64,000 nt of DNA from Achromobacter aloeverae (lineage in GTDB: Bacteria; Pseudomonadota; Gammaproteobacteria; Burkholderiales; Burkholderiaceae_B): NCBI RefSeq assembly GCF_004121055.1, contig NZ_PYAL01000008.1:372001-436000 (forward strand). The letters run 5' to 3'. Made by a program: the position numbers and the translations under genes. The notes under the pieces are model-generated. The model searched no databases, was not told the DNA's origin, and was given only the letters and a program-made list of their open reading frames with translations. Below are positions 1-64,000 of the stretch, in pieces. The first letter of the stretch is position 1; each line of letters starts with the position of its first letter.

Positions 1-1
1 C

Positions 2-403
2 TTGCGCAATGCCCGTGCGGTGCTGGAATTCACTGACCTGGCGGACTACGCCGGCGCCCGCGCCGGCAGCCTGCCGTATGGCGTGCAACGGCGCGTCGAA
101 CTGGCGCGCGCGCTGGCCAGCCAACCGCTGCTGCTGTTGCTGGACGAGCCCGCCGCCGGCCTGAATCCGCAAGAGACCCGGGAGCTGGGCCAACTGGTGC
201 GCAAGATCGGAGCGCTAGGCATCGCGGTGCTGATGGTGGAACACGACATGAGCCTGGTCATGGAAGTGTCCGACCACATCGTTGTCCTGGACAACGGCAC
301 GCTTATCGCCGAAGGCGGCCCCGCCGCCATCCAGGCCGATCCCAAAGTGATCGCGGCCTACCTGGGCAGCGACGAACTGATCATCGAGGAGGCCGCGGCA
401 TGA
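2..403 (+). CDS. livG: Branched-chain amino acid type ABC transporter ATP-binding protein, C-terminal part (LivG-like)
   Basis: This is the last 133 codons of an ABC ATPase cut by the left edge of the window, so the Walker A half is missing. The ABC signature is degenerate (LPYGVQRRVELARAL, usual form LSYGxQRR), followed by Walker B LLLLLDEPAAGLN and the switch histidine in VEHDM. The LPYGVQRR form and the DEPAAGLNPQET stretch are typical of LivG/BraF rather than of general ABC ATPases. Its stop overlaps the start of livF (ATGA), so the two are translationally coupled. It would act in the cytoplasm, energising import of branched-chain amino acids or a related carboxylate or amide. The true substrate cannot be told from the ATPase alone. 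Confidence 0.88.
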   Translation: MRNARAVLEFTDLADYAGARAGSLPYGVQRRVELARALASQPLLLLLDEPAAGLNPQETRELGQLVRKIGALGIAVLMVEHDMSLVMEVSDHIVVLDNGTLIAEGGPAAIQADPKVIAAYLGSDELIIEEAAA

Positions 404-1125
404 TCCTGGACGTACGCGACCTGAGCATTTCCTATGGCGCCGTGCAGGCCTTGCGCGGTGTGTCCCTGCAAGTCAATGAACGAGAAATCGTCGCCCTGTT
501 GGGCGCCAACGGCGCAGGCAAGAGCAGCCTGCTGCGCGGCATCACCGGCTTGACGGCGGCCACGGGCGGTGTCGCCTTCCTGGGCCGCGATCTGCAAGGC
601 CAGGGTGCGCCGTCGCGCGTGACGGCCGGCATCGCCATGGCGCCCGAGGGGCGCCAGGTGTTCGCCGACCAGACCGTTTATGAGAACCTGTTGCTTGGCG
701 GCCATCTCATCCGGCGTGACCGCGCCTTGCTGGCCCAGCGTATCGAGGCCATGTTCGAGCTGTTCCCGCGCCTGCGTGAACGACGCGAGCAGTTGTCGGG
801 TACGCTCAGCGGCGGCGAGCAGCAGATGCTGGCCATCGCGCGGGCCTTGATGTCGGGTCCGCGCCTGCTGATTCTGGACGAGCCCTCGCTGGGCCTGGCG
901 CCCATCGTCACCGCCGCGATCTTTCGTTCCCTGCTGCGCCTGCGCCGCGAGGGCATGGCGATCCTGCTGGTCGAACAGATGGCGAACCAGGCCCTGGCCA
1001 TCGCCGACCGCGCTTATGTGCTGGAAGGCGGGTCGGTGGTGCTGCAAGGAACAGCCGCCGAGCTCAAGCGCGACCCGCGTATCCACGCGGCCTATCTTGG
1101 CGGTGCCGCCGCGGAAGCGGCCTAG
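400..1125 (+). CDS. livF: Branched-chain amino acid type ABC transporter ATP-binding protein LivF-like
   Basis: This complete 241-residue ATPase has the usual LivF length. Walker A is GANGAGKSS (residues about 34-42), the signature LSGGEQQMLAIARAL and Walker B LLILDEPSLGLAP. It pairs with the preceding LivG-like ATPase to form the motor of a HAAT-family importer; the permeases and binding protein would lie upstream, outside the window. The ATG overlaps the livG stop by four bases. The next gene, an aldehyde dehydrogenase, starts 74 bases downstream behind its own ribosome site. The transporter and the two dehydrogenases may therefore form one catabolic operon, which is inference from spacing and shared strand. 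Confidence 0.9.
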   Translation: MILDVRDLSISYGAVQALRGVSLQVNEREIVALLGANGAGKSSLLRGITGLTAATGGVAFLGRDLQGQGAPSRVTAGIAMAPEGRQVFADQTVYENLLLGGHLIRRDRALLAQRIEAMFELFPRLRERREQLSGTLSGGEQQMLAIARALMSGPRLLILDEPSLGLAPIVTAAIFRSLLRLRREGMAILLVEQMANQALAIADRAYVLEGGSVVLQGTAAELKRDPRIHAAYLGGAAAEAA

Positions 1126-1199
1126 GAAGGCGAAGTTTTCCAGGCCCCGGCGCCTTCGCGCTCCTGGCCTTTTCATCGAACACTCAAGGAGTACCCGGC

Positions 1200-2651
1200 A
1201 TGTCCGAGATTCAGTCTTACGGTTGTTTTGTCAACGGTGTATGGGCCCCCGCGCGTTCGGGCCGCACGGTTGAAGTGCTGGACCCCGCCACCGGAAAGGT
1301 GCTCGCGCATATCGCGCGCGGCGAGAAGACCGACGTCGATGCGGCCGTGCAGGCCGCGCAACGCGCCCTGCCCGCCTGGGCCGACTGCCCGCCCGTGCAG
1401 CGGGCGCGCGTATTGTCCAACATCGCCCGCCGCATCGCGCAGGAACAGGACCGCCTGGCCCGCCTGGAAAGCCAGGACACCGGCAAACCCTTGAAGCAGG
1501 CCCAGGCCGATGCCGTGGCGGCCGCGCGCTTCTTCGAATACTACGCCGGCGTGGCGGACAAGGTGCTGGGCACCAGCATTCCGCTGGGCCAGGAATTCTT
1601 CGATTTCACCGTGCGCGAACCGCTGGGCGTCACCGCGCAGATCGTGCCCTGGAACTATCCCTTGCAGATCGCCTCGCGCGGACTGGCGCCGGCCCTCGCG
1701 ACCGGCAATACCATCGTCATGAAGCCGGCCGAACTGGCCTGCCTCAGCGTATTGGAACTGACGCGCATCTGCCATGAGGAAGGCCTGCCCGTCGGCGTGT
1801 TGAACGTGGTGCCAGGCCTGGGCCATGAAGCGGGCGCCGCCCTGGCTGCCCACCCGGACGTGAACCTGGTCGTATTCACCGGCTCCGTGGCCACCGGTGC
1901 CGCCGTCATGCGCGCCGCCTCCGACAACATCGTGCCCGTGCTGCTGGAGCTGGGCGGCAAATCGCCCAATATCGTGCTGGCCGACGCCGATCTCGACGCC
2001 GCCGTGCCTACCCTGCTCAAGGCCGCCTTTCCCAATTCCGGCCAGACCTGCTCGGCGGGTTCGCGCATTCTGGTGCAGCGGCAAGCGCATGCCGCGCTGA
2101 TCGAACGGCTGCGCGCCGGCCTGGATGGATTGACCGTGGGCGCTGGCTTGCAGGATCCCGACATCGGCCCGCTGGTCAGCCGCAATCAGCAACAGAAAGT
2201 GCAGGACTACATCTCCATCGGCCGCGATGAAGGCGTCGAGGTCATCGGAGGCGGCCGCGTGCTGGAAGGGGCCAACCTGGACGCGGGCAACTTCGTGCTG
2301 CCCACGCTGCTGGACCAGGCGCGCGCCGGCATGCGCGTTCATCAGGAAGAAATCTTCGGCCCGGTGCTGACCATTGCCCAGTTCGACGACCTGGAAGAAG
2401 CGGCCGCCCTGGCCAATGGGACGGAGTACGGCCTGGTGGCCGGCATCTGGGGGCGCGACGTGGGCGCCACGCACCGCCTGGCGCAGAAGGTGAAGGCCGG
2501 CCAGGTCTTCGTCAACTGCTATGGCGCGGGCGGCGGCGTGGAGCTCCCGTTCGGCGGTTATCGCAAGTCCGGCTTCGGCCGCGAGAAGGGGCTGGATGCG
2601 CTGTTGTCGTACACCCAGGTGAAGAACATCTGCGTTCGTATCGATCGCTGA
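1200..2651 (+). CDS. NAD(P)-dependent aldehyde dehydrogenase
   Basis: This is a full-length (483 aa) aldehyde dehydrogenase superfamily enzyme that oxidises an aldehyde to its acid with NAD(P). The catalytic pair is visible: Glu250 in LELGGKSPN and Cys284 in SGQTCSAGSR, with the normal 34-residue spacing. The cofactor-binding stretch includes PWNYPL and KPAE, and the C-terminal part has PFGGYRKSGFGRE. The sequence is closest in style to the betaine/aminobutyraldehyde dehydrogenase group, but the substrate cannot be assigned. AAGGAG sits eight bases before the ATG. An iron-type alcohol dehydrogenase starts 24 bases after the stop, so the pair probably converts an alcohol to aldehyde to acid from a substrate imported by the upstream transporter. 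Confidence 0.92.
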   Translation: MSEIQSYGCFVNGVWAPARSGRTVEVLDPATGKVLAHIARGEKTDVDAAVQAAQRALPAWADCPPVQRARVLSNIARRIAQEQDRLARLESQDTGKPLKQAQADAVAAARFFEYYAGVADKVLGTSIPLGQEFFDFTVREPLGVTAQIVPWNYPLQIASRGLAPALATGNTIVMKPAELACLSVLELTRICHEEGLPVGVLNVVPGLGHEAGAALAAHPDVNLVVFTGSVATGAAVMRAASDNIVPVLLELGGKSPNIVLADADLDAAVPTLLKAAFPNSGQTCSAGSRILVQRQAHAALIERLRAGLDGLTVGAGLQDPDIGPLVSRNQQQKVQDYISIGRDEGVEVIGGGRVLEGANLDAGNFVLPTLLDQARAGMRVHQEEIFGPVLTIAQFDDLEEAAALANGTEYGLVAGIWGRDVGATHRLAQKVKAGQVFVNCYGAGGGVELPFGGYRKSGFGREKGLDALLSYTQVKNICVRIDR

Positions 2652-2675
2652 GCATCCACCGAGGAGACACACACG

Positions 2676-3839
2676 ATGAATCCCCTGGCAATATCCAGCT
2701 TCTCCAGCCCTACGCGCCTGGTCTTCGGGCATGATGCCCACACCAATTTGCCCCGGATCATTCAGGACTGGGGCTGCAAGCGGGTCTTTTTGATGGTCGA
2801 TCCCGCACTGGTCAAGAGCGAGATCACGCAGCGCATCACCCAGCTGCTGGAAGACGCCGGCATACCGATGGCCAACTTCGGCGATATCGAACCTGAACCC
2901 AGCGATACGACGGTCGCGGCGGCCTATGAGCGCTGCCGCGCGCATGAAGCGGAAGCCATCGTCGCCATCGGCGGAGGCAGCGCCATCGACGTCGCCAAGG
3001 CCGTGGCCATCCTGATGACCAATGGCGGCAAGGTCTCGGACTACGAGGGCATCGAGAAATTCAGCGTGCGCCCCTTGCCCTTGTTCGCCGTGCCAACCAC
3101 GGCGGGCACGGGATCGGAGGTCTCCAGCGCCGCCGTCATCACCGACACCCAAAGGCATGTGAAAATGGCCATCCGCCATGCGGCCTGGGGGCCGGCTCAA
3201 GTCGCCATCCTCGATCCCCTGGCGGTGGCATCCCTACCGGCGCACGTCGCGGCGCATTCGGGCATCGACGCGTTCGTCCACGCCTTCGAGTCCTACCTGT
3301 CCAAGCTGGCGAATCCGTTTTCGGACGCGGTCAATCTCCATGCCATGAAGCTGATCGCGGGCAATATCCGGCAATTCGTCGCCAACCGGCAGAATACGAC
3401 CGCCGCCATGGACATGTTGTGCGGCGCTTCCATGGCCGCGATGTCCTTCGGATACACCGGCCTGGGCAACGTGCACTGCATGGCCATGCCCATCGGCGCC
3501 TTGTTCCCCGTTTCGCATGGCCTGGCCAACGCCTTGTGCCTGCCGACAGTAGCCGAGTTCAACTTCATGGCCAACCCGGCGCGCTATGCGCAGGTGGCGC
3601 ATATCCTGGGCGCGAATGTGGCCGGACTGCCGGAACTCGACGCCGGGCGGCTGGCGATAGACGCGATCCGCACGCTGTGCGCGGACCTAGGCATACCCAC
3701 AAGGCTGCGCGATGTCGGCGTCACGGAATCATCGCTGGATGAGCTGGCCCGGCGCAGCTTCGCGGCGGACTACAACCGCTGGAATCCCCGGTACACGTCG
3801 GAAAAGGAATTCCGGGAATTGTTCGCAAAGGCGTTCTGA
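2676..3839 (+). CDS. Iron-containing alcohol dehydrogenase
   Basis: This 387-residue protein belongs to the group III (Fe-dependent) alcohol dehydrogenases. The NAD-binding motif is GGGSAIDVAKA (about residues 104-114), followed by PTTAGTGSEVSSAAVI. The metal-binding region contains HSGIDAFVHAFES and the conserved HGLANALCLP. It is preceded by GAGGAGAC-type ribosome-site bases and follows the aldehyde dehydrogenase by 24 bases on the same strand. The family interconverts alcohols or lactaldehyde-type compounds with carbonyls using NAD(H). Partnered with the aldehyde dehydrogenase it would feed an alcohol into acid catabolism. Substrate unknown. Confidence 0.92.
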   Translation: MNPLAISSFSSPTRLVFGHDAHTNLPRIIQDWGCKRVFLMVDPALVKSEITQRITQLLEDAGIPMANFGDIEPEPSDTTVAAAYERCRAHEAEAIVAIGGGSAIDVAKAVAILMTNGGKVSDYEGIEKFSVRPLPLFAVPTTAGTGSEVSSAAVITDTQRHVKMAIRHAAWGPAQVAILDPLAVASLPAHVAAHSGIDAFVHAFESYLSKLANPFSDAVNLHAMKLIAGNIRQFVANRQNTTAAMDMLCGASMAAMSFGYTGLGNVHCMAMPIGALFPVSHGLANALCLPTVAEFNFMANPARYAQVAHILGANVAGLPELDAGRLAIDAIRTLCADLGIPTRLRDVGVTESSLDELARRSFAADYNRWNPRYTSEKEFRELFAKAF

Positions 3840-3956
3840 GCAAGCTGGCTAGAGGTGCATTTCCTGCCCTCGAAGCGCAATGCCTGCTGGTGAGCCCCCG
3901 CACCAAGGATGCTCCGCGGCGGAACGGGTGGCGGACGAGGATGGAGCAGGCTGGAA

Positions 3957-6122
3957 TCAGCCCCCCACCTCCCGCCACAGAAACCCCGCCTCCAACGCCG
4001 CCGTCCTCGCCATGGTCCGCGCATCCACCCCCGCCCCGTGCCCGCCCTCGCGGCGCTCCAGGTACCACACGTTCCCGTGCCCCTGTGCCTGCATCTTTGC
4101 CGCCATCTTGCGGGCATGGCCCGGATGCACGCGGTCGTCGCTGCTGGAAGCGCTGAACAGCACGGGCGGATACGCCACGTCCGCGCGAACCTGGTGATAC
4201 GGCGAATAGGCCAGCAGGTAGGACAGGGCCTCGGCGTCATCGGGATCGCCATACTCCTCTGTCCACGTTGCCCCCTGCAGCAGCTTGTGAAAACGCGCCA
4301 TGTCCAGCACCGGCACGTCGGACAGCACCGCGCCGAACAGGTCCGGGCGCTGCACCATGCACGCCGCCGTCAACAGTCCGCCATTGCTGGCCCCGCTGAT
4401 CGACAGCTGCCTTGGGGTGGTGACGCCGGTATCGACCAGCGCCTGCGCCACCGCGATGAAATCGTCGAAGGCGACCTGCCGCTTCTCGCGCACGGCGGCC
4501 TGGTGCCACGTCGGGCCGAACTCGCCGCCGCCGCGTATGCAGGCAATGGCATAGATGCCGCCTCGCTCCAGCCAGGTGATGCCCGTCGTCGCGGAGTAGG
4601 CGGGCGCATCGAGCGCCTCTTCGAAGCCGCCATAGCCGTATAGCTGGCAAGGCAGCGGCGCGCCGCCCGGCTCGGGCAGGCGGCCGATCACCCAATAAGG
4701 GATCGATACCCCGTCCGGCGCGGGCGCATAGCGCAATTGCGCCGACATGCCGGTGACGTCGAACTTCGGCGGCATTTGCGCCAACAGCCGCCAGCCCGCC
4801 GTGGCGCCACCGCCTGCCTCGCCCAGATCCGCGTAATAGAGCGACGGCGGCACCAGGAAATGGTCAACGTGGATCAACACCGTATCGTCGCGCTCGGCAT
4901 CCACCGATTCCATCGTCACTTCGCTGTCGGGCGGCAGCACGTAAGGCTGCGGCCCCCACTCGTCGCCCTCTCCGCGCGGCAGGCGCCACAGCGTCAGGCG
5001 CGGCACGCTGTCCTGCCGCTCGGCCACCAGCACCCAGTTGCGCGTGAAATCCAGGTCGTCCAGCACGCGGCGAGGACCCGGCGTGAACAGCACGTCGAAG
5101 TCACGCCGGCCGGCCAGGAAAGCCTCGCGCCGGATGGCCAGCAGGCAGCCGGCCCGATGCACCAGGTCGCCCGCCCGCCAATCTTCGCGCAAGGTGATGA
5201 ACAGCCACCCCATCCATTCGTCGATCTCCGCGCCCGGCGGGACCGCATACTGCCGCCATTGCGCGGCGGCTTCGTCCAGCCAGAACCAGTCCGTGCGAAA
5301 GAACGCCGTCGCCCGCGCCGCCAGGTGGCGCCTTTGAAGATAGTCATACCAGACATTGACGGAAATATCCGTCTGCGCACATTCCAACACGACGGGCGCC
5401 GCGTCCAGCGGCGTGCCGCGCCGCCATTTGCGCACCTGGCGCGGATTGCCGGCATTCGTCAACGCGGGCTCGTCATGCGCCGCGCTATCGTCCCAGCCGA
5501 CGTAGACCGTGTCCCGGTCTATCCATCCGATGGAATGCTGGCCCTCGTCCGCGATCTCGAATCCGCCGTCCACGAAGCACCGCGCCTCGACGTCGAATTC
5601 CATGACGATGCAGGCGTCCGCGCCATCCGGCGACAGGCTGACCAACGCGCGGTCGTAGTCGGGATAGCGCAGCTCGAAATCCTGCAAGGTCCAGCGCGTC
5701 GGGGCTTCGTCTTCCTCCCCGTCTTCGTCATCCGCTCCCTGCTGGTTCAGCGCCAGGCCATCGACATCGAGCACGGTCTCCCACACCGGCGCACGGTCCA
5801 GCCATGCCTGCCACGGCGTGCGGCGTACCAGCCCCAAGGGGTGATCGGCGTCAGTCCATGTGTTGTACCCCCAATCGCCGCAACGCGAGCACGAGACGAT
5901 GCGGTCTTCGGAATCGTAGAGGGACGTCAGGCGCGCCACCGTGGCATCAAAGTCCGGGCCCTTGCCGAAGGCATCGAGGGTGCGCTGGTTCTGCGCGGTC
6001 ACCCACTGCTCGACGACCGGACTGTCCAGGGATTCCAGGTACTGGTAAGGATCCTGGCCGGCGGGGTCCGCCGAAGTTGCCAACGAAGTGGTTACCAACG
6101 AAGAGGGTTGTTCGTGCTGCAT
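3957..6122 (-). CDS. Prolyl oligopeptidase family (S9) serine peptidase
   Basis: This 721-residue enzyme has the two-part architecture of S9A peptidases. The first 440 or so residues are a beta-propeller (Peptidase_S9_N) and the rest is an alpha/beta hydrolase catalytic domain. The triad is visible: Ser579 in SISGASNGGLL, Asp662/663 in SSSDDRVHPGH and His695 in REGGHGAG. No signal peptide is apparent, so it is probably cytoplasmic and trims short, often proline-containing peptides. Its start is separated from the EcsC gene by 106 bases, so the two may be transcribed in series. An acidic insert DDEDGEEDE lies near residue 130. The family is clear; peptide preference is not. Confidence 0.9.
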   Translation of the reverse strand: MQHEQPSSLVTTSLATSADPAGQDPYQYLESLDSPVVEQWVTAQNQRTLDAFGKGPDFDATVARLTSLYDSEDRIVSCSRCGDWGYNTWTDADHPLGLVRRTPWQAWLDRAPVWETVLDVDGLALNQQGADDEDGEEDEAPTRWTLQDFELRYPDYDRALVSLSPDGADACIVMEFDVEARCFVDGGFEIADEGQHSIGWIDRDTVYVGWDDSAAHDEPALTNAGNPRQVRKWRRGTPLDAAPVVLECAQTDISVNVWYDYLQRRHLAARATAFFRTDWFWLDEAAAQWRQYAVPPGAEIDEWMGWLFITLREDWRAGDLVHRAGCLLAIRREAFLAGRRDFDVLFTPGPRRVLDDLDFTRNWVLVAERQDSVPRLTLWRLPRGEGDEWGPQPYVLPPDSEVTMESVDAERDDTVLIHVDHFLVPPSLYYADLGEAGGGATAGWRLLAQMPPKFDVTGMSAQLRYAPAPDGVSIPYWVIGRLPEPGGAPLPCQLYGYGGFEEALDAPAYSATTGITWLERGGIYAIACIRGGGEFGPTWHQAAVREKRQVAFDDFIAVAQALVDTGVTTPRQLSISGASNGGLLTAACMVQRPDLFGAVLSDVPVLDMARFHKLLQGATWTEEYGDPDDAEALSYLLAYSPYHQVRADVAYPPVLFSASSSDDRVHPGHARKMAAKMQAQGHGNVWYLERREGGHGAGVDARTMARTAALEAGFLWREVGG

Positions 6123-6228
6123 GCGTCAGGCTATCACCGTGGAAATTCAACATCATGGCGCGCGAAGCGCCATGCGTGGATAGGAGAAAAGTTGGAGTAT
6201 GCCCCGGATACGTTTGTACGTAAGCAGA

Positions 6229-7071
6229 CTATTCCGATGATTCCCCCAGCCGCTGGTACGCCGCCTCGATCGCCGCCTTGCCATATTTGCCTTCCAGGCG
6301 CCGCACCACGAAGTGGCCCCGCGCCATTTGCTGGTAATGATTGGTAAAGGCGGTGTTGATCAAGGCGCCGGCCGCCGCGCCGATCACGGGCACAGCCTGG
6401 GCGGCCACTTTTTCGGTGACCTGGACGCCAAAACGGCTGGCCACCGCATTGATCAGGCGCACCAAGGGCGGCGCCGCCGTCGCCCCCAGCTTGCCCCCCG
6501 TTGCCAGGAAGGCGGACGCGTCCACCGCGGCCTTGGCCATGGCCTCGCGCGCCGCGAAATAACCCACCTCGGCGGCATCGTCCGACTTGGACCGGCCGCC
6601 CAGCCCCAGTACCTGCACGCAATCCAGCTGCGTGGTCACGTCGTCCAGGTCGGCGCCCTCGCCACGCGCCACATCCGCGATAGCCCGCATCATGATGGTG
6701 ACCGAGACGGGCAGCTCCACGGTAACCGCCGCCAAACCGAAAAAGCCCCCCACGCCGCCGCTGACCGCCGCGCCCGCCTTGTGCAGCCACCTCGACGCAG
6801 CCGGGGCCGTCTCGGCGGCGCGGCCATCGCGTTTGCCCATGGTCATCAATGCGGCCTTGAGCGCGGCGTGTATCGCCTTCTGGGTAGCCTCGGTGATCAG
6901 GCCGCCGGCCTTGGCGGGCAGCATGTCCAGGGCGTATTCGATGGGCTTTCCAACGTAATTCGACAAGCGCGCGGTCAGGCTCGGATTCTCCAGGATGTCG
7001 CGCGCCAGTTGCAGGCTTTCCAGGTCCTCCGGACTCAGGGATGGCTGGGCATTTTCGGTCGGCATGGGCAT
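6229..7071 (-). CDS. EcsC family protein
   Basis: This 280-residue protein matches the EcsC/LapB-like helical family. Alternating Gly/Ala-rich hydrophobic segments are visible (GGVGGFFGLAAVTVEL near residue 110 and AVPVIGAAAGALINTAF near residue 235) within otherwise amphipathic helices. EcsC was named from a Bacillus ABC transporter operon, but its biochemical role is not established, and there is no transporter beside it here. The first ATG is used because the preceding bases contain GGAGGAAT at a good distance. It may be membrane-associated through the Gly/Ala-rich segments. It lies between a Bug gene upstream, across a terminator-like hairpin, and the S9 peptidase downstream. Confidence 0.8.
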   Translation of the reverse strand: MPMPTENAQPSLSPEDLESLQLARDILENPSLTARLSNYVGKPIEYALDMLPAKAGGLITEATQKAIHAALKAALMTMGKRDGRAAETAPAASRWLHKAGAAVSGGVGGFFGLAAVTVELPVSVTIMMRAIADVARGEGADLDDVTTQLDCVQVLGLGGRSKSDDAAEVGYFAAREAMAKAAVDASAFLATGGKLGATAAPPLVRLINAVASRFGVQVTEKVAAQAVPVIGAAAGALINTAFTNHYQQMARGHFVVRRLEGKYGKAAIEAAYQRLGESSE

Positions 7072-7170
7072 TCCTCCGGGGCCTGTGGATACGGTAGAGA
7101 AGGTAAAGCGCCCCGCACCCTTTCAAGTTTAATCGAGTGCCATTTTTAGTTCGCGTAGGCGTAAAGACGA

Positions 7171-7195
7171 AACCCGCGCCTGGGCGCGGGTTTTT
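7171..7195. terminator. GC-rich hairpin terminator
   Basis: An eight-base stem (CCCGCGCC / GGCGCGGG) with a two-base loop is followed on the plus side by five T residues; on the minus side it runs into TTTC. It lies between the stop of the Bug gene and the start of the EcsC gene, both on the minus strand, so it most likely ends the porin/Bug-side transcript. Confidence 0.6.
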
Positions 7196-7226
7196 CGAGT
7201 AAAGCACGTGCTGCGTTACCCCGGAT

Positions 7227-8240
7227 TCAATGCACGGTGCCTGCCCCCGTTCGACGAAGCATCTCCGACCACCTACCGGCATCGGCGGCGAGGTATTCCT
7301 CCACCGCGTCCGGCGACTGTTTCGCCGGGGGAACGATATAGCCCAGGTCGGCCAGCACCTTGCGCACCTCGTCCATCGCCAGCACCGTGTTGATCGAGCG
7401 GTTCAGGCGCGCGACGGCGTGTGAGGGCGTACCTGTGGGTGCCATGAGCGCAAACCATCCTGGTGGCGTCGCCGTCATGAAACCGGACTCCTCGATCCCT
7501 GGAACCTGCGGCAACTGGGCTATCCTGGCACCCGAAATAACGGCCATTCCGCGGGCGCGGCCGGACGTTATATAAGGTAGCACCGCAGCCAGGCTGGAAA
7601 TGTAGAAATCCGACCGGCCGCTGATGACCTCCGTCATGGCTTGCGCATCGCCCTTGTACGGAATATGCAGCAACTGCACACCTGCGACACGCTGGATTTC
7701 ATCACAGACGAGGTTGCCCACCGAACCTATGCCGACACTGGCGCAGCTGAACTTGCCCGGCTGTGCTCTTGCGATTTGCATGGCATCGGACAGCGTGGCG
7801 GCCGGGACATGATTGCCGGCAACGATGACAAACGGTACTTCCGCCGCGATGCCGATAGGCGTCAGGTCGCGCGAGAAGTCCAACCCGCTATCTCGACGCA
7901 TCAGTTGATGCAGCAATGTCGAACTGCCCGCCATGTAGACCGTATAGCCATCGGGCACGGATCGCGCCACGGACAGGGCAGCCACGGTTCCCGCCGCTCC
8001 TGGACGATGTTCGACGATGACGCGTTGCCCCAGCTCTTCCGACATATGCCTGGATAGATGACGGGCAAGCACATCGGCTCCTCCGCCCGGCGCATAACCA
8101 ACCACCAGCGTAATGGGACGCTGTGGAAACACCTCGACCACCTGGTCGGGAGACATGGCCATCGAACACATGGGAAACACTCCTGTAATTAGGACCACCT
8201 CGGCCAGCTTCTTCTTTCCGATACCCATTTCGATCTCCAC
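7227..8240 (-). CDS. Bug family periplasmic solute-binding protein (tripartite tricarboxylate transporter type)
   Basis: This is a member of the large Bug (Bordetella uptake gene/TctC) family, about 330 residues. The hallmark FPQRPITLVVGYAPGGGAD region follows the signal peptide, and the domain continues through PDGYTVYMAG, LLHIPYKGDAQAMTEVISG and MAPTGTP. The N-terminus has KKK followed by LAEVVLITGVFPMCSMAMS, a Sec-type export signal. The longest start is given, but the inner ATG four codons later is equally plausible. Bug proteins bind carboxylates or amides in the periplasm. No TctA/TctB membrane subunits are next to it, so it is an orphan binding protein, as is common in this bacterial group. 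Ligand unknown. Confidence 0.93.
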   Translation of the reverse strand: MEIEMGIGKKKLAEVVLITGVFPMCSMAMSPDQVVEVFPQRPITLVVGYAPGGGADVLARHLSRHMSEELGQRVIVEHRPGAAGTVAALSVARSVPDGYTVYMAGSSTLLHQLMRRDSGLDFSRDLTPIGIAAEVPFVIVAGNHVPAATLSDAMQIARAQPGKFSCASVGIGSVGNLVCDEIQRVAGVQLLHIPYKGDAQAMTEVISGRSDFYISSLAAVLPYITSGRARGMAVISGARIAQLPQVPGIEESGFMTATPPGWFALMAPTGTPSHAVARLNRSINTVLAMDEVRKVLADLGYIVPPAKQSPDAVEEYLAADAGRWSEMLRRTGAGTVH

Positions 8241-8410
8241 TGCATAGAACGTCGAACGAGAATCGCCGGAAAAGGCACGGCGAACTCCGCTTGGGTAAGT
8301 CGTGGCTGGTTGTTGGTTCCACGTGCGCTAAAGCGAAATGCGCCGGGGCAGCCGCAGGAACGCCGGCATGGCGGCCGTTTCTGCCGCCATGCGCTCAACG
8401 ACGCGGCCCG

Positions 8411-9556
8411 TCAGAACTGATGTCGAATTCCCGTGACCACGGCGGTATCGGTAACGCCATCGTGAAAAGCGTAGTTGTCCCCGTAGGACGCATAGGCGTA
8501 GAAATTGGTCCGCTTCGATAGCGTGTACGTGGCGCCGATGGCATAGACGTTGAATGTCTTGTCGCCGCCGGTGAGCTTGCCGCTATTCGGATCGGCACGC
8601 TGCCACGAGCCGAATACGGCAGTGGCATTGCTCACGGGCACCGTCAGGCCCACCATGGTCGATGTCGCGCGAAAGCCCTCGGCCAGTTTGAAATAGCCGA
8701 AGTCCTTGTCGCTGCCGCCCGGCATGACCGCCAGCGTCTGGCCGACGAACCAGCCGTCCAGCGTCTGGCCGACGGCGGCCGCCAGCTTCACGACCTCCAG
8801 GTCGTAGGTGGCGCCCAGGCTGTATTCGCGCAGCGTGGCCTTGGACTGGCCGCCGGCGGCCGCCGCGGTGCCCTTCAGGCGGTCATACGAAGCCGCGACG
8901 AAAAGCGGACCCTTGCTATAGGACAGGCCCGCCGTCAGCGCGCGGTCATTGTCCGCGGTGGCGAACTTGCCGGCATCGCCGCCCATCGTGTCGTCCGCAT
9001 TGAACGAATACCCGACGCCAAGCTGGAAGCCGCCCACGACGGGCGAGTGATACATCGCCAGGTTATCCAGGCGCATCGTATTGGTAGCGCCGAACGTCGC
9101 GCCCATATTGGCCGCGTTGTAGCTGGTGCCGAACGGATCTATCAGCGAAAACAGTTCGGAAGCCATGTTGATCTGGCGGCCGAATTCGATGCGGCCCCAG
9201 GTCCTGGAATCCAGGCCCAGTGTCGACTGGCGTCCGAACATACGGTTGCCCTGTTGTCGTTCGCCGTTGGTCGGCGCGAAACCGCTTTCCATCGTGAAGA
9301 CCGCCGACAATCCGTCTCCCAGGTCTTCCACGCCGTGCAAGCCGACGCGCGAACCGCTGGCCACGCCATGCACCTGGCCGATGCGGCTGGCGTGGAAACC
9401 GTCGCCGCGTATGCGTTCATAGCCGACGCCGATATCGATGATGCCGTACAAGGTGACGGCGCTTTCCGCATGCGCGGCGCCGGTGCATGCCGCCATCAAC
9501 GACGCGGCGAGCAAGGTTTTCTTCACTGATTTCCTGGATGACACGGTCACGGGCAA
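8411..9556 (-). CDS. Outer-membrane general porin (OmpC-like, beta-proteobacterial)
   Basis: This is a trimeric 16-strand porin of about 380 residues. It has a signal peptide (KKTLLAASLMAACTGAAHA, cleavage before ESAVTLYG), the typical first strand SAVTLYGIIDIGVGYE, the DLGDGLSAVFTMESGF stretch, and ends in the terminal phenylalanine (GIRHQF) needed for Bam recognition. The start is uncertain. The reading begins at a TTG that has GGGAG six bases before it; GTG codons two and four codons inside are alternatives. It is on the same strand as the downstream Bug gene (170-base gap), so porin and binding protein may serve one uptake route. It forms a passive pore for small hydrophilic solutes. Confidence 0.93.
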   Translation of the reverse strand: MPVTVSSRKSVKKTLLAASLMAACTGAAHAESAVTLYGIIDIGVGYERIRGDGFHASRIGQVHGVASGSRVGLHGVEDLGDGLSAVFTMESGFAPTNGERQQGNRMFGRQSTLGLDSRTWGRIEFGRQINMASELFSLIDPFGTSYNAANMGATFGATNTMRLDNLAMYHSPVVGGFQLGVGYSFNADDTMGGDAGKFATADNDRALTAGLSYSKGPLFVAASYDRLKGTAAAAGGQSKATLREYSLGATYDLEVVKLAAAVGQTLDGWFVGQTLAVMPGGSDKDFGYFKLAEGFRATSTMVGLTVPVSNATAVFGSWQRADPNSGKLTGGDKTFNVYAIGATYTLSKRTNFYAYASYGDNYAFHDGVTDTAVVTGIRHQF

Positions 9557-10046
9557 TGGATCTCCCAGGGCGGGTTATGGCCCTTGTGGTTGAGAACGGA
9601 TTTTCGAAACGCAAAAGCACGCCAGCCCTCGATGAGGAGTGGGTGATCCGGCGGTAGGTTGAGAAGCCGATGCGGCTTCAAGAAGGGCGCGGAACGCGCC
9701 GCCGGCTGCGTCCGCGGACACAGGCCGACCGTCCTGGCGACTGCGCGCGCAGGGACGTTCTGGTTAAAAAAAGGAACTGCGCGCGGTGCAAGCCACCCGA
9801 TGGGTCCGATGGCGCGCCTTGAGGCAATCCGGTCCGGATTCTAACAAATCGGCCAGACCGGCAGATCGAAGCGCGACACGCGCCCCCTTCCGACGATAAA
9901 GACTCCGGGAGACGCGCGCGATTGGATAACACAGCGATCGCGCCCGTTGGCACGCGGCGGGGATATCGCCATGTCTCCACATTTAATGTCCGCGTCACAC
10001 GAAGCTTACAGAATCCTGTCTCCCGGAATCATCAGGAAAGAGGATC
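9557..10046. other. Divergent intergenic region, no gene seen
   Basis: These 490 bases separate the porin (minus) from the nucleotidase (plus) and must hold both promoters. Short ORFs here have no recognisable protein character. A run of seven A residues lies near 9768. I looked for a Pho box before the nucleotidase and found TGTC-like half-sites at 9971 and 9986, but their spacing (15 bases) is wrong for PhoB. Confidence 0.6.
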
Positions 10047-11984
10047 ATGAAGTATTGGAAACGCCACGCGCTGGCCGCGGCGCTGGCCAGCGTGCTTGCC
10101 CTGCTCGCCGCCTGCAACGGCAGTCACGATAGCGATGACGACAAGAGCGAGAGCGGTAACGAAACCCCGCCAGCGGCCGAAGCGCGCGCGCTGGACCTGA
10201 CCATTCTGCATATCAACGACCACCACTCCAACCTCGATGGCAAGAGCAAGGAGCTCACGCTCAAGAACGCCGCGGGCAGCACGGTCAAGACTACCGTCAG
10301 CAGCGCCGGCTTTCCTCGCGTGAAAGCCGCCATCGACGAACTCGCGGCGCAATCCACGAACGTCCTCAAGCTGCACGCGGGCGATGCCTTGACCGGCACC
10401 CTGTACTTCAATCGCGCAGGCGAGCCGGGCGAAGCCGATGCGGCGCTCATGGACACCGTTTGCTTCGACGCCATGACGCTGGGAAACCACGAATTCGACA
10501 AGGGAGACGCCGGCCTCAAGCAGTTCATCGGCTATCTGCATGCCGGCGCCTGCAAGACACCCGTGCTCAGCGCCAACGTGACTTTCGGCGCCGCTTCGCC
10601 CATGTTCGCGGCCGCCCCCTCCGACAAGGTCCTGCCCTACACCATCGTGCGCCGGGACGACCAGCCCATCGGCATCATCGGCGTGACCATCGCGGGCAAG
10701 ACCAAGCAATCGTCCAGCCCGGATCCCCACACCAATTTCAGCGACGAAGCGACGGCGGTCCAGGTCCAGATCGACGCGCTGCGCGCGCAAGGGGTCGACA
10801 AGATCGTCCTGCTTTCCCACATCGGCTACGACTACGACAAGGAAGTCATCGCCAGGCTGTCCGGCGTCGATGTCGTGGTGGGTGGCGACTCCCATACCCT
10901 GCTGGGTCCCGACAGCCTGAGCGCCTACAACGTCGGCACGCCGCAAGGCAGCTACCCGACCCCGCTGCGCGACAAGGATGGCAAGCTCGTCTGCCTGGTG
11001 CAGGCCTGGGAGTACGCCCAGGTCGTCGGCGAACTGAAAGTCAGCTTCGACAAGAACGGCGACGTCACCGCTTGCGCGGGCCGGCCACACGTCCTCATCG
11101 ATAGCGACTTCAAGGTAGGCGGCGCCGCTGCCACGGTGCAAGACAAGGCCGTCTTCCTGGCCGACGCCGCACAAAGCGGATTCCTGCGCGTCCAGGCGCC
11201 GGATGCGGGCACCGCGGCGACCCTGCAGCCCTTCAAGGCCAAGGTCGACGCCTATAGCCAGAGTATCGTCGCCACCGTGCCGCTGGAGCTGTGCCGTCGC
11301 CGCGTGCCGGGTACCCGGGGCATCAGCGACCTCAGCAACTCCAGCGCGACCTGCAACGCGGAAGGCAGCGTCAACACACGGGGCGGCGATATCCAGCAGC
11401 TGGTGGCGCAGGCCTATCTCGATGTGGCCAACGAGGAATACGGCGGCGCCGATATCACCCTGCAAAGCGGCGGCGGCGTGCGCATCGCGCTGACGCCCGG
11501 TACCGTCACGGCCGCCAAGGTGATCGAGGTGCTGCCTTTCGGCAATATGTTGTGGCGCCTGGACGTAACCGCGGCGGAAGTGAAGTCCATGCTGGAAGAT
11601 GGCATGCAGGCCGTGTTCGGCCCTGGCGGGACCACCGGCCCCTATCCGTATGCCGGCGGGCTGCGCTGGGACACCGATTCCACGCAGACGCAGGGCAACC
11701 GCGTGAGCAATATCGAGTTCCACGACCGCGCCACGTCCACCTGGATGCCGCTGGACCCGGCCCGCACCTACAAGTTGTTCGTGCTGAGCTTCAACGCCAC
11801 GGGCGGTGACGGCTACAAGACCCTGACCAACGTGCCCGCCGCGCGCCGCCAGGACATCGGCGTGCTCGACGCCGACGTCTTCCAGACGTACATCGACATG
11901 CAGCCCAAGGACTCGGCGAGCGGCCTGCCCATCCTTGACCGCCTGCCGCACGATATATACAGCACCAAGTCGTTCATCGAGTAA
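10047..11984 (+). CDS. Lipoprotein 5'-nucleotidase / bifunctional metallophosphoesterase (UshA family)
   Basis: This 645-residue protein has a lipoprotein signal (KRHALAAALASVLALLAAC, lipid-attachment Cys at about residue 23). A short acidic, low-complexity spacer follows. The two-metal catalytic domain has LTILHINDHHSNL, the GNHEFD motif and GGDSHTLLG, and the C-terminal 5_nucleotid_C domain includes TLQSGGGVRIAL, LPFGNMLWRLDVT and FNATGGDGY. UshA-type enzymes hydrolyse extracellular nucleotides or sugar nucleotides to nucleosides and phosphate in the periplasm or on the outer membrane. AGAGG precedes the ATG. It stands alone, so the natural substrate (nucleotide, UDP-sugar or cyclic phosphate) cannot be fixed. 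Confidence 0.9.
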   Translation: MKYWKRHALAAALASVLALLAACNGSHDSDDDKSESGNETPPAAEARALDLTILHINDHHSNLDGKSKELTLKNAAGSTVKTTVSSAGFPRVKAAIDELAAQSTNVLKLHAGDALTGTLYFNRAGEPGEADAALMDTVCFDAMTLGNHEFDKGDAGLKQFIGYLHAGACKTPVLSANVTFGAASPMFAAAPSDKVLPYTIVRRDDQPIGIIGVTIAGKTKQSSSPDPHTNFSDEATAVQVQIDALRAQGVDKIVLLSHIGYDYDKEVIARLSGVDVVVGGDSHTLLGPDSLSAYNVGTPQGSYPTPLRDKDGKLVCLVQAWEYAQVVGELKVSFDKNGDVTACAGRPHVLIDSDFKVGGAAATVQDKAVFLADAAQSGFLRVQAPDAGTAATLQPFKAKVDAYSQSIVATVPLELCRRRVPGTRGISDLSNSSATCNAEGSVNTRGGDIQQLVAQAYLDVANEEYGGADITLQSGGGVRIALTPGTVTAAKVIEVLPFGNMLWRLDVTAAEVKSMLEDGMQAVFGPGGTTGPYPYAGGLRWDTDSTQTQGNRVSNIEFHDRATSTWMPLDPARTYKLFVLSFNATGGDGYKTLTNVPAARRQDIGVLDADVFQTYIDMQPKDSASGLPILDRLPHDIYSTKSFIE

Positions 11985-12077
11985 GCGCGAAGCGCGCCCT
12001 CCGTGCCTGTCGCGGAGGGCGCGCCATGCGGCGACGCAGCGGCCCAGCGGTTGAGACGAAGCAAGAAGAGCCGGCGG

Positions 12078-12326
12078 TCAGTGGAGCGTCGCGACCGGCA
12101 TGGAGGGCGAGCTTGCGTGCAGTGCGCGGTACTCCAACAAGGCAGCCATTCCGGCGCGCTCGGCATCTTCCCTGCTTGTGTGCCGGCCACCGGCAGCCAC
12201 CAACGCGCCTGGGCCCGCACTTGTCAGTTGGCACAGATGCAGCCTCCATGCGAACAGGCCGTCCACTTGAACGCCGATCGAAAGCGAGATTCGGTAGCCA
12301 TCTTGCAGAAGCGCGAAGGAATCCAT
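12078..12326 (-). CDS. Small uncharacterised protein (82 aa)
   Basis: I do not recognise this family. The reading starts MDSFALLQDGYRISLSIGVQ and contains FAWRLHLCQL and REDAERAGMAALLEYRAL, a beta-rich front followed by an amphipathic helix. The helix resembles the tail of several small beta-proteobacterial proteins that bind no known partner. Third codon positions are moderately GC-rich, which favours a real gene, and GGGGA lies close before the ATG. An in-frame GTG three codons upstream is an alternative start. It sits alone in a 636-base region that otherwise lacks good coding character. It could be a small independent gene or a remnant. Confidence 0.45.
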   Translation of the reverse strand: MDSFALLQDGYRISLSIGVQVDGLFAWRLHLCQLTSAGPGALVAAGGRHTSREDAERAGMAALLEYRALHASSPSMPVATLH

Positions 12327-12620
12327 GGTCCCCACATCTTCGGAGGTGGTCAGGTTGAGCTAGTCACATACTCCGGCAAAAGGGGCGAATATGATCTAAG
12401 TCTTCCTGAGCAGGCTGTCGCTTGGCGCAATTAGAGTATCGCACTGGCTCAAGCTCCGGCGCGGCCAGAGCTCGCCAGCATCGGAGTGCCCGCCGCACGC
12501 GCAAGATTCTTCAAGAACGACTACTGGGAGGAGGTGGCAGGCGGGACGGTCAGCTCAGCCCCGCATTGACAGCAGGACCGCAAGGGCAATTGAAGCGCCC
12601 CGAAAAACCGGATGGTGCCG
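12327..12620. other. Poorly coding stretch next to tRNA-Arg, possible gene remnant
   Basis: There is no convincing complete gene. One plus-strand reading before 12570 translates to ARFFKNDYWEEVAGG and then stops, with no good start upstream, which looks more like the tail of a broken gene than noise. I cannot name the parent family. The neighbouring tRNA makes this a natural place for past insertions, but I see no integrase and no repeat of the tRNA end in the window. Confidence 0.3.
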
Positions 12621-12695
12621 TGGCGCGCCCGGCAGGAATCGAACCTGCATCTAGAGCTTCGGAGGCTCTCATTCTATCCATTGAACTACGGGCAC
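12621..12695 (-). tRNA. tRNA-Arg (anticodon CCG)
   Basis: The minus strand folds into a complete cloverleaf. The acceptor stem is GTGCCCG / CGGGCGC with one G-T pair, the anticodon stem AGAGC / GCTCT holds the loop CTCCGAA (anticodon CCG, reading CGG), and the T arm is GCAGG-TTCGATT-CCTGC. The 3' CCA is encoded in the DNA (TGG at 12621-12623 on the plus strand). CGG is a common arginine codon in a GC-rich genome. It is divergent from the cytochrome c gene. Confidence 0.95.
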
Positions 12696-12707
12696 AAGGG
12701 AGGCGGT

Positions 12708-12713
12708 ATTGTA
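12708..12713 (-). promoter_or_regulatory. Likely -10 box of tRNA-Arg
   Basis: TACAAT on the minus strand lies 12 bases before the tRNA 5' end. It is followed by a GC-rich discriminator (CCGCCTCCC), as expected for a stable-RNA promoter under stringent control. No good -35 box is seen. Confidence 0.45.
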
Positions 12714-12754
12714 CCTAAATCCGCGAACCTTGCTGGCGCTGCGGCAGCGCACCA

Positions 12755-12782
12755 TTCCAGGGCCGTTTCAGGCCGTTATAAT
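12755..12782 (+). promoter_or_regulatory. Possible sigma-70 promoter of the cytochrome c gene
   Basis: A perfect TATAAT occurs at 12777-12782 with a weak -35-like TTCCAG 16 bases before it. It would give a leader of roughly 100 bases before the cytochrome start. A perfect -10 hexamer is unusual by chance in this GC-rich sequence, but the -35 match is poor. Confidence 0.4.
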
Positions 12783-12891
12783 CGTCGGGTTTGCACTCGC
12801 TGCGAATGGCGGTTTGCTGGCTTGCCGCCCTGCTTTGAATCACTGTTGCCGCCGTGCAGGCGCCCCGGTACACCGATAGCAGGATTAGGAT

Positions 12892-13812
12892 ATGAGCAAA
12901 GAGCAAGAACATACACAAGAACATGCCTCACTCATCAAGACCCCCCAGCAGTTGATCGTTACAGTCGTTTTAGCTTTTGTCGTCCCGATCATCATCATCC
13001 TGATGCTGGTCAACGTTGTGGTCTCGAAAGGCCGCAGCGGCGCCGGTTCCAATGCCTTGACGGCCGACGCCATCAGTAAACGCATTGCGCCCGTGGCGGG
13101 TTTCGATTTCGTCGATATCACGGCACCCAAGGTCTTCAAGACCGGCGAGCAGGTCTTCGGCGCGGTCTGTACGTCCTGTCACGCCGCCGGCGTGGCCGGC
13201 GCGCCCAAGGTGGGCGACAGCGCCGCGTGGGGACCGCGCATCAAGGAAGGCTACGAGGCGATGTTGAACATCGCGCTCCATGGCAAGGGCGCCATGCCCG
13301 CCAAGGGCGGCAACCCCTCGCTCAGCGATTACGAAGTGGCCCGCGCGGTGGTCTATATGGCCAACAAATCGGGCGGCAACCTGCCCGAGCCGCAAGCCCC
13401 GGCGCCCGAAGGGGGCAAGGCCGCCGCGCCGGCGCAACAGGCGCAAACGCAGGCACAACCCCAGGCCCAAGCCCAGCCGCAGCCTGCCCCAGCCGCGCGA
13501 CCGGCGCCCGCGCCGCAATCGGCCCCGGCCCCGGCTGCAGGCACGCAAGCCGCCGCGCAGCCTGCCGTCAATCCGGCCGGCGAAAAGCTGTACAAGAGCA
13601 CGTGCTTCGCCTGCCATGGCACCGGCGTGGCGGGCGCGCCCAAGTTCGGCGACAAGGCCGCCTGGGACAAGTACATCCAGACGGGCGAAGACACCATGGT
13701 CAAGACGGCCATCAGCGGCAAGGGCGCCATGCCCCCCAAGGGCGGCGCCGCCAATGCGTCGGAAGACGATATCCGCGCCGCGGTGCGGTACATGGTCAAC
13801 GCCGCGAAGTAG
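12892..13812 (+). CDS. Membrane-anchored dihaem cytochrome c (cytochrome c5 type)
   Basis: This 306-residue protein has an N-terminal membrane anchor (about residues 23-45, LIVTVVLAFVVPIIIILMLV) and two class I cytochrome c modules. Haem attaches at Cys93-Cys96-His97 (CTSCH) and Cys238-Cys241-His242 (CFACH). The modules are joined by a linker of about 65 residues almost entirely of Pro, Ala and Gln. Both share GVAGAPK.GD.AAW after the haem site and GKGAMP.KGG near the axial-ligand Met, so they arose by duplication. The protein would carry electrons on the periplasmic face of the inner membrane, probably between the bc1 complex and a terminal oxidase. Its own promoter lies upstream; no oxidase genes are adjacent. 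Confidence 0.92.
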   Translation: MSKEQEHTQEHASLIKTPQQLIVTVVLAFVVPIIIILMLVNVVVSKGRSGAGSNALTADAISKRIAPVAGFDFVDITAPKVFKTGEQVFGAVCTSCHAAGVAGAPKVGDSAAWGPRIKEGYEAMLNIALHGKGAMPAKGGNPSLSDYEVARAVVYMANKSGGNLPEPQAPAPEGGKAAAPAQQAQTQAQPQAQAQPQPAPAARPAPAPQSAPAPAAGTQAAAQPAVNPAGEKLYKSTCFACHGTGVAGAPKFGDKAAWDKYIQTGEDTMVKTAISGKGAMPPKGGAANASEDDIRAAVRYMVNAAK

Positions 13813-13911
13813 TCGCGCCGTAGCTGCGCAATGACCTCGCAGTGGCCTCCCCTGGCCCTTGCGGCCAGGGAGCGGCGCCCACGCGGGCCGCGCCACGCAA
13901 GGCGCCCCACA

Positions 13912-13943
13912 TAAAAAGAAACCGGCCCGCATTGCGGGCCGGC
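13912..13943 (-). terminator. Rho-independent terminator of the SecD-head lipoprotein gene
   Basis: The minus strand reads a nine-base GC stem (CCGGCCCGC / GCGGGCCGG, three-base loop) followed by TTTCTTTTT. It lies 35 bases after the stop of the minus-strand gene at 13978. A second stem without a T run, CCTGGCC / GGCCAGG near 13855-13874, may end the convergent cytochrome transcript. Confidence 0.8.
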
Positions 13944-13977
13944 TGCGCTTGCGACGCGTGATGAACGCGTATCGCGC

Positions 13978-14592
13978 TTATTGCTGGCGCGGCGCCGTCG
14001 ACGCGGGCGTCGCGCCCGGCGTGCCGGCGGCGGCCGGTTGATCGCCACGCACCTTCGCAACGATGTCCTGCGCGGTCTGCGCGCTGTTCACGCTGAACGC
14101 CAGCACGCCGCGAGTCAAGGGTTCGCTGATACGCAGGGCAGCCAGGATATTGCCGTCGGCCACCAGCACCAGCAGCTTGCCGACGTTCTGGGTGGTCACG
14201 GTGTTCAGCGTGCGGGCGCCGCCTTCGGTGAAGCGCAGGCCCACGTAGTTCTCACCCTGGCGGCTCGCCAAGGGCGCCGCCTCGGTCAAGTCGGCGCGGG
14301 TCAGGACGGGTTGGCGCTGCACATAGATGGAGCCATCGCTGAGCTTGACTTCGGTCAGACCGGGACCGGGGTTGTTCTGCGCGAGCAGGAAGCCCACCTT
14401 GGGCACGGTCACCTGGCCCGCGGACGGGGCGCCCGGCGTCGTCGAGGGCGTACCAGGGGGCGTCGATGCACCGGACGTCGACGGCTGGGTTCCCTCGGCC
14501 TGCCCGGTCTTGTGGCCCGGCGTCTGGCAGCCTGCCAGGGCCAGCGTGGCAATAAGCAATGCGGGAGCCAGCTTACGAAGGGTGATCTGCAT
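13978..14592 (-). CDS. Lipoprotein with SecD-like P1-head domain
   Basis: This 204-residue protein starts at the ATG preceded by AGGAAG (MQITLRK). It has a lipoprotein signal ending LALAGC (Cys about residue 21), a Thr/Pro/Ser/Gly-rich spacer to about residue 65, and a folded domain beginning VPKVGFLLAQNN. The domain contains YVQRQPVLTRADLTEA, NYVGLRFTEGGARTL, LLVLVADGNILAA and a region ending TAQDIVAKVRG. These follow the pattern of the SecDF P1-head subdomain (VxLxFxxxGAxxF..., DGxVxSAPxI). No SecD/SecF channel segments are present, so this is a stand-alone, lipid-anchored version. Function unknown; it is separated from thiC by its own promoter region. Confidence 0.7.
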   Translation of the reverse strand: MQITLRKLAPALLIATLALAGCQTPGHKTGQAEGTQPSTSGASTPPGTPSTTPGAPSAGQVTVPKVGFLLAQNNPGPGLTEVKLSDGSIYVQRQPVLTRADLTEAAPLASRQGENYVGLRFTEGGARTLNTVTTQNVGKLLVLVADGNILAALRISEPLTRGVLAFSVNSAQTAQDIVAKVRGDQPAAAGTPGATPASTAPRQQ

Positions 14593-14744
14593 GGAGTTCT
14601 TCCTGTTTTTGGTCTGGTTGAATCGCGCCGGCGAACCGGCGGTTACAAAAAAGTTTACAAGGCGCTGAGGGCTCGGCACAGGATCAGACTGCTTCCATAT
14701 GTAATGCCGATGACACTACAGGCTTTTAACCCGTTCTATACTTC

Positions 14745-16861
<2,117 letters not shown>

Positions 16862-16867
<6 letters not shown>

Positions 16868-16940
16868 CCCTACCGCGCGGAGCGCGGCCCCCTGGGGGCG
16901 AAACCCGCGGACCGGGAGACCCGGCTCCGCGGTTTCCCCG
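16862..16940 (+). repeat. Dispersed intergenic palindromic element, copy A
   Basis: This is one of three copies in the window (others at 47809-47881, inverted, and 59218-59296). It folds into three consecutive hairpins: CCGCGC-GGA-GCGCGG, a short GCCCCC/GGGGGC stem, and a longer stem CCGCGGA..TCCGCGG enclosing CCGGG-AGA-CCCGG with one bulged base. It lies just after the thiC stop, in the 3' untranslated part. No protein is encoded. Confidence 0.85.
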
Positions 16941-16987
16941 GTCTGGCCCAGGTTCTTAAGCGGCTTCGCGATGTGACTCTTGGCAGG

Positions 16988-17014
16988 ATGGCCTCCGTTC
17001 GGAGGCCATTTTTT
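16988..17014 (+). terminator. Rho-independent terminator of thiC
   Basis: The stem ATGGCCTCC / GGAGGCCAT with loop GTTC is followed by a run of T residues (TTTTTT, partly shared with the stem end). It lies 140 bases after the thiC stop and beyond the palindromic repeat, so the repeat is transcribed with thiC. Confidence 0.85.
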
Positions 17015-17137
17015 GTCGCTGGGCAGCAGCAGGCGGCAAAGCCGCGCGGGGTGGCGTCAATTTTTAGGTTTGGGGGTGGGCCGGATATCATCGGGGTATC
17101 TTTTCCGTCCCGCATTGCGGGTCTTTCTGGAACCCCG

Positions 17138-17983
17138 ATGACCTTTTTCTCCCGTATTTTCGCTGCCCGGCAAGCGCGCCCCCTGGACGTGGCGGGTTTC
17201 GCCAAGGCCTATGCGAGCGCCGCGCAGGCGCGTTATCCCGGCGCCGACGTGAAGATCGACGAAGCCGCCACCGCGGCCGGCGTCAAGGTGCACTGGACCA
17301 TGCCCGACGGCATGCAGGTGAACCAGTTCCTGGGCAATGCCTACGCGGCTTACCAAAGGTCCCCTGCCGACATCGACGCCATCATCGCCGCGCACCTGGA
17401 TGCCGCCCCCACGGGCGACGAAGCGGCCCCGGCCACGCGGCGCGCCAATATCCTGCCGCTGGTGAAGACCACCATGTGGCTGGCCACCAGCCTGAAGCAG
17501 CTGGACGCCGCGGGCATCGAGAACAAGCAGGCCTTCATCACCGAGCCGCTCACCGACGAATTGCTGGTGGCCTTCGTGGAAGACAAGCCCGACGCCATGA
17601 GCTATGTCGCCCCCGGCGAGCTGGAAGGACTGGAACTGACCCGCGAGGCCCTGATGCCGCTGGCGCTGGAAAACCTGCGCCGCCAGTTGCCCGCCCTGAC
17701 GGTCGAGGGCCAGGACGGCCGCTACGGCGTGCGCGCCGACGGCAACTACGACGCCAGCTTCGTTTTCCTGGCGCAGGAATGGCGCGATCGGGTCGACATC
17801 GATGGCGAGCCGGTCATCGCCCTGCCCGCGCGCGACGAACTGCTGGTCTGCGGCAGCAATGACGCCGATAGCGTGCGCTCGCTGCGGGACATGGCCGCGC
17901 GCATCATGGCGCAATCGGCCTACGGACTGTCGGCGCAATTGTTCACGTGGAAGGACGGACAGCTGTCGGTGTTCGCCGACTGA
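17138..17983 (+). CDS. DUF1444 family protein
   Basis: This 281-residue protein belongs to the DUF1444 (YtpQ-like) group. Recognisable parts are the N-terminal TFFSRIFAARQ, the central NILPLVKTTMWL followed by EPLTDELLVAFVEDKPDAMSYV, and the C-terminal LPARDELLVCGSNDADSV. No catalytic motif, signal peptide or membrane segment is visible, so it is probably a soluble cytoplasmic protein of unknown role. The inner ATG at 17138 is chosen because the family begins here and the 55 codons upstream run through non-coding sequence including the thiC terminator. It stands alone between thiC and a convergent regulator gene. Confidence 0.8.
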   Translation: MTFFSRIFAARQARPLDVAGFAKAYASAAQARYPGADVKIDEAATAAGVKVHWTMPDGMQVNQFLGNAYAAYQRSPADIDAIIAAHLDAAPTGDEAAPATRRANILPLVKTTMWLATSLKQLDAAGIENKQAFITEPLTDELLVAFVEDKPDAMSYVAPGELEGLELTREALMPLALENLRRQLPALTVEGQDGRYGVRADGNYDASFVFLAQEWRDRVDIDGEPVIALPARDELLVCGSNDADSVRSLRDMAARIMAQSAYGLSAQLFTWKDGQLSVFAD

Positions 17984-18012
17984 AGCGGCGGCCACCGCCT
18001 CCTGCTCGCCTC

Positions 18013-18822
18013 CTATTCCTTGAGCAGCATGATCAGCTTCATGTCGGTATGCGTCGCCAGGCGGAAAGTAATCTGGCGATAGCGTAGCAAGCCCATGCGC
18101 GGATGGTCGAAGTCGCGCAAGCCGCCTTCCCTGTCGATGACGGCGTGGCGGGTCCACCAATGGCCGAAGGCAGGGCTGGCGCGCGTCAAATCGTCCAGCA
18201 GCGCCCGCACATCGTCCTCGTCCAGGTGCGCGCCCGCGTCGGCGCGGAATTCCGCCACCACGCGCCGCGCCCGCTGCTCCCAATCCACCACCAGCTGGCG
18301 CGCGGCCGGATCCAGGAAGATGTAGCGCAGCAGGTTGGGCGCCGGATCGCGCACGGGCCAGTCGTCGAACAACTCGCGCATCTGGGAGTTGTACGCCATT
18401 ACGTTCCAGCAGCGGTCCAGCACATAGGCCGGCACATTGATGGCATCCACGCTGTCCTGCAGCACGCCCGACATCCCCGCCGGCTCGTCGCGCGGATGGC
18501 TGGGGTCGGCGCATTCCGCCAATTCGAACAGATAGGCGCGCTCGGCCCGCGCCAGCTGCAGCACGCTGGCGATACGCGCCCACACCGCCGGCGATACCGA
18601 CACTTCGCGGCCCTGCTCGATCCAGGTGTACCAGGTGACGCTGATCCCGCACAGCTGCGCCACCTCTTCCCGTCGCAGTCCCGGCGTGCGCCGCCGCAAG
18701 CCCGCCGGCACGCCGGCCATCTGCGGGGTAATGCGCGACCGCGCCGCGCGCACGAAATCCCCCAGCGCATGGCGGCGCAAGGCGGAACCCTCGTGGGCCG
18801 ACATGCTCGCGGGGACGTTCAT
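18013..18822 (-). CDS. XRE family transcriptional regulator with MmyB-like ligand-binding domain
   Basis: This 269-residue regulator has an N-terminal helix-turn-helix of the XRE type (about residues 38-90: LRREEVAQLCGISVTWYTWIEQG, given in part as REEVAQLCGIS and WIEQG). A C-terminal MmyB-like domain of about 170 residues follows, with DRCWNVMAYNSQMRELF, LRYIFLDPAARQ and the end LATHTDMKLIML. MmyB domains resemble PAS folds and may bind fatty acids. The gene starts 12 bases after the metH stop on the same strand and is probably co-transcribed with it. Whether it controls metH or an unrelated target cannot be told. Confidence 0.88.
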   Translation of the reverse strand: MNVPASMSAHEGSALRRHALGDFVRAARSRITPQMAGVPAGLRRRTPGLRREEVAQLCGISVTWYTWIEQGREVSVSPAVWARIASVLQLARAERAYLFELAECADPSHPRDEPAGMSGVLQDSVDAINVPAYVLDRCWNVMAYNSQMRELFDDWPVRDPAPNLLRYIFLDPAARQLVVDWEQRARRVVAEFRADAGAHLDEDDVRALLDDLTRASPAFGHWWTRHAVIDREGGLRDFDHPRMGLLRYRQITFRLATHTDMKLIMLLKE

Positions 18823-18833
18823 GGTCCGGCCTG

Positions 18834-22592
<3,759 letters not shown>

Positions 22593-22810
22593 GGCGGGAT
22601 AAGGCACGATCGATCCTGATTGAGGTGGGGCGCGCGGACGAACCCCTGAGTATGGCAAATAAGCGAAAAGGTAGATACCGAACGGCGCCGCGTCCTGCAT
22701 GAAGGCAGGCACGCGCGGTGGCGTCCCGGCAACAAAACCCCGCCAAATCAAGGCGTAATGGTAACAAAAGCCCTATATGGCGCAGACGTCGTGTTACAGT
22801 CCGCAACCTC

Positions 22811-22998
22811 GAATCGGTGCTTTCAACGCATCCGGACCTGCTCGCGGCCTTTGCCGCGCCGGGCCCGGCGGGTGAAAGTCAAACGGGAAACAGGAAGGAG
22901 GGCCGCCCATTCATTGGGTAAGCGCGCCCCCTCAGCCTGTGCTGCCCCCGCAACGGTCATCGCGCGGCGACGCGCGACAGCCCGATACCGGCCGGTTC
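22811..22998 (+). promoter_or_regulatory. Cobalamin (B12) riboswitch upstream of btuB
   Basis: The conserved features occur in order: CGGTGC near 22815, GGTGAAAGTCAAACGGGAA from about 22870, GCTGCCCCCGCAACGGT from 22941, and the B12 box ACAGCCCGATACCGGCC from 22977. These correspond to the GGTGCC, GGTGAAAxxGGGAA, CTGCCCCCGCAACTGT and AGCCAGGAGACCTGCC elements of the class. The btuB start lies about 110 bases further on, leaving room for an expression platform. Cobalamin should repress uptake. Confidence 0.92.
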
Positions 22999-23105
22999 GC
23001 CCGTGGAACCCTCCGGCAGGCGCCAACACCAAGGCGCCCTCTCCGGCGTGGTTCCGGTTTTCCGTGAATGACGTGCGGGGTCGCGCGTCCCACCGAGGTC
23101 AACTC

Positions 23106-25073
23106 ATGAAGTCCCGCTTTGTCCTGCGCAACGCAGGCCTGCTCGCCTGTCTGGCGCCCGCCTGGGCCTGGGCCCAGCAAACGCCCGCCACCGCCTCCAC
23201 GGCGCCCGCCACCGCCTCCACGGCGCCCGCCATCCCCACCACGCAACTCGGCACCGTCGTCGTCACCGCCGCCCGCAGCGAACAGGCGCTGAAGGACGTG
23301 CTGGGCGACGTCACCGTGATCGGCAGCGAGGAATTGCAGAACGCCGGCCAAAGCAGCCTGGCGGAGGTGCTGTCGCGCAGCCACGGCATCGAATACGCCA
23401 ACAACGGCGGCCCGCAGACCGTCACCAGCCTGTTCATCCGCGGCGCCAACAGCAACCAGACCCTGGTGCTGGTGGACGGCCAGCGCATCAACAACGCCAC
23501 CAACGGCCTGCCGGCGCTCAACGCCCTGCCCGCCAGCAGCATCGATCACGTTGAAATCGTGCGCGGCGCGGCCAGCAGCCTGTATGGATCGGACGCCATC
23601 GGCGGCGTCATCAACATCATCACCAAGCGCAACACCGACAAGCCGCTGTCGGCCTATGCCGACGTCGGTTTCGGCACCTACGGCACCAGCAGCTACAACG
23701 CCGGCCTGTCGGGCGCGTCCAACGGCTGGACCTACAGCCTGTCGACCGGCTACCAGCAAAGCAGCGGCTTCGACGCCACCACCAAGAAGAACTATTATCA
23801 CAACCCCGACAAGGACAGCTACTACCAGAACAACGTGGCCGCCTCGCTGGGTTATGAATGGCTGCGCGGCCAGACCCTGTCGGTCCAGTACTACCGCAGC
23901 TACGTGAATGGCGGCTACGACATGGGTGCGGCGCCGCTGTTCAACGACCGCGCCATCCAGAAGCTGGAAGACTATTCGGTCACCAGCACCAACCGCCTGA
24001 CGGACTTCTGGACCAGCACCCTGCGCTTCGGCGCCTCGGTGGACTACAACCGCAGCGAGAATGCGCCCGGCGACGAGGTCTACGGCAATACGCCCGATGG
24101 ACGCAGCGTGTTCCGCACGCGCCAGACGCAGCTCAATTGGCAGCACGACCTGCAACTGGCCCCGGGCCAGAAGCTGACGCTGGCCTATGAACACCTGGAA
24201 CAGCGCGCCAACGGCGATATCGTCAACTTCAACGACTACCCGGTCACCGTCGGCAATTACGAGCAATCGCGCCGCCTGGTGAATTCGTTCACCGGCGTCT
24301 ATCTCGGCGACTTCGGCCGCCATCACGTGCAGGCCAGCCTGCGCAACGACAACAACTCGCAGTATGGCAACCGCACCACCGGCGGCCTCACCTACGGGTT
24401 CGACATCACGGACAAGGTACGCGCCACCGCCGGCTACAACACCGGTTTCCGCGCGCCGAACTTCAACGAGCTGTACTGGCGCAACGACAGCTTCTTCCAG
24501 GGCAATCCCAACCTGCGCCCCGAGACCTCGCGCAATTACGAGCTGGGCCTGCGCTACCAGGACGACGATGCCGAAGCGGGCGTGACCTACTATCACAACA
24601 ACGTCAAGAACCTGATCATCAACCAGGCCGTCGACCCGTCGAATCCTTTTGGCGTCTACCAGCCCTACAACATCGCCCATGCCGTGCTGGAAGGCGTCAC
24701 GTTCACGGGCATGCGCAAGTTCGGCGATACGCGCATCCGCGCCAGCCTGGACCTGAGCAACCCCCGCAACACCGACACGCACCAGCAATTGCCGCAGCGT
24801 TCGGACACGGTGCTGCGCCTGTCTGCCGACCACCGCTGGGGCAGCTTCCTGCTGGGCGGCGAGGTCTACCTGACCGACGAGCGCAGGGACGCGACGACCG
24901 GCAGCACGCTGGGCGGCTACGGCCTGTTCAACCTGCTGGCGTCGTATGACGTCACGCGCAACGTGCAGGTGTCGGTGCGCTGGAACAATGTCTTCGACAA
25001 GCAGTACACGCTGGTCGACGGCTACCGCACGCCGGGCTCCAACGCATTTGTGAACCTGCGCTGGCGCATGTAG
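23106..25073 (+). CDS. btuB: TonB-dependent vitamin B12 receptor BtuB
   Basis: This 655-residue outer-membrane receptor starts at the ATG after GAGGTCAACTC, has a signal peptide (about residues 1-23, ending AWAWAQ) and a TonB-box region with TQLGTVVVTAARSEQ. The plug domain contains VLVDGQRINNA and EIVRGAASSLYGSDAIGGVINI. The 22-strand barrel ends WNNVFDKQYTLVDGYRTPGSN...WRM. Placement behind a cobalamin riboswitch and before btuF supports B12 rather than siderophore as ligand. A short repeat in the mature N-terminus (ATASTAP twice, from a 21-bp DNA duplication) lies between signal and TonB box, a flexible zone. Expression should fall when cobalamin is plentiful. Confidence 0.95.
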   Translation: MKSRFVLRNAGLLACLAPAWAWAQQTPATASTAPATASTAPAIPTTQLGTVVVTAARSEQALKDVLGDVTVIGSEELQNAGQSSLAEVLSRSHGIEYANNGGPQTVTSLFIRGANSNQTLVLVDGQRINNATNGLPALNALPASSIDHVEIVRGAASSLYGSDAIGGVINIITKRNTDKPLSAYADVGFGTYGTSSYNAGLSGASNGWTYSLSTGYQQSSGFDATTKKNYYHNPDKDSYYQNNVAASLGYEWLRGQTLSVQYYRSYVNGGYDMGAAPLFNDRAIQKLEDYSVTSTNRLTDFWTSTLRFGASVDYNRSENAPGDEVYGNTPDGRSVFRTRQTQLNWQHDLQLAPGQKLTLAYEHLEQRANGDIVNFNDYPVTVGNYEQSRRLVNSFTGVYLGDFGRHHVQASLRNDNNSQYGNRTTGGLTYGFDITDKVRATAGYNTGFRAPNFNELYWRNDSFFQGNPNLRPETSRNYELGLRYQDDDAEAGVTYYHNNVKNLIINQAVDPSNPFGVYQPYNIAHAVLEGVTFTGMRKFGDTRIRASLDLSNPRNTDTHQQLPQRSDTVLRLSADHRWGSFLLGGEVYLTDERRDATTGSTLGGYGLFNLLASYDVTRNVQVSVRWNNVFDKQYTLVDGYRTPGSNAFVNLRWRM

Positions 25074-25119
25074 GATCGTGGCACCGCGCCGCGCGAGCGG
25101 CGCTTGTCCACGGCAAACC

Positions 25120-26163
25120 ATGCGACGCATCCCTTCCGTCATCGCCCCGTTGCGCCTGGCCGCGCGGCGGGGCGTTTTCCTTGCAGGCCTGGTGGCGGCG
25201 ACGCTGGCGACCACGGCGTGCGCCGCCGCGCCGGCGGGCGCGAAGGCCGGCAGGGCCGCGGGCGCCGCCGATTCCGCCCACGCACCGGACGGAACGGATG
25301 CCGGCTTGCCCGATGGTGCGGCGCCCTCCCCGCGTGGCGCCATCACGGTCACCGACGACCAGGGCCGCGACGTCACCCTGGCGCAGCCGGCGGAGCGCGT
25401 CATCACGCTGGCACCGCACGCCACCGAACTGGTCTACGCGGCCGGGGCCGGCGACGCCATGGCAGGCACCATCCTGGGCAGCAATTTCCCGGAAGCGGCC
25501 AGGCAGGTGCCGTCCATCGGCGACGGCACCCAGCCCAATGTGGAGCGCGTGGCCGAGCTGCGCCCCGACCTGGTCATCGCGTGGCTGCCCGGCGCCACGG
25601 AGTCCCTGATGCCCACGCTGAAAACGCTGGGCGTGCCCGTGTTCTACAGCGACCCGCGCCGCCTGGCCGCCATCCCCGACGAAGTCGAGACCCTGGGCCG
25701 CCTGTTCGGCACGGAAGCGGCCGCCGCCAAGGAGGCCGCCAGCCTGCGCGCGCGCCTGGCCACGCTGGCCGAACGCTATCGCGGCCGGCCGCTGGTGCGG
25801 GTCTTCATCCAGGCCGGCAGCAAGCCGCTGTATACGCTGAACAAGCACAGCATCGTCAACGACGCGATCGGCATCTGCGGCGGCGTGAACGTCTTCGCCG
25901 ACGCTCCCGCCACCGCCCCGCAGGTCGGCCTGGAAGCCGTCATGGCCGCCCGGCCGGACGCCGTGGTGGCGGGCGTGGGCGGCATCGAGGACCTGCGCGC
26001 ACTGGCGTCCGCCTGGAAGGAGACCCGCCTGCCGGCCGCCCTGGCGGGCCACGTCTATGGCGTGGACGCGGACCTGCTCTACCGCCCCGGCCCGCGGCTG
26101 GTCGACGCCGCCGAAGCGCTCTGCAAGGTGCTGGACCAGGCGCGGCCGCCGGCGTCCCGCTGA
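25120..26163 (+). CDS. btuF: Cobalamin-binding periplasmic protein BtuF-like
   Basis: This 347-residue protein is a class III substrate-binding protein (helical backbone). It shows ITVTDDQGRDVTLAQPAERVITLAPHATELVYAAGAG (short parts: RVITLAPHATEL, VPSIGDGTQPNVE), LRPDLVIAW and VFIQAGSKPLYT. The N-terminus is exported (RGVFLAGLVAATLATTACA); the lipobox is not canonical, so lipoprotein status is unclear. The ATG at 25120 is preferred; a GTG at 25078, five bases after the btuB stop, is an alternative. Haem and iron-chelate proteins share the fold, but the riboswitch and btuB make cobalamin likely. No BtuC or BtuD partner is in the window. Confidence 0.85.
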   Translation: MRRIPSVIAPLRLAARRGVFLAGLVAATLATTACAAAPAGAKAGRAAGAADSAHAPDGTDAGLPDGAAPSPRGAITVTDDQGRDVTLAQPAERVITLAPHATELVYAAGAGDAMAGTILGSNFPEAARQVPSIGDGTQPNVERVAELRPDLVIAWLPGATESLMPTLKTLGVPVFYSDPRRLAAIPDEVETLGRLFGTEAAAAKEAASLRARLATLAERYRGRPLVRVFIQAGSKPLYTLNKHSIVNDAIGICGGVNVFADAPATAPQVGLEAVMAARPDAVVAGVGGIEDLRALASAWKETRLPAALAGHVYGVDADLLYRPGPRLVDAAEALCKVLDQARPPASR

Positions 26164-26370
26164 CGCGGCGCCGGGCCTTACTGGCCACGACACGACGCCG
26201 ATGAAAACCGCCCGCCGGGCGCGGCGGCGCCCTGCCCCGTGGAAAAAACCCTTCCGCCAACGGGGCGGATCGACGCTTGCGCTGTTTTATGATGGCGGTC
26301 TGGCGCGCGACGCCGTCCCGGCGCGGTCCCAGGGGCCGCTACCCATTCCCGCATCACTTTCGGCATCATC

Positions 26371-27159
26371 ATGGACTCCCAAGACACTTTTTCCATCGCC
26401 GGCCGCAGCTTTCGCTCGCGCCTGGTGGTGGGCACCGGCAAGTACAAGGACTTCGAGCAGACCCGCCAGGCGCTGGACGCCAGCGGCACCGACCTGGTGA
26501 CGGTAGCCATCCGCCGCGTGAATATCGGCCAGAACGCCAACGAACCCAGCCTGCTGGACTTCGTCCCGCCGTCGCAGTTCACCTACCTGCCCAATACCGC
26601 CGGCTGCTATACCGCCGACGAGGCCGTGCGCACGCTGCGCCTGGCGCGCGAGCTGCTGGACGGCCACGACCTGGTGAAGCTGGAGGTGCTGGGCGACCCC
26701 ACCAACCTGTTCCCCAACATGCCGGAAACGCTGAAGGCCACCAAGACCCTGGTGGACGAAGGTTTCAAGGTGATGGTGTATTGCGCCGACGATCCCATCC
26801 AGTCGCGCATGCTGGAGGACCTGGGCGCCTCCGCCATCATGCCGCTGGCGTCGCTGATCGGTTCCGGCATGGGCATCCTCAACCCGTGGAACCTGCGCCT
26901 GATCATCGACCAGGCGCGCGTGCCGGTGCTGGTCGATGCCGGCGTCGGTACCGCCTCGGATGCCGCCATCGCCATGGAACTGGGCTGCGACGGCGTGCTC
27001 ATGAATAGCGCCATTGCCGGGGCACGGAATCCCGTGCTGATGGCCGGGGCCATGAAACTGGCCGTCGAGGCGGGCCGCGCGGCCTTCCTGGCCGGCCGCA
27101 TGCCGCGCAAGCTGTACAGCGCGTCGCCCAGTTCGCCGACCGAAGGCGTGGTGCGGTGA
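26371..27159 (+). CDS. thiG: Thiazole synthase ThiG
   Basis: ThiG condenses deoxyxylulose phosphate, dehydroglycine and the sulfur of ThiS thiocarboxylate into the thiazole ring of thiamine. The 262-residue TIM barrel shows [10 protein letters not shown] at the front, [35 protein letters not shown] and the phosphate-binding end [21 protein letters not shown], given here in shorter parts: [11 protein letters not shown] and [11 protein letters not shown]. The catalytic Lys is expected in KLEVLGD. It overlaps thiD by four bases. The 207 bases upstream hold no ThiS-like ORF and no THI box, so ThiS must be elsewhere and control here is not by TPP riboswitch as far as I can see. Confidence 0.96.
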
Positions 27160-27992
27160 GCCAGGCCAGACCCATCCCCAATGCGCTGACCATCGCCGGC
27201 GTCGACCCCTCGGGCGGCGCCGGCGTCCTGGCCGACATCAAGGCCATGAGCGCGCTGGGCGCCTATGGCTGCGGCGTCATCGCCGCGCTGACCGCGCAGA
27301 ACACCAAGGGCGTCACCGGCGTCTCCCCGGTGCCCCCCGCCTTCGTCGGGCAGCAGATCGACACGCTGTTCGCCGATGTGCGCATCGACGCCACCAAGAT
27401 CGGCATGCTGGGTCAGCAGCCGGTGATCCAGGTCGTCGCCGAAAAGCTCGCGCGCTGGCGCCCCCTGGACCGCGCCTGGCATGTCGTGCTGGACCCGGTG
27501 ATGGTGGCCAAGAGCGGCGACCTGCTGCTGGAACGCGACGCCGTGGGCGCGCTGCGGGAGGCGCTGCTGCCTCAGGCCACGATGCTGACCCCCAACCTGC
27601 CGGAAGCCGGCGTGCTGCTGGAAGAGCGCCCGGTCGAGTCGGTGAAGGAAATGCGCCGCGTGGCCGAGCGCCTGCGCAACAAGATGGCCTACGACGGCCA
27701 GCGCTGGGTCATGCTCAAGGGTGGCCATCTGCCGGGCAATGACGTCATCGATCTGCTGCACGACGGCGACCGCATGATCGAACTGCCGGGTCACCGCATC
27801 GAAACCGCCAACACGCACGGTACGGGCTGCACGCTGTCGGCCGCGCTGGCGGCCCTGCTGCCCCAGATCGACGACGTGCCCGAAGCGGCGCGGCGGGCCA
27901 AGGCCTATCTGACCGAGGCCATCCGCCACGCGGGGCGCCTGCAGGCAGGCGGCGGCCACGGGCCGGTGCACCACTTCCACGCCTGGTGGTAG
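27156..27992 (+). CDS. thiD: Hydroxymethylpyrimidine / phosphomethylpyrimidine kinase ThiD
   Basis: ThiD phosphorylates HMP and HMP phosphate to HMP pyrophosphate, the pyrimidine half of thiamine. This 278-residue ribokinase-fold protein shows [20 protein letters not shown] near the start (short: [10 protein letters not shown]), AKIGMLGQ-like [31 protein letters not shown] and the ATP-binding, catalytic [15 protein letters not shown] (Asp replaced by the family-usual THGTGC). It begins with GTG overlapping the thiG stop (GTGA), so the two are translationally coupled. With thiC under the TPP riboswitch 12 kb away, the pathway genes are split into at least two loci. Confidence 0.95.
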
Positions 27993-28189
27993 GCGCAAGC
28001 CTCCCCGGCTGCGCGGCAGGGTCCCTGCTGCCGGCGTTGCCGGGGAGACTTGGCAAGCCTTTAAGGGGTTTATAAGGCAGTCACCCCGTTGCAGCCACGG
28101 CAGCGGCAGGAAAGCCGCCGCCGCCCACCCCGCCGCGCAAGCCGGTACAATGGCCCCCGCCGTCATCTCCGAAATTTTTCCGTGCTGTC

Positions 28190-28870
28190 ATGAACGCATC
28201 CACTCTGCCCGACATTGAACAAGCCCGCTTCAACATGGTGGAACAGCAAATCCGCCCTTGGGATGTGCTGGACGAAAACGTGTTGGCCGCCTTGTTCAAG
28301 GTGCGTCGCGAACAATTCGTTCCCCCCGCGTATCGCGCGCTGGCCTTCTCCGACCTGGAGATCCCGCTGGAGATCAATGCGGTGGACACGCGCCAGAACA
28401 TGCTGGCGCCCAAGATCGAAGCCCGCCTGGCGCAGGAACTGCTGCTCAAGCCAACCGATGCCGTGCTGGAAATCGGCACCGGTTCCGGCTACCAGGCCGC
28501 GCTGCTGGCCGCGCTGGCGCAACAGGTCACCACGGTGGAAATCGACAGCCGCCTGGTTGCCTTCGCGCAGCAGAACCTGCAGTTGAACAATGTCGGCAAC
28601 GTCAAGGTCGAGACCGGCGACGGCCGTAATGGCTGGGGCACCACCGAATACGACGCGATCCTCATCACCGGCTCCGTGCCCGTGGTGCCGGATGGCCTGA
28701 AGTACCAGTTGCGCATCGGCGGCCGCATGGTCGTGATTGTCGGCCAGGCGCCCGTCATGACCGCCTGTCGCATCACGCGCAGCACCGCGGCCAGCTTCGA
28801 GACGGTCAATCTGTTCGAAACCGTCGTCAAGCCCCTGCGCGGCGCCACCGTCTCCCAGTTCAAATTCTAG
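28190..28870 (+). CDS. pcm: Protein-L-isoaspartate O-methyltransferase family protein
   Basis: This 226-residue SAM-dependent methyltransferase belongs to the PCMT family, which repairs isoaspartyl residues in aged proteins. N-terminal NMVEQQIRPWDVLD and RREQFVPPAYRALAFSD, the AdoMet motif VLEIGTGSGYQAALLAALA, the second motif VETGDGRNGW and the substrate-side ITGSVPVVPDGL are all visible. The shorter N-terminus (NMVEQQIRPW) is typical of the beta-proteobacterial version found near tolC-type genes; here it instead faces hldC across a strong hairpin. Cytoplasmic. The catalytic specificity for isoaspartate is inferred from family only. Confidence 0.88.
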   Translation: MNASTLPDIEQARFNMVEQQIRPWDVLDENVLAALFKVRREQFVPPAYRALAFSDLEIPLEINAVDTRQNMLAPKIEARLAQELLLKPTDAVLEIGTGSGYQAALLAALAQQVTTVEIDSRLVAFAQQNLQLNNVGNVKVETGDGRNGWGTTEYDAILITGSVPVVPDGLKYQLRIGGRMVVIVGQAPVMTACRITRSTAASFETVNLFETVVKPLRGATVSQFKF

Positions 28871-28879
28871 TGGGCCCAA

Positions 28880-28908
28880 CCCCGTACCGCGCTGCGCGCG
28901 GTACGGGG
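28880..28908. terminator. Perfect 13-bp hairpin between convergent genes
   Basis: CCCCGTACCGCGC and GCGCGGTACGGGG pair perfectly around the loop TGC. It lies ten bases after the pcm stop and directly beside the stop of the convergent hldC gene. There is no T run on either side, so it is either a bidirectional terminator of the Rho-assisted kind or a transcript-stabilising hairpin. Confidence 0.65.
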
Positions 28909-28909
28909 G

Positions 28910-29404
28910 TCACCCCTTCCGGATTTTTGTGACCAGGGCGGTGGTGGAGCGCTGGAACTCGAAGGGGATGGCCACGGCGCGGCCGCCCCAGCTGCGCACC
29001 AGCGCGGTCTCCGGCAGCTTTTCCATGTCATAGTCGCCGCCCTTGACGATGATGTCGGGGCGCAGCTCGGCGATCAGTTCCTGCGGCGTATCTTCGTCGA
29101 ACCACGTGACGGCGCTCACGCAGGCCAGCGCGGCCAGCATGGCGGCGCGATCATGCTCATTGTTCAACGGACGTTCCGGCCCCTTGCCCAGGCGGCGGAC
29201 GGACGCGTCCGTGTTGACGGCCACGACCAGGGTGGCGCCCAACTGGGCCGCCTCGTCCAGGTAGGTGACATGGCCACGGTGCAGGATGTCGAACACACCG
29301 TTGGTAAACACCAGCGGGCGCGCCAGGCGGCCTTCCGCGATGGCAGCGGCACAGGCCTGGCGAGTAAGGATCTTGGATACGTAGCGGGCTGTCATGCCGG
29401 CCAT
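28910..29404 (-). CDS. rfaE2: D-glycero-beta-D-manno-heptose 1-phosphate adenylyltransferase (RfaE2/HldC)
   Basis: This 164-residue cytidylyltransferase-fold enzyme makes ADP-heptose from heptose 1-phosphate for the LPS core. The nucleotidyl motif HRGH occurs in TNGVFDILHRGHVTYL, followed by VVAVNTDASVRRLGKG, the ENERGY-like NNEHDRAAMLAALACVSAV, DTPQELIAELRPDIIVKG and an end near STTALVTKIR. E. coli fuses this domain to the HldE kinase; here it is a separate protein, as in other beta-proteobacteria, so the kinase (HldA) lies elsewhere. Two starts (first and fourth codon Met) are possible. It is downstream of the ferritin-like gene by 134 bases. Confidence 0.94.
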   Translation of the reverse strand: MAGMTARYVSKILTRQACAAAIAEGRLARPLVFTNGVFDILHRGHVTYLDEAAQLGATLVVAVNTDASVRRLGKGPERPLNNEHDRAAMLAALACVSAVTWFDEDTPQELIAELRPDIIVKGGDYDMEKLPETALVRSWGGRAVAIPFEFQRSTTALVTKIRKG

Positions 29405-29538
29405 TTTACGGGACGGCGCACACGATGCTCACCGGACCGGGCTGGACTGGAGCGGGGCGCTTCAGGACCCGTTCTCAGGACCAGGCTTCGGGCCCGCCCC
29501 CTACCCCGGAACAGGCCTCGCCTCCCTTGCCAGCCCGC

Positions 29539-30441
29539 TCAGGCGCCGACCAGGCTCTGTTCGCCGACACCCGGCGGCAGGATGAGGCCGGACTTGCCGC
29601 CCATCGCCGCCATGGTTTCCTTGCGATAACGGTTCAGGTCCTTGGCCGACTCGAACGTGCGGTCCAGCAGCTTGGACAGGATGTGCAGGATGCGGTCGCC
29701 GACCTTCTTTTCCCAGCCGCCGTCGAAACGGATCTGCGAATCCAGCCAACGCTCCAGCCAGCCCGGATCGGGCAACCTGGATTGCACCGTGTCGTTGGGG
29801 AACATGTCCTTGTTGACGTGCAGGTTGGTCGGATGCAGCGCCTGCTGGGTGCGACCGGCCGACGCCATCAGCATGCCGATCTTCGAGAAGGCCATCTTGG
29901 CCTGCTGGCAGGTCTCTTCGCCCCGGTCGAACAGCGCGCGGCGCATGTATTGCAGATAGGCGCCGGCATGACGCGCCTCGTCCTTGGCGATGGTGCTGTA
30001 GATGGCACGAATCACCGGCTCCGTATGCCACTCGGCGGCGCAACGGTACCAGTGATTCAGGCGAACCTCGCCGCAGAAATGCAGCATCAGCGTTTCCAGC
30101 GCGGGCGCCTGGTCGAATTCGAAACGCACCTTGTGCAGCTCTTCTTCCGTCGGCATCAGGTCCGGGCAGAAGCGGCGCAAGTATTCCATCAACACCAGCG
30201 AATGCTTCTGTTCCTCGAAGAACCAGACCGACATGAAGGCGCTGAAATCGCTGTCGCCACGGTTGTCGCGCAGGAACATCTCCGTCGCGGGCAAGGCGGC
30301 CCACTCCGTGATGGCGTTCATCTTGATCGTATTGGCCTGTTCGTCCGACAGCTTGCTCCGATCAAAGTCGTCCCAGGGTATGTCGGTCGCCATATTCCAG
30401 CGCACGGCTTCCATGGTTTTGAAGAGTTCGGGATAAAGCAT
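29539..30441 (-). CDS. Ferritin-like di-iron carboxylate protein
   Basis: This is a 300-residue, mostly helical protein starting at MLYPELFKTME; the longer open frame upstream lacks coding character. Four metal-ligand positions of a di-iron four-helix bundle are visible: Glu in LPATEMFLRD, an ExxH pair in FFEEQKHSLV, Glu in HFCGEVRLNHWYR and a second ExxH in AKDEARHAGAYL. This pattern is shared by ribonucleotide reductase-like, acyl-ACP desaturase-like and hydroxylase families. It has no N-terminal export signal. It lies 261 bases downstream of ubiB on the same strand. It could be a desaturase or hydroxylase; substrate and reductase partner are unknown. Confidence 0.75.
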   Translation of the reverse strand: MLYPELFKTMEAVRWNMATDIPWDDFDRSKLSDEQANTIKMNAITEWAALPATEMFLRDNRGDSDFSAFMSVWFFEEQKHSLVLMEYLRRFCPDLMPTEEELHKVRFEFDQAPALETLMLHFCGEVRLNHWYRCAAEWHTEPVIRAIYSTIAKDEARHAGAYLQYMRRALFDRGEETCQQAKMAFSKIGMLMASAGRTQQALHPTNLHVNKDMFPNDTVQSRLPDPGWLERWLDSQIRFDGGWEKKVGDRILHILSKLLDRTFESAKDLNRYRKETMAAMGGKSGLILPPGVGEQSLVGA

Positions 30442-30702
30442 GAGATGTAGGCCCTGATGATGTTCGAAAATCCCACCCCTCAGGTCGCTGGCCGCGATAA
30501 ACGCGCAAGTCTCCCCTCCGGACACGGGCGCGCAAGGCGCCTGGGATCGGGTTTGTAATCGGCCGGACGGAAATTGAATGCGCGTACGACCACGGGGCCC
30601 CCAAAGCCCCGCAATCGCCTTTATCGCTCTCGCGTGCGAACGTGTAATGACAGAATTATGTCAGAAACATGACGACCCCCTGGAATGAGGGGTGGCATGC
30701 TC

Positions 30703-32256
30703 CTAACGGACATTGAACCAGATAACCAGCGCCACCCCCACGGCAAGCACCGCCGCGATGACCATGAGCAGGCGATTGCCGTGTTCCCGGGCCTTGCGCA
30801 GGCGGCCGAGTTCGACCAGGACGGCCGGTTCGACATTGGGGCGGGACAGGCGCTCGTGCAGCAGGCGCGGCAGCGCCGGCAGCATCTGCGACCATTGCGC
30901 GGCCTCCTTCTCCAACTGCTGGCGCAGGCCGGCCAGGCCCATGCGTTCGCGCATCCAGCGCTCCAGATAGGGCTTGGCCGTTTTCCACAGGTCGAGATTG
31001 GGGTCGAGCTCGCGCCCCAGTCCCTCCACATTCAGCAAGGTCTTCTGCAGCAGCACCAGCTGTGGCTGGATTTCCACATTGAAGCGGCGTGAAGTCTGGA
31101 ACAGGCGCAACAATACCTGACCCAGCGAAATCTCGGACAGGGGCCGGTCGAAGTAAGGTTCGCAGACGGCGCGCACCGCGCCCTCCAGCTCTTCCTCGCG
31201 CGTGTCGGCCGGCACCCAGCCCGATTCGATGTGCAATTGCGCCACGCGCCGGTAGTCGCGGCGGAAGAAGGCCAGGAAATTCTGCGCCAGGTAGTTCTTG
31301 TCGAACTCCGACAAGGATCCCACGATGCCGAAGTCCAGCGCGATGTAGTGGCCCAGCGTCTGCGGCCGGTCGGAAACGTAGATATTCCCCGGGTGCATGT
31401 CGGCATGGAAGAAGCCGTCGCTGAACACCTGGGTAAAGAAGATCTCGACGCCCGTGCGCGCCAGCTTGGGAATATCGATGCCCGCGGCACGCATGCGTTC
31501 GACCTGGCCCACGGGAATGCCGTACATGCGCTCCATCGTGAAAATGGTGCTGGTGGTGAATTCCCAGATCACCTCGGGCACGATGAGCACGCCACCCCGC
31601 CCGGAATCCGGGCCGAAGTTGCGGCGCAACTGGCTGCAATTGGAGGCTTCGCGTACCAGGTCCAGTTCGTCATGCAGGTATTTGTCGAACTCGGCCACCA
31701 CCTCGCGCGGCTTCAGGCGCCGCCCATCGGGGCCCAGGCGTTCGATGACGCCCGCCAGCATGCGCAGCAGCGCCATGTCTTTTTCGATGATGCCCAGCAT
31801 GCCCGGCCGCAACACCTTGACCGCCACTTCGCGGCCGTCGTGCAGCACCGCGAAATGCACCTGGGCGATGGAGGCCGACGCGACGGGGTCCACCTCGAAA
31901 TGCTTGAACAGCGTCGCCGGCGGCGCCCCCAGCGCGGTTTCGATGCACTCGGCCGCCTGCTTGGAGGGGAAAGGCGGCACGCGGTCCTGCAACAGGGCCA
32001 GCTCGTTGGCGATGTCAGCGGGAATCAGGTCGCGGCGAGTCGACAATACCTGGCCGAATTTGACGAAGATGGGTCCCAGCGATTCCAGCGCCCGGCGCAG
32101 GCGCACGCCGCGCGGCGTGCGTGGTCGCGTGCCGAAGCGAACGACGCGCAGCAACAGCGCGGCCAACGGATGCTTCAGGCTGGAAAGTACCAGCTCGTCC
32201 AGGCCATAACGCAAGGCAACGAAGACGATACGGACAAAACGCAGAAAGGTCAGCAT
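30703..32256 (-). CDS. ubiB: Ubiquinone biosynthesis kinase-like protein UbiB
   Basis: UbiB is an ADCK/ABC1-family atypical kinase (ATPase) needed for ubiquinone production, attached to the inner membrane. The 517-residue protein starts [12 protein letters not shown] and carries the KxGQ-like [16 protein letters not shown], the Ala-rich ATP loop region [20 protein letters not shown], and the catalytic/metal motifs [11 protein letters not shown] and [10 protein letters not shown]-terminal hydrophobic anchor ([19 protein letters not shown]) closes the protein. The long upstream extension of the frame overlaps ubiJ and is rejected. It starts six bases after the ubiJ stop and is certainly co-transcribed with it. 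Confidence 0.95.
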
Positions 32257-32261
32257 GGCGT

Positions 32262-33005
32262 TCAGGCTTGCCCCACTGCTGACTTGCCGCCCGCCGGCAT
32301 GCCGTCCATTTGCATGCCGTCCATTTGCATGCCGCCCGCCCGCCTGCCGCCGTCCAGCCGGCCCAGGCGCGCATCCAGCCGCGCCAGTCGAGCCGCCAGG
32401 GCATCGACGCTGCCGGCAGCGCGGGCGATGCCGTCGCGCCACCCCTCCATCACCGGACGATTGGCCAGCACACCCTGCTCGTAGGACAGGAACTCGGCCA
32501 CGTTGCCGCCGACGCGCTGCGCGACGTCCCGCGCCCCGCGCGCGACGCTGCGCACGCCTTGCGTCAGGCGGGTGGCGGGGATGTCACCGACGACGCGCGC
32601 CAGTTCGTCCTCCACGTCCCAACGCAGATTGGCGGCAAGCTCGGCGACCACCTGGGCCAGCCCGGCATCGCCGGAGATGTGCGTCATGTCGGCGAACGCA
32701 TCGGCCCGTTCGCGCGGCGAGGCGTTCGCCAGCGCCCTTCCTTCCTCGCCCAGCAAGCGCGCGAGGCTGAACTTGCCGCTGTCCAGCGTCAGCGTGACGT
32801 CGGGCACGATGGCGTCAGCGGCGACATCGGCATAGCCCTGTGCATCCACCGTCAGCGACAACTGGAACCCACTGAACGAGAGCCGCACCGTCTTGCCCGC
32901 ATGGCGGGCCAGGCGGTCGCGCGCCCACTCCTCGCGCTTGAGTAGGGCGTTGAGCGCGCCGCACAGGACGCGCGACGGACGGGGCAAGGCAGGGAAAGGC
33001 AACAT
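32262..33005 (-). CDS. ubiJ: Ubiquinone biosynthesis accessory factor UbiJ
   Basis: UbiJ is an SCP2-fold lipid-binding factor that, with UbiK, helps hold the ubiquinone hydroxylase complex. This 247-residue protein begins [11 protein letters not shown] and has an SCP2-like domain (about residues 12-115: [49 protein letters not shown]) and a helical part with [13 protein letters not shown]. It ends in a low-complexity tail with the repeat MQMDG. It is five bases from ubiB and shares the ubi order known from E. coli, except that a Tim44-like gene separates it from ubiE. The tail repeats are unusual and in-frame. Confidence 0.9.
32297..32341. repeat. 15-bp tandem repeat in the ubiJ tail
   Basis: GCATGCCGTCCATTT occurs twice head to tail (32297-32311, 32312-32326), with a third diverged copy after it. 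On the coding strand it gives the five-residue repeat MQMDG twice, then MPAGG. As 15 is divisible by three, slippage would change the UbiJ tail length without breaking the frame. Confidence 0.85.
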
Positions 33006-33375
33006 GAGTGTTCTGGTTCGGCCCGGGCGGGTACCGGCATCCACGGGTAAGGGTAAGCGTCGAGTTTACCGGGAACCGGGCGAGGCAATGCGCGGATCGG
33101 GGAATGCGTGGCTTGATCCATCGGCCGGCGCGCGGCCAACGAACGGCCAACCGAGGATCAACGAAAAAAACCGGCTCCAAGAGCCGGTATCAGGGCGGCT
33201 GCCCGAGCAAGGCGCACCGCTAGAGAAGAAAACCCACATGCTCTATTTACCCGTCCGCCGTTGGCTGGACGACGCAATGGCAGGCCATCGTGTGTCCGTG
33301 CCCTCCCCCCCGGGAGCGGCGGACGGGAGGGCGGAAGGCAGGTTGCCACCTGCTTTCCGCCCGCTCAGGCCACCC
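33006..33375. other. Intergenic region between Tim44-like gene and ubiJ
   Basis: These 370 bases hold the Tim44-like gene's terminator (33163-33188) and presumably the ubiJ-ubiB promoter (33006-33160). The part from 33189 to 33375 has no gene; it contains a GC-rich purine/pyrimidine-biased stretch (CCTCCCCCCCGGGAG near 33302) but nothing I can name. Confidence 0.5.
33163..33188 (-). terminator. Rho-independent terminator of the Tim44-like gene
   Basis: The minus strand reads ACCGGCTC, loop TTG, GAGCCGGT and then a run of seven T residues with one shared with the stem. It lies about 190 bases after the stop codon at 33376, ahead of ubiJ, so ubiJ-ubiB should have its own promoter. Confidence 0.85.
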
Positions 33376-34410
33376 TTAGCTGGCGTACTCAACGGGAATC
33401 TGCTGAATCCCGGCGAGCAACCAGCCACCTTGGGCGGGCTTGAACAAGTTCCAGACTTCCTCGAAACGGAAGGCTTCGGCGCCCGGGGCCTCGCGCAGCA
33501 TGCCGGAGAAGCGCACGCTGGCCAGGTGCCCGTCGGACACGGATTCGATACCAAGCAGCTCGGCGTTCAACAGGACCACGTCGGTCTTGCTGGGTTCGCC
33601 CTTGCGTTCGAGCATCTGCGGCTTGAGTTCGGTGATCAGGTCATCGGTCAGGAATTCACGCAGGCGATCGGTGTCGCCGCTATCCCAGATGCCCTGGATA
33701 CGCTTGAACTGTTCCTTGGCTTCCTGCAGGAAGCGCGGCGTGTCGAAGTCGCCGGGGATGAACCAGTCGCTGCCCTGGCCGCTGCCTTGCACGGCGCCCG
33801 ACGCATTGCCTTGCACGGCCTGCGGCACGCTTTGGAAAGCGGACGGCTGCGCGGCGGGGGCGGCTTCGGCGGCCTTGGGCGGCAACACGGCGTCGCGCCA
33901 GGCAGGCGACTGCCCATTGGCCGCGCCGTTATCGCGGTTCATGCCGTACGCGCCCTGCATGGCGGGACGCGGCGCGGCGCCGCGCAGGCGGCGCACGATG
34001 AACAGGACGGCGAAAACCACCAGGCCGATCAACAGCATGCTGGAGAGCATTTCGGCGAAGGCGCCGGACAGGCCCAGATGCGACAGCAGGGCTGCGATGC
34101 CCAGGCCCGCCGCGATACCGGCGATGGGGCCCAGCCAACGCGACGCACCGGTGCGCGCGCCCGCCGCGGCAGCGCCGGCGGCGGCGCCCGCGGCCGGTGC
34201 CGCGGCGCTGGTCGCGCCAGCGGTATTGCTGGAGGCGGCCGGCGGCGTGACAGCCTGGCGTTGAGTGGTGACGTTGCTGGATTGGCGACCCACGCTGCCG
34301 CCGCCGCCGACGCGCTTGGCTTCAGCGTCGAAGGACGTGGCGATCATCGCGGCGCCGGCCACGGCGATCAGTGCCGCGGCGGTGAACCGGGTAAAAAAAC
34401 GGCTGGACAT
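33376..34410 (-). CDS. Tim44-like domain membrane protein
   Basis: This 344-residue protein starts MSSRFFTRFTAAAL, with an N-terminal export signal (about residues 1-28, ending DAEAKR). An Ala/Gly-rich disordered stretch follows, then two hydrophobic segments (GPIAGIAAGLGIAALLSHLG and MLLIGLVVFAVLFIVRRLRG), and a C-terminal Tim44-like domain (about residues 215-344: FIPGDFDTPRFLQEAKEQF, DTDRLREFLTDDL). In mitochondria the Tim44 fold binds membranes in protein import; bacterial proteins of this type have no established function. It lies between ubiE and ubiJ on the same strand. The C-terminal domain would face the cytoplasm or periplasm depending on whether the first segment is cleaved. Confidence 0.85.
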   Translation of the reverse strand: MSSRFFTRFTAAALIAVAGAAMIATSFDAEAKRVGGGGSVGRQSSNVTTQRQAVTPPAASSNTAGATSAAAPAAGAAAGAAAAGARTGASRWLGPIAGIAAGLGIAALLSHLGLSGAFAEMLSSMLLIGLVVFAVLFIVRRLRGAAPRPAMQGAYGMNRDNGAANGQSPAWRDAVLPPKAAEAAPAAQPSAFQSVPQAVQGNASGAVQGSGQGSDWFIPGDFDTPRFLQEAKEQFKRIQGIWDSGDTDRLREFLTDDLITELKPQMLERKGEPSKTDVVLLNAELLGIESVSDGHLASVRFSGMLREAPGAEAFRFEEVWNLFKPAQGGWLLAGIQQIPVEYAS

Positions 34411-34583
34411 GACGAATACTCCTGAGTATCCCGCCAGTGCCCGATTGGGCAAGGCCCTTTCAGGGTGGCCCCACGGCATGAAGACGCAGGACCAGGCGAT
34501 TGCTTACAGATTGCTGAAAGCCAAAGAATATCCGAGATTTCCCTGGAGGACAAGCGCGATCCCGGATGCAGGCCGCTCGAGAC

Positions 34584-34693
34584 GACGATACGCGCGCCGA
34601 GGCGCGGAAAAGACGATACACGTGCCCGAGGCGCGGAAAAGACGATACACGTGCCCGAGGCGCGGAAAAGACGATACGCGCGCCCGAGGCGCG
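34584..34693. repeat. 29-bp tandem array, four units, at the ubiE 3' end
   Basis: Units start at 34584 (28 bases, one base shorter), 34612, 34641 and 34670 (partial, 24 bases), each beginning GACGATAC and containing GAGGCGCGGAAAA. Units two and three are identical. On the minus strand, each unit carries a hairpin CGCGCC-TCG-GGCGCG (perfect in the first-transcribed unit, one mismatch in others) followed by TATCGTCTTTTCC. The array ends two bases from the ubiE stop. There are no spacers, so it is not CRISPR. Confidence 0.9.
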
Positions 34694-34694
34694 C

Positions 34695-35480
34695 TCAGGC
34701 CAGCCGCACCCCCTCGTGCAGCGCGGCGACGCCCGCGGTCAGGTTGAAGTACTGGACGCGCTCCAGGCCAGCGGTTCGCAGCATGCCGGCCAGCGTCTCC
34801 TGGTCGGGATGCATGCGTATGGATTCCGCCAGGTAGCGGTAGCTGGCCTCGTCGCCCGCCACCTTGCGGCCCAGCCAGGGCAGGACGTTGAACGAGTACC
34901 AGTCGTAGGCGGGCGCCAGGGGCTTGGCGACCCGCGAAAACTCCAGCACCAGCAGCTTGCCGCCCGGCTTGAGCACGCGCTTCATCTCCGCCAGGGCGCG
35001 ATCCTTGTGCGTCATATTGCGCAGGCCGAAGGCCACGCTGACCCGGTCGAAGTAACCATCGGGAAAAGGCAGCTTTTCCGCGTCGCAGACAGCGGTGGGC
35101 AGCAACAGGCCGGAATCGGTCATGCGGTCGCGGCCGACGCGCAGCATGGAATCGTTGATGTCGGTCAGCCAGACCTCGCCCGTGGGCCCCGCCCGGCGCG
35201 CGAAGGCCTTGGCCAGGTCGCCCGTGCCGCCGGCGATGTCCAGCACGCGCATGCCCGGCCGGATTGCGGCGCGGCCTATGGTGAAGGCTTTCCATATACG
35301 GTGCAGCCCCGCCGACATCAGGTCGTTCATGACGTCATAGCGCGAGGCCACGGAATGGAAAACTTCGGCCACTTTGCGCGCCTTGTCGTTTTCCTGGACC
35401 GTCGAAAAGCCGAAATGCGTGGTGCCGGCGGCCGGCTCGGGGGGGGAGGAGGGGTTTTGCATGGTTGATTCCGGGGTCAT
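34695..35480 (-). CDS. ubiE: Ubiquinone/menaquinone C-methyltransferase UbiE
   Basis: UbiE methylates 2-polyprenyl-6-methoxy-benzoquinol using SAM in ubiquinone synthesis. The 261-residue protein shows the N-terminal [20 protein letters not shown] (short: [10 protein letters not shown]), [19 protein letters not shown], the SAM loop [12 protein letters not shown], the family signature [14 protein letters not shown] and the C-terminal SFNVLPWLG with YRYLAESI. Either of two Met codons six apart could start it. It is the first gene of a minus-strand ubi series (ubiE, Tim44-like, ubiJ, ubiB). A hairpin-bearing tandem array lies directly after its stop and may end or slow transcription. Confidence 0.95.
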
Positions 35481-35803
35481 GGCGCAATGGTAGCCGATCG
35501 GCGCCCTATCCCTGGCCCCCCGCCTTCGCTTCTGCCTTCGGCCCTGCCCTCGTCCGGCGTGTCGGCCGGCGCGGCTTGCGGACGTGCCGGCGCACGAGCG
35601 CGTCAGGGCATGGCAAAAGGCATGGAAAAGGCGGCTGACGGCCGCGCCGGGAAAAATAAGAAGAAAGATGGCATTCGCGCCGCCGCCCGGTCACATACCT
35701 GAAATATTACGGCCATACTATCGCAATGTTTCGACGCCGCCCCACCCCCAAGGCGGCGATCACATCCAGTCAAACAGACCCGCATCACCGCTACCAAACC
35801 GAC
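35481..35803. other. Divergent ubiE/phoB intergenic region
   Basis: These 323 bases must hold both promoters. A seven-base stem (CGCCGCC/GGCGGCG) lies around 35735-35760, within the probable phoB leader. I looked for a Pho box and found GTCACAT and GAAATAT-like words near 35690, too poor to call. No gene seen. Confidence 0.5.
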
Positions 35804-36502
35804 ATGTCCAGCACCATACTCGTTGTCGAAGACGAACCCGCGATCCAGGAGTTGATCGCGGTCAACCTGTCGTTCGCGGGCCACAAGGTCCTGCGCGCCT
35901 TCGACGCGGACCAGGCCCAGACGCTGATCCGCGCCGAGCTGCCCGACCTCATCCTGCTGGACTGGATGCTGCCGGGTACGTCCGGCCTCTCGCTGGCCCG
36001 CAAGCTGCGCAACGAGGAGCGCACCCGTACCGTCCCCGTCATCATGCTCACCGCCAAGGGCTCCGAGCAGGACAAGGTGGACGGGCTGGAAGCCGGCGCG
36101 GACGACTACATCACCAAGCCCTTCTCGCCAAAGGAGTTGATGGCGCGCATCAAGGCGGTGCTGCGCCGGCGCGCGCCGCAGCTGACCGATGACGTGATCG
36201 ACGTCGCCGGCCTGCGCCTGGACCCCGTCACGCACCGGCTGAACGGTAGCGGCCACTCGCTGCAGATCGGCCCGACCGAGTTCCGCCTGCTGCATTTCTT
36301 CATGACCCACCCGGAGCGGGTTTTCTCGCGCTCCCAACTGCTGGACCAAGTCTGGGGCGACCATGTCTTCGTGGAGGAGCGCACCGTGGACGTGCATATT
36401 CGCCGCCTGCGCAAGGCGCTGGAGCCCAGCGGCCACGACCTGCACGTGGAGACCGTGCGCGGCAGCGGCTACCGCTTTACCGCCCAGCTTCCCGCGCGCT
36501 GA
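35804..36502 (+). CDS. phoB: Phosphate regulon response regulator PhoB
   Basis: This 232-residue OmpR/PhoB-type regulator has a receiver domain beginning STILVVEDEPAIQELI. The acidic pair is ED at residues 10-11, the phosphorylated Asp lies in LPDLILLDWMLPG (about residue 54), and the Thr and Lys switch residues are in IMLTAKG and YITKPFSP. The winged-helix DNA-binding domain contains LQIGPTEFRLLHFFM, SRSQLLDQVWGDH and ERTVDVHIRRLR. The receiver and output match PhoB closely (LSFAGHKV, RVFSRSQLLD). It controls phosphate-starvation genes when phosphorylated by PhoR, whose gene follows at 33 bases. The upstream in-frame extension to 35726 is not coding. Confidence 0.93.
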   Translation: MSSTILVVEDEPAIQELIAVNLSFAGHKVLRAFDADQAQTLIRAELPDLILLDWMLPGTSGLSLARKLRNEERTRTVPVIMLTAKGSEQDKVDGLEAGADDYITKPFSPKELMARIKAVLRRRAPQLTDDVIDVAGLRLDPVTHRLNGSGHSLQIGPTEFRLLHFFMTHPERVFSRSQLLDQVWGDHVFVEERTVDVHIRRLRKALEPSGHDLHVETVRGSGYRFTAQLPAR

Positions 36503-36535
36503 CCGCGCTCCCACCAGGGTTAGAATGCCCGCACC

Positions 36536-37831
36536 ATGATCTGGCTGCGTACGATTGTTTTCATAGTGTTGTGGGCGGCCGTCGCCGCCCTTGTCCAATG
36601 GCTGGTGGGCGCGCCGTTCGGCTGGATCCTGATGTGCATCGCGCTGTCGCTGATGCTGATCAGCCGCAGCCTGCGGACCCAGCGCGCCGCGCGCTGGGCG
36701 CGCAACCCGGAAGAGTCGCCACCGGCGTCGGTCGGCCCGTGGGATGACATCCTCGCCCCCCTCTACCGCTATGTCCGCGCGCAGACCCGCCAGCTGGCCG
36801 AAAGCCGCGACGCCATGCAGGGGATGCTGGCCGCGGCCCAGGCCCTGCCCGACGGCGCCGTCACGCTCAACCAGGACTTGCAGATCGACTGGTGCAACCG
36901 CGTGGCGCGCCAGCACCTGGGCCTGCGCCTGCCCGCCGACCGGGGCGCCAGCCTGCTGAACCTGGTACGCGCGCCGGAATTCATCGAATACAGCCGCCAG
37001 GCGGACTGGCCCGATCCCATACTCGTACGCGTGGCGATCGGCAGCCAGGAACGCCTGCTGATGATGCAACTGACCGCCTACGCCCGCGACCAGCGCCTGC
37101 TGATCACGCGCGACGTCACCCAGATCGAGAAGCTGGAGACCACGCGGCGCGACTTCGTCGCCAACGTCTCGCACGAATTGCGCACGCCGCTGACAGTGCT
37201 GGCCGGCTTCCTGGAAACGCTGCGCGACATGCCGCAGGAAGCGCTGACGCAGGAGCAGCGCGACCAATATCTTTCCATGATGCACGAGCAGGCCCAGCGC
37301 ATGCAGGCCATCGTCGCCGACCTGTTGACGCTGTCCACCCTGGAGTCGTCGCCCAGCGCGGAGCCGCATCCCGTGCGCATCGGCGCGCTGGTGCAAACCG
37401 TGCGCCAGCAGGTCGAGGCGCTGTCGGCCGGGCGGCACGACATGCAATGGCGGATCGACGACACCCTGGACGTGCTGGGCGCGGAAAACGAGCTGTCCTC
37501 CGCCTTCGCCAACCTGCTCACCAACGCGGTGCGCTACACGCCCGACGGCGGCACGATCACCACCACCTGGGAGCGCCTTCCCGACGGGGGCGCCCGCTAC
37601 AGCGTGCACGACACCGGCATCGGCATCGCGCCGCGCCACATCCCGCGCCTGACCGAGCGCTTTTATCGCGTCGATCGCGGCCGCTCGCGCGCCGTCGGCG
37701 GCACCGGCCTGGGTCTGGCGATCACCAAGCACATCGCCATGCGCCACGACGCCGAGCTGGGCATCGCCAGCGAAGTGGGAAAGGGCAGCACGTTTTCGCT
37801 GATTTTCCCCGCGGAACGGGTCGCGGAATAG
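36536..37831 (+). CDS. phoR: Phosphate regulon sensor histidine kinase PhoR
   Basis: This 431-residue sensor kinase has two N-terminal hydrophobic segments close together (residues about 4-22 and 29-45), a cytoplasmic PAS-like domain (AAAQALPDGAVTLNQDLQID in part), the phospho-accepting H-box VSHELRTPLT (His about residue 213), the N-box NLLTNAVRYTPDGG, the G1 motif DTGIGIAPRHIPR and G2 GGTGLGLAI. The short periplasmic part is the PhoR pattern: it senses phosphate through the Pst transporter and PhoU rather than directly. pst and phoU genes are not here, so the signalling partners lie elsewhere. It follows phoB on the same strand. Confidence 0.93.
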   Translation: MIWLRTIVFIVLWAAVAALVQWLVGAPFGWILMCIALSLMLISRSLRTQRAARWARNPEESPPASVGPWDDILAPLYRYVRAQTRQLAESRDAMQGMLAAAQALPDGAVTLNQDLQIDWCNRVARQHLGLRLPADRGASLLNLVRAPEFIEYSRQADWPDPILVRVAIGSQERLLMMQLTAYARDQRLLITRDVTQIEKLETTRRDFVANVSHELRTPLTVLAGFLETLRDMPQEALTQEQRDQYLSMMHEQAQRMQAIVADLLTLSTLESSPSAEPHPVRIGALVQTVRQQVEALSAGRHDMQWRIDDTLDVLGAENELSSAFANLLTNAVRYTPDGGTITTTWERLPDGGARYSVHDTGIGIAPRHIPRLTERFYRVDRGRSRAVGGTGLGLAITKHIAMRHDAELGIASEVGKGSTFSLIFPAERVAE

Positions 37832-37963
37832 ATCTTCCGCCCGCCGGAACCGCCATATAAGAGAAAAGGAAGGAAGCCGCATGCCCCTCCCCGCGCCATG
37901 GCCTTGGGGCATGGCGGGTGCTGGCAAACGCTACCCTAGGCATGGCATGACACGGCAATCATA

Positions 37964-37982
37964 GAATATGATTCTCATTTGC
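37964..37982 (+). promoter_or_regulatory. Fur-box-like site upstream of serA
   Basis: The bases GAATATGATTCTCATTTGC match the 19-base Fur consensus at about 12 positions, including the central ATGAT/TCATT inverted pair ATGA-TTC-TCAT. It ends 17 bases before the serA ATG, where a bound repressor would block transcription or initiation. Function is inferred only from similarity. Confidence 0.4.
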
Positions 37983-37999
37983 ATTTGGAGCTAGGCAGC

Positions 38000-39205
38000 A
38001 TGGCGCAGATCGTCCTTTTCGAGAATATTCACCCCAGCGGCGTCGCCGTTTTCCGCGACGCCGGGTTCACCGATATCGCGACCCATTCCTCGTCGCTGCC
38101 GCCCGCCGAACTGCGCGCGGCCCTCGCCGGCGCGGAGGTGGTGGGCATCCGCTCACGGACCCACCTGGACGCGGCGCTGTTCAAGGAATTCCCGTCGGTG
38201 CGCGTGGTCGGCTGCTTCTGCATCGGCACCAACCAGGTCGACCTGGACAGCGCCATGCGCGGCGGCGTGCCCGTCTTCAATGCGCCGTTCTCGAACACGC
38301 GCTCGGTGGCGGAGCTGGTGCTGGGCGAAGCCATCCTGCTGCTACGCCGCGTCCCGGAAAAGAACGAGCGCGTGCACCAGGGACATTGGGACAAGACCGC
38401 CACCGGCGCCTACGAGGCCCGTGGCAAGACGCTGGGCGTGGTCGGCTACGGCAATATCGGTTCGCAGGTGGGCACGCTGGCCGAAAGCGTGGGGATGCGC
38501 GTCGTGTTCCACGACGTCGAGGCCAAGTTGCCGCTGGGCAATGCGCGCGCCGTATCGACGCTGGCGGAATTGCTGGCGCAAAGCGATGTCGTCACCCTGC
38601 ACGTGCCGGGCGGGCGCAGCACGGAGAACATCATCAATGCCGAAACGCTGGCGCTGATGAAGCCGGGCGCGATCTTGATCAATGCCTCGCGCGGCACCGT
38701 GGTGGATATCGACGCCCTGCACGGGGCGCTGTCGTCCGGGCACCTGGGCGGCGCGGCGCTGGACGTCTTTCCGGTCGAACCCAAGAGCAAGGACGAGCCC
38801 CTGGCCAGCCCGCTGGTGGGCCTGCCCAACGTCATCCTGACGCCGCATATCGCGGGCAGCACCCAGGAATCGCAGGAGAACATCGGGCGCGAAGTGGCGG
38901 AGAAGCTGGTGCGCTTCATGCAAAGCGGCACGACCAAGGGAGCGGTGAACTTCCCCGAACTGCCGTTCACCGAGCATTCTGGCACGGCGCGCATCCTGCA
39001 TATCCACAAGAACGTCCCCGGTGCGCTGGGCACGCTGGACAATCTGCTGGCCGAGCAGGGGCTGAATATCTGCAGCCAGAACCTGCAGACGCGCGGCGAA
39101 ATCGGCTACGTGGTGACCGATGTGGACGGTGACGTCAACGACAAGGTCATCGCGGCGCTGCGTGCGCACCCCATCACAATCCGCTGCGAACAGGCGACTG
39201 CGTAG
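38000..39205 (+). CDS. serA: D-3-phosphoglycerate dehydrogenase SerA
   Basis: SerA oxidises 3-phosphoglycerate with NAD at the start of serine synthesis. The 401-residue protein begins MAQIVLFENIHPSG, has the substrate-domain FCIGTNQVDLDSAM, the NAD loop GVVGYGNIGSQVG, the Arg/Glu/His triad region INASRGTVVDIDAL, LDVFPVEP and LTPHIAGST, and a C-terminal ACT domain for serine feedback (from about residue 330: ILHIHKNVPGALGTLDNLLA). The length resembles the E. coli form (410 aa). GGAG lies nine bases before the ATG. A Fur-box-like site just upstream is odd for a biosynthetic gene. Confidence 0.92.
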   Translation: MAQIVLFENIHPSGVAVFRDAGFTDIATHSSSLPPAELRAALAGAEVVGIRSRTHLDAALFKEFPSVRVVGCFCIGTNQVDLDSAMRGGVPVFNAPFSNTRSVAELVLGEAILLLRRVPEKNERVHQGHWDKTATGAYEARGKTLGVVGYGNIGSQVGTLAESVGMRVVFHDVEAKLPLGNARAVSTLAELLAQSDVVTLHVPGGRSTENIINAETLALMKPGAILINASRGTVVDIDALHGALSSGHLGGAALDVFPVEPKSKDEPLASPLVGLPNVILTPHIAGSTQESQENIGREVAEKLVRFMQSGTTKGAVNFPELPFTEHSGTARILHIHKNVPGALGTLDNLLAEQGLNICSQNLQTRGEIGYVVTDVDGDVNDKVIAALRAHPITIRCEQATA

Positions 39206-39291
39206 ACTCAACGGCCCCCGACGCTCAACGGCCCCCCGATATGGGCCGTGAAACGCGGGGGCTCCCTTGCGCCGGCTTCCTCGCCGACTTC
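39206..39291. other. Short convergent intergenic region with repeat
   Basis: This 86-base gap between serA and the convergent lysR gene has CTCAACGGCCCCC twice and an inverted pair ACGGCCC / GGGCCGT around eight bases, likely a bidirectional terminator-type hairpin without a T run. Confidence 0.4.
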
Positions 39292-40161
39292 CTATATGGC
39301 GGCGGCGGCCACCAGGCAGCGGGAGAACTTGCCGGCCAGGCCGTCCGGGTCTGCATTGCGGCGCGACACGATGCCGATCTCGCGGTCGAAGGCGGCCGCG
39401 CCCAGGTCCAGCAGGCGCAAGCCCTGCACATCGAGCTGCCGCGTGCGGGGCAGCACGGCCACGCCCAGGCCATGCCGCACCAGGTTGGCGATCGCGTCAA
39501 TTTCATCCAGCTCGACGGCTTCATGCACGACGATACGGTGGCGGCGCAGGAAGTTGTCGACCAGGCGCCCGCCAAAGGAAGCACGCTCATAGCGAATGAA
39601 GGGCTGGCTGGCGAGCGCCTCGCGCCAGGGCATATCGGGTAGCCCGGCGGGCACGGCCACCACCATGGGCTCCGCCAGCAAGGGCCGCCAGTCGAGTTCC
39701 GGCGGTAGCGTGAAAGGCGGGCGGATCAGGACCGCAAGGTCGACTTCGCCGGCGTCCACCTGCCCGAGCAGGGCCAGCGAGACCCCGGGCACGATGCGCA
39801 CGCTGACATCCGGATAGTCGGCGCGCAGCGCGGCCAGTGCCTGGACCAGCAGCGTTTCCTGTACCGACGCGATGGCCGCCACGCGCAGGGCGCCGGAAAC
39901 ATGGCCGCTGCCGGCCTGGCGCACCATGCGGTCGACCAGGCCCAGCAGTTCCTCGGTATGCGCGAGGACCTCGCGGCCGGCCGCGTTCAGTGACGCATGG
40001 CGCGCCCCACGGTCGAACAAGTCCACGCCGATGAAATCCTCCAGCCGGCGGATCTGCGCGCTGACGGCGGACTGGGTCAGCCCCAGCTGCTGGCCCGCGC
40101 CCGTGAAAGTGCCGTCGCGCGCCACGGCGACGAAGGTCTTGAATTCGCGCAGCATGCTCAT
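39292..40161 (-). CDS. LysR family transcriptional regulator
   Basis: This 289-residue LysR-type regulator begins MSMLREFKTFVAV; a much longer open frame upstream is not coding. The winged helix-turn-helix (about residues 20-50) has GAGQQLGLTQSAVSAQIRRL, here written as QQLGLTQSAVS and QIRRLEDFIGV. The co-inducer domain contains LRVAAIASVQETLL and the effector-cleft parts LVRHGLGVAVLPRT. It is divergent from a VOC-family gene with a 192-base AT-rich gap that contains a 6-6-6 palindrome, the usual arrangement of a LysR regulator and its target. The effector is unknown. Confidence 0.92.
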   Translation of the reverse strand: MSMLREFKTFVAVARDGTFTGAGQQLGLTQSAVSAQIRRLEDFIGVDLFDRGARHASLNAAGREVLAHTEELLGLVDRMVRQAGSGHVSGALRVAAIASVQETLLVQALAALRADYPDVSVRIVPGVSLALLGQVDAGEVDLAVLIRPPFTLPPELDWRPLLAEPMVVAVPAGLPDMPWREALASQPFIRYERASFGGRLVDNFLRRHRIVVHEAVELDEIDAIANLVRHGLGVAVLPRTRQLDVQGLRLLDLGAAAFDREIGIVSRRNADPDGLAGKFSRCLVAAAAI

Positions 40162-40231
40162 GATTGAGGAACGGCGACAGGCCGGCCCGGAACGGGCCAG
40201 GTAGGAATATACATCGATATTTTTGGGTCTT

Positions 40232-40249
40232 ACGATAAAAAAATATCGT
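40232..40249. promoter_or_regulatory. Candidate LysR operator (ACGATA-N6-TATCGT)
   Basis: A perfect six-base inverted repeat with six A residues between halves lies in the gap between the divergent lysR and VOC genes. A second ATCGATAT stands 18 bases upstream. LysR boxes are usually T-N11-A inverted repeats; this fits their size and place. Function untested. Confidence 0.45.
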
Positions 40250-40353
40250 TTTTCAATCGAAAAAACAAGCCCTAAACTTTCACCTGCCTGATTCGTCCGG
40301 GCCACGCCGCGTTCCGGCCGACCTGTTCTTTCGTTTTCCGATTTGGAATCATC

Positions 40354-40788
40354 ATGAGTACTCAGACCGCCGTCATCCCTCCTTTCCACCTGGCCTTTCC
40401 CGTGCGCGACATCGCCGAGGCCCGCGCCTTCTACGGCGACCTGCTGGGCTGTCCCGAGGGGCGTAGCGCCCCGGAATGGGTGGACTTCAACTTCTACGGC
40501 CACCAGATCGTCGCCCACCTGGCGCCGGACGAGTGCGGCCACAAGCAGACCAGCGCCGTCGATGACCACGACGTGCCCGTGCGCCACTTCGGCGCCGTGC
40601 TGCCGATGGAAGCCTGGGAAGAAATGGCGGGCAAGCTGACCAAGGCCGGCACCAAGTTCGTGATCGAGCCCTACATCCGCTTCAAGGGCGAAGTAGGTGA
40701 ACAAGCCACCATGTTCTTCCTGGATCCGTCGGGCAACGCCCTGGAATTCAAGGCGTTCAAGAACATGGAATCGTTGTTCGCCAAGTAA
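40354..40788 (+). CDS. VOC superfamily (glyoxalase/dioxygenase-like) protein
   Basis: This 144-residue protein has the paired beta-alpha-beta-beta-beta fold of the vicinal oxygen chelate group: [22 protein letters not shown] (short: [13 protein letters not shown]) at the front, with candidate metal ligands His (HLAFPV), HQIVAHLA and Glu at the end in GNALEFKAF. Members include glyoxalase I, extradiol dioxygenases and fosfomycin-resistance proteins; the sequence is too short and diverse to choose. It is divergent from, and probably controlled by, the LysR regulator. A hairpin terminator with a short T run follows 74 bases after the stop. Confidence 0.82.
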
Positions 40789-40861
40789 GCCTTCCTGCGA
40801 GCCCGTCCGGCGAGCCCTTCCTGCAAGCCCGCACTGCGAGCCCAATGCCTGGGCTGCCCTG

Positions 40862-40896
40862 ACCGCCGCCCACGTTCACGCGCGGGGCGGCGGTTT
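40862..40896 (+). terminator. Rho-independent terminator of the VOC gene
   Basis: ACCGCCGCCC pairs with GGGCGGCGGT across a 13-base loop and is followed by TTTT. It lies 74 bases after the VOC gene stop and ahead of pxpA. Confidence 0.7.
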
Positions 40897-41054
40897 TGCA
40901 TGGGGCCCGCCCCTCCCGGGCGGCCCGGACTGTGATTACACTGGACCCACCGCCCCGCTGGCTACACAGCCCCGGTTTCCCCGACGCGCACGACTGACTC
41001 CCCGCGGCGGCGGCGGCCAGCGGAATTCGACAACCCACGAGAAGAATCAAGCAG

Positions 41055-41831
41055 ATGGCACCCTCCATAGACCTGAACTGCGACATGGGCGAGAGCTACG
41101 GCGCCTGGCACATGGGCAACGACGAAGCCGTATTGCAATACGTCACTTCGGCCAATATCGCCTGTGGTTTCCACGGTGGCGATCCGGGCACCATGCGCAA
41201 GACCGTCGCCGCGGCGCTGGCCCAAGGCGTCGCCTTGGGGGCGCACCCCAGCCTGCCCGACCTGTCCGGCTTCGGACGCCGCGTCATGCAGATCAGCCCT
41301 GCCGAAGCGTATGACATGGTGGTCTACCAGGTCGGCGCGCTGGCCGGGGTGGCGGCGTCGCAAGGCGCCCGCCTGCATCACGTCAAGGCCCACGGCGCCC
41401 TGTACAACATGGCCGTCAAGGACACGCCGCTGGCGCAGGCCATCTGCCGCGCCGTGCGCGATGTCGATGCATCGCTGGTGCTTTACGGCCTGGCGGGCAG
41501 CGAATTGGTGCGGGCAGCGCAGGAACTGGGCATGCCGGTCGCCAGCGAAGTATTTGCCGACCGGACCTACCAGGACGATGGCTCGCTGTCGCCGCGCAAC
41601 CGTCCGGGCGCCATGATCGAGGACCTGGAGACGGCGGTGGCGCAGGTGGTGCGCATGGCGTCCGAAGGCAAGGTTCGGTCGGTCAACGGCAAGGAAGTCC
41701 CCGTCCAGGCGGATACCTTGTGCATCCATGGCGACCAGCCCAACGCGCTGGTATTCGCCAACGGCATACGCGCCGCGCTGGAGAAGGCGGGCATCGCCGT
41801 GCGGGCGATGCCGGGCGGCCCGGTCGCCTGA
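41055..41831 (+). CDS. pxpA: 5-oxoprolinase subunit A (LamB/YcsF family)
   Basis: PxpA is the ring-opening subunit of the bacterial ATP-dependent 5-oxoprolinase (PxpABC), which returns 5-oxoproline to glutamate. This 258-residue protein shows SIDLNCDMGESYGAW, SANIACGFHGGDP, GAHPSLPDLSGFGRR, HVKAHGALYN, FADRTYQDDGSLSPR and CIHGDQPNA, all family-diagnostic. PxpB and PxpC (usual neighbours, often fused or adjacent) are absent here; a convergent GntR regulator follows instead. The gene is isolated between two terminator-type hairpins. A complete oxoprolinase would need partners encoded elsewhere. Confidence 0.93.
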   Translation: MAPSIDLNCDMGESYGAWHMGNDEAVLQYVTSANIACGFHGGDPGTMRKTVAAALAQGVALGAHPSLPDLSGFGRRVMQISPAEAYDMVVYQVGALAGVAASQGARLHHVKAHGALYNMAVKDTPLAQAICRAVRDVDASLVLYGLAGSELVRAAQELGMPVASEVFADRTYQDDGSLSPRNRPGAMIEDLETAVAQVVRMASEGKVRSVNGKEVPVQADTLCIHGDQPNALVFANGIRAALEKAGIAVRAMPGGPVA

Positions 41832-41909
41832 GACGTACGCTCGCGGCGGCGACCGGCGGGTGGCGGCGCCACCGCGGGCCGCAGCCGCCCTTCCCGGCCG
41901 ACGCGGCGT

Positions 41910-42596
41910 TCACGCGTTCGAAGCAGCGTCCGGGTAGACCTCGGCGGCGTACGCCTGCAACACCAGCGGCAGGAAGGCCTCGGTTATTTCGCGGCGGATG
42001 GCGGCGGCGCGCGGGAGGTCCCCGATCCTCAGCACCGCCAGGAGGCGTCCGGTGCCTTCGATGAGCTGCCGGCGACAGTCCGCCTTGCGCCTGAGCAGGA
42101 TGTGGCGCAGCGGGTCGCAACGGTCGTTCAGCTTGGAAAGCGCTTCCTCCAGCGGCTTGTTGTCGTTGGCGCGCACGATGGTATTGAAGAATTCCCGGGC
42201 CAGTTCCAGGCACTGCTGCGCTTTCTCCTCGGGCAGGCATTCCCGCAGGCAGGCGTGGCCCATTTCGAGTTCGGCGACGAGCGCGGCCAGGTTGTCCTGT
42301 TCCGCCAGCCTGGTGATGGCGTAGGACTCCAGTTCCGCGCGCAACTGGTAGATGTGGCGAATTTCGCGTTCGCTGTAGAGCGCTACCCGGAAGCCCCGCC
42401 GCTGGACGTGCGTGACCAGGCCGCTCAATTCCAACAGGCGCAGGGCCTCGCGTATGGGACTGCGGCTGGTGCCGAAGCGCCGTTCCAGTTCCTGCTCGCG
42501 CAGCGGCTGCCCAGGCCGTAAGGTGCCGTCCACGATCATCCGTCTGACCTGTTCCTGCAAGAAGTACGGAATAGTCGCGGGGGCCTTTATTTCCAT
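41910..42596 (-). CDS. GntR family transcriptional regulator (FCD domain)
   Basis: This 228-residue regulator has an N-terminal winged helix (about residues 10-70: VRRMIVDGTLRPGQPLREQELERRFGTSRSPIREALR, in parts LRPGQPLREQELE and GTSRSPIREALRLLE) and a C-terminal FCD all-helical effector domain (EMGHACLRECLPEEK, LAREFFNTIVRAN, NDRCDPLRHILLR). The FadR subfamily usually binds organic acids. It may repress itself and the divergent-side or neighbouring gene: the 240 bases upstream hold an AATTGT-N10-ACAATT repeat. It is convergent with pxpA and upstream of the large oxidoreductase gene (same strand). Confidence 0.9.
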   Translation of the reverse strand: MEIKAPATIPYFLQEQVRRMIVDGTLRPGQPLREQELERRFGTSRSPIREALRLLELSGLVTHVQRRGFRVALYSEREIRHIYQLRAELESYAITRLAEQDNLAALVAELEMGHACLRECLPEEKAQQCLELAREFFNTIVRANDNKPLEEALSKLNDRCDPLRHILLRRKADCRRQLIEGTGRLLAVLRIGDLPRAAAIRREITEAFLPLVLQAYAAEVYPDAASNA

Positions 42597-42667
42597 GGAT
42601 TCGTCTTCTCTGTTGTGCAGGGCGCCGGTTAGCCGCTATGGATTTCGGTGGAAACCAATAGAAACAC

Positions 42668-42689
42668 AATTGTATTGCTGACGACAATT
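42668..42689. promoter_or_regulatory. Candidate GntR operator (AATTGT-N10-ACAATT)
   Basis: A six-base inverted repeat lies 72 bases before the gntR start, in an AT-rich patch that also holds the palindrome ACAATTGT. Site size and place fit autoregulation by a FadR-type dimer. Not proven. Confidence 0.4.
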
Positions 42690-42765
42690 ATTCGGCAGTT
42701 GTTTGCAAAGACTTTCTTGCCATGGCTGAAACCGGATTGAAAGCCCGCGCATGAGCGCCCCAAAG

Positions 42766-42797
42766 AAAAAGGCGCTGCGGGTGAGCAGCGCCTTTTT
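42766..42797. terminator. Bidirectional Rho-independent terminator
   Basis: A perfect eight-base stem (GGCGCTGC / GCAGCGCC) with loop GGGTGA is flanked by AAAAA before and TTTTT after, so it terminates transcripts in both directions. On the minus strand it ends the oxidoreductase mRNA, whose stop lies 40 bases before it. Confidence 0.9.
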
Positions 42798-42836
42798 CTT
42801 GGCAAGGCCGCGCGCGGGGCGCCGAAGTGCTATTTT

Positions 42837-45800
42837 CTAGACCAGCACGCGCTCGATCCCGCCGGCATTGGCCTGCTTGACGTACGCCGCCATCCAGTTT
42901 TCCCCCAGGATATGGCGCGCCATTTCGACGACGATGTAGTCCGCTTCCATGCTCGTATCGCCTTGGTAGCGCGACAGGCCCTGCAGGCACGACGGGCACG
43001 ACGTCAGCACCTTGATATCGCCCTCGTAGCCGTCCGCGCGCATGGCCTGCCCACCCTTGCGCAGCTCCTCTTCCTTGCGGAAACGGACCTGGGTGGAGAC
43101 ATCCGGCCGCGACACGGCCAGCGTCCCGGACTCCCCGCAGCAACGGTCGCTCTTGATGGCGCCGTCACCGACCAGGGACTTCACCGTCTTCATGGGGTCC
43201 TGCAGCTTCATCGGCGTATGGCAGGGATCGTGGTACATGTAGCGCACACCCTGGACCCCATCGAGCTTGATGCCCTTCTCCAGCAGGTACTCGTGGATGT
43301 CGATCAACCGGCACCCAGGGAAGATCTTCTCGAACTCGTACCCCGCCAACTGGTCGTAGCAGGTGCCGCAACTGACCACCACCGTCTTGATATCCAGGTA
43401 GTTCAGCGTGTTGGCGACCCGATGGAACAACACGCGATTGTCGGTGATGATCTGGTCGGCCTTGTCGTTCATGCCATTGCCGCGCTGCGGATAACCGCAG
43501 CACAGATAGCCGGGCGGCAACACCGTCTGGACGCCGGCGTGCCACAGCATGGCCTGCGTGGCCAGGCCCACCTGGGAGAACAGGCGCTCCGAACCGCAAC
43601 CCGGGAAGTAGAACACCGCCTCGGTCTCCGCCGACGTGGTCTTCGGGTCGCGGATGATGGGAACGTAGTTGGCGTCCTCGATATCGAGCAGCTTGCGCGC
43701 GGTCTGCTTGGGCAGCCCGCCCGGCATCTTCTTGTTGATGAAGTGCACCACCTGCTCGCGCAGCGGCGCCTTGCCCACCGTTGCCGGCGGTTTGCTCGTC
43801 TGCTTGCGCGCCAGCCCGGACAGCAGGTCGTTGGCGGCGCGCTGCACCTTGTAGCCGACGCCCACCATGGCCTTGCGGGTCGCGTTGATGGTGGCCGGAT
43901 CCTTCGCGTTGAGGAAGAACATGGCCGCGGCCGTGCCCGGGTTGAAGGACTTCTTGCCCATGCGGCGCAGCAGCGCCCGCATGTTCATCGACACGTCGCC
44001 GAAGTCGATGTCCACCGGGCAGGGGTTGTAGCACTTGTGGCAGACCGTGCAGTGGTCGGCCACGTCCTCGAACTCCTCCCAGTGCTTGAGGCTGACGCCA
44101 CGGCGGGTCTGCTCTTCGTACAGGAAGGCCTCGACCAGCAGCGACGTGGCCAGGATCTTGTTGCGCGGCGAATAAAGCAGGTTGGCGCGCGGCACATGGG
44201 TGGCGCACACCGGCTTGCACTTGCCGCAACGCAGGCAGTCCTTGACCGACGAGGAAATCGCGCCGATCTCGCTCTGCTGCATGATCAGCGATTCGTGCCC
44301 CATCAGGTTGAAGCTGGGCGTCCAGGCATGGGTGAGGTCGGCGCCGGGCATCAGCTTGCCGGCGTTGAAGCGACCCTGGGGGTCCACCTTGCGCTTGTAG
44401 TCCTGGAAAGGCTGCAGCTCTTCCTGCGTCAGGAATTCGTACTTGGTCAGGCCGATGCCGTGCTCGCCCGAAATCACGCCGTCCAGGTCGCGCGCGATCT
44501 GCATGATGCGCGCCACGGCCTCGTTGGCCTCGCGCAGCATTTCATAATCGTCGGAATTGACGGGGATATTGGTATGCACGTTGCCGTCGCCCGCATGCAT
44601 GTGCAGGGCGACGAACACGCGGCTCTTGAGCACGCGCGCGTGAATGGCGCGCATCTCGTCCAGCACCTTCTTGCAGGCGCTGCCCGGGAAAATGCGCTGC
44701 ATCTCCGCCAGCACTTCGGTCTTCCACGAAGTGCGCAGGGTGCGGTCCTGCACCACGTCGAAAACGCGCGCGTCCGGCTGCGCGACGATGCGGTCGGCCA
44801 GGGCCGATTGCATATGGACCAGGCCCAGGCGCGCCAGGTCCGGCAGCGCCTGCGTCAACGGCAGGTCCAGCTGGTCCAGCATCCAGCGCCAGCGCGCGCG
44901 GGTGGCGGCGACGAGATCCTGCGCGTGGCGGGTGCGCTCGTTGAGCACTTCCGCGCGGGTGATCTCGGCATCCTCGGCGTCCTCCGACTTGCCCAGCGGC
45001 AGCGGTTCGGCCAGGAAGGCATCCAGCGCATCCAGCAGCTTGAGCTTGTTGCGCGTGGACAGCTCGATATTGATGCGTTCGATGTGATCCGTGTACTCGC
45101 CCATGCGGCCCAGCGGGATCACCACGTCTTCGTTGATCTTGAAGGCGTTGGTGTGGCGCGCGATGGCGGCGGTGCGGGAACGGTCGGCCCAGAACTTCTT
45201 GCGGGCTTCCGCGCTCACCGCCACGAAGCCTTCGCCGTGGCGGGTGTTGGCCAGGCGCACGACCTCGCTGGCGGCGGCCGCCACGCCATCGTCATCGTCG
45301 CCGACGATGTCGCCGATCAGGACCATCTTGGGCAACACGCCCCGCTTGCTCTTGGTGACATAGCCAACGGCGCGCAGGTAGCGTTCGTCCAGGTGCTCCA
45401 GGCCCGCCAGGATGGCCCCGCGCGCCTTGCCGGCGGTGTCCAGGTAATGCTTGACCTCGACGATGGACGGGATGGCGTCGCGCGCCTGGCCGAAGAACTC
45501 CATGCAGACGGTCCGCGTATGCGCGGGCATGCGGTGCAGCACCCAGCGCGCCGACGTGATCAGGCCGTCGCAACCTTCCTTCTGCACGCCCGGCAGGCCC
45601 GCCAGGAACTTGTCGGTAACGTCCTTGCCCAGGCCTTCCTTGCGGAAGCGGCGGCCTTCGATTTCCAGGATTTCGCTGCGCAGCGGCGTGGCGCCCGGCT
45701 TGCCGCGGCCGTCGAACCACTTGAGTTCGAAACGGACCACGTCCACATCATGGATCTTGCCCATGTTGTGCGCCAGCCGCGTCACTTCCAGCCAGTTGCC

Positions 45801-46802
45801 CTCCGGATCGACCATGCGCCACCAGGCCAGGTTGTCCAGCGCGGTGCCCCACAGCACGGCCTTCTTGCCGCCGGCGTTCATGGCGATATTGCCGCCCACG
45901 CAAGAGGCTTCCGCCGACGTGGGGTCGACGGCAAAGACGAACCCGGCGGCGGCGGCGGCATCGGCCACGCGCTTGGTGACCACGCCCGCGCCGGTGAAGA
46001 TGGTCGCGACCTCGCCATCGCGGCCCGGCAGGGTACAGGACTCCACCTGGCCCAGCGTCTCGAATTTCTCGGTGTTGATGACGGCCGACTTCCACGTCAG
46101 CGGGATCGCGCCGCCGGTATAGCCGGTGCCGCCCCCGCGCGGAATGATGGTCAGGCCCAGTTCGATGCAGCCCCGCACCAGCGCGGCGATTTCTTCCTCG
46201 CTGTCGGGCGTCAGCACCACGAACGGATACTCGACGCGCCAGTCGGTGGCGTCGGTGACGTGGGCCACGCGCGACAGGCCATCGAACTTGATGTTGTCGC
46301 GGGCGGTAATGCGTCCCAGGGTCTTCTGCGCCTGCTTGCGCAGCGCGTCGGTCTCGTCGAATTGCGCCTCGAAGGCGGCGATGGCGGCGCGGGCGCGCTC
46401 GATCAGCTGCAGCACCTTTTCGTCGCGATAGAGATCGCGGCCTTCCTGGAAGTCGATGCGCGCCGGTTCGCGTCGCTTGTCGATCTCCGACAAGCGATGG
46501 TGCAAGGCCTCGATCAGCTGGCGGCGGCGCTTCGGATTTTCCAGCAGGTCGTCCTGCAGGTACGGATTGCGGCGCACCACCCAGATATCGCCCAGCACCT
46601 CGTACAACATGCGTGCGGACCGCCCGGTGCGGCGTTCGGCCCGCAGGTCGGACAGCAGCTGCCACGCATCCGCGCCGAGTAGCCGGCCGACGATTTCCTT
46701 GTCGGAAAACGACGTGTAGTTGTAGGGAATTTCTCGCAGGCGGGCGCCGGGGGCAGGCGGCGTCGCCGCGTCGAGGATCAGGCTGGCGATGGGGGCGTTC
46801 AT
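42837..46802 (-). CDS. Large FAD-binding and Fe-S oxidoreductase (DUF3683; D-lactate/2-hydroxyacid dehydrogenase-like)
   Basis: This 1321-residue protein fuses several modules. An N-terminal DUF3683-type region (about 1-170) precedes a PCMH FAD-binding domain ([16 protein letters not shown]) and an FAD-linked oxidase C-terminal domain ([16 protein letters not shown]). Next come two ferredoxin-type cysteine clusters ([11 protein letters not shown] and [12 protein letters not shown]) and two CCG cysteine-rich domains ([10 protein letters not shown] with [18 protein letters not shown] with CCGESGTLA). This arrangement combines what GlcD/GlcF or D-lactate dehydrogenase plus an electron-transfer unit do in separate proteins. 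It probably oxidises a D-2-hydroxyacid at the membrane and feeds electrons to quinone. A bidirectional terminator follows; the gntR gene lies downstream. Confidence 0.85.
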
Positions 46803-46951
46803 GGATGCTGAGGGTAGGCCCTTAAAAGCGCATTTTACGTCATGGCCGCCGGGCCACCGGGGGATAACCCCCAGCCGGCACCGGGAAAGCGCCGCACGGC
46901 GGAATTCTTACAACTCTCTGAGTACGGGCACGTCGTTGAGCGGGAGGGCAC

Positions 46952-46988
46952 CGCCGGCCCGAACACGCGTCCGCGTCACGGGCCGGCG
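46952..46988. other. Long GC hairpin between oxidoreductase and YqaA genes
   Basis: CGCCGGCCCG pairs perfectly with CGGGCCGGCG, and a smaller ACGCG/CGCGT stem lies inside the loop. There is no T run. The 242-base gap around it has no gene. It may end transcription of the yqaA gene on the minus strand or be a processing signal. Confidence 0.4.
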
Positions 46989-47044
46989 GCGCCTCGTACG
47001 GCGTGCCGGCCGCCAGGCCATGCCGGCGCCACGCGCTCCGGCCC

Positions 47045-47560
47045 TCAGCCCTGGGGAAACACCCAGAGCAGGCCGCCGGTCATGGCGACGTAGCGCAGGA
47101 ATTTACCGACAGCCATATAGGCGACGCAAGGCCAGAATGCCAGGCGCAGCCATCCTGCCACCGCGCACAGCGGGTCGCCCACGCCCGGCAGCCAGGAAAG
47201 CAGCAAGGCCGACGGCCCCAGCCGGTGCAGCCATTTGTGGGCGTGCTTGTGCCAGCGGCTCTCGGTGGCGGTGGATTTGGCCTCGGCGGCCTTGTGGGGG
47301 TGTTTTTCCTTCCACTTCTCGGCGGCGCGCCAGGCGCCCAGGCCCATGGCATAGCTGATGGCGCCTCCGACGGTGTTGCCCGCGGTCGCCACCAGGATGG
47401 CCGGCCAGAACATGTCGGGCGCCAGCTTGACGTAGCCGAAGACAACGGGTTCCGACCCCAGCGGCAGGAGGGTGGCGGAAATCAGGCTGACGATGAAGAT
47501 CGCGCTCAGGCCGACGTTGGGCAGGGCCAGCAGCTGCAATAGCCAGTTGATCGAGGACAT
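47045..47560 (-). CDS. YqaA/DedA-type (VTT-like) inner-membrane protein
   Basis: This 171-residue protein begins MSSINWLLQLLAL (GGAAG lies eight bases before; a Met five codons upstream is an alternative). Hydrophobic segments are visible at about residues 5-35, 45-70, 115-140 and 145-165. The family-diagnostic parts are TLLPLGSEPVVFGYVKL, ATAGNTVGGAISYAMG and LLSWLPGVGDPLCAVAGWL, given in short as LLPLGSEP, GNTVGGAI and LPGVGDPLC. YqaA/DedA proteins are involved in lipid or membrane homeostasis; some flip phospholipids, but this subgroup is uncharacterised. It is divergent from ilvA. Confidence 0.85.
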   Translation of the reverse strand: MSSINWLLQLLALPNVGLSAIFIVSLISATLLPLGSEPVVFGYVKLAPDMFWPAILVATAGNTVGGAISYAMGLGAWRAAEKWKEKHPHKAAEAKSTATESRWHKHAHKWLHRLGPSALLLSWLPGVGDPLCAVAGWLRLAFWPCVAYMAVGKFLRYVAMTGGLLWVFPQG

Positions 47561-47808
47561 CAGGGATTCTTCCATCGCGGCAGTGTAGCCGCCCCCGCCC
47601 GCCTTCCCCGCGCGCATCCCGGGCACCTCCCCCGTTCGAGCCCGGAATCCGGACGTAGGCCCAGGTGATCGGCAGCATTGCCGTCCCGACAACGCCCGGA
47701 TTAAGACACCTGCCCCTGTGGTAATCTGCCCGACGCCAGCGCGCCCCAGAGAAGAAACCCCAAACAACCTCACCAACCACCCACCTCCCTACCGAGCGCC
47801 CCAGGGCA

Positions 47809-47881
47809 CAGCGGATCCGGGTCCCCCGGTCCGCCAGTGCCGCCCCCCTGGGGGGGCCGCGCTCCGCGCGGTAGGGGGGGT
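47809..47881 (-). repeat. Dispersed intergenic palindromic element, copy B (inverted)
   Basis: This is the reverse complement of the elements at 16862 and 59218. Its minus-strand reading again gives CCGCGC-GGA-GCGCGG, a C-run/G-run stem and GCGGA-CCGGG-GGA-CCCGG-A-TCCGC. It ends ten bases before the ilvA ATG, so it forms the ilvA leader. Loop and bulge bases differ from copy A while the stems still pair. Confidence 0.85.
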
Positions 47882-47891
47882 ACCTCCCCTC

Positions 47892-49400
47892 ATGTCTACC
47901 GATTACTTGAAACGCATCCTCACTTCGAAAGTCTACGACGTCGCCGTCGAGACGCCCCTGGAACCGGCCCCCCTGCTGTCCCAGCGAATTTCGAACGCGA
48001 TTCTGTTCAAGCGGGAAGACACGCAGCCGGTATTCAGCTTCAAGCTCCGCGGCGCCTACAACAAGATGGCCAACCTGCCGCCGGCGGCGCGCGCGCGCGG
48101 CGTTATCGCCGCCTCGGCGGGCAACCACGCCCAGGGCGTGGCCCTGTCGGCCCGCAACCTGGGCTGCCGCGCCGTCATCGTCATGCCCACCACCACGCCG
48201 CAGGTCAAGGTCGACGCGGTGCGCCGCCTGGGCGGCGAAGTGGTGCTGGCCGGCGAAAGCTATTCCGACGCCTACGCCCAGGCCGCCAAGCTGGAAAAGG
48301 CGGAGAAGCTGACCTTCGTCCACCCCTTCGACGATCCCGACGTGATCGCCGGCCAAGGCACGATCGGCATGGAAATCCTGCGCCAGCATCCTGGCGAGCT
48401 CGACGCCGTCTTCGTCGCCATCGGCGGCGGCGGCCTGATCTCCGGCGTGGCGGCCTACATCAAGCAACTGCGCCCCGAGGTCAAGGTGATCGGCGTGCAG
48501 ACCGAGGACTCCGACGCCATGCTGCGCAGCGTCAAGGCGGGGCGCCGCGTGGTGCTGAACGACGTCGGCCTGTTCGCGGACGGCACCGCGGTGAAGCAGG
48601 TGGGCGCCGAGACCTTCCGCCTGGTCAAGCAGTACGTGGACGACTTCGTGGTGGTCGACACCGACGCCATCTGCGCCGCGATCAAGGACGTGTTCCAGGA
48701 CACGCGCAGCGTGCTGGAGCCGTCCGGCGCCATGGCGGTGGCGGGGGCCAAGCAGTACCTGGCCCAGCACAAGTGGAAGAACAAGACCGTGGTGGCCATC
48801 ACCTGCGGCGCCAACATGAACTTCGACCGCTTGCGCTTCGTCGCCGACCGCGCCGAAGTGGGCGAAATGCGGGAGGCCGTATTCGCGGTCTCCATGCCGG
48901 AACAGCGCGGCAGCTTCCGCAAGTTCTGCGAGCTGGTGGGCAACCGCAGCGTCACGGAGTTCAACTATCGCATCTCCGACAGCGCTCGCGCCCACGTTTT
49001 CGTCGGCCTGCAGGTCGCTTCCCCCGCCGAACCGGACAAGATCGCCTCGCACTTTCGCAAGAACGGTTTCGACACGCTGGACCTGACCCACGATGAAATG
49101 GCCAAGACCCACTTGCGCCACATGGTGGGCGGACGCTCCGCGCTGACCGCGAACGAAGTGCTGTACCGCTTCGAGTTTCCGGAACGGCCTGGCGCGCTCA
49201 TGCGCTTCCTGAATTCGATGAAGCCCGAATGGAACATCAGCCTGTTCCACTACCGCAACCAGGGCGCCGACTATGGCCGTATCCTGATCGGCATCCAGGT
49301 CCCGCCGTCGGACAAGAAGCAGTTCAAGACTTTCCTGGAGGAAGTCGACTACCCGTACTGGAACGAAACCGAGAATCCGGCTTATAAGCTGTTCCTGTAA
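47892..49400 (+). CDS. ilvA: Biosynthetic threonine ammonia-lyase IlvA
   Basis: IlvA deaminates threonine to 2-oxobutyrate, the first committed step to isoleucine. The 502-residue protein begins MSTDYLKRILTSKVYDVA, has the PLP lysine in FSFKLRGAYNKM (Lys51), the phosphate loop GGGGLISGVAAYI, and two C-terminal ACT-like domains from about residue 330 (VSMPEQRGSFRKFCELVG and FPERPGALMRFLNSM, in parts) that bind isoleucine and valine. The two-domain regulatory tail marks the biosynthetic rather than catabolic type. Its short leader contains a dispersed palindromic repeat almost touching the start, which could affect ribosome access. A stem with loop TGGC follows the stop. Confidence 0.96.
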   Translation: MSTDYLKRILTSKVYDVAVETPLEPAPLLSQRISNAILFKREDTQPVFSFKLRGAYNKMANLPPAARARGVIAASAGNHAQGVALSARNLGCRAVIVMPTTTPQVKVDAVRRLGGEVVLAGESYSDAYAQAAKLEKAEKLTFVHPFDDPDVIAGQGTIGMEILRQHPGELDAVFVAIGGGGLISGVAAYIKQLRPEVKVIGVQTEDSDAMLRSVKAGRRVVLNDVGLFADGTAVKQVGAETFRLVKQYVDDFVVVDTDAICAAIKDVFQDTRSVLEPSGAMAVAGAKQYLAQHKWKNKTVVAITCGANMNFDRLRFVADRAEVGEMREAVFAVSMPEQRGSFRKFCELVGNRSVTEFNYRISDSARAHVFVGLQVASPAEPDKIASHFRKNGFDTLDLTHDEMAKTHLRHMVGGRSALTANEVLYRFEFPERPGALMRFLNSMKPEWNISLFHYRNQGADYGRILIGIQVPPSDKKQFKTFLEEVDYPYWNETENPAYKLFL

Positions 49401-49407
49401 CCGCAAA

Positions 49408-49425
49408 GCGCCCCTGGCGGGGCGC
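49408..49425 (+). terminator. Hairpin between ilvA and the downstream lysR gene
   Basis: GCGCCCC-TGGC-GGGGCGC forms a perfect seven-base stem just after the ilvA stop and 14 bases before the lysR start. No T run follows, so it may attenuate rather than end transcription. Confidence 0.45.
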
Positions 49426-49438
49426 CGGGACTTTCAAC

Positions 49439-50332
49439 GTGGATATCCAGCTTAACGACATCGCCTTGTTCGTCGAGGTGGCCAAGCGCAAGAACTTCAG
49501 CCATGCGGCCGAAGCGCTGAATATCCCCTCGGCCACCCTGTCACGCCGCGTCACCGAACTGGAGCGCGCGGTCGGCATGAAGCTGCTGAATCGCACCACG
49601 CGGCGCATCGACCTGACCGAAGCCGGCGCGATCTATTTCGAACGCTGCCGCCACATCGTCGAGGAAGCGCGCATTGCCCATGACCAATTGCAGGACATGG
49701 CGGCGCAGCCCAAGGGCCGCCTTCGCATCTCGCTGCCTCCAAGCCTGGCCAGCCTGTTCCTGCCGGCGATCATTCGCGACTTCATCGCCGAATACCCCGA
49801 GATCGAATGCGACTTCGACTTGAGCGTGCGGCCGATCGATCCCATCAGCAACCCGTACGACCTGGTGCTGCGCTTCGGCCAGCAGCCGGACTCCAGCCTG
49901 ATCTCGCGCCAGGTGGTGCTGATGGAGCACCACCTGTACGCCGCGCCGTCCTATCTCGCCCGTTACGGCGAGCCGCGCACCCCCGCGGACCTCAGCCATC
50001 ACGAATGCCTGCGGCCCATGGTGAGCGACGTCTATCACTTCTGGATGCTGCATTCCGGCGACCGGGTCGAGCGAGTGCAGGTGGTCGGCCGCCTGGCCTC
50101 GAACAACATGGGCATGCTGGGCCGCCTGGCCGTGCGCGGCCTGGGCATCGCGCCCCTGCTGGTCTACAGCGCCATGGAACGGGCCATCGAACGTTCGGGC
50201 CTGGTGCGCGTGCTGCCCGATTGGAACCTGACGCCGGTGCCGCTCTTCGCCCTGTTGCCGTCGCGCACCTTGCCGGCCAAGACGCGCGCGTTCCTGGACT
50301 TCATCAAGCCGCGCCTGAAAGACCAGCCTTAG
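49439..50332 (+). CDS. LysR family transcriptional regulator
   Basis: This 297-residue regulator starts with GTG ([19 protein letters not shown]) and has the LysR helix-turn-helix ([22 protein letters not shown], in part [15 protein letters not shown], about residues 17-45). The effector domain begins [19 protein letters not shown] and carries [21 protein letters not shown]. The [19 protein letters not shown] (about residues 48-70) linker is typical of the CrgA-like subgroup. It runs directly behind ilvA, and its last four bases overlap the convergent apt gene. Target genes and co-inducer are unknown. Confidence 0.9.
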
Positions 50333-50880
50333 ACGTTTTCCGCGTCGTAGCGGCAGATCGAATACAGGGGCGTGCCGGTGGTCGCGATATTGGCCGAGCC
50401 GCCCAGGTCGGGCAGGTCGATGATGGTGGCGGCCTCCACCACGTTGGCGCCCAGGCGTTGCAGCAGCTTGACGGCCGCCATCATGGTGCCGCCAGTGGCG
50501 ATGAGGTCGTCGACCAGCAGCACGCGCTGGCCGGTGCGCACCGCGTCCGTATGGATTTCCACCGCCGAATTGCCGTACTCCAGCGAATAAGGCTCCGCCA
50601 CCGTGCGATAGGGCAGCTTGCCTTGCTTGCGCACCGGCACGAAACCGAGATTCAGTTCATAGGCGAGCACGCTGCCGATAATGAAGCCGCGCGCGTCGAT
50701 GCCCGCCACCAGGTCCAGGCGCTGGCGCATGTAGCGATAGACGAACAGATCGATCAGGGCGCGAAAGGTGCGGGGATCTTGCAGCACCGGGGTAATGTCG
50801 CGAAACACCACGCCGGGCTTGGGCCAATCCGGAACACTGCGGATCGTGCGCCGGACAAGTTCTGCGTAGTCGGTTTGCAT
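50329..50880 (-). CDS. apt: Adenine phosphoribosyltransferase Apt
   Basis: Apt salvages adenine to AMP with PRPP. The 183-residue protein has the type I PRTase fold: [23 protein letters not shown] (short [12 protein letters not shown]), the hood [24 protein letters not shown] and the PRPP-binding signature [14 protein letters not shown]. Its stop overlaps the end of the convergent lysR gene. It lies upstream of, and on the opposite strand to, the aspartoacylase-like gene. Cytoplasmic homodimer in the family. Confidence 0.96.
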
Positions 50881-51143
50881 GGTGGCGGCCCGGCCGGGAA
50901 GAATGGGTGGAAACTATAACCGGCGGTGGCGCAACTAGCCAAATGCCTGCCCTCCCTTGCTGGAATTTTCGACTGGTCCGCCCGTAGGGATTGAGAATTT
51001 CTATCTCTGCCCCTGGCGGCGCCGGCCACGGCAAAATCCCGCGGCCCATCCTCGCTTGACCGACGCGCGGCAATGCGTATGCTTGCCCTTTTCCCCCTTC
51101 TCCTTTTCCCCTTACCGCCCGCGACCCGACCCCGGAGGCCCCG

Positions 51144-52124
51144 ATGTCCACCGCCAGCAGCACCGGCATTCCCCTGCGCCCTTTCGAACTCGCCGTCCCC
51201 GACATCGATGTCGAGCGTGCCGGCAACACCGGCACGGAAGGCGTCTGGCATTTCGACTCCGGGCAGCCCGGTCCCACGGTCATGATCACCGCCCTGATAC
51301 ACGGCAACGAACTATGCGGCGCGTGGGCGTTGAAGGACGTGCTGGGGGCCGCCGTGCGCCCCCGCCGGGGAGCGCTGACGCTGGCGTTCTGCAACCTGGC
51401 CGCCTTCGACCGTTTCGACGCCGCGCTGTACACCGACTCCCGCTTCGTCGACGAGGACATGAACCGCGTCTGGTCGGACGACAAGCTGGCGGATGCCTCC
51501 ACGCAGGAACGGCGCCGCGCGGCGCAGCTCCTGCCCTGGGTCAGGAAGGCGGACTGGCTGCTGGACATTCATTCCATGAGCAATTCCACCGTGCCCCTGC
51601 AAATGTCGGGCGTGCGCCAGCACAATATCGATCTCGCGCTGGCGCTGGGCAATCCGGCCCACATCATCGCCGACGTGGGCCACGCCGCCGGAGTGCGGAT
51701 GCGCGACTACGGCCGCTTCGGCGCCGAGGAAGACAATGGCTCGCGCTCGCTGCTGATCGAGTGCGGCTTCCACGGCGCGCCGTCCGCGCGCCAGGTGGCC
51801 ATCGACCAGGTGGCGCGCTTCCTGGTGGCCTCGGGCATCGTCGAGGCCGCCGACCTGCCGGGCACGTGGTTCGCGCCGACCGCGCCCAGCCAGGAAGCCC
51901 TGCTGGTCACCCACGCCATCGCCGCCCAGAGCACGGACTTCCGCTTTTCGCAGCCGTGGAAGGGCCTGGAGAAACTGCCGCGCGCCGACACCGTCATCGC
52001 GTGGTCGGACGGCGAACCCGTCACCACGCCCTACGAGGATTGCGTATTGATCATGCCGGCGGTCAATGTGCGGCCCGGCGTGACGATGGTGCGGCTGGCG
52101 CGGCCGATCGCGCAGCGGGTCTGA
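51144..52124 (+). CDS. Succinylglutamate desuccinylase/aspartoacylase family zinc hydrolase
   Basis: This 326-residue protein belongs to the AstE/AspA branch of M14-type zinc enzymes. Metal ligands are seen as HGNELCGAW (HxxE) near residue 53 and the later His in DIHSMSNS; the substrate-binding part contains RFVDEDMNRVW, with DEDMNR matching the DxxNR family motif. GGAGG is six bases before the ATG. Family members remove acyl groups from N-acyl amino acids (N-acetylaspartate, N-succinylglutamate) or related amides. The C-terminal part (about 240-320) is a small beta domain ending with an ML-type tail. No arginine-degradation genes are adjacent, so the substrate is unassigned. Confidence 0.85.
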   Translation: MSTASSTGIPLRPFELAVPDIDVERAGNTGTEGVWHFDSGQPGPTVMITALIHGNELCGAWALKDVLGAAVRPRRGALTLAFCNLAAFDRFDAALYTDSRFVDEDMNRVWSDDKLADASTQERRRAAQLLPWVRKADWLLDIHSMSNSTVPLQMSGVRQHNIDLALALGNPAHIIADVGHAAGVRMRDYGRFGAEEDNGSRSLLIECGFHGAPSARQVAIDQVARFLVASGIVEAADLPGTWFAPTAPSQEALLVTHAIAAQSTDFRFSQPWKGLEKLPRADTVIAWSDGEPVTTPYEDCVLIMPAVNVRPGVTMVRLARPIAQRV

Positions 52125-52299
52125 CGCAGGGCGTCGCGCTGGCATGCAATAAACTGGAACGGTATCAGGCATATCGGAACGTATAGGCGCCCTTGGATAT
52201 TCCTGCCGCCCGGCCGTCCCAAGGTCAATGCGCCCCCTCACAAGGGGGCGGCAAGCAGCGTCGCTGCGCGGCCGGGAGCGCCTTTCTGGAGCGAATGCC

Positions 52300-52716
52300 A
52301 TGTCCAGCACCCTGCCTCTTTCCCAACCCGCGACCGCCGCCGCCCCGACCCTCCCCGACATCAACGATGCACGCGCGCGCGCGTCGGGCGCATACGACCG
52401 TCTTTGCGCGCTCCGTGATCCCAGCCTGCTTCATAGCGCGGAAGTGCACGGGTTCGCCAGCGACAAGAGCTTCGAGAAAGTCGAAAAGGTCGAAGCCACA
52501 ATGGAAGCGGTCAGCAGGCATATCACGGCGCAATGCAACATCCCCGCTGAACGCATCCAGCGCGTCACGCACCTGCAACCGCATGCCTATCCCTCCGCGC
52601 TGCACGACAAGGTGCTGGTGGATCTGCGCGACGTGAGACTGCCCAGCATGGCCCGCATCGCCATATATTCCCAGGCCGGATCGGCGTCCAGCAGCAAGGA
52701 TGGCGGGTTCGCCTGA
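52300..52716 (+). CDS. Uncharacterised 138-residue protein
   Basis: I do not recognise this protein. It starts MSSTLPLSQPATA, has a Pro/Ala-rich disordered front (about residues 1-30) and a folded-looking middle (FEKVEKVEATMEAVSRHI, helical) with CNIPAERIQRVTHLQPHAYPSAL and LVDLRDVRLPSMARIAIYSQ. No signal peptide, metal or catalytic motif is evident. It has good coding character (third-position GC-rich) and no similarity I can name to its neighbours. It lies 175 bases after the aspartoacylase-like gene, across a hairpin-rich gap with GCCCCCT/AGGGGGC, and has a 190-base gap to dppB. Confidence 0.6.
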   Translation: MSSTLPLSQPATAAAPTLPDINDARARASGAYDRLCALRDPSLLHSAEVHGFASDKSFEKVEKVEATMEAVSRHITAQCNIPAERIQRVTHLQPHAYPSALHDKVLVDLRDVRLPSMARIAIYSQAGSASSSKDGGFA

Positions 52717-52906
52717 GCGAACGCCGGGAGCGCGGCGCCTAGGTGTTTGCCCTAGTTTTTCGCGACCCGCCGCGCAAGCTTCCCTCGGCGCCACGCGCAG
52801 TGCCCTCGTAACAGGGCCGCGGCGCGCCGCCAGCCCCTGTTCATCGGGTTAAAGTATTGCCCGCGTCCCTTTTGGGCGCGCGCGAATACTGTTAGGGAAT
52901 CCCCGC

Positions 52907-53884
52907 GTGGCCTTGTTCATCCTGCGCAGGCTCTTGCAAAGCCTGTTCGTTCTACTCGCCGTTTCGGTCGTCGTTTTCTGTGCGGTCTACGCGGTGGGCG
53001 ACCCGATCGAGCTGCTGGTCAGCCCCGAAGCCAGCCCCGCCGACCGCCAGGCCATGATCATCCGCCTGGGCCTGGACTTGCCGCTCTGGCAGCAATACAC
53101 CCATTTCCTGTGGAATGCGCTGCACGGGGACCTGGGTAACTCCTTCGTCCAGGGCGTCCCCGCGCTGGACATGATCCTGCAACGCATGCCGGCCACGTTC
53201 GAGCTGGTGGCGGTAGCGATCGCCATGACCTGTCTGTTCGGCATTCCGCTGGGCCTGGTCGCGGGCCTGTATCGCGATACGCCGCTGGGCCGCACCATCA
53301 TGGGCACGTCGGTCCTCGGGTTCTCGCTGCCGAACTTCTGGCAAGGCATGATGCTGATCCTGATGTTCGCGGTCTGGCTGGGCTGGCTGCCCGCGTCCGG
53401 ACGCGGCGACACCGTGTCCGTGTTCGGCGTGCCATTCTCCTTCCTCACGCGCGACGGCTGGGCCCACATGATCATGCCGGCCATCAACCTGGCGCTGGCC
53501 AACGTCGCGCTGGTGCTGCGGATGACCGCGTCCGGGGTGGCCGAGGCGCAGAGCCAGGAATACGTCAAGTTCGCCCGCGCCAAGGGCGTACGGCCCGGCC
53601 GCATCGTCAGCCGCCATATCCTGAGCAACATCCTCATCCCGGTCGTCACGGTGATCGGCATGGAAATGGGCCACCTGATCGCCTATTCCACCATCACCGA
53701 GACCGTGTTCGCGTGGCCCGGCATGGGCAAGCTGCTGATCGACAGCGTCTACCAGCTGGATCGCCCGGTCGTCGTCGCCTACGTGATGTTCGTCACCTTG
53801 CTGTTCGTGGTCATCAACCTGATCGTCGACATTCTCTATGCCGTGCTCGATCCGCGCGTGCGCTTGCTGGCTCCCGCGAATTGA
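52907..53884 (+). CDS. dppB: Peptide ABC transporter permease DppB-like
   Basis: This 325-residue permease has six hydrophobic segments (the first FILRRLLQSLFVLLAVSVVVF at the start) and the DppB/OppB loop motif ARAKGVRPGRIVSRHILSN (EAA loop, about residues 220-240). The N-terminal FGDPIELLVSPE-like segment VGDPIELLVSPEA is family-typical. It begins with GTG behind TTAGGGAA. It is the first of four consecutive genes for a dipeptide/oligopeptide importer. The periplasmic binding protein DppA is not in the window, so the substrate range is unknown. It would partner with dppC for the membrane channel. Confidence 0.92.
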   Translation: MALFILRRLLQSLFVLLAVSVVVFCAVYAVGDPIELLVSPEASPADRQAMIIRLGLDLPLWQQYTHFLWNALHGDLGNSFVQGVPALDMILQRMPATFELVAVAIAMTCLFGIPLGLVAGLYRDTPLGRTIMGTSVLGFSLPNFWQGMMLILMFAVWLGWLPASGRGDTVSVFGVPFSFLTRDGWAHMIMPAINLALANVALVLRMTASGVAEAQSQEYVKFARAKGVRPGRIVSRHILSNILIPVVTVIGMEMGHLIAYSTITETVFAWPGMGKLLIDSVYQLDRPVVVAYVMFVTLLFVVINLIVDILYAVLDPRVRLLAPAN

Positions 53885-53913
53885 ACCCCAGGCCCCAGAC
53901 CACCCCTACCGCC

Positions 53914-54831
53914 ATGTCCACTCCCGATCACTCCGGCCGCACCCGCACCGTGCCTCCCCTGGCGGAGACGCCGCGACGCGCGGCCATCCTCAAGAAGCTC
54001 CATGCCGTGCCCACGGCGCGCGGCACCCTGCTGATCCTGCTGGTGCTGGCGGTGGTCATCCTGCTGGCGCCGCATTTCGCGCCGCAGAACCCCTACGACC
54101 TCGCCAACCTGAACCTGCTCGATGGCCGCCAGCCGCCCCGCTCGGCCTCGATGGACGGCCATATGTATTGGCTCGGCACCGATGACCAGGGCCGCGACAT
54201 GCTCAGCGCCATCCTGTACGGCCTGCGCATCAGCCTGATGGTGGGCCTGAGCGCCGTGGCGCTGGCAACGGCGATAGGCAGCCTGGTGGGCCTGGTGGCC
54301 GCCTACGCCGGCGGCCTGCTCGACGCGGTGCTGATGCGCGTGGTCGATTTCGTGCTCGGCTTTCCCTCCATCCTGGTGGCGCTGGTCTTGCTGGCCGTGA
54401 TGGGCCGCGGCGTCGACAAGGTCATCCTGGCGCTGGTGCTGGTGCAGTGGGCCCACTACGCGCGCATCATGCGGGGCCGCGCCTTGCAGGAACGGCGCAA
54501 GGAATACGTCGAAGCGGCCATCAACCTGGGCTTCCCCGCCTGGCGCATCATCCTCTTTCACCTGATGCCCAACTGCATCGGCCCCGTGATGGTGTACGCC
54601 ACCGTGCAAATCGCCAACGCCATCGCGCTGGAAGCCACGCTGTCCTTCCTCGGCGTGGGCGTGCCCATCACCGAGCCCTCCCTGGGCCTGCTGATCGCCA
54701 ATGGTTTCCAATACCTGCTGTCCGGCGACTACTGGATCAGCCTGTTCCCCGGCATCGCACTGCTGCTGCTGATCCTGACCATCAATATTCTGGGCGACCG
54801 TCTGCGCGCCAGCCTGGATCCGCGACGATGA
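53914..54831 (+). CDS. dppC: Peptide ABC transporter permease DppC-like
   Basis: This 305-residue permease starts at MSTPDHSGRTRT; the frame upstream is not coding. It has about six hydrophobic segments, the DppC hallmark HWLGTDDQGRDMLSAILYG (seen as YWLGTDDQGRDML) near residue 95 and the EAA loop EAAINLGFPAWRIILFHLMPN (in part EAAINLGFPAWRII) near residue 215. It pairs with DppB, and its stop overlaps the dppD start (ATGA), showing translational coupling. Located in the inner membrane. Confidence 0.93.
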   Translation: MSTPDHSGRTRTVPPLAETPRRAAILKKLHAVPTARGTLLILLVLAVVILLAPHFAPQNPYDLANLNLLDGRQPPRSASMDGHMYWLGTDDQGRDMLSAILYGLRISLMVGLSAVALATAIGSLVGLVAAYAGGLLDAVLMRVVDFVLGFPSILVALVLLAVMGRGVDKVILALVLVQWAHYARIMRGRALQERRKEYVEAAINLGFPAWRIILFHLMPNCIGPVMVYATVQIANAIALEATLSFLGVGVPITEPSLGLLIANGFQYLLSGDYWISLFPGIALLLLILTINILGDRLRASLDPRR

Positions 54832-55829
54832 GCGACATTATTCTCGACGTGCGCAACCTGCGCACCGCATTCCATACCACCGCCGGCGCCTGGCCGGCCG
54901 TCGACGGCGTCAACCTGACGCTGCGCCGTGGCGAAATCCTCGGCCTGGTCGGCGAATCCGGCTCCGGCAAATCGGTCACCGGTTTTTCCCTGCTGGGCCT
55001 GATCGACCCGCCGGGCGAAGTTGTCGAAGGCGAGGTCAAGTTCCAGGGCAAGGACCTGCGCAAGCTGGACGAAGAAGGCATGCGCCGCCTGCGCGGCAAC
55101 CGCATCGCCATGATTTTCCAGGACCCGCTGATGACGCTGAATCCCGTGCTGCGGGTAGGCGAACAGATGGCCGAAGCCATCCTCACCCATGAAAACGTCA
55201 GCCGCGCCGAAGCCATGGCGCGCTGCCGCGACGCGTTGGCGATGGTGGGCATCCCTTCGCCCGAGTCGCGCCTGCGCAGCTACCCGCACGAGTTTTCCGG
55301 AGGCATGCGGCAGCGCGTGGCGATCGCCATCGCCATGTTGAACAATCCGGACCTGATCATCGCGGACGAGCCGACCACGGCGCTGGACGTGACCATCCAG
55401 GGGCAGATCCTTTACCGCATGCAGGAGATTTGCCGCAACAACAATACCGCGCTGATCTGGATCACCCATGACCTGGGCGTGGTGGCCGAACTGGCCGATC
55501 GCGTGGCCGTGATGTATGCCGGCCGCATCGTCGAGACCGGCCCCGTGGAAGACGTGCTGGCAGCGCCGCGCCATCCCTATACGCAAGGCCTGTTGCGCTC
55601 GATGCCGGGCACGGCCACGCCGGGCGGACGCCTGCAGCAGATCAATGGCATGGCGCCCACGCTGTCGGCAAGACCGTCGGGCTGTCCCTTCCGGCCACGC
55701 TGTCCGAACGCCATCACCCGGTGCACGGAGACCTTCCCCGGCGTGACCAACGAGGGCAAGCGCAGCTTCCATTGCCATGCGCCGGTGCAACGCGCCGCCC
55801 AGAAGACGGCGGCGGGGGTGTCGGAATGA
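54828..55829 (+). CDS. dppD: Peptide ABC transporter ATP-binding protein DppD-like
   Basis: This 333-residue ATPase carries Walker A GESGSGKS (about residues 40-47), the signature [16 protein letters not shown], Walker [13 protein letters not shown] and the switch His in ITHDLGVV, plus the C-terminal oligopeptide-transporter domain ending in a three-cysteine motif ([14 protein letters not shown]) that in homologues may bind an iron-sulfur cluster. It overlaps both dppC and dppF by ATGA, so the four proteins are made stoichiometrically from one mRNA. Cytoplasmic face of the inner membrane. Confidence 0.95.
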
Positions 55830-56920
55830 ACGTGCAGGATACCGACATGAAAATGGACCAGGCACAGGCGCGCGCCGCCACGCCCGATACGAGTCCCGCG
55901 GACGCATCCACACGGGCCCCGGCCGAGCCAGTCATCGAACTGGACAACGTCCACAAGCGCTTCGAACAGCGCCCCGATCTCGCGCAGCGCTTGTTGGCGC
56001 TGGCCGGCAGGCCACTGGACCGCCGCACGGTGCACGCGGTCAACGGGGTAAGCCTGTCGATCGCGCGCGGCGAAGTCGTGGGCCTGGTCGGTGAATCCGG
56101 CTGCGGCAAGTCGACCCTGGGCCGCGTGGTGGCCGGCCTGTATCGCCAGACCGAAGGGGAGTTGCGCTACCAGGGCCGACCGGTGACGGAACTGCGCGGC
56201 CGCGACCGCCTGGACTACGTCCTGGGCGTGCAAATGGTGTTCCAGGACCCTCAGGCCTCGTTGAACCCGCGCCAGCGCCTGAAGCAGATCCTCGGCGAAT
56301 CGCTGAAGGTGCACAAGCTGGCGACCGCCGGGGAAATCCCAGCGCGCGTGGACAGCGCCCTGGCCGCGGTGGGACTGGACCGCGAATATCGCGACCGCCT
56401 GCCGCACCAGATTTCGGGAGGCCAGCGCCAGCGCATCGGCATCGCCCGCGCGCTGATGGTGTCGCCGTCCTTCCTGGTCTGCGACGAACCGGTGGCGGCG
56501 CTGGACGTGTCCATCCAGGCCCAGGTGATCAACCTGTTCATGGACCTGCGCGAACAGCGCGACCTGACGTATCTGTTCATCAGCCACGATCTTGGCGTGG
56601 TGCGGCACATTTCGGACCGGGTCGCCATCATGTACCTGGGCAAGATCGTGGAAATTTCCACCGCCGTGGAAATCTTCGCCCGCGCCAACCACCCGTACAC
56701 CCAGGCCTTGCTCGCCGAAGTGCCTGACGTGGCGCGGCGCGGACGCAAGTTCACCCCGATCAAGGGGGAGATTCCCTCGCCGCTGGCGCCGCCGCCGGGT
56801 TGCGCCTTCAATCCGCGCTGCCCTCACGCCATGCCACGCTGCCGCGAGCAGGCGCCGCCGCTCAAGGAAATCGCGCCCGGCCACTGGTCGGCATGCCACT
56901 TGAATGAGGTGGCCGGTTGA
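55826..56920 (+). CDS. dppF: Peptide ABC transporter ATP-binding protein DppF-like
   Basis: This 364-residue ATPase has an N-terminal low-complexity leader (about 30 residues, DTDMKMDQAQARAATPD), then Walker A GESGCGKST (about residue 90-98), signature ISGGQRQRIGIARALM, Walker B LVCDEPVAALD and ISHDLGVVRHI. The C-terminal domain includes a Cys motif CAFNPRCPHAMPRC. It starts four bases inside dppD and forms the second ATPase of the importer. An 11-bp tandem array lies between its stop and the next gene, an alpha/beta hydrolase. Confidence 0.95.
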   Translation: MNVQDTDMKMDQAQARAATPDTSPADASTRAPAEPVIELDNVHKRFEQRPDLAQRLLALAGRPLDRRTVHAVNGVSLSIARGEVVGLVGESGCGKSTLGRVVAGLYRQTEGELRYQGRPVTELRGRDRLDYVLGVQMVFQDPQASLNPRQRLKQILGESLKVHKLATAGEIPARVDSALAAVGLDREYRDRLPHQISGGQRQRIGIARALMVSPSFLVCDEPVAALDVSIQAQVINLFMDLREQRDLTYLFISHDLGVVRHISDRVAIMYLGKIVEISTAVEIFARANHPYTQALLAEVPDVARRGRKFTPIKGEIPSPLAPPPGCAFNPRCPHAMPRCREQAPPLKEIAPGHWSACHLNEVAG

Positions 56921-56941
56921 CGCCGCGCGGGAACGCGCGAC

Positions 56942-57007
56942 TGAACAGCCAATGAACAGCCAATGAACAGCCAATGAACAGCCTCTGTACAGCCACCGGG
57001 CAGTCAC
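56942..57007. repeat. 11-bp tandem array downstream of dppF
   Basis: TGAACAGCCAA is repeated three times exactly (56942, 56953, 56964), followed by TGAACAGCCTC, TGTACAGCCAC and CGGGCAGTCAC, so six units of falling similarity. As 11 is not a multiple of three, each reading frame meets a TGA within the array. It lies in a 159-base gap between dppF and a hydrolase gene. Confidence 0.92.
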
Positions 57008-57079
57008 CGAATACAGCCTGAACAACGATCGAGCCGAACACGCATGGGGCGCCGCCCCGCTACTGACCGAGATGCCATC

Positions 57080-57982
57080 ATGTCCGCGCCATCCAATAAC
57101 GTCGAACGCCTTGTCCTTGAACTGAACCACGCGGGGCGCAACGCCATCGCCTACCTGGACGAGGACCGCAACAGCGACCGCCCCTTCACGCTGCAGACCT
57201 ACCGTCCCTATGGCTACACGCCGGACCGCCCGGTCGTCATCGTGCAGCACGGCGTGCTGCGCAATGGCGACGACTACCGCGATTTCTGGATTCCCGCCGC
57301 CGACAAGCACAAGCTGCTGATCGTCGCGCCGACGTTCTCCAACGAGATCTGGCCGGGCGTCGAAAGCTATAACAACGGCCGCGTCTACTCGGCCGGGGGC
57401 AACGTGCGGCCGGTGTCCGGCTGGACCTACGTGCTGCCGCAGCGCGTCTTCGCCGACCTGCGCGAGGCCGAGATCACCACGACCGAGCAGGCTTACCTGT
57501 TCGGCCACTCCGCGGGTGGGCAATTCGTCCATCGCCTCATGTCCAGTCAATCGCACGCGCCCTACAAAGCGGTCGCGGCCGGCAATCCGGGCTGGTACAC
57601 GCTGCCGACGTTCGATCACCCCTACCCCGAGGGACTGGACGGCGTGGGCCTGACCGAGGACCATCTGGTGCGCCTGCTGGCCTATCCGCTGACCTTGCTG
57701 GCTGGCGACCAGGATATCGCCACCAGCGACCCCAACCTGCCATCCGAACCCGCGGCCATGCGCCAGGGGCCACATCGCTACGCGCGCGCCCACCACTATT
57801 TCGAAAGCGGTCGCCGCGAAGCCGAGCGGCGCGGCGTGCCGTTCAATTGGCAACTGATTTCCGTGCCGGGCATCGGTCATGACGGCAAGGCCATGTCCGC
57901 CGTCTGCGCCAGCCTGTGGTTCGACGGCGGCATGCCCGACGACGCCACGATGGCGGCACTGGCCGGCAAGACCGTGGCGTAA
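57080..57982 (+). CDS. Alpha/beta hydrolase (PHB depolymerase/esterase-like fold)
   Basis: This 300-residue serine hydrolase starts at MSAPSNNVERLVL. The nucleophile elbow GHSAGGQ (Ser about residue 145) occurs in YLFGHSAGGQFVHRL, and the oxyanion-side text VVIVQHGVLRNGDDYRDFW is near residue 50. The general-base His is probably in GIGHDGKAM near residue 270, with an acid in AGDQDIA. No signal peptide is present. It follows the peptide transporter genes in the same direction and precedes an M20 peptidase, so it may hydrolyse an ester or amide in the imported compound. The exact family (lysophospholipase-, esterase- or depolymerase-like) cannot be fixed. Confidence 0.82.
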   Translation: MSAPSNNVERLVLELNHAGRNAIAYLDEDRNSDRPFTLQTYRPYGYTPDRPVVIVQHGVLRNGDDYRDFWIPAADKHKLLIVAPTFSNEIWPGVESYNNGRVYSAGGNVRPVSGWTYVLPQRVFADLREAEITTTEQAYLFGHSAGGQFVHRLMSSQSHAPYKAVAAGNPGWYTLPTFDHPYPEGLDGVGLTEDHLVRLLAYPLTLLAGDQDIATSDPNLPSEPAAMRQGPHRYARAHHYFESGRREAERRGVPFNWQLISVPGIGHDGKAMSAVCASLWFDGGMPDDATMAALAGKTVA

Positions 57983-58067
57983 GGCCGTCCACCCGGCGAC
58001 CGGCATACGAGAACCCGCCCCCTACCTGCCTCCACCCGCATCCTAACGAACGCACAAGGAATTCCCC

Positions 58068-59216
58068 ATGTCCGCCCTGCCTACCTCTTCCGACCTGCCC
58101 GACGCCGCCGCGCTGGCGGCGGGCATCCGCACCTGGATCGAATGCGAGTCGCCGTCGAACTCCCCCGCCGGTGTCGCCGCCATGGCCGCCCTGGTGGAAA
58201 AGCAGGCGCGCGCCGCCGGCCTGACCACCCAGCTGAGCGCACTGGGCGACACCACCGGCCCGCTGCTGTACGTGACCAACCGGGCGCAGGGCGATACGCG
58301 GCCCGGCATCCTGGTGCTGGCCCACCTGGACACGGTGCATCCGGTCGGCACCCTGGACGAGAACCCCTGCCGCATCGAGGGCGACAAGCTCTATGGACCG
58401 GGCAGCTATGACATGAAGGGCGGCATCTACCTGGCGCTCACGGCGCTGGCCACGCTGGCCAAGCCGGGCGCGACCCGCCTGCCCATCGACTTCGTGATGG
58501 TGCCCGACGAGGAAACCGGCAGCCATGCGTCGCGGCCTTCCATCGAATCGTATGCGCGCAATGCCCGCTACGGGCTGGTGTGCGAGCCGGCGCGGCCCAA
58601 TGGCGGCAAGTGCGTGACCGCGCGCAAGGGCACCGGCATGCTGCGCCTGCAGGTCAAGGGCCGTCCGTCGCACGCCGGCATGCAGCATGAAAAAGGCCGC
58701 AGCGCGATCCGCGAAATGGCGCACCAGGTGCTGGCGTTGGAGGCGATGACCGACTACGAACGTGGCGTCACGGTCAGCGTCGGCACCATCAATGGCGGCA
58801 CCGTCACCAATACGGTCCCGGCCTTGTGCAATTGCGTGGTGGATTTCCGCGTACCGGACATGGAAGCCGCGGAAGATACGCTGACGCGCATGCGCGGGTT
58901 GAAAGCGGTGGGGCCGGATGTGTCGCTGGACATCGATGTCGAGCTGAACCGTCCGCCCATGGTCAAGTCCGAGGCCACGACGCAACTGCTGGGCAAGGCG
59001 CGCCTGTTCGCCACGGCGGCGGGCTTCCAGCTGGACGACGCGCCGATGACGGGGGGCGGCAGCGATGCCAACTTTACGTCCGCCATGGGCGTGCCCACGC
59101 TGGATGGCCTGGGCGCCGATGGCGACGGCGCGCATACGCTGAATGAGTACATCCTGGTCAGCACGCTGGCGGCCCGCGCCCATTTCTGGCAACTGCTCCT
59201 GCGCGACCTGGAGTAG
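58068..59216 (+). CDS. M20 family metallopeptidase (ArgE/DapE/CPG2 type)
   Basis: This 382-residue enzyme has the two-zinc site of M20 peptidases: His in VLAHLDTVHP (about residue 87), Asp in GPGSYDMKGG, the Glu pair in VPDEETGSHASRP, and the C-terminal His in DGDGAHTLNEYI. A dimerisation domain lies between (about 180-290: KGTGMLRLQVKGRPSHAG, short as VKGRPSHAG). The family hydrolyses amide bonds of acyl amino acids or dipeptides (carboxypeptidase G2, ArgE, DapE). AAGGAA precedes the ATG. It is the last gene of the dpp-linked cassette. Cytoplasmic (no signal seen). Substrate probably a short peptide or acyl amino acid delivered by the importer. Confidence 0.92.
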   Translation: MSALPTSSDLPDAAALAAGIRTWIECESPSNSPAGVAAMAALVEKQARAAGLTTQLSALGDTTGPLLYVTNRAQGDTRPGILVLAHLDTVHPVGTLDENPCRIEGDKLYGPGSYDMKGGIYLALTALATLAKPGATRLPIDFVMVPDEETGSHASRPSIESYARNARYGLVCEPARPNGGKCVTARKGTGMLRLQVKGRPSHAGMQHEKGRSAIREMAHQVLALEAMTDYERGVTVSVGTINGGTVTNTVPALCNCVVDFRVPDMEAAEDTLTRMRGLKAVGPDVSLDIDVELNRPPMVKSEATTQLLGKARLFATAAGFQLDDAPMTGGGSDANFTSAMGVPTLDGLGADGDGAHTLNEYILVSTLAARAHFWQLLLRDLE

Positions 59217-59217
59217 G

Positions 59218-59296
59218 GCCCCCCCTACCCGCTTACGCGGGCCCCCCGGGGGGGCGAAACCAGCGGACCGGGAGACCCGGATCCGCGGTTCCCCGA
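59218..59296 (+). repeat. Dispersed intergenic palindromic element, copy C
   Basis: This is the third copy, starting right after the stop of the M20 gene. The first stem is CCCGC-TTAC-GCGGG rather than CCGCGC-GGA-GCGCGG, so both arms changed together. The last stem GCGGA-CCGGG-AGA-CCCGG-A-TCCGC is as in the other copies. It lies at the same place relative to a gene end as copy A (thiC). Confidence 0.85.
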
Positions 59297-59337
59297 TCAG
59301 GAAGACCTTTGCACGGCACAGGTCTTATTGCTGCGGG

Positions 59338-61395
59338 CTAGTTCTTTTTGAGCAGGGCCTTGAGCATGTCGAGGCGTTCCTTGGGGCTCATGGCGCGGGT
59401 GGCTTCGTCTTCGGGGAAGCGGGCGTCGCCCAGGCCCATTTCTTCGATGAAACGCGAGGGCTCGCGTACGAGATCTTCGCGGGCGCGGCGGCGCTTCTTG
59501 CACCAGCTGAGGTTGAGAGTACGCTGGGCGCGGGTGATGCCCACATACATGAGGCGCCGCTCTTCCTCGATGCGGCTCGCCAGCGATTCGGCCGCCTTGG
59601 CGGGGTCGCCTTCCTCCTCGTCCTTGCCCATGTGCGGCAGCAGCCCCTCCTCCACCCCCACCATGTAGACGTGCGGATACTCCAGGCCCTTGGACGCATG
59701 CAGCGTGGTCATCTTGACCGCATCGGGCGTTTCTTCCTCGCCGCGCTCCAGCATGGTGACCAGGGCGACATGCTGCACCAGTTCGAACAGCGTCAGGCCG
59801 TCTTCCTCGGACTTGCGCTTGAGCCAGGACGTCAACTCCAGGACGTTCTGCCAGCGGCTCTGCGCCGGCTTTTCTTCCATGGTGTCGTAGAGATGGCGCT
59901 CGTACTGGATGGCTGCCAGCAAATCGTCCAGGATGACGCCGGCCGGTTCCGCCGACGTCGGCTTCTCGCCGGCCTTGCCGCGACCAGCGCGCCACTGGAT
60001 GCGCTGGATGAACTCCGCGAAGACGCGCAGTTGCTCCAACTGGCGCGCCTGCAGACGGGTTTCCAGCCCGTGCTCGAAAACCGCCGCGAACAGGGACAAC
60101 TGCCGGTCCGCCGCGTACTGGCCGAGCGTCTGCAAGGTGGCTTGGCCGATGCCGCGCTTGGGCGTCGTCGCCGCGCGGATGAAGGCAGGATCGTCCTCGT
60201 CGTTGGCGATCAGCCGCAGATAGGCCAGCACATCGCGGATTTCCGCCTTGTCGAAGAAGCTCTGCCCACCGGCGATCGTGTACGGAATCTTCAGGTTGCG
60301 CAGCGCCTGCTCAAGTATGCGCGACTGGTGATTGCTGCGATACAGGATGGCGTAGTCTTTCCACTGCGCCTGCCGTTCGAAGCGCGAAGCGGAGATCTTC
60401 ATGGCCGTCGCTTCGGCTTCGGCCTCTTCGCTATCCATGGGCGTCACGACGATGGGCTCGCCATGCGCCAGGTCCGACCACAGCTTCTTTTCGAACAGCT
60501 TGGGGTTCCGCTCGATCACCTGGTTGGCCGCGGCCAGGATGCGCTGCACCGACCGGTAGTTCTGCTCCAGCTTGATCAGCTTGAGACTGGGATAGTCCTT
60601 GGGCAGCCTGGCCAGGTTCTCGATGGTGGCGCCGCGCCAGGCATAGATGGCCTGGTCGTCGTCGCCGACCGCGGTGAACATGGCGCGGTCACCCGTCAGC
60701 AGCTGCACCAGCCGGTACTGGCAGACGTTGGTGTCCTGGTATTCGTCCACCAGCAGATAGCGCACGCGATTCTGCCAGCGCGTGCGCACCTCCTCGTTGG
60801 TTTCCAGCAAGCGCGCCGGCACCAGGATCAGGTCGTCGAAGTCGACCGCCTGGTAGGCCGCCAGCGTGGCGGCATAACTGCGATAGACCCGCGCGGCTTC
60901 GAACTCCGAAGGCGTAACGGCGGCCTTCTCCGCGCCATCCGGGTCCAGCAAGGCGTTCTTCCACAGCGAGATGGTCTGCTGCACGGCGCGCAGGCGACCC
61001 TTGTCGGTAGTCGCCAGCAACTCCTGCACGATGCCCATGGCGTCGTCGGCATCCAGGATGGAGAACTGCGGCTTGAGGCCCGCGTGCCGCGCCTCCTCGC
61101 GCAACAGGCGCACGCCCAGCGCATGGAAGGTGCTGATGGTCAGGCCTTTGGACAGCTTGCGCTCGACCAGCGTCTTGACGCGCTCGTCCATCTCGCGCGC
61201 GGCCTTGTTGGTGAAGGTCAGGGCCACGATGTTGCGCCCCTGGTAGCCGCAATCCTGAAGCAGGTAGGCGATCTTCTGCGTGATGACGCGCGTCTTGCCG
61301 CTGCCCGCGCCAGCCAGCACCAGGCACGGACCGCCCAAGTAGAGGACGGCCTCGCGTTGCGGCGGATTCAAACCGGCGGGAACGGAGTTGGACAT
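59338..61395 (-). CDS. rep: ATP-dependent DNA helicase of the Rep/UvrD family
   Basis: This 685-residue superfamily 1A helicase starts MSNSVPAGLNPPQREAV. It has the motifs in order: Q-tip LNPPQREAV, Walker A AGAGSGKT (about residues 29-36), motif Ia FTNKAAREM, motif II DEYQDTN, motif III VGDDDQAIYAWRG, motif IV QNYRS and motif V/VI TLHASKGLEY and ITRAQRTL. The length and the LNPPQREAV start favour Rep over UvrD (about 720). It unwinds DNA 3'-5' at stalled replication forks. It lies seven bases after priA, so the two are co-transcribed and likely act together in fork restart. The 125 codons upstream in frame are not coding. Confidence 0.92.
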   Translation of the reverse strand: MSNSVPAGLNPPQREAVLYLGGPCLVLAGAGSGKTRVITQKIAYLLQDCGYQGRNIVALTFTNKAAREMDERVKTLVERKLSKGLTISTFHALGVRLLREEARHAGLKPQFSILDADDAMGIVQELLATTDKGRLRAVQQTISLWKNALLDPDGAEKAAVTPSEFEAARVYRSYAATLAAYQAVDFDDLILVPARLLETNEEVRTRWQNRVRYLLVDEYQDTNVCQYRLVQLLTGDRAMFTAVGDDDQAIYAWRGATIENLARLPKDYPSLKLIKLEQNYRSVQRILAAANQVIERNPKLFEKKLWSDLAHGEPIVVTPMDSEEAEAEATAMKISASRFERQAQWKDYAILYRSNHQSRILEQALRNLKIPYTIAGGQSFFDKAEIRDVLAYLRLIANDEDDPAFIRAATTPKRGIGQATLQTLGQYAADRQLSLFAAVFEHGLETRLQARQLEQLRVFAEFIQRIQWRAGRGKAGEKPTSAEPAGVILDDLLAAIQYERHLYDTMEEKPAQSRWQNVLELTSWLKRKSEEDGLTLFELVQHVALVTMLERGEEETPDAVKMTTLHASKGLEYPHVYMVGVEEGLLPHMGKDEEEGDPAKAAESLASRIEEERRLMYVGITRAQRTLNLSWCKKRRRAREDLVREPSRFIEEMGLGDARFPEDEATRAMSPKERLDMLKALLKKN

Positions 61396-61402
61396 GACGG
61401 GA

Positions 61403-63646
61403 TCAGATTTCCAGGGGGTCGACTTCCAGCTGCCAGCGCACGCGGCTGGCGTTGGCCAGTTGCGGCAGCAGCGCGGACCAGGTGGACAGGAAGGCTTGCA
61501 GGGCAGGCCGGTGTCCGCTTTCCACCAGCAGCTGGGCGCGCTCGATGTTGGCCACCCGCACCACGCGCAGCGGTACGGGATCGTAGCGCGTAATCGTTGA
61601 AACCAGCGTGCCGAAGGCGCCGGTGCTCTCGGGCAGCGCCCGGGCTTCCTGCAGGAACGCCAGCGCCTGCGCCAGCTCGCGCGCTTCGGCGGTGAGCAGC
61701 GCCTGGTAGGCATACGGCGGCAGGCCGGTGCTTTCGCGCTCGCGCAAGGCGTGCCGGGCGAAACCGGCATAGTCGTGGCGCAACAGCGCCTGGTAGACGG
61801 GCTGCTCGGGGTAGCCGGTCTGGATCAGGACTTCGCCGCCCTCGGCATGGCGGCCGGCGCGGCCGGCCACTTGCATCAGCTGCGCGAACAGGCGCTCCGG
61901 GGCGCGGAAGTCGTGGGCGAACAGCATGGAGTCGGCGTTGAGCACCCCCACCAGCCCCAGGCGCGAGAAGTCATGCCCCTTGGCCACCATCTGGGTGCCC
62001 ACCAGGATGTCCACCTCGCCGGCATGGACGCTGGCGAACAAGGCCTGCGCGCTGCCCTTGCGGCGCGTGCTGTCGGCATCGATGCGCAGGATGCGGGCGC
62101 CGGGAAACAGTTCGCCCAGGTGTTCCTCCACGCGTTGCGTGCCACGCCCCATGGGTTGCAGGTCCTGGTCGCCGCACTCCGGGCAGGCACGCGGCACGCG
62201 GGCCTGGAAACCGCAGTGATGGCAGGCCAGCACGTGACCGCCCGCGCCGGGGCCGCGGTGCAGCACCGTGTAGGCGGAACAGCGCGGGCAATGGCTGACC
62301 CAGGCGCAGGACGCGCAGTGCAGCACCGGCGCATAGCCGCGTCGGTTGAGGAATACCAGCGACTGCTCGCCGCGCTCCAGGCGCTTGCCGATGGCGTCGG
62401 TCAACTGCGGCGACAGTCCCTGCTTCATCGCCAGGCGGCGCGTGTCGACCAGGCGCACGGCCGGCAGGCTGCTGGACTTGGCGCGGCGGGCCAGCGTCAG
62501 GCGCAGATAGCGCCCGCGCTCGGCGTGCAGCCAGCTTTCCAGCGAAGGCGTGGCGGACCCCAGCAGCACCGGGATATCCAGGTCGTGGGCTCGCCAGATC
62601 GCGAGATCGCGGGCGGAATAGCGCAGTCCATCCTGTTGCTTGTAGGAGGCGTCGTGTTCTTCGTCGACGATGATCAGGCCCAGGTCCGGCAGCGCGGCGA
62701 AGACCGACATGCGCGTGCCCAGCAGCACCCGCGCTTCGCCCCGCTGCGCGCGCACCCACGCCTGCAGGCGCTCGCCGTCGGCCAGGCCGCTGTGCAGCAC
62801 CGCCAGCGCGCCGGGGCCGGCGACGGCATCCAGACGCGCGCGCAGGACGGCCTCCAGCTGCGGGGTCAGGTTGATCTCGGGCACCATCAGCAGCACCTGG
62901 CGGCCAGCCGCCAGGACGCGCTCGGCCGCATGCAGATAGACCTCCGTCTTGCCGCTGCCGGTCACGCCATGCAGCAGGACGGGCTTGAAGCCCCGTACGG
63001 CGGCGATCGCGTCGACGGCCGCCTGCTGTTCGTCATTGAGTACGGGCGGCGAGGCAGCCACGGGGGCGCCGGCGAGCGGCACCGCATCGCCTGGCGTGGC
63101 GCAAGTCTGTGCATCGTTATCCACAGGGACGGCCGCCTCCGGCGTCGCCACCAGGGCGGCCTTGGCCGCCCGCTTCCCCTTCTTCGCCGGCTTGGGCATG
63201 GCGCGCAAGTCCATGCGTGCGACCGGCCCCGCCGCCGAACGCTGGCCTTCGTAGGCGGACACTTTGCGCAAGGGCGGGGGCAGCGCCGGCAATATGACTT
63301 CCCCCAGCGGCCGCTGGTAATACTCGGCGGCAAAGACGGCCAGGCGCAGCCAATCCGCCCCGAACGGCGGCAAATCGTCCAGGACCCGCTCCACCGCCTT
63401 GATTTGCGCGGGATCGATGGCGGGTTCGGCGGGATTATCCACAACCACGCCTACCAGGCGGCGACGGCCGAACGGCACGATGACCCGCAGCCCAGGCGCC
63501 AGGGGCGTGCTGGCGCGGTAGTCGAAGGGCCCCGCCAGCGGAACGTCCAGGGCCACCCTCACCCAGGCATGCGCGGATACATCCGCTGGCGCATGTTCGC
63601 CGGGCACGGAGGCGAGCAGGTCAGCGGATGTATCGGCGGGCGGCAT
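61403..63646 (-). CDS. priA: Primosomal protein N' (PriA helicase)
   Basis: PriA recognises abandoned replication forks and loads the replisome. The 747-residue protein has the N-terminal 3'-DNA-binding domain (AWVRVALDVPLAGPFDYR, short as PLAGPFDYRA) and the winged helix, the helicase motor with Walker A GVTGSGKTEVY, motif II VDEEHDASYKQ and motif III GSATPSLES, and a zinc-binding insert with Cys pairs (CASCAWVSHCPRC and CHHCGF... CPECGDQ). Motifs V and VI are in LVGTQMVAKGHDF and QVAGRAGR. The Gly/Ala-rich insert near residue 160-200 is longer than in E. coli. Three DnaA boxes lie in or just upstream of the gene. Confidence 0.96.
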   Translation of the reverse strand: MPPADTSADLLASVPGEHAPADVSAHAWVRVALDVPLAGPFDYRASTPLAPGLRVIVPFGRRRLVGVVVDNPAEPAIDPAQIKAVERVLDDLPPFGADWLRLAVFAAEYYQRPLGEVILPALPPPLRKVSAYEGQRSAAGPVARMDLRAMPKPAKKGKRAAKAALVATPEAAVPVDNDAQTCATPGDAVPLAGAPVAASPPVLNDEQQAAVDAIAAVRGFKPVLLHGVTGSGKTEVYLHAAERVLAAGRQVLLMVPEINLTPQLEAVLRARLDAVAGPGALAVLHSGLADGERLQAWVRAQRGEARVLLGTRMSVFAALPDLGLIIVDEEHDASYKQQDGLRYSARDLAIWRAHDLDIPVLLGSATPSLESWLHAERGRYLRLTLARRAKSSSLPAVRLVDTRRLAMKQGLSPQLTDAIGKRLERGEQSLVFLNRRGYAPVLHCASCAWVSHCPRCSAYTVLHRGPGAGGHVLACHHCGFQARVPRACPECGDQDLQPMGRGTQRVEEHLGELFPGARILRIDADSTRRKGSAQALFASVHAGEVDILVGTQMVAKGHDFSRLGLVGVLNADSMLFAHDFRAPERLFAQLMQVAGRAGRHAEGGEVLIQTGYPEQPVYQALLRHDYAGFARHALRERESTGLPPYAYQALLTAEARELAQALAFLQEARALPESTGAFGTLVSTITRYDPVPLRVVRVANIERAQLLVESGHRPALQAFLSTWSALLPQLANASRVRWQLEVDPLEI
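63117..63125 (+). promoter_or_regulatory. Exact DnaA box (TTATCCACA), inside priA
   Basis: This is one of three exact TTATCCACA sequences in 667 bases. It falls within the priA coding region, in the long Ala/Gly-rich insert where sequence constraint from the protein is weakest. Confidence 0.6.
63435..63443 (+). promoter_or_regulatory. Exact DnaA box (TTATCCACA), inside priA N-terminus
   Basis: This is the second exact box, 318 bases from the first and in the same orientation, encoding Val-Val-Asp-Asn on the opposite strand. It is part of the same cluster as the box at 63775. Confidence 0.6.
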
Positions 63647-63774
63647 GGGGAAGGCGCAATTGGCTAAAAGGATGAGGTCGGAAGGTCGTCCGACTTAAAG
63701 TGAATTCTCGGATTGCCCGCTAAGGCACTGACAAGCCGTGACTTGAAATGTGGCTGAAACGTGAAATGACAGCC

Positions 63775-63783
63775 TGTGGATAA
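63775..63783 (-). promoter_or_regulatory. Exact DnaA box (TGTGGATAA), upstream of priA
   Basis: This is the third exact box, inverted relative to the other two and 58 bases before the AT-rich tract. A one-mismatch copy TGTGCACAA lies on the other side of the tract at 63950. Confidence 0.65.
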
Positions 63784-63958
63784 CTTTGGGGAAAATCCTC
63801 GGAACTTCATGGCCTCATGCGCTTAGCACAAGGCAAGAATTCTTGCCGGATATTTTCCAGATTTCGATATTCTATATAAATCAATAACTTATTAGATCTT
63901 TCCAGATTGAAACTAAGAAGATCCTCGGTCCCTGTCCTCTCTACGTTGCTGTGCACAA
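63775..63958. other. Candidate replication origin (oriC-like DnaA box plus AT-rich tract)
   Basis: The priA upstream region has no gene. Bases 63841-63900 contain 16 G/C of 60 (27 percent) in a window that is otherwise about two-thirds GC, with CGATATTCTATATAAATC and TTATTAGATCTTTCC at the core and TTTCCAGATT twice. An exact DnaA box flanks it on the left, a near box on the right, and two more boxes lie inside priA. This is the composition of a DNA-unwinding element next to DnaA sites. Function is inferred. Confidence 0.45.
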
Positions 63959-63977
63959 CTCCATTCTGGAGCGGGCC

Positions 63978-64000
63978 ATGGACGCGCCGATCGACGGAAG
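63978..64000 (+). CDS. Possible gene start at the right edge
   Basis: An ATG preceded by GGAG at eight bases (TGGAGCGGGCC) opens MDAPIDGR before the window ends. Only seven codons are visible, so this is no more than a possible start. It would run away from priA on the other side of the AT-rich tract. Confidence 0.2.

Follow-up and report, generated by a model that had tools for sequence, protein, structure and literature searches.

DnaA boxes upstream of priA and the position of the chromosome origin

The region upstream of priA in Achromobacter aloeverae holds several DnaA boxes around an AT-rich tract, which raises the question whether it is the origin of chromosome replication, as a first-pass annotation had proposed, or another site of DnaA control. 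The window (the whole stretch of 64,000 nucleotides that was analysed) lies on contig C12 of a source genome in 13 contigs. The gene neighbours are hemE, priA and rep: priA, encoding the replication restart helicase, occupies 61403..63646 on the minus strand (NF004067, 2.1e-289; TIGR00595, 1.1e-164) and is followed on the same strand by a rep-like helicase gene (59338..61398; TIGR01074, 6.3e-259, with 860.8 bits below the curated cut-off of 951.45).

We confirmed three exact copies of the box TTATCCACA at 63117 (+), 63435 (+) and 63775 (-), of which the first two lie inside the priA reading frame and only the third is intergenic. A recount of the AT-rich tract at 63841-63900 again gave 16 G/C per 60 bases, with TTATTAGATCTTTCC at 63889 and TTTCCAGATT at 63854 and 63899. 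Base composition predicts 0.11 exact boxes per window, in line with the earlier estimate of about one in ten, and random placement would bring three boxes within 667 bp with an expectation of about 7e-5 (calculated from 24 genomic boxes, leaving out a cluster on contig C9). Genome-wide, there were 30 exact boxes versus 12 matches to the reversed pattern. A chance origin of the arrangement is ruled out by the box counts, the placement expectation and the shuffled loci described below. The fourth box at 63950, on the minus strand, reads TTGTGCACA; it has the single mismatch ascribed to it when compared to TTWTNCACA, but two mismatches to TTATCCACA. Conservation within the genus was likewise divided, as the intergenic box and that at 63950 were found in 6/6 genomes, whereas the in-gene boxes varied (both present in three genomes, one in a single genome, neither in two). 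The box at 63117..63125 lies in a variable stretch of priA and occurs in 3/6 genomes; that at 63435..63443, opposed in orientation to the element described below, occurs in 4/6.

A box cluster and an AT-rich tract are thus present, as expected of an origin, but stronger candidates for its position lie on another contig. Six exact boxes are clustered at C9:93351-94569 together with AT-rich tracts (19-20 G/C per 60, less AT-rich than the tract in the window); on that contig, mnmG-rsmG is about 4 kb away and dnaA 65 kb away, and neither mnmG nor dnaA lies beside the priA locus. GC skew was followed in 20 sampled stretches of a closed congener (G002), the source genome itself being in 13 contigs, and switched from minus to plus at about 5.25-5.6 Mb, at or past the orthologous box cluster; the orthologous priA lies at 4.845 Mb, 0.41 Mb from that cluster. 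Since a skew switch far from priA is the result that the first-pass annotation had named as speaking against an origin, and it was found in this relative, the origin reading is unsupported and we give it practically no weight. The fallback offered at the time, a secondary DnaA-controlled site, finds support and can be extended, as the boxes form part of a conserved composite element.

A conserved element of DnaA boxes and an IHF site

The element (63775..63958, minus strand) has the layout A-67 bp-IHF-96 bp-III-12 bp-II, with spacings counted from 5' end to 5' end and all parts arranged head-to-tail in the sense of the minus strand. It is the sole match to the strict pattern in the source genome. 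Box A is the TTGTGCACA box (63950..63958), within which TTGTGCACAGCA is invariant in 6/6 genus genomes; over 75 priA-linked elements, its consensus is TTATGCACA. The predicted IHF site TAAGTTATTGATT (63879..63891) matches YAANNNNTTGATW at 9/9 positions and sits within the AT-rich tract, which had been read as an unwinding element with no mention of an IHF site. All six genus genomes have an IHF match of 8 or 9/9 at a constant distance from box A, and ihfA and ihfB, the genes for the IHF subunits, were found in the source genome. A degenerate DnaA box, TTTTCCCCA (63787..63795), takes the position of box III of DARS; it is embedded in a 22-bp block, TTTTCCCCAAAGTTATCCACAG, that is unchanged in 6/6 genus genomes, and its counterparts score 6-8/9 to TTATCCACA in all 75 priA-linked elements. 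The exact box TTATCCACA at 63775..63783, in the position of DARS box II, is kept in 6/6 genus genomes.

Distribution and spacing across genomes

Of 108 priA loci, 75 had the full layout upstream of the gene and 33 did not, by rules for the layout that were fixed after inspection of these loci. The counts cover related and hence not independent loci, each with 300 bases or more of upstream sequence (of 110 available, L111 and L115 were too short and were dropped); Cupriavidus loci with the element are L064, L071 and L075. The layout did not occur in 20 rounds of dinucleotide shuffling of the priA loci, nor on their opposite strand. A strict pattern, with its first gap made wider so that datA would fit, matched 80/300 Burkholderiales genomes (65 of these at priA) and 59/274 genomes class-wide (about 24 at priA); the reversed control matched 0/300 and 0/274, respectively. 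The placement at priA in 65/80 Burkholderiales is also compatible with a role in priA expression. Copies away from priA hold the same layout next to unrelated genes, in either orientation to them. Among the 18 loci with no hemE match, 15 were without the layout and three had it (L102, L106, L122).

Spacing was constrained on both sides of the IHF site. When the IHF site was allowed to lie anywhere between the boxes, its best match fell 107-112 bp from box II in 79/84 loci with the box pair, and in 38/38 loci in which the match was 9/9. The distances from A to IHF were 56-57, 65-70, 75-81 or 88 bp, i.e. in steps of about one helical turn. In three closed congeners, the element lies 6.8-8.7% of the genome from dnaA. 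Such nearness is not universal: of 19 priA-linked elements that were measured, 16 lie at 1.2-10.4% of the genome from dnaA and three are distant (22.5, 24.9 and 44.0%). The nearness of the element to the origin may merely reflect where priA is.

Comparison with datA and DARS of E. coli

The closest match in spacing is E. coli datA, in which box 2, the IHF site and box 3 are spaced 65 and 97 bp apart in the same directions; the 67 and 96 bp of the element are within 2 bp of these values if the degenerate box is taken as the counterpart of box 3 (within 1 bp for the IHF-to-box-3 distance), the perfect box lying 12 bp further. A review defines datA by two high-affinity boxes that flank one IHF site in the same direction (PMC5742627). 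The element likewise is non-coding and has an IHF site between two boxes in one direction, both of putatively high affinity; box A deviates from TTWTNCACA at one position. Nearness to the origin in the closed congeners is a further datA-like trait. Other traits differ from datA. The 12-bp low-affinity partner stands beside the distal box and not beside box 2, and no counterpart of the essential low-affinity box 7 next to box 2 was found in the element (the letters called box 7 in E. coli datA are our own assignment). Moreover, 12 bp past box 3, datA carries a one-mismatch box in inverted orientation, where the element has a direct TTATCCACA, and the neighbours are glyVXY-queG in E. coli and hemE-priA here. 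A pure datA was dropped as an explanation, given the partner box on the other side and the inverted third box in most copies elsewhere.

The III-12-II spacing, in turn, is shared with DARS1 and DARS2 of E. coli, and the pair makes up two thirds of the DARS core; the missing third is the inverted box I. In DARS2, this inverted box and box II are described as making a head-to-head contact (PMC8682772). At the corresponding position (+14), the window matches box I in 2/9 letters and the genus in 2-5/9, and the box is absent at priA in 6/6 genomes. Elsewhere it is common: an inverted box of at least 7/9 was found at +14 in 34/42 copies away from priA and in 21/75 priA-linked copies, compared to 0.0% and 0.3% at control offsets. 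The two features can coincide at priA, as copies in other families can carry box A and the inverted third box together, and the priA-proximal tandem copy has a box I of 7-8/9 in L031, L055-L057, L059, L062, L063, L065 and L074. The genus itself has a second element, between an exbB-like ORF and xseA (C6:154376-154398), which includes the inverted box I in 6/6 genus genomes. In all six, this element also has the 12-bp III-II pair, an IHF site 109-110 bp ahead of box II and an A-like box of only 7-8/9 located 88 bp before the IHF site; in G002, 36% of the genome separates it from the box cluster.

E. coli DARS2 is reported to be IHF-dependent and contains an IHF-like sequence (8/9) exactly 109 bp from box II, and no IHF match of 8/9 was found in the DARS1 interval scanned. 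However, the footprinted IHF sites of DARS2 (IBS1-2) fall on the opposite side of the core by our placement of the published sites (PMC4245941), which weakens the idea that DARS2 is a straight orthologue of the element. When 15 E. coli proteins encoded around datA, DARS1 and DARS2 were compared to 79 loci (L135-L213, including priA-linked or overlapping ones), the only match was a partial uvrB inside the priA region of L212. Among the papers listed in our literature search, which was limited by ambiguous names (datA/'data', hemE/'heme') and covered few subscription journals, none described a DnaA element at hemE-priA.

Proposed function and alternative explanations

Judged by its sequence, the element is probably a variant, non-coding DnaA control element of the datA/DARS class that would act through an IHF-bent complex. 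IHF bound to the central site would bend the DNA sharply and bring the DnaA molecules on box A and on the III-II pair close together; a DnaA oligomer formed only when IHF is bound could then alter the nucleotide state or the availability of DnaA. We favour a datA-like direction, in which active ATP-DnaA would be lowered after initiation, because the inverted third box associated with ADP release in DARS is missing, the head-to-tail spacing is that of datA and the element is near the origin in the closed congeners. An element so placed would be duplicated soon after initiation. Since other families combine box A and the inverted third box at priA, the split into inactivating and reactivating elements is one that we infer. 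Our confidence in this explanation was lowered by the three of 19 elements far from dnaA and by the frequent placement at priA.

That placement raises the standing of the main alternative, a priA-rep promoter regulated by DnaA and IHF that would tie fork-restart capacity to the initiator level; we regard it as a real possibility, short of probable, and one compatible with a datA/DARS-class element. In 65/80 Burkholderiales and about 24/59 genomes class-wide with a strict match, the element reads towards priA from a position immediately upstream, which it also takes in the three loci that have it but gave no hemE match. Downstream of box II, a conserved block CTTAG...ACTTTAA (63694..63725, minus strand) is a candidate priA promoter, and its CTTAG and ACTTTAA columns are unchanged in 6/6 genus genomes. 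Against a dedicated promoter function, copies of the layout accompany many unrelated genes in either orientation, and the genus has its second element between the exbB-like ORF and xseA.

A DARS-like element, in which the III-II pair and IHF reactivate DnaA through ADP release, appears unlikely. The III-12-II spacing, the inverted box in most copies elsewhere and the IHF-like sequence of DARS2 would suit it; however, the inverted box is absent from this locus throughout the genus, the footprinted IHF sites of DARS2, as we place them, lie across the core, and separate elements with the inverted box already exist in the source genome. More doubtful still is a passive titration site whose boxes only sequester DnaA and leave its nucleotide state unchanged. 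The additional exact boxes within priA in 4/6 genus genomes would raise its capacity, but titration needs neither an IHF site in a fixed position nor spacing steps close to a helical turn.

Implications for DnaA control in Beta- and Gammaproteobacteria

DNA loci that switch DnaA between its active and inactive forms have been worked out in E. coli. Gammaproteobacteria related to E. coli have been described as sharing the DARS2 core (PMC4245941); a review (PMC5742627) regards DARS2 as conserved in E. coli-proximal members of the beta- or gammaproteobacteria and points to analogous box clusters in both Bacillus and Streptomyces. The element of variant datA/DARS class favoured above may belong to an old, undescribed family of IHF-DnaA elements with helical phasing (A-IHF-III-II-I) in Beta- and Gammaproteobacteria, sometimes with several members per genome. 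We offer this only tentatively and consider it rather unlikely in its full form, in which E. coli datA (the A side and IHF) and DARS2 (the III-II-I side) would be derived halves, the priA copy of the genus would have arisen as a datA independently, through loss of box I, and its persistence beside priA would tie the initiator state to fork restart. If the elements act on DnaA, initiator control through IHF-bent DNA would be older and more widespread than the described conservation suggests. The natural variation among them (presence or absence of box I, one-turn shifts, tandem copies) would then test what determines inactivation versus reactivation, and the link to priA, if true, would connect initiation with fork restart.

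DnaA boxes and an IHF site in the hemE-priA gap

From right to left, and all on the minus strand, the neighbourhood consists of atp genes (named from the ORF letters, without a family search), more ORFs, hemE, whose stop lies 19 bases past the right edge of the window, a 372-bp gap, priA and rep. The element occupies 63775-63958 within this gap and reads, in minus-strand sense, box A, an IHF site, a degenerate box III and box II, head-to-tail, with spacings of 67 bp (A to IHF), 96 bp (IHF to III) and 12 bp (III to II), each measured between 5' ends in the sense direction. In all six genus genomes, a 22-bp block TTTTCCCCAAAGTTATCCACAG and a 12-bp block TTGTGCACAGCA are invariant while the rest of the gap varies; between the two blocks, 67 bp from box A, each genome matches the IHF site at 8 or 9 of 9 letters. 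IHF is encoded in the Achromobacter aloeverae genome. Box I, the inverted third box of the E. coli DARS core, is absent at +14 in the window (2 of 9 letters matched) and at priA in all six genomes (2-5 of 9). The three exact DnaA boxes of the first-pass annotation were all confirmed, but those at 63117-63125 and 63435-63443 fall within priA, where they coincide with Val-Asp-Asn codons. One of them lies in a variable stretch and is still present in three of the six genomes, as if the DNA and not the protein were selected.

We collected 110 priA loci, 30 from the window and 29 relatives (31 genomes searched) and 80 named among the matches listed; two of them, L111 and L115, were too short upstream and were left out, leaving 108. 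The box pair was found in 84 of these and the full layout (the pair plus an IHF match of at least 8 at 107-112 bp from box II) in 75, under rules taken from these mutually related loci themselves. The full layout was found neither in 20 rounds of dinucleotide shuffles nor on the opposite strand of the priA loci. Because the 107-112 bp range is built into the definition, IHF placement was re-run without it: the best between-box match still fell at that distance in 79 of the 84 loci, and in 38 of 38 where IHF matched 9 of 9. The 24 pairless loci include 10 that are gammaproteobacterial by title or group (e.g. Pseudomonas, Pseudoalteromonas, Halopseudomonas) and 8 others that are named, mostly betaproteobacterial (e.g. 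Gallionella, Sideroxydans, Azonexus, Rubrivivax). Loci with a hemE hit carried the full layout far more often (72/90) than those without (3/18).

Among the 75 full-layout loci, the A-to-IHF spacing was 56-57 bp (4 loci), 65-70 bp (51), 75-81 bp (18) or 88 bp (2), and never 58-64, 71-74 or 82-87 bp. Successive classes are roughly one turn of the helix apart, as they should be if a bend has to bring A and II face to face. The Rayleigh value was 0.81 at 10.5 and 11 bp and 0.71-0.80 at the other periods tried; since the largest class dominates this value, it does not amount to a strict periodicity test. In some Burkholderiales the whole element stands in tandem, in two to four copies, upstream of priA (L055, L057, L062, L063, L074, L094; G457:C24:156315-157262).

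Copies away from priA and distance from dnaA

Genomes were scanned with a strict pattern of box, IHF match of 9 of 9 and box with allowed gaps, the first gap being widened to admit datA. It matched 59 of 274 genomes class-wide and 80 of 300 genomes of the order, the reversed pattern none in either set. The pattern undercounts, since IHF matches just 8 of 9 in two of six congeners; the genus entered the order-wide draw only as A. aloeverae and G005. PriA was found in 58/59 and 80/80 matching genomes, respectively, and the element lay directly upstream of priA, pointed at it, in about 24 of the 59 and 65 of the 80, as tallied by eye. In G112, beyond the about 24, one gene lies between element and priA.

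Copies elsewhere adjoin many different genes, and blastp grouped their flanking proteins into nothing larger than clusters with two or three members, some of these belonging to sister genomes. From 49 such regions, three near priA were dropped, and 42 of the remaining 46 passed the relaxed layout. An inverted box at +14 (at least 7 of 9) was present in 34 of these 42 copies versus 21 of the 75 priA-linked ones (control offsets 0.0% and 0.3%). Copies away from priA also show a further conserved block, approximately TGnnTAAaaanTngcCAATtTaA, 57-79 bp before box II, which was not seen in the priA-linked consensus; our guess is a Fis site.

dnaA was searched in 39 genomes, and distances were measured in 19 having a priA-linked element (G112 included) and an assembly that is either a single contig or a pair in which one contig holds both dnaA and the element. 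With lengths partly rounded, the element lay 1.2-10.4% of the genome from dnaA in 16 and 22.5, 24.9 and 44.0% in G534, G504 and G523. Fragmented priA-linked assemblies outside the 19 include G137, with the element 511 kb from dnaA, and G195, with 583 kb. Strict matches not at priA lay 37-41% away in five single-contig genomes, three of which share one genus, and in G279, which has five copies, the four other than that at priA were 16-45% away. The proximity of the priA copies to dnaA may simply mirror where priA sits.

The chromosome origin

An origin upstream of priA, proposed in the first-pass annotation from the boxes and an AT-rich tract, is contradicted by a box cluster with mnmG and dnaA on another contig and by the GC skew of a closed congener. 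The A. aloeverae genome (6.49 Mb, 13 contigs) holds 30 exact TTATCCACA boxes (reversed pattern, 12), six of them clustered together with AT-rich tracts in a 1.2-kb stretch, C9:93351-94569; mnmG and rsmG lie ~4 kb from this cluster and dnaA 65 kb off on the same contig, the window being on C12. In the closed congener G002 (6.99 Mb), coarse sampling of 20 stretches showed the skew to be minus between 2.1 and 5.25 Mb and plus at 5.6, 6.0, 6.5 and 0.35-1.75 Mb, with a value of -0.004 at position 1. The minus-to-plus change falls between about 5.25 and 5.6 Mb; priA, at 4.845 Mb, is separated by 0.41 Mb from the box cluster orthologous to that on C9. Near mnmG, C9:93345-94285 (L012:7346-8286) contains two diverged copies of an origin-like unit, 71-74% identical and 708 bp apart, each comprising an AT-rich tract, a box resembling TTGTGCACA and an inverted TTATCCACA pair 181 bp apart; G002 likewise has two inverted box pairs 181 bp apart.

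Relation to datA and DARS

In E. coli, datA inactivates DnaA and the DARS loci reactivate it. datA is reported to require boxes 7, 2 and 3 and one IHF site, all boxes pointing the same way in the order 7-2-IBS-3 (PMC5742627). In NC_000913.3, we measured 65 bp from box 2 to IBS and 97 bp from IBS to box 3, with the same directions, compared with 67 and 96 bp in the window element; box 7 was assigned by us to TTGTAAACA, 12 bp before box 2, whereas the 12-bp pair of the window element sits at the far end. Taking the DARS core as III-12-II-14-inverted I, as read from E. coli DARS1 and DARS2, the III-II pair supplies two thirds of it but the inverted box I is missing. In E. coli DARS2, a sequence matching IHF at 8 of 9 letters lies exactly 109 bp away from box II. 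The IHF footprint, however, is reported at IBS1-2 only (PMC4245941); we place IBS1-2 across the core from this match, since a pair of IHF matches there has the reported spacing of 3 bp (PMC4245941).

If datA and DARS2 are a guide, a bend made by IHF in the tract would allow DnaA on A to meet DnaA on III-II. Head-to-head ADP release at priA is unlikely without box I, which leads us to favour, as the probable role of the priA element, a datA-like inactivation of DnaA. Alternatively, the element may serve priA expression, alone or beside DnaA control, and its frequent placement at priA would fit this.

A search for DARS boxes II-I, with one mismatch allowed, gave hits in all six genus genomes (reversed control 0/6). 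At C6:154376-154398 (L238), the 12-bp pair is TTCTGCACA in four genomes or TTTTACACA in two, with TTATCCACA, and in all six the inverted box I is present, IHF matches at 8-9 letters 109-110 bp away, and an A-like box matching 7-8 of 9 precedes the IHF site by 88 bp. Its neighbours are exbB/exbD-like ORFs on one side (read from the ORF letters; no NCBIfam match at 1e-20) and xseA on the other, and in G002 its counterpart and the box cluster are 2.53 Mb apart, 36% of the genome. Three more III-II-I triplets (C5:689613, C5:1368602 and C7:630801; L244, L248 and L252) were seen in four of the six genomes; 10 of the 12 sequences match IHF at 8-9 letters, 54-55 bp upstream of box II rather than at 109 bp. 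With box-I elements found elsewhere and box I absent at priA, the genus would parallel E. coli, with its DARS loci and datA.
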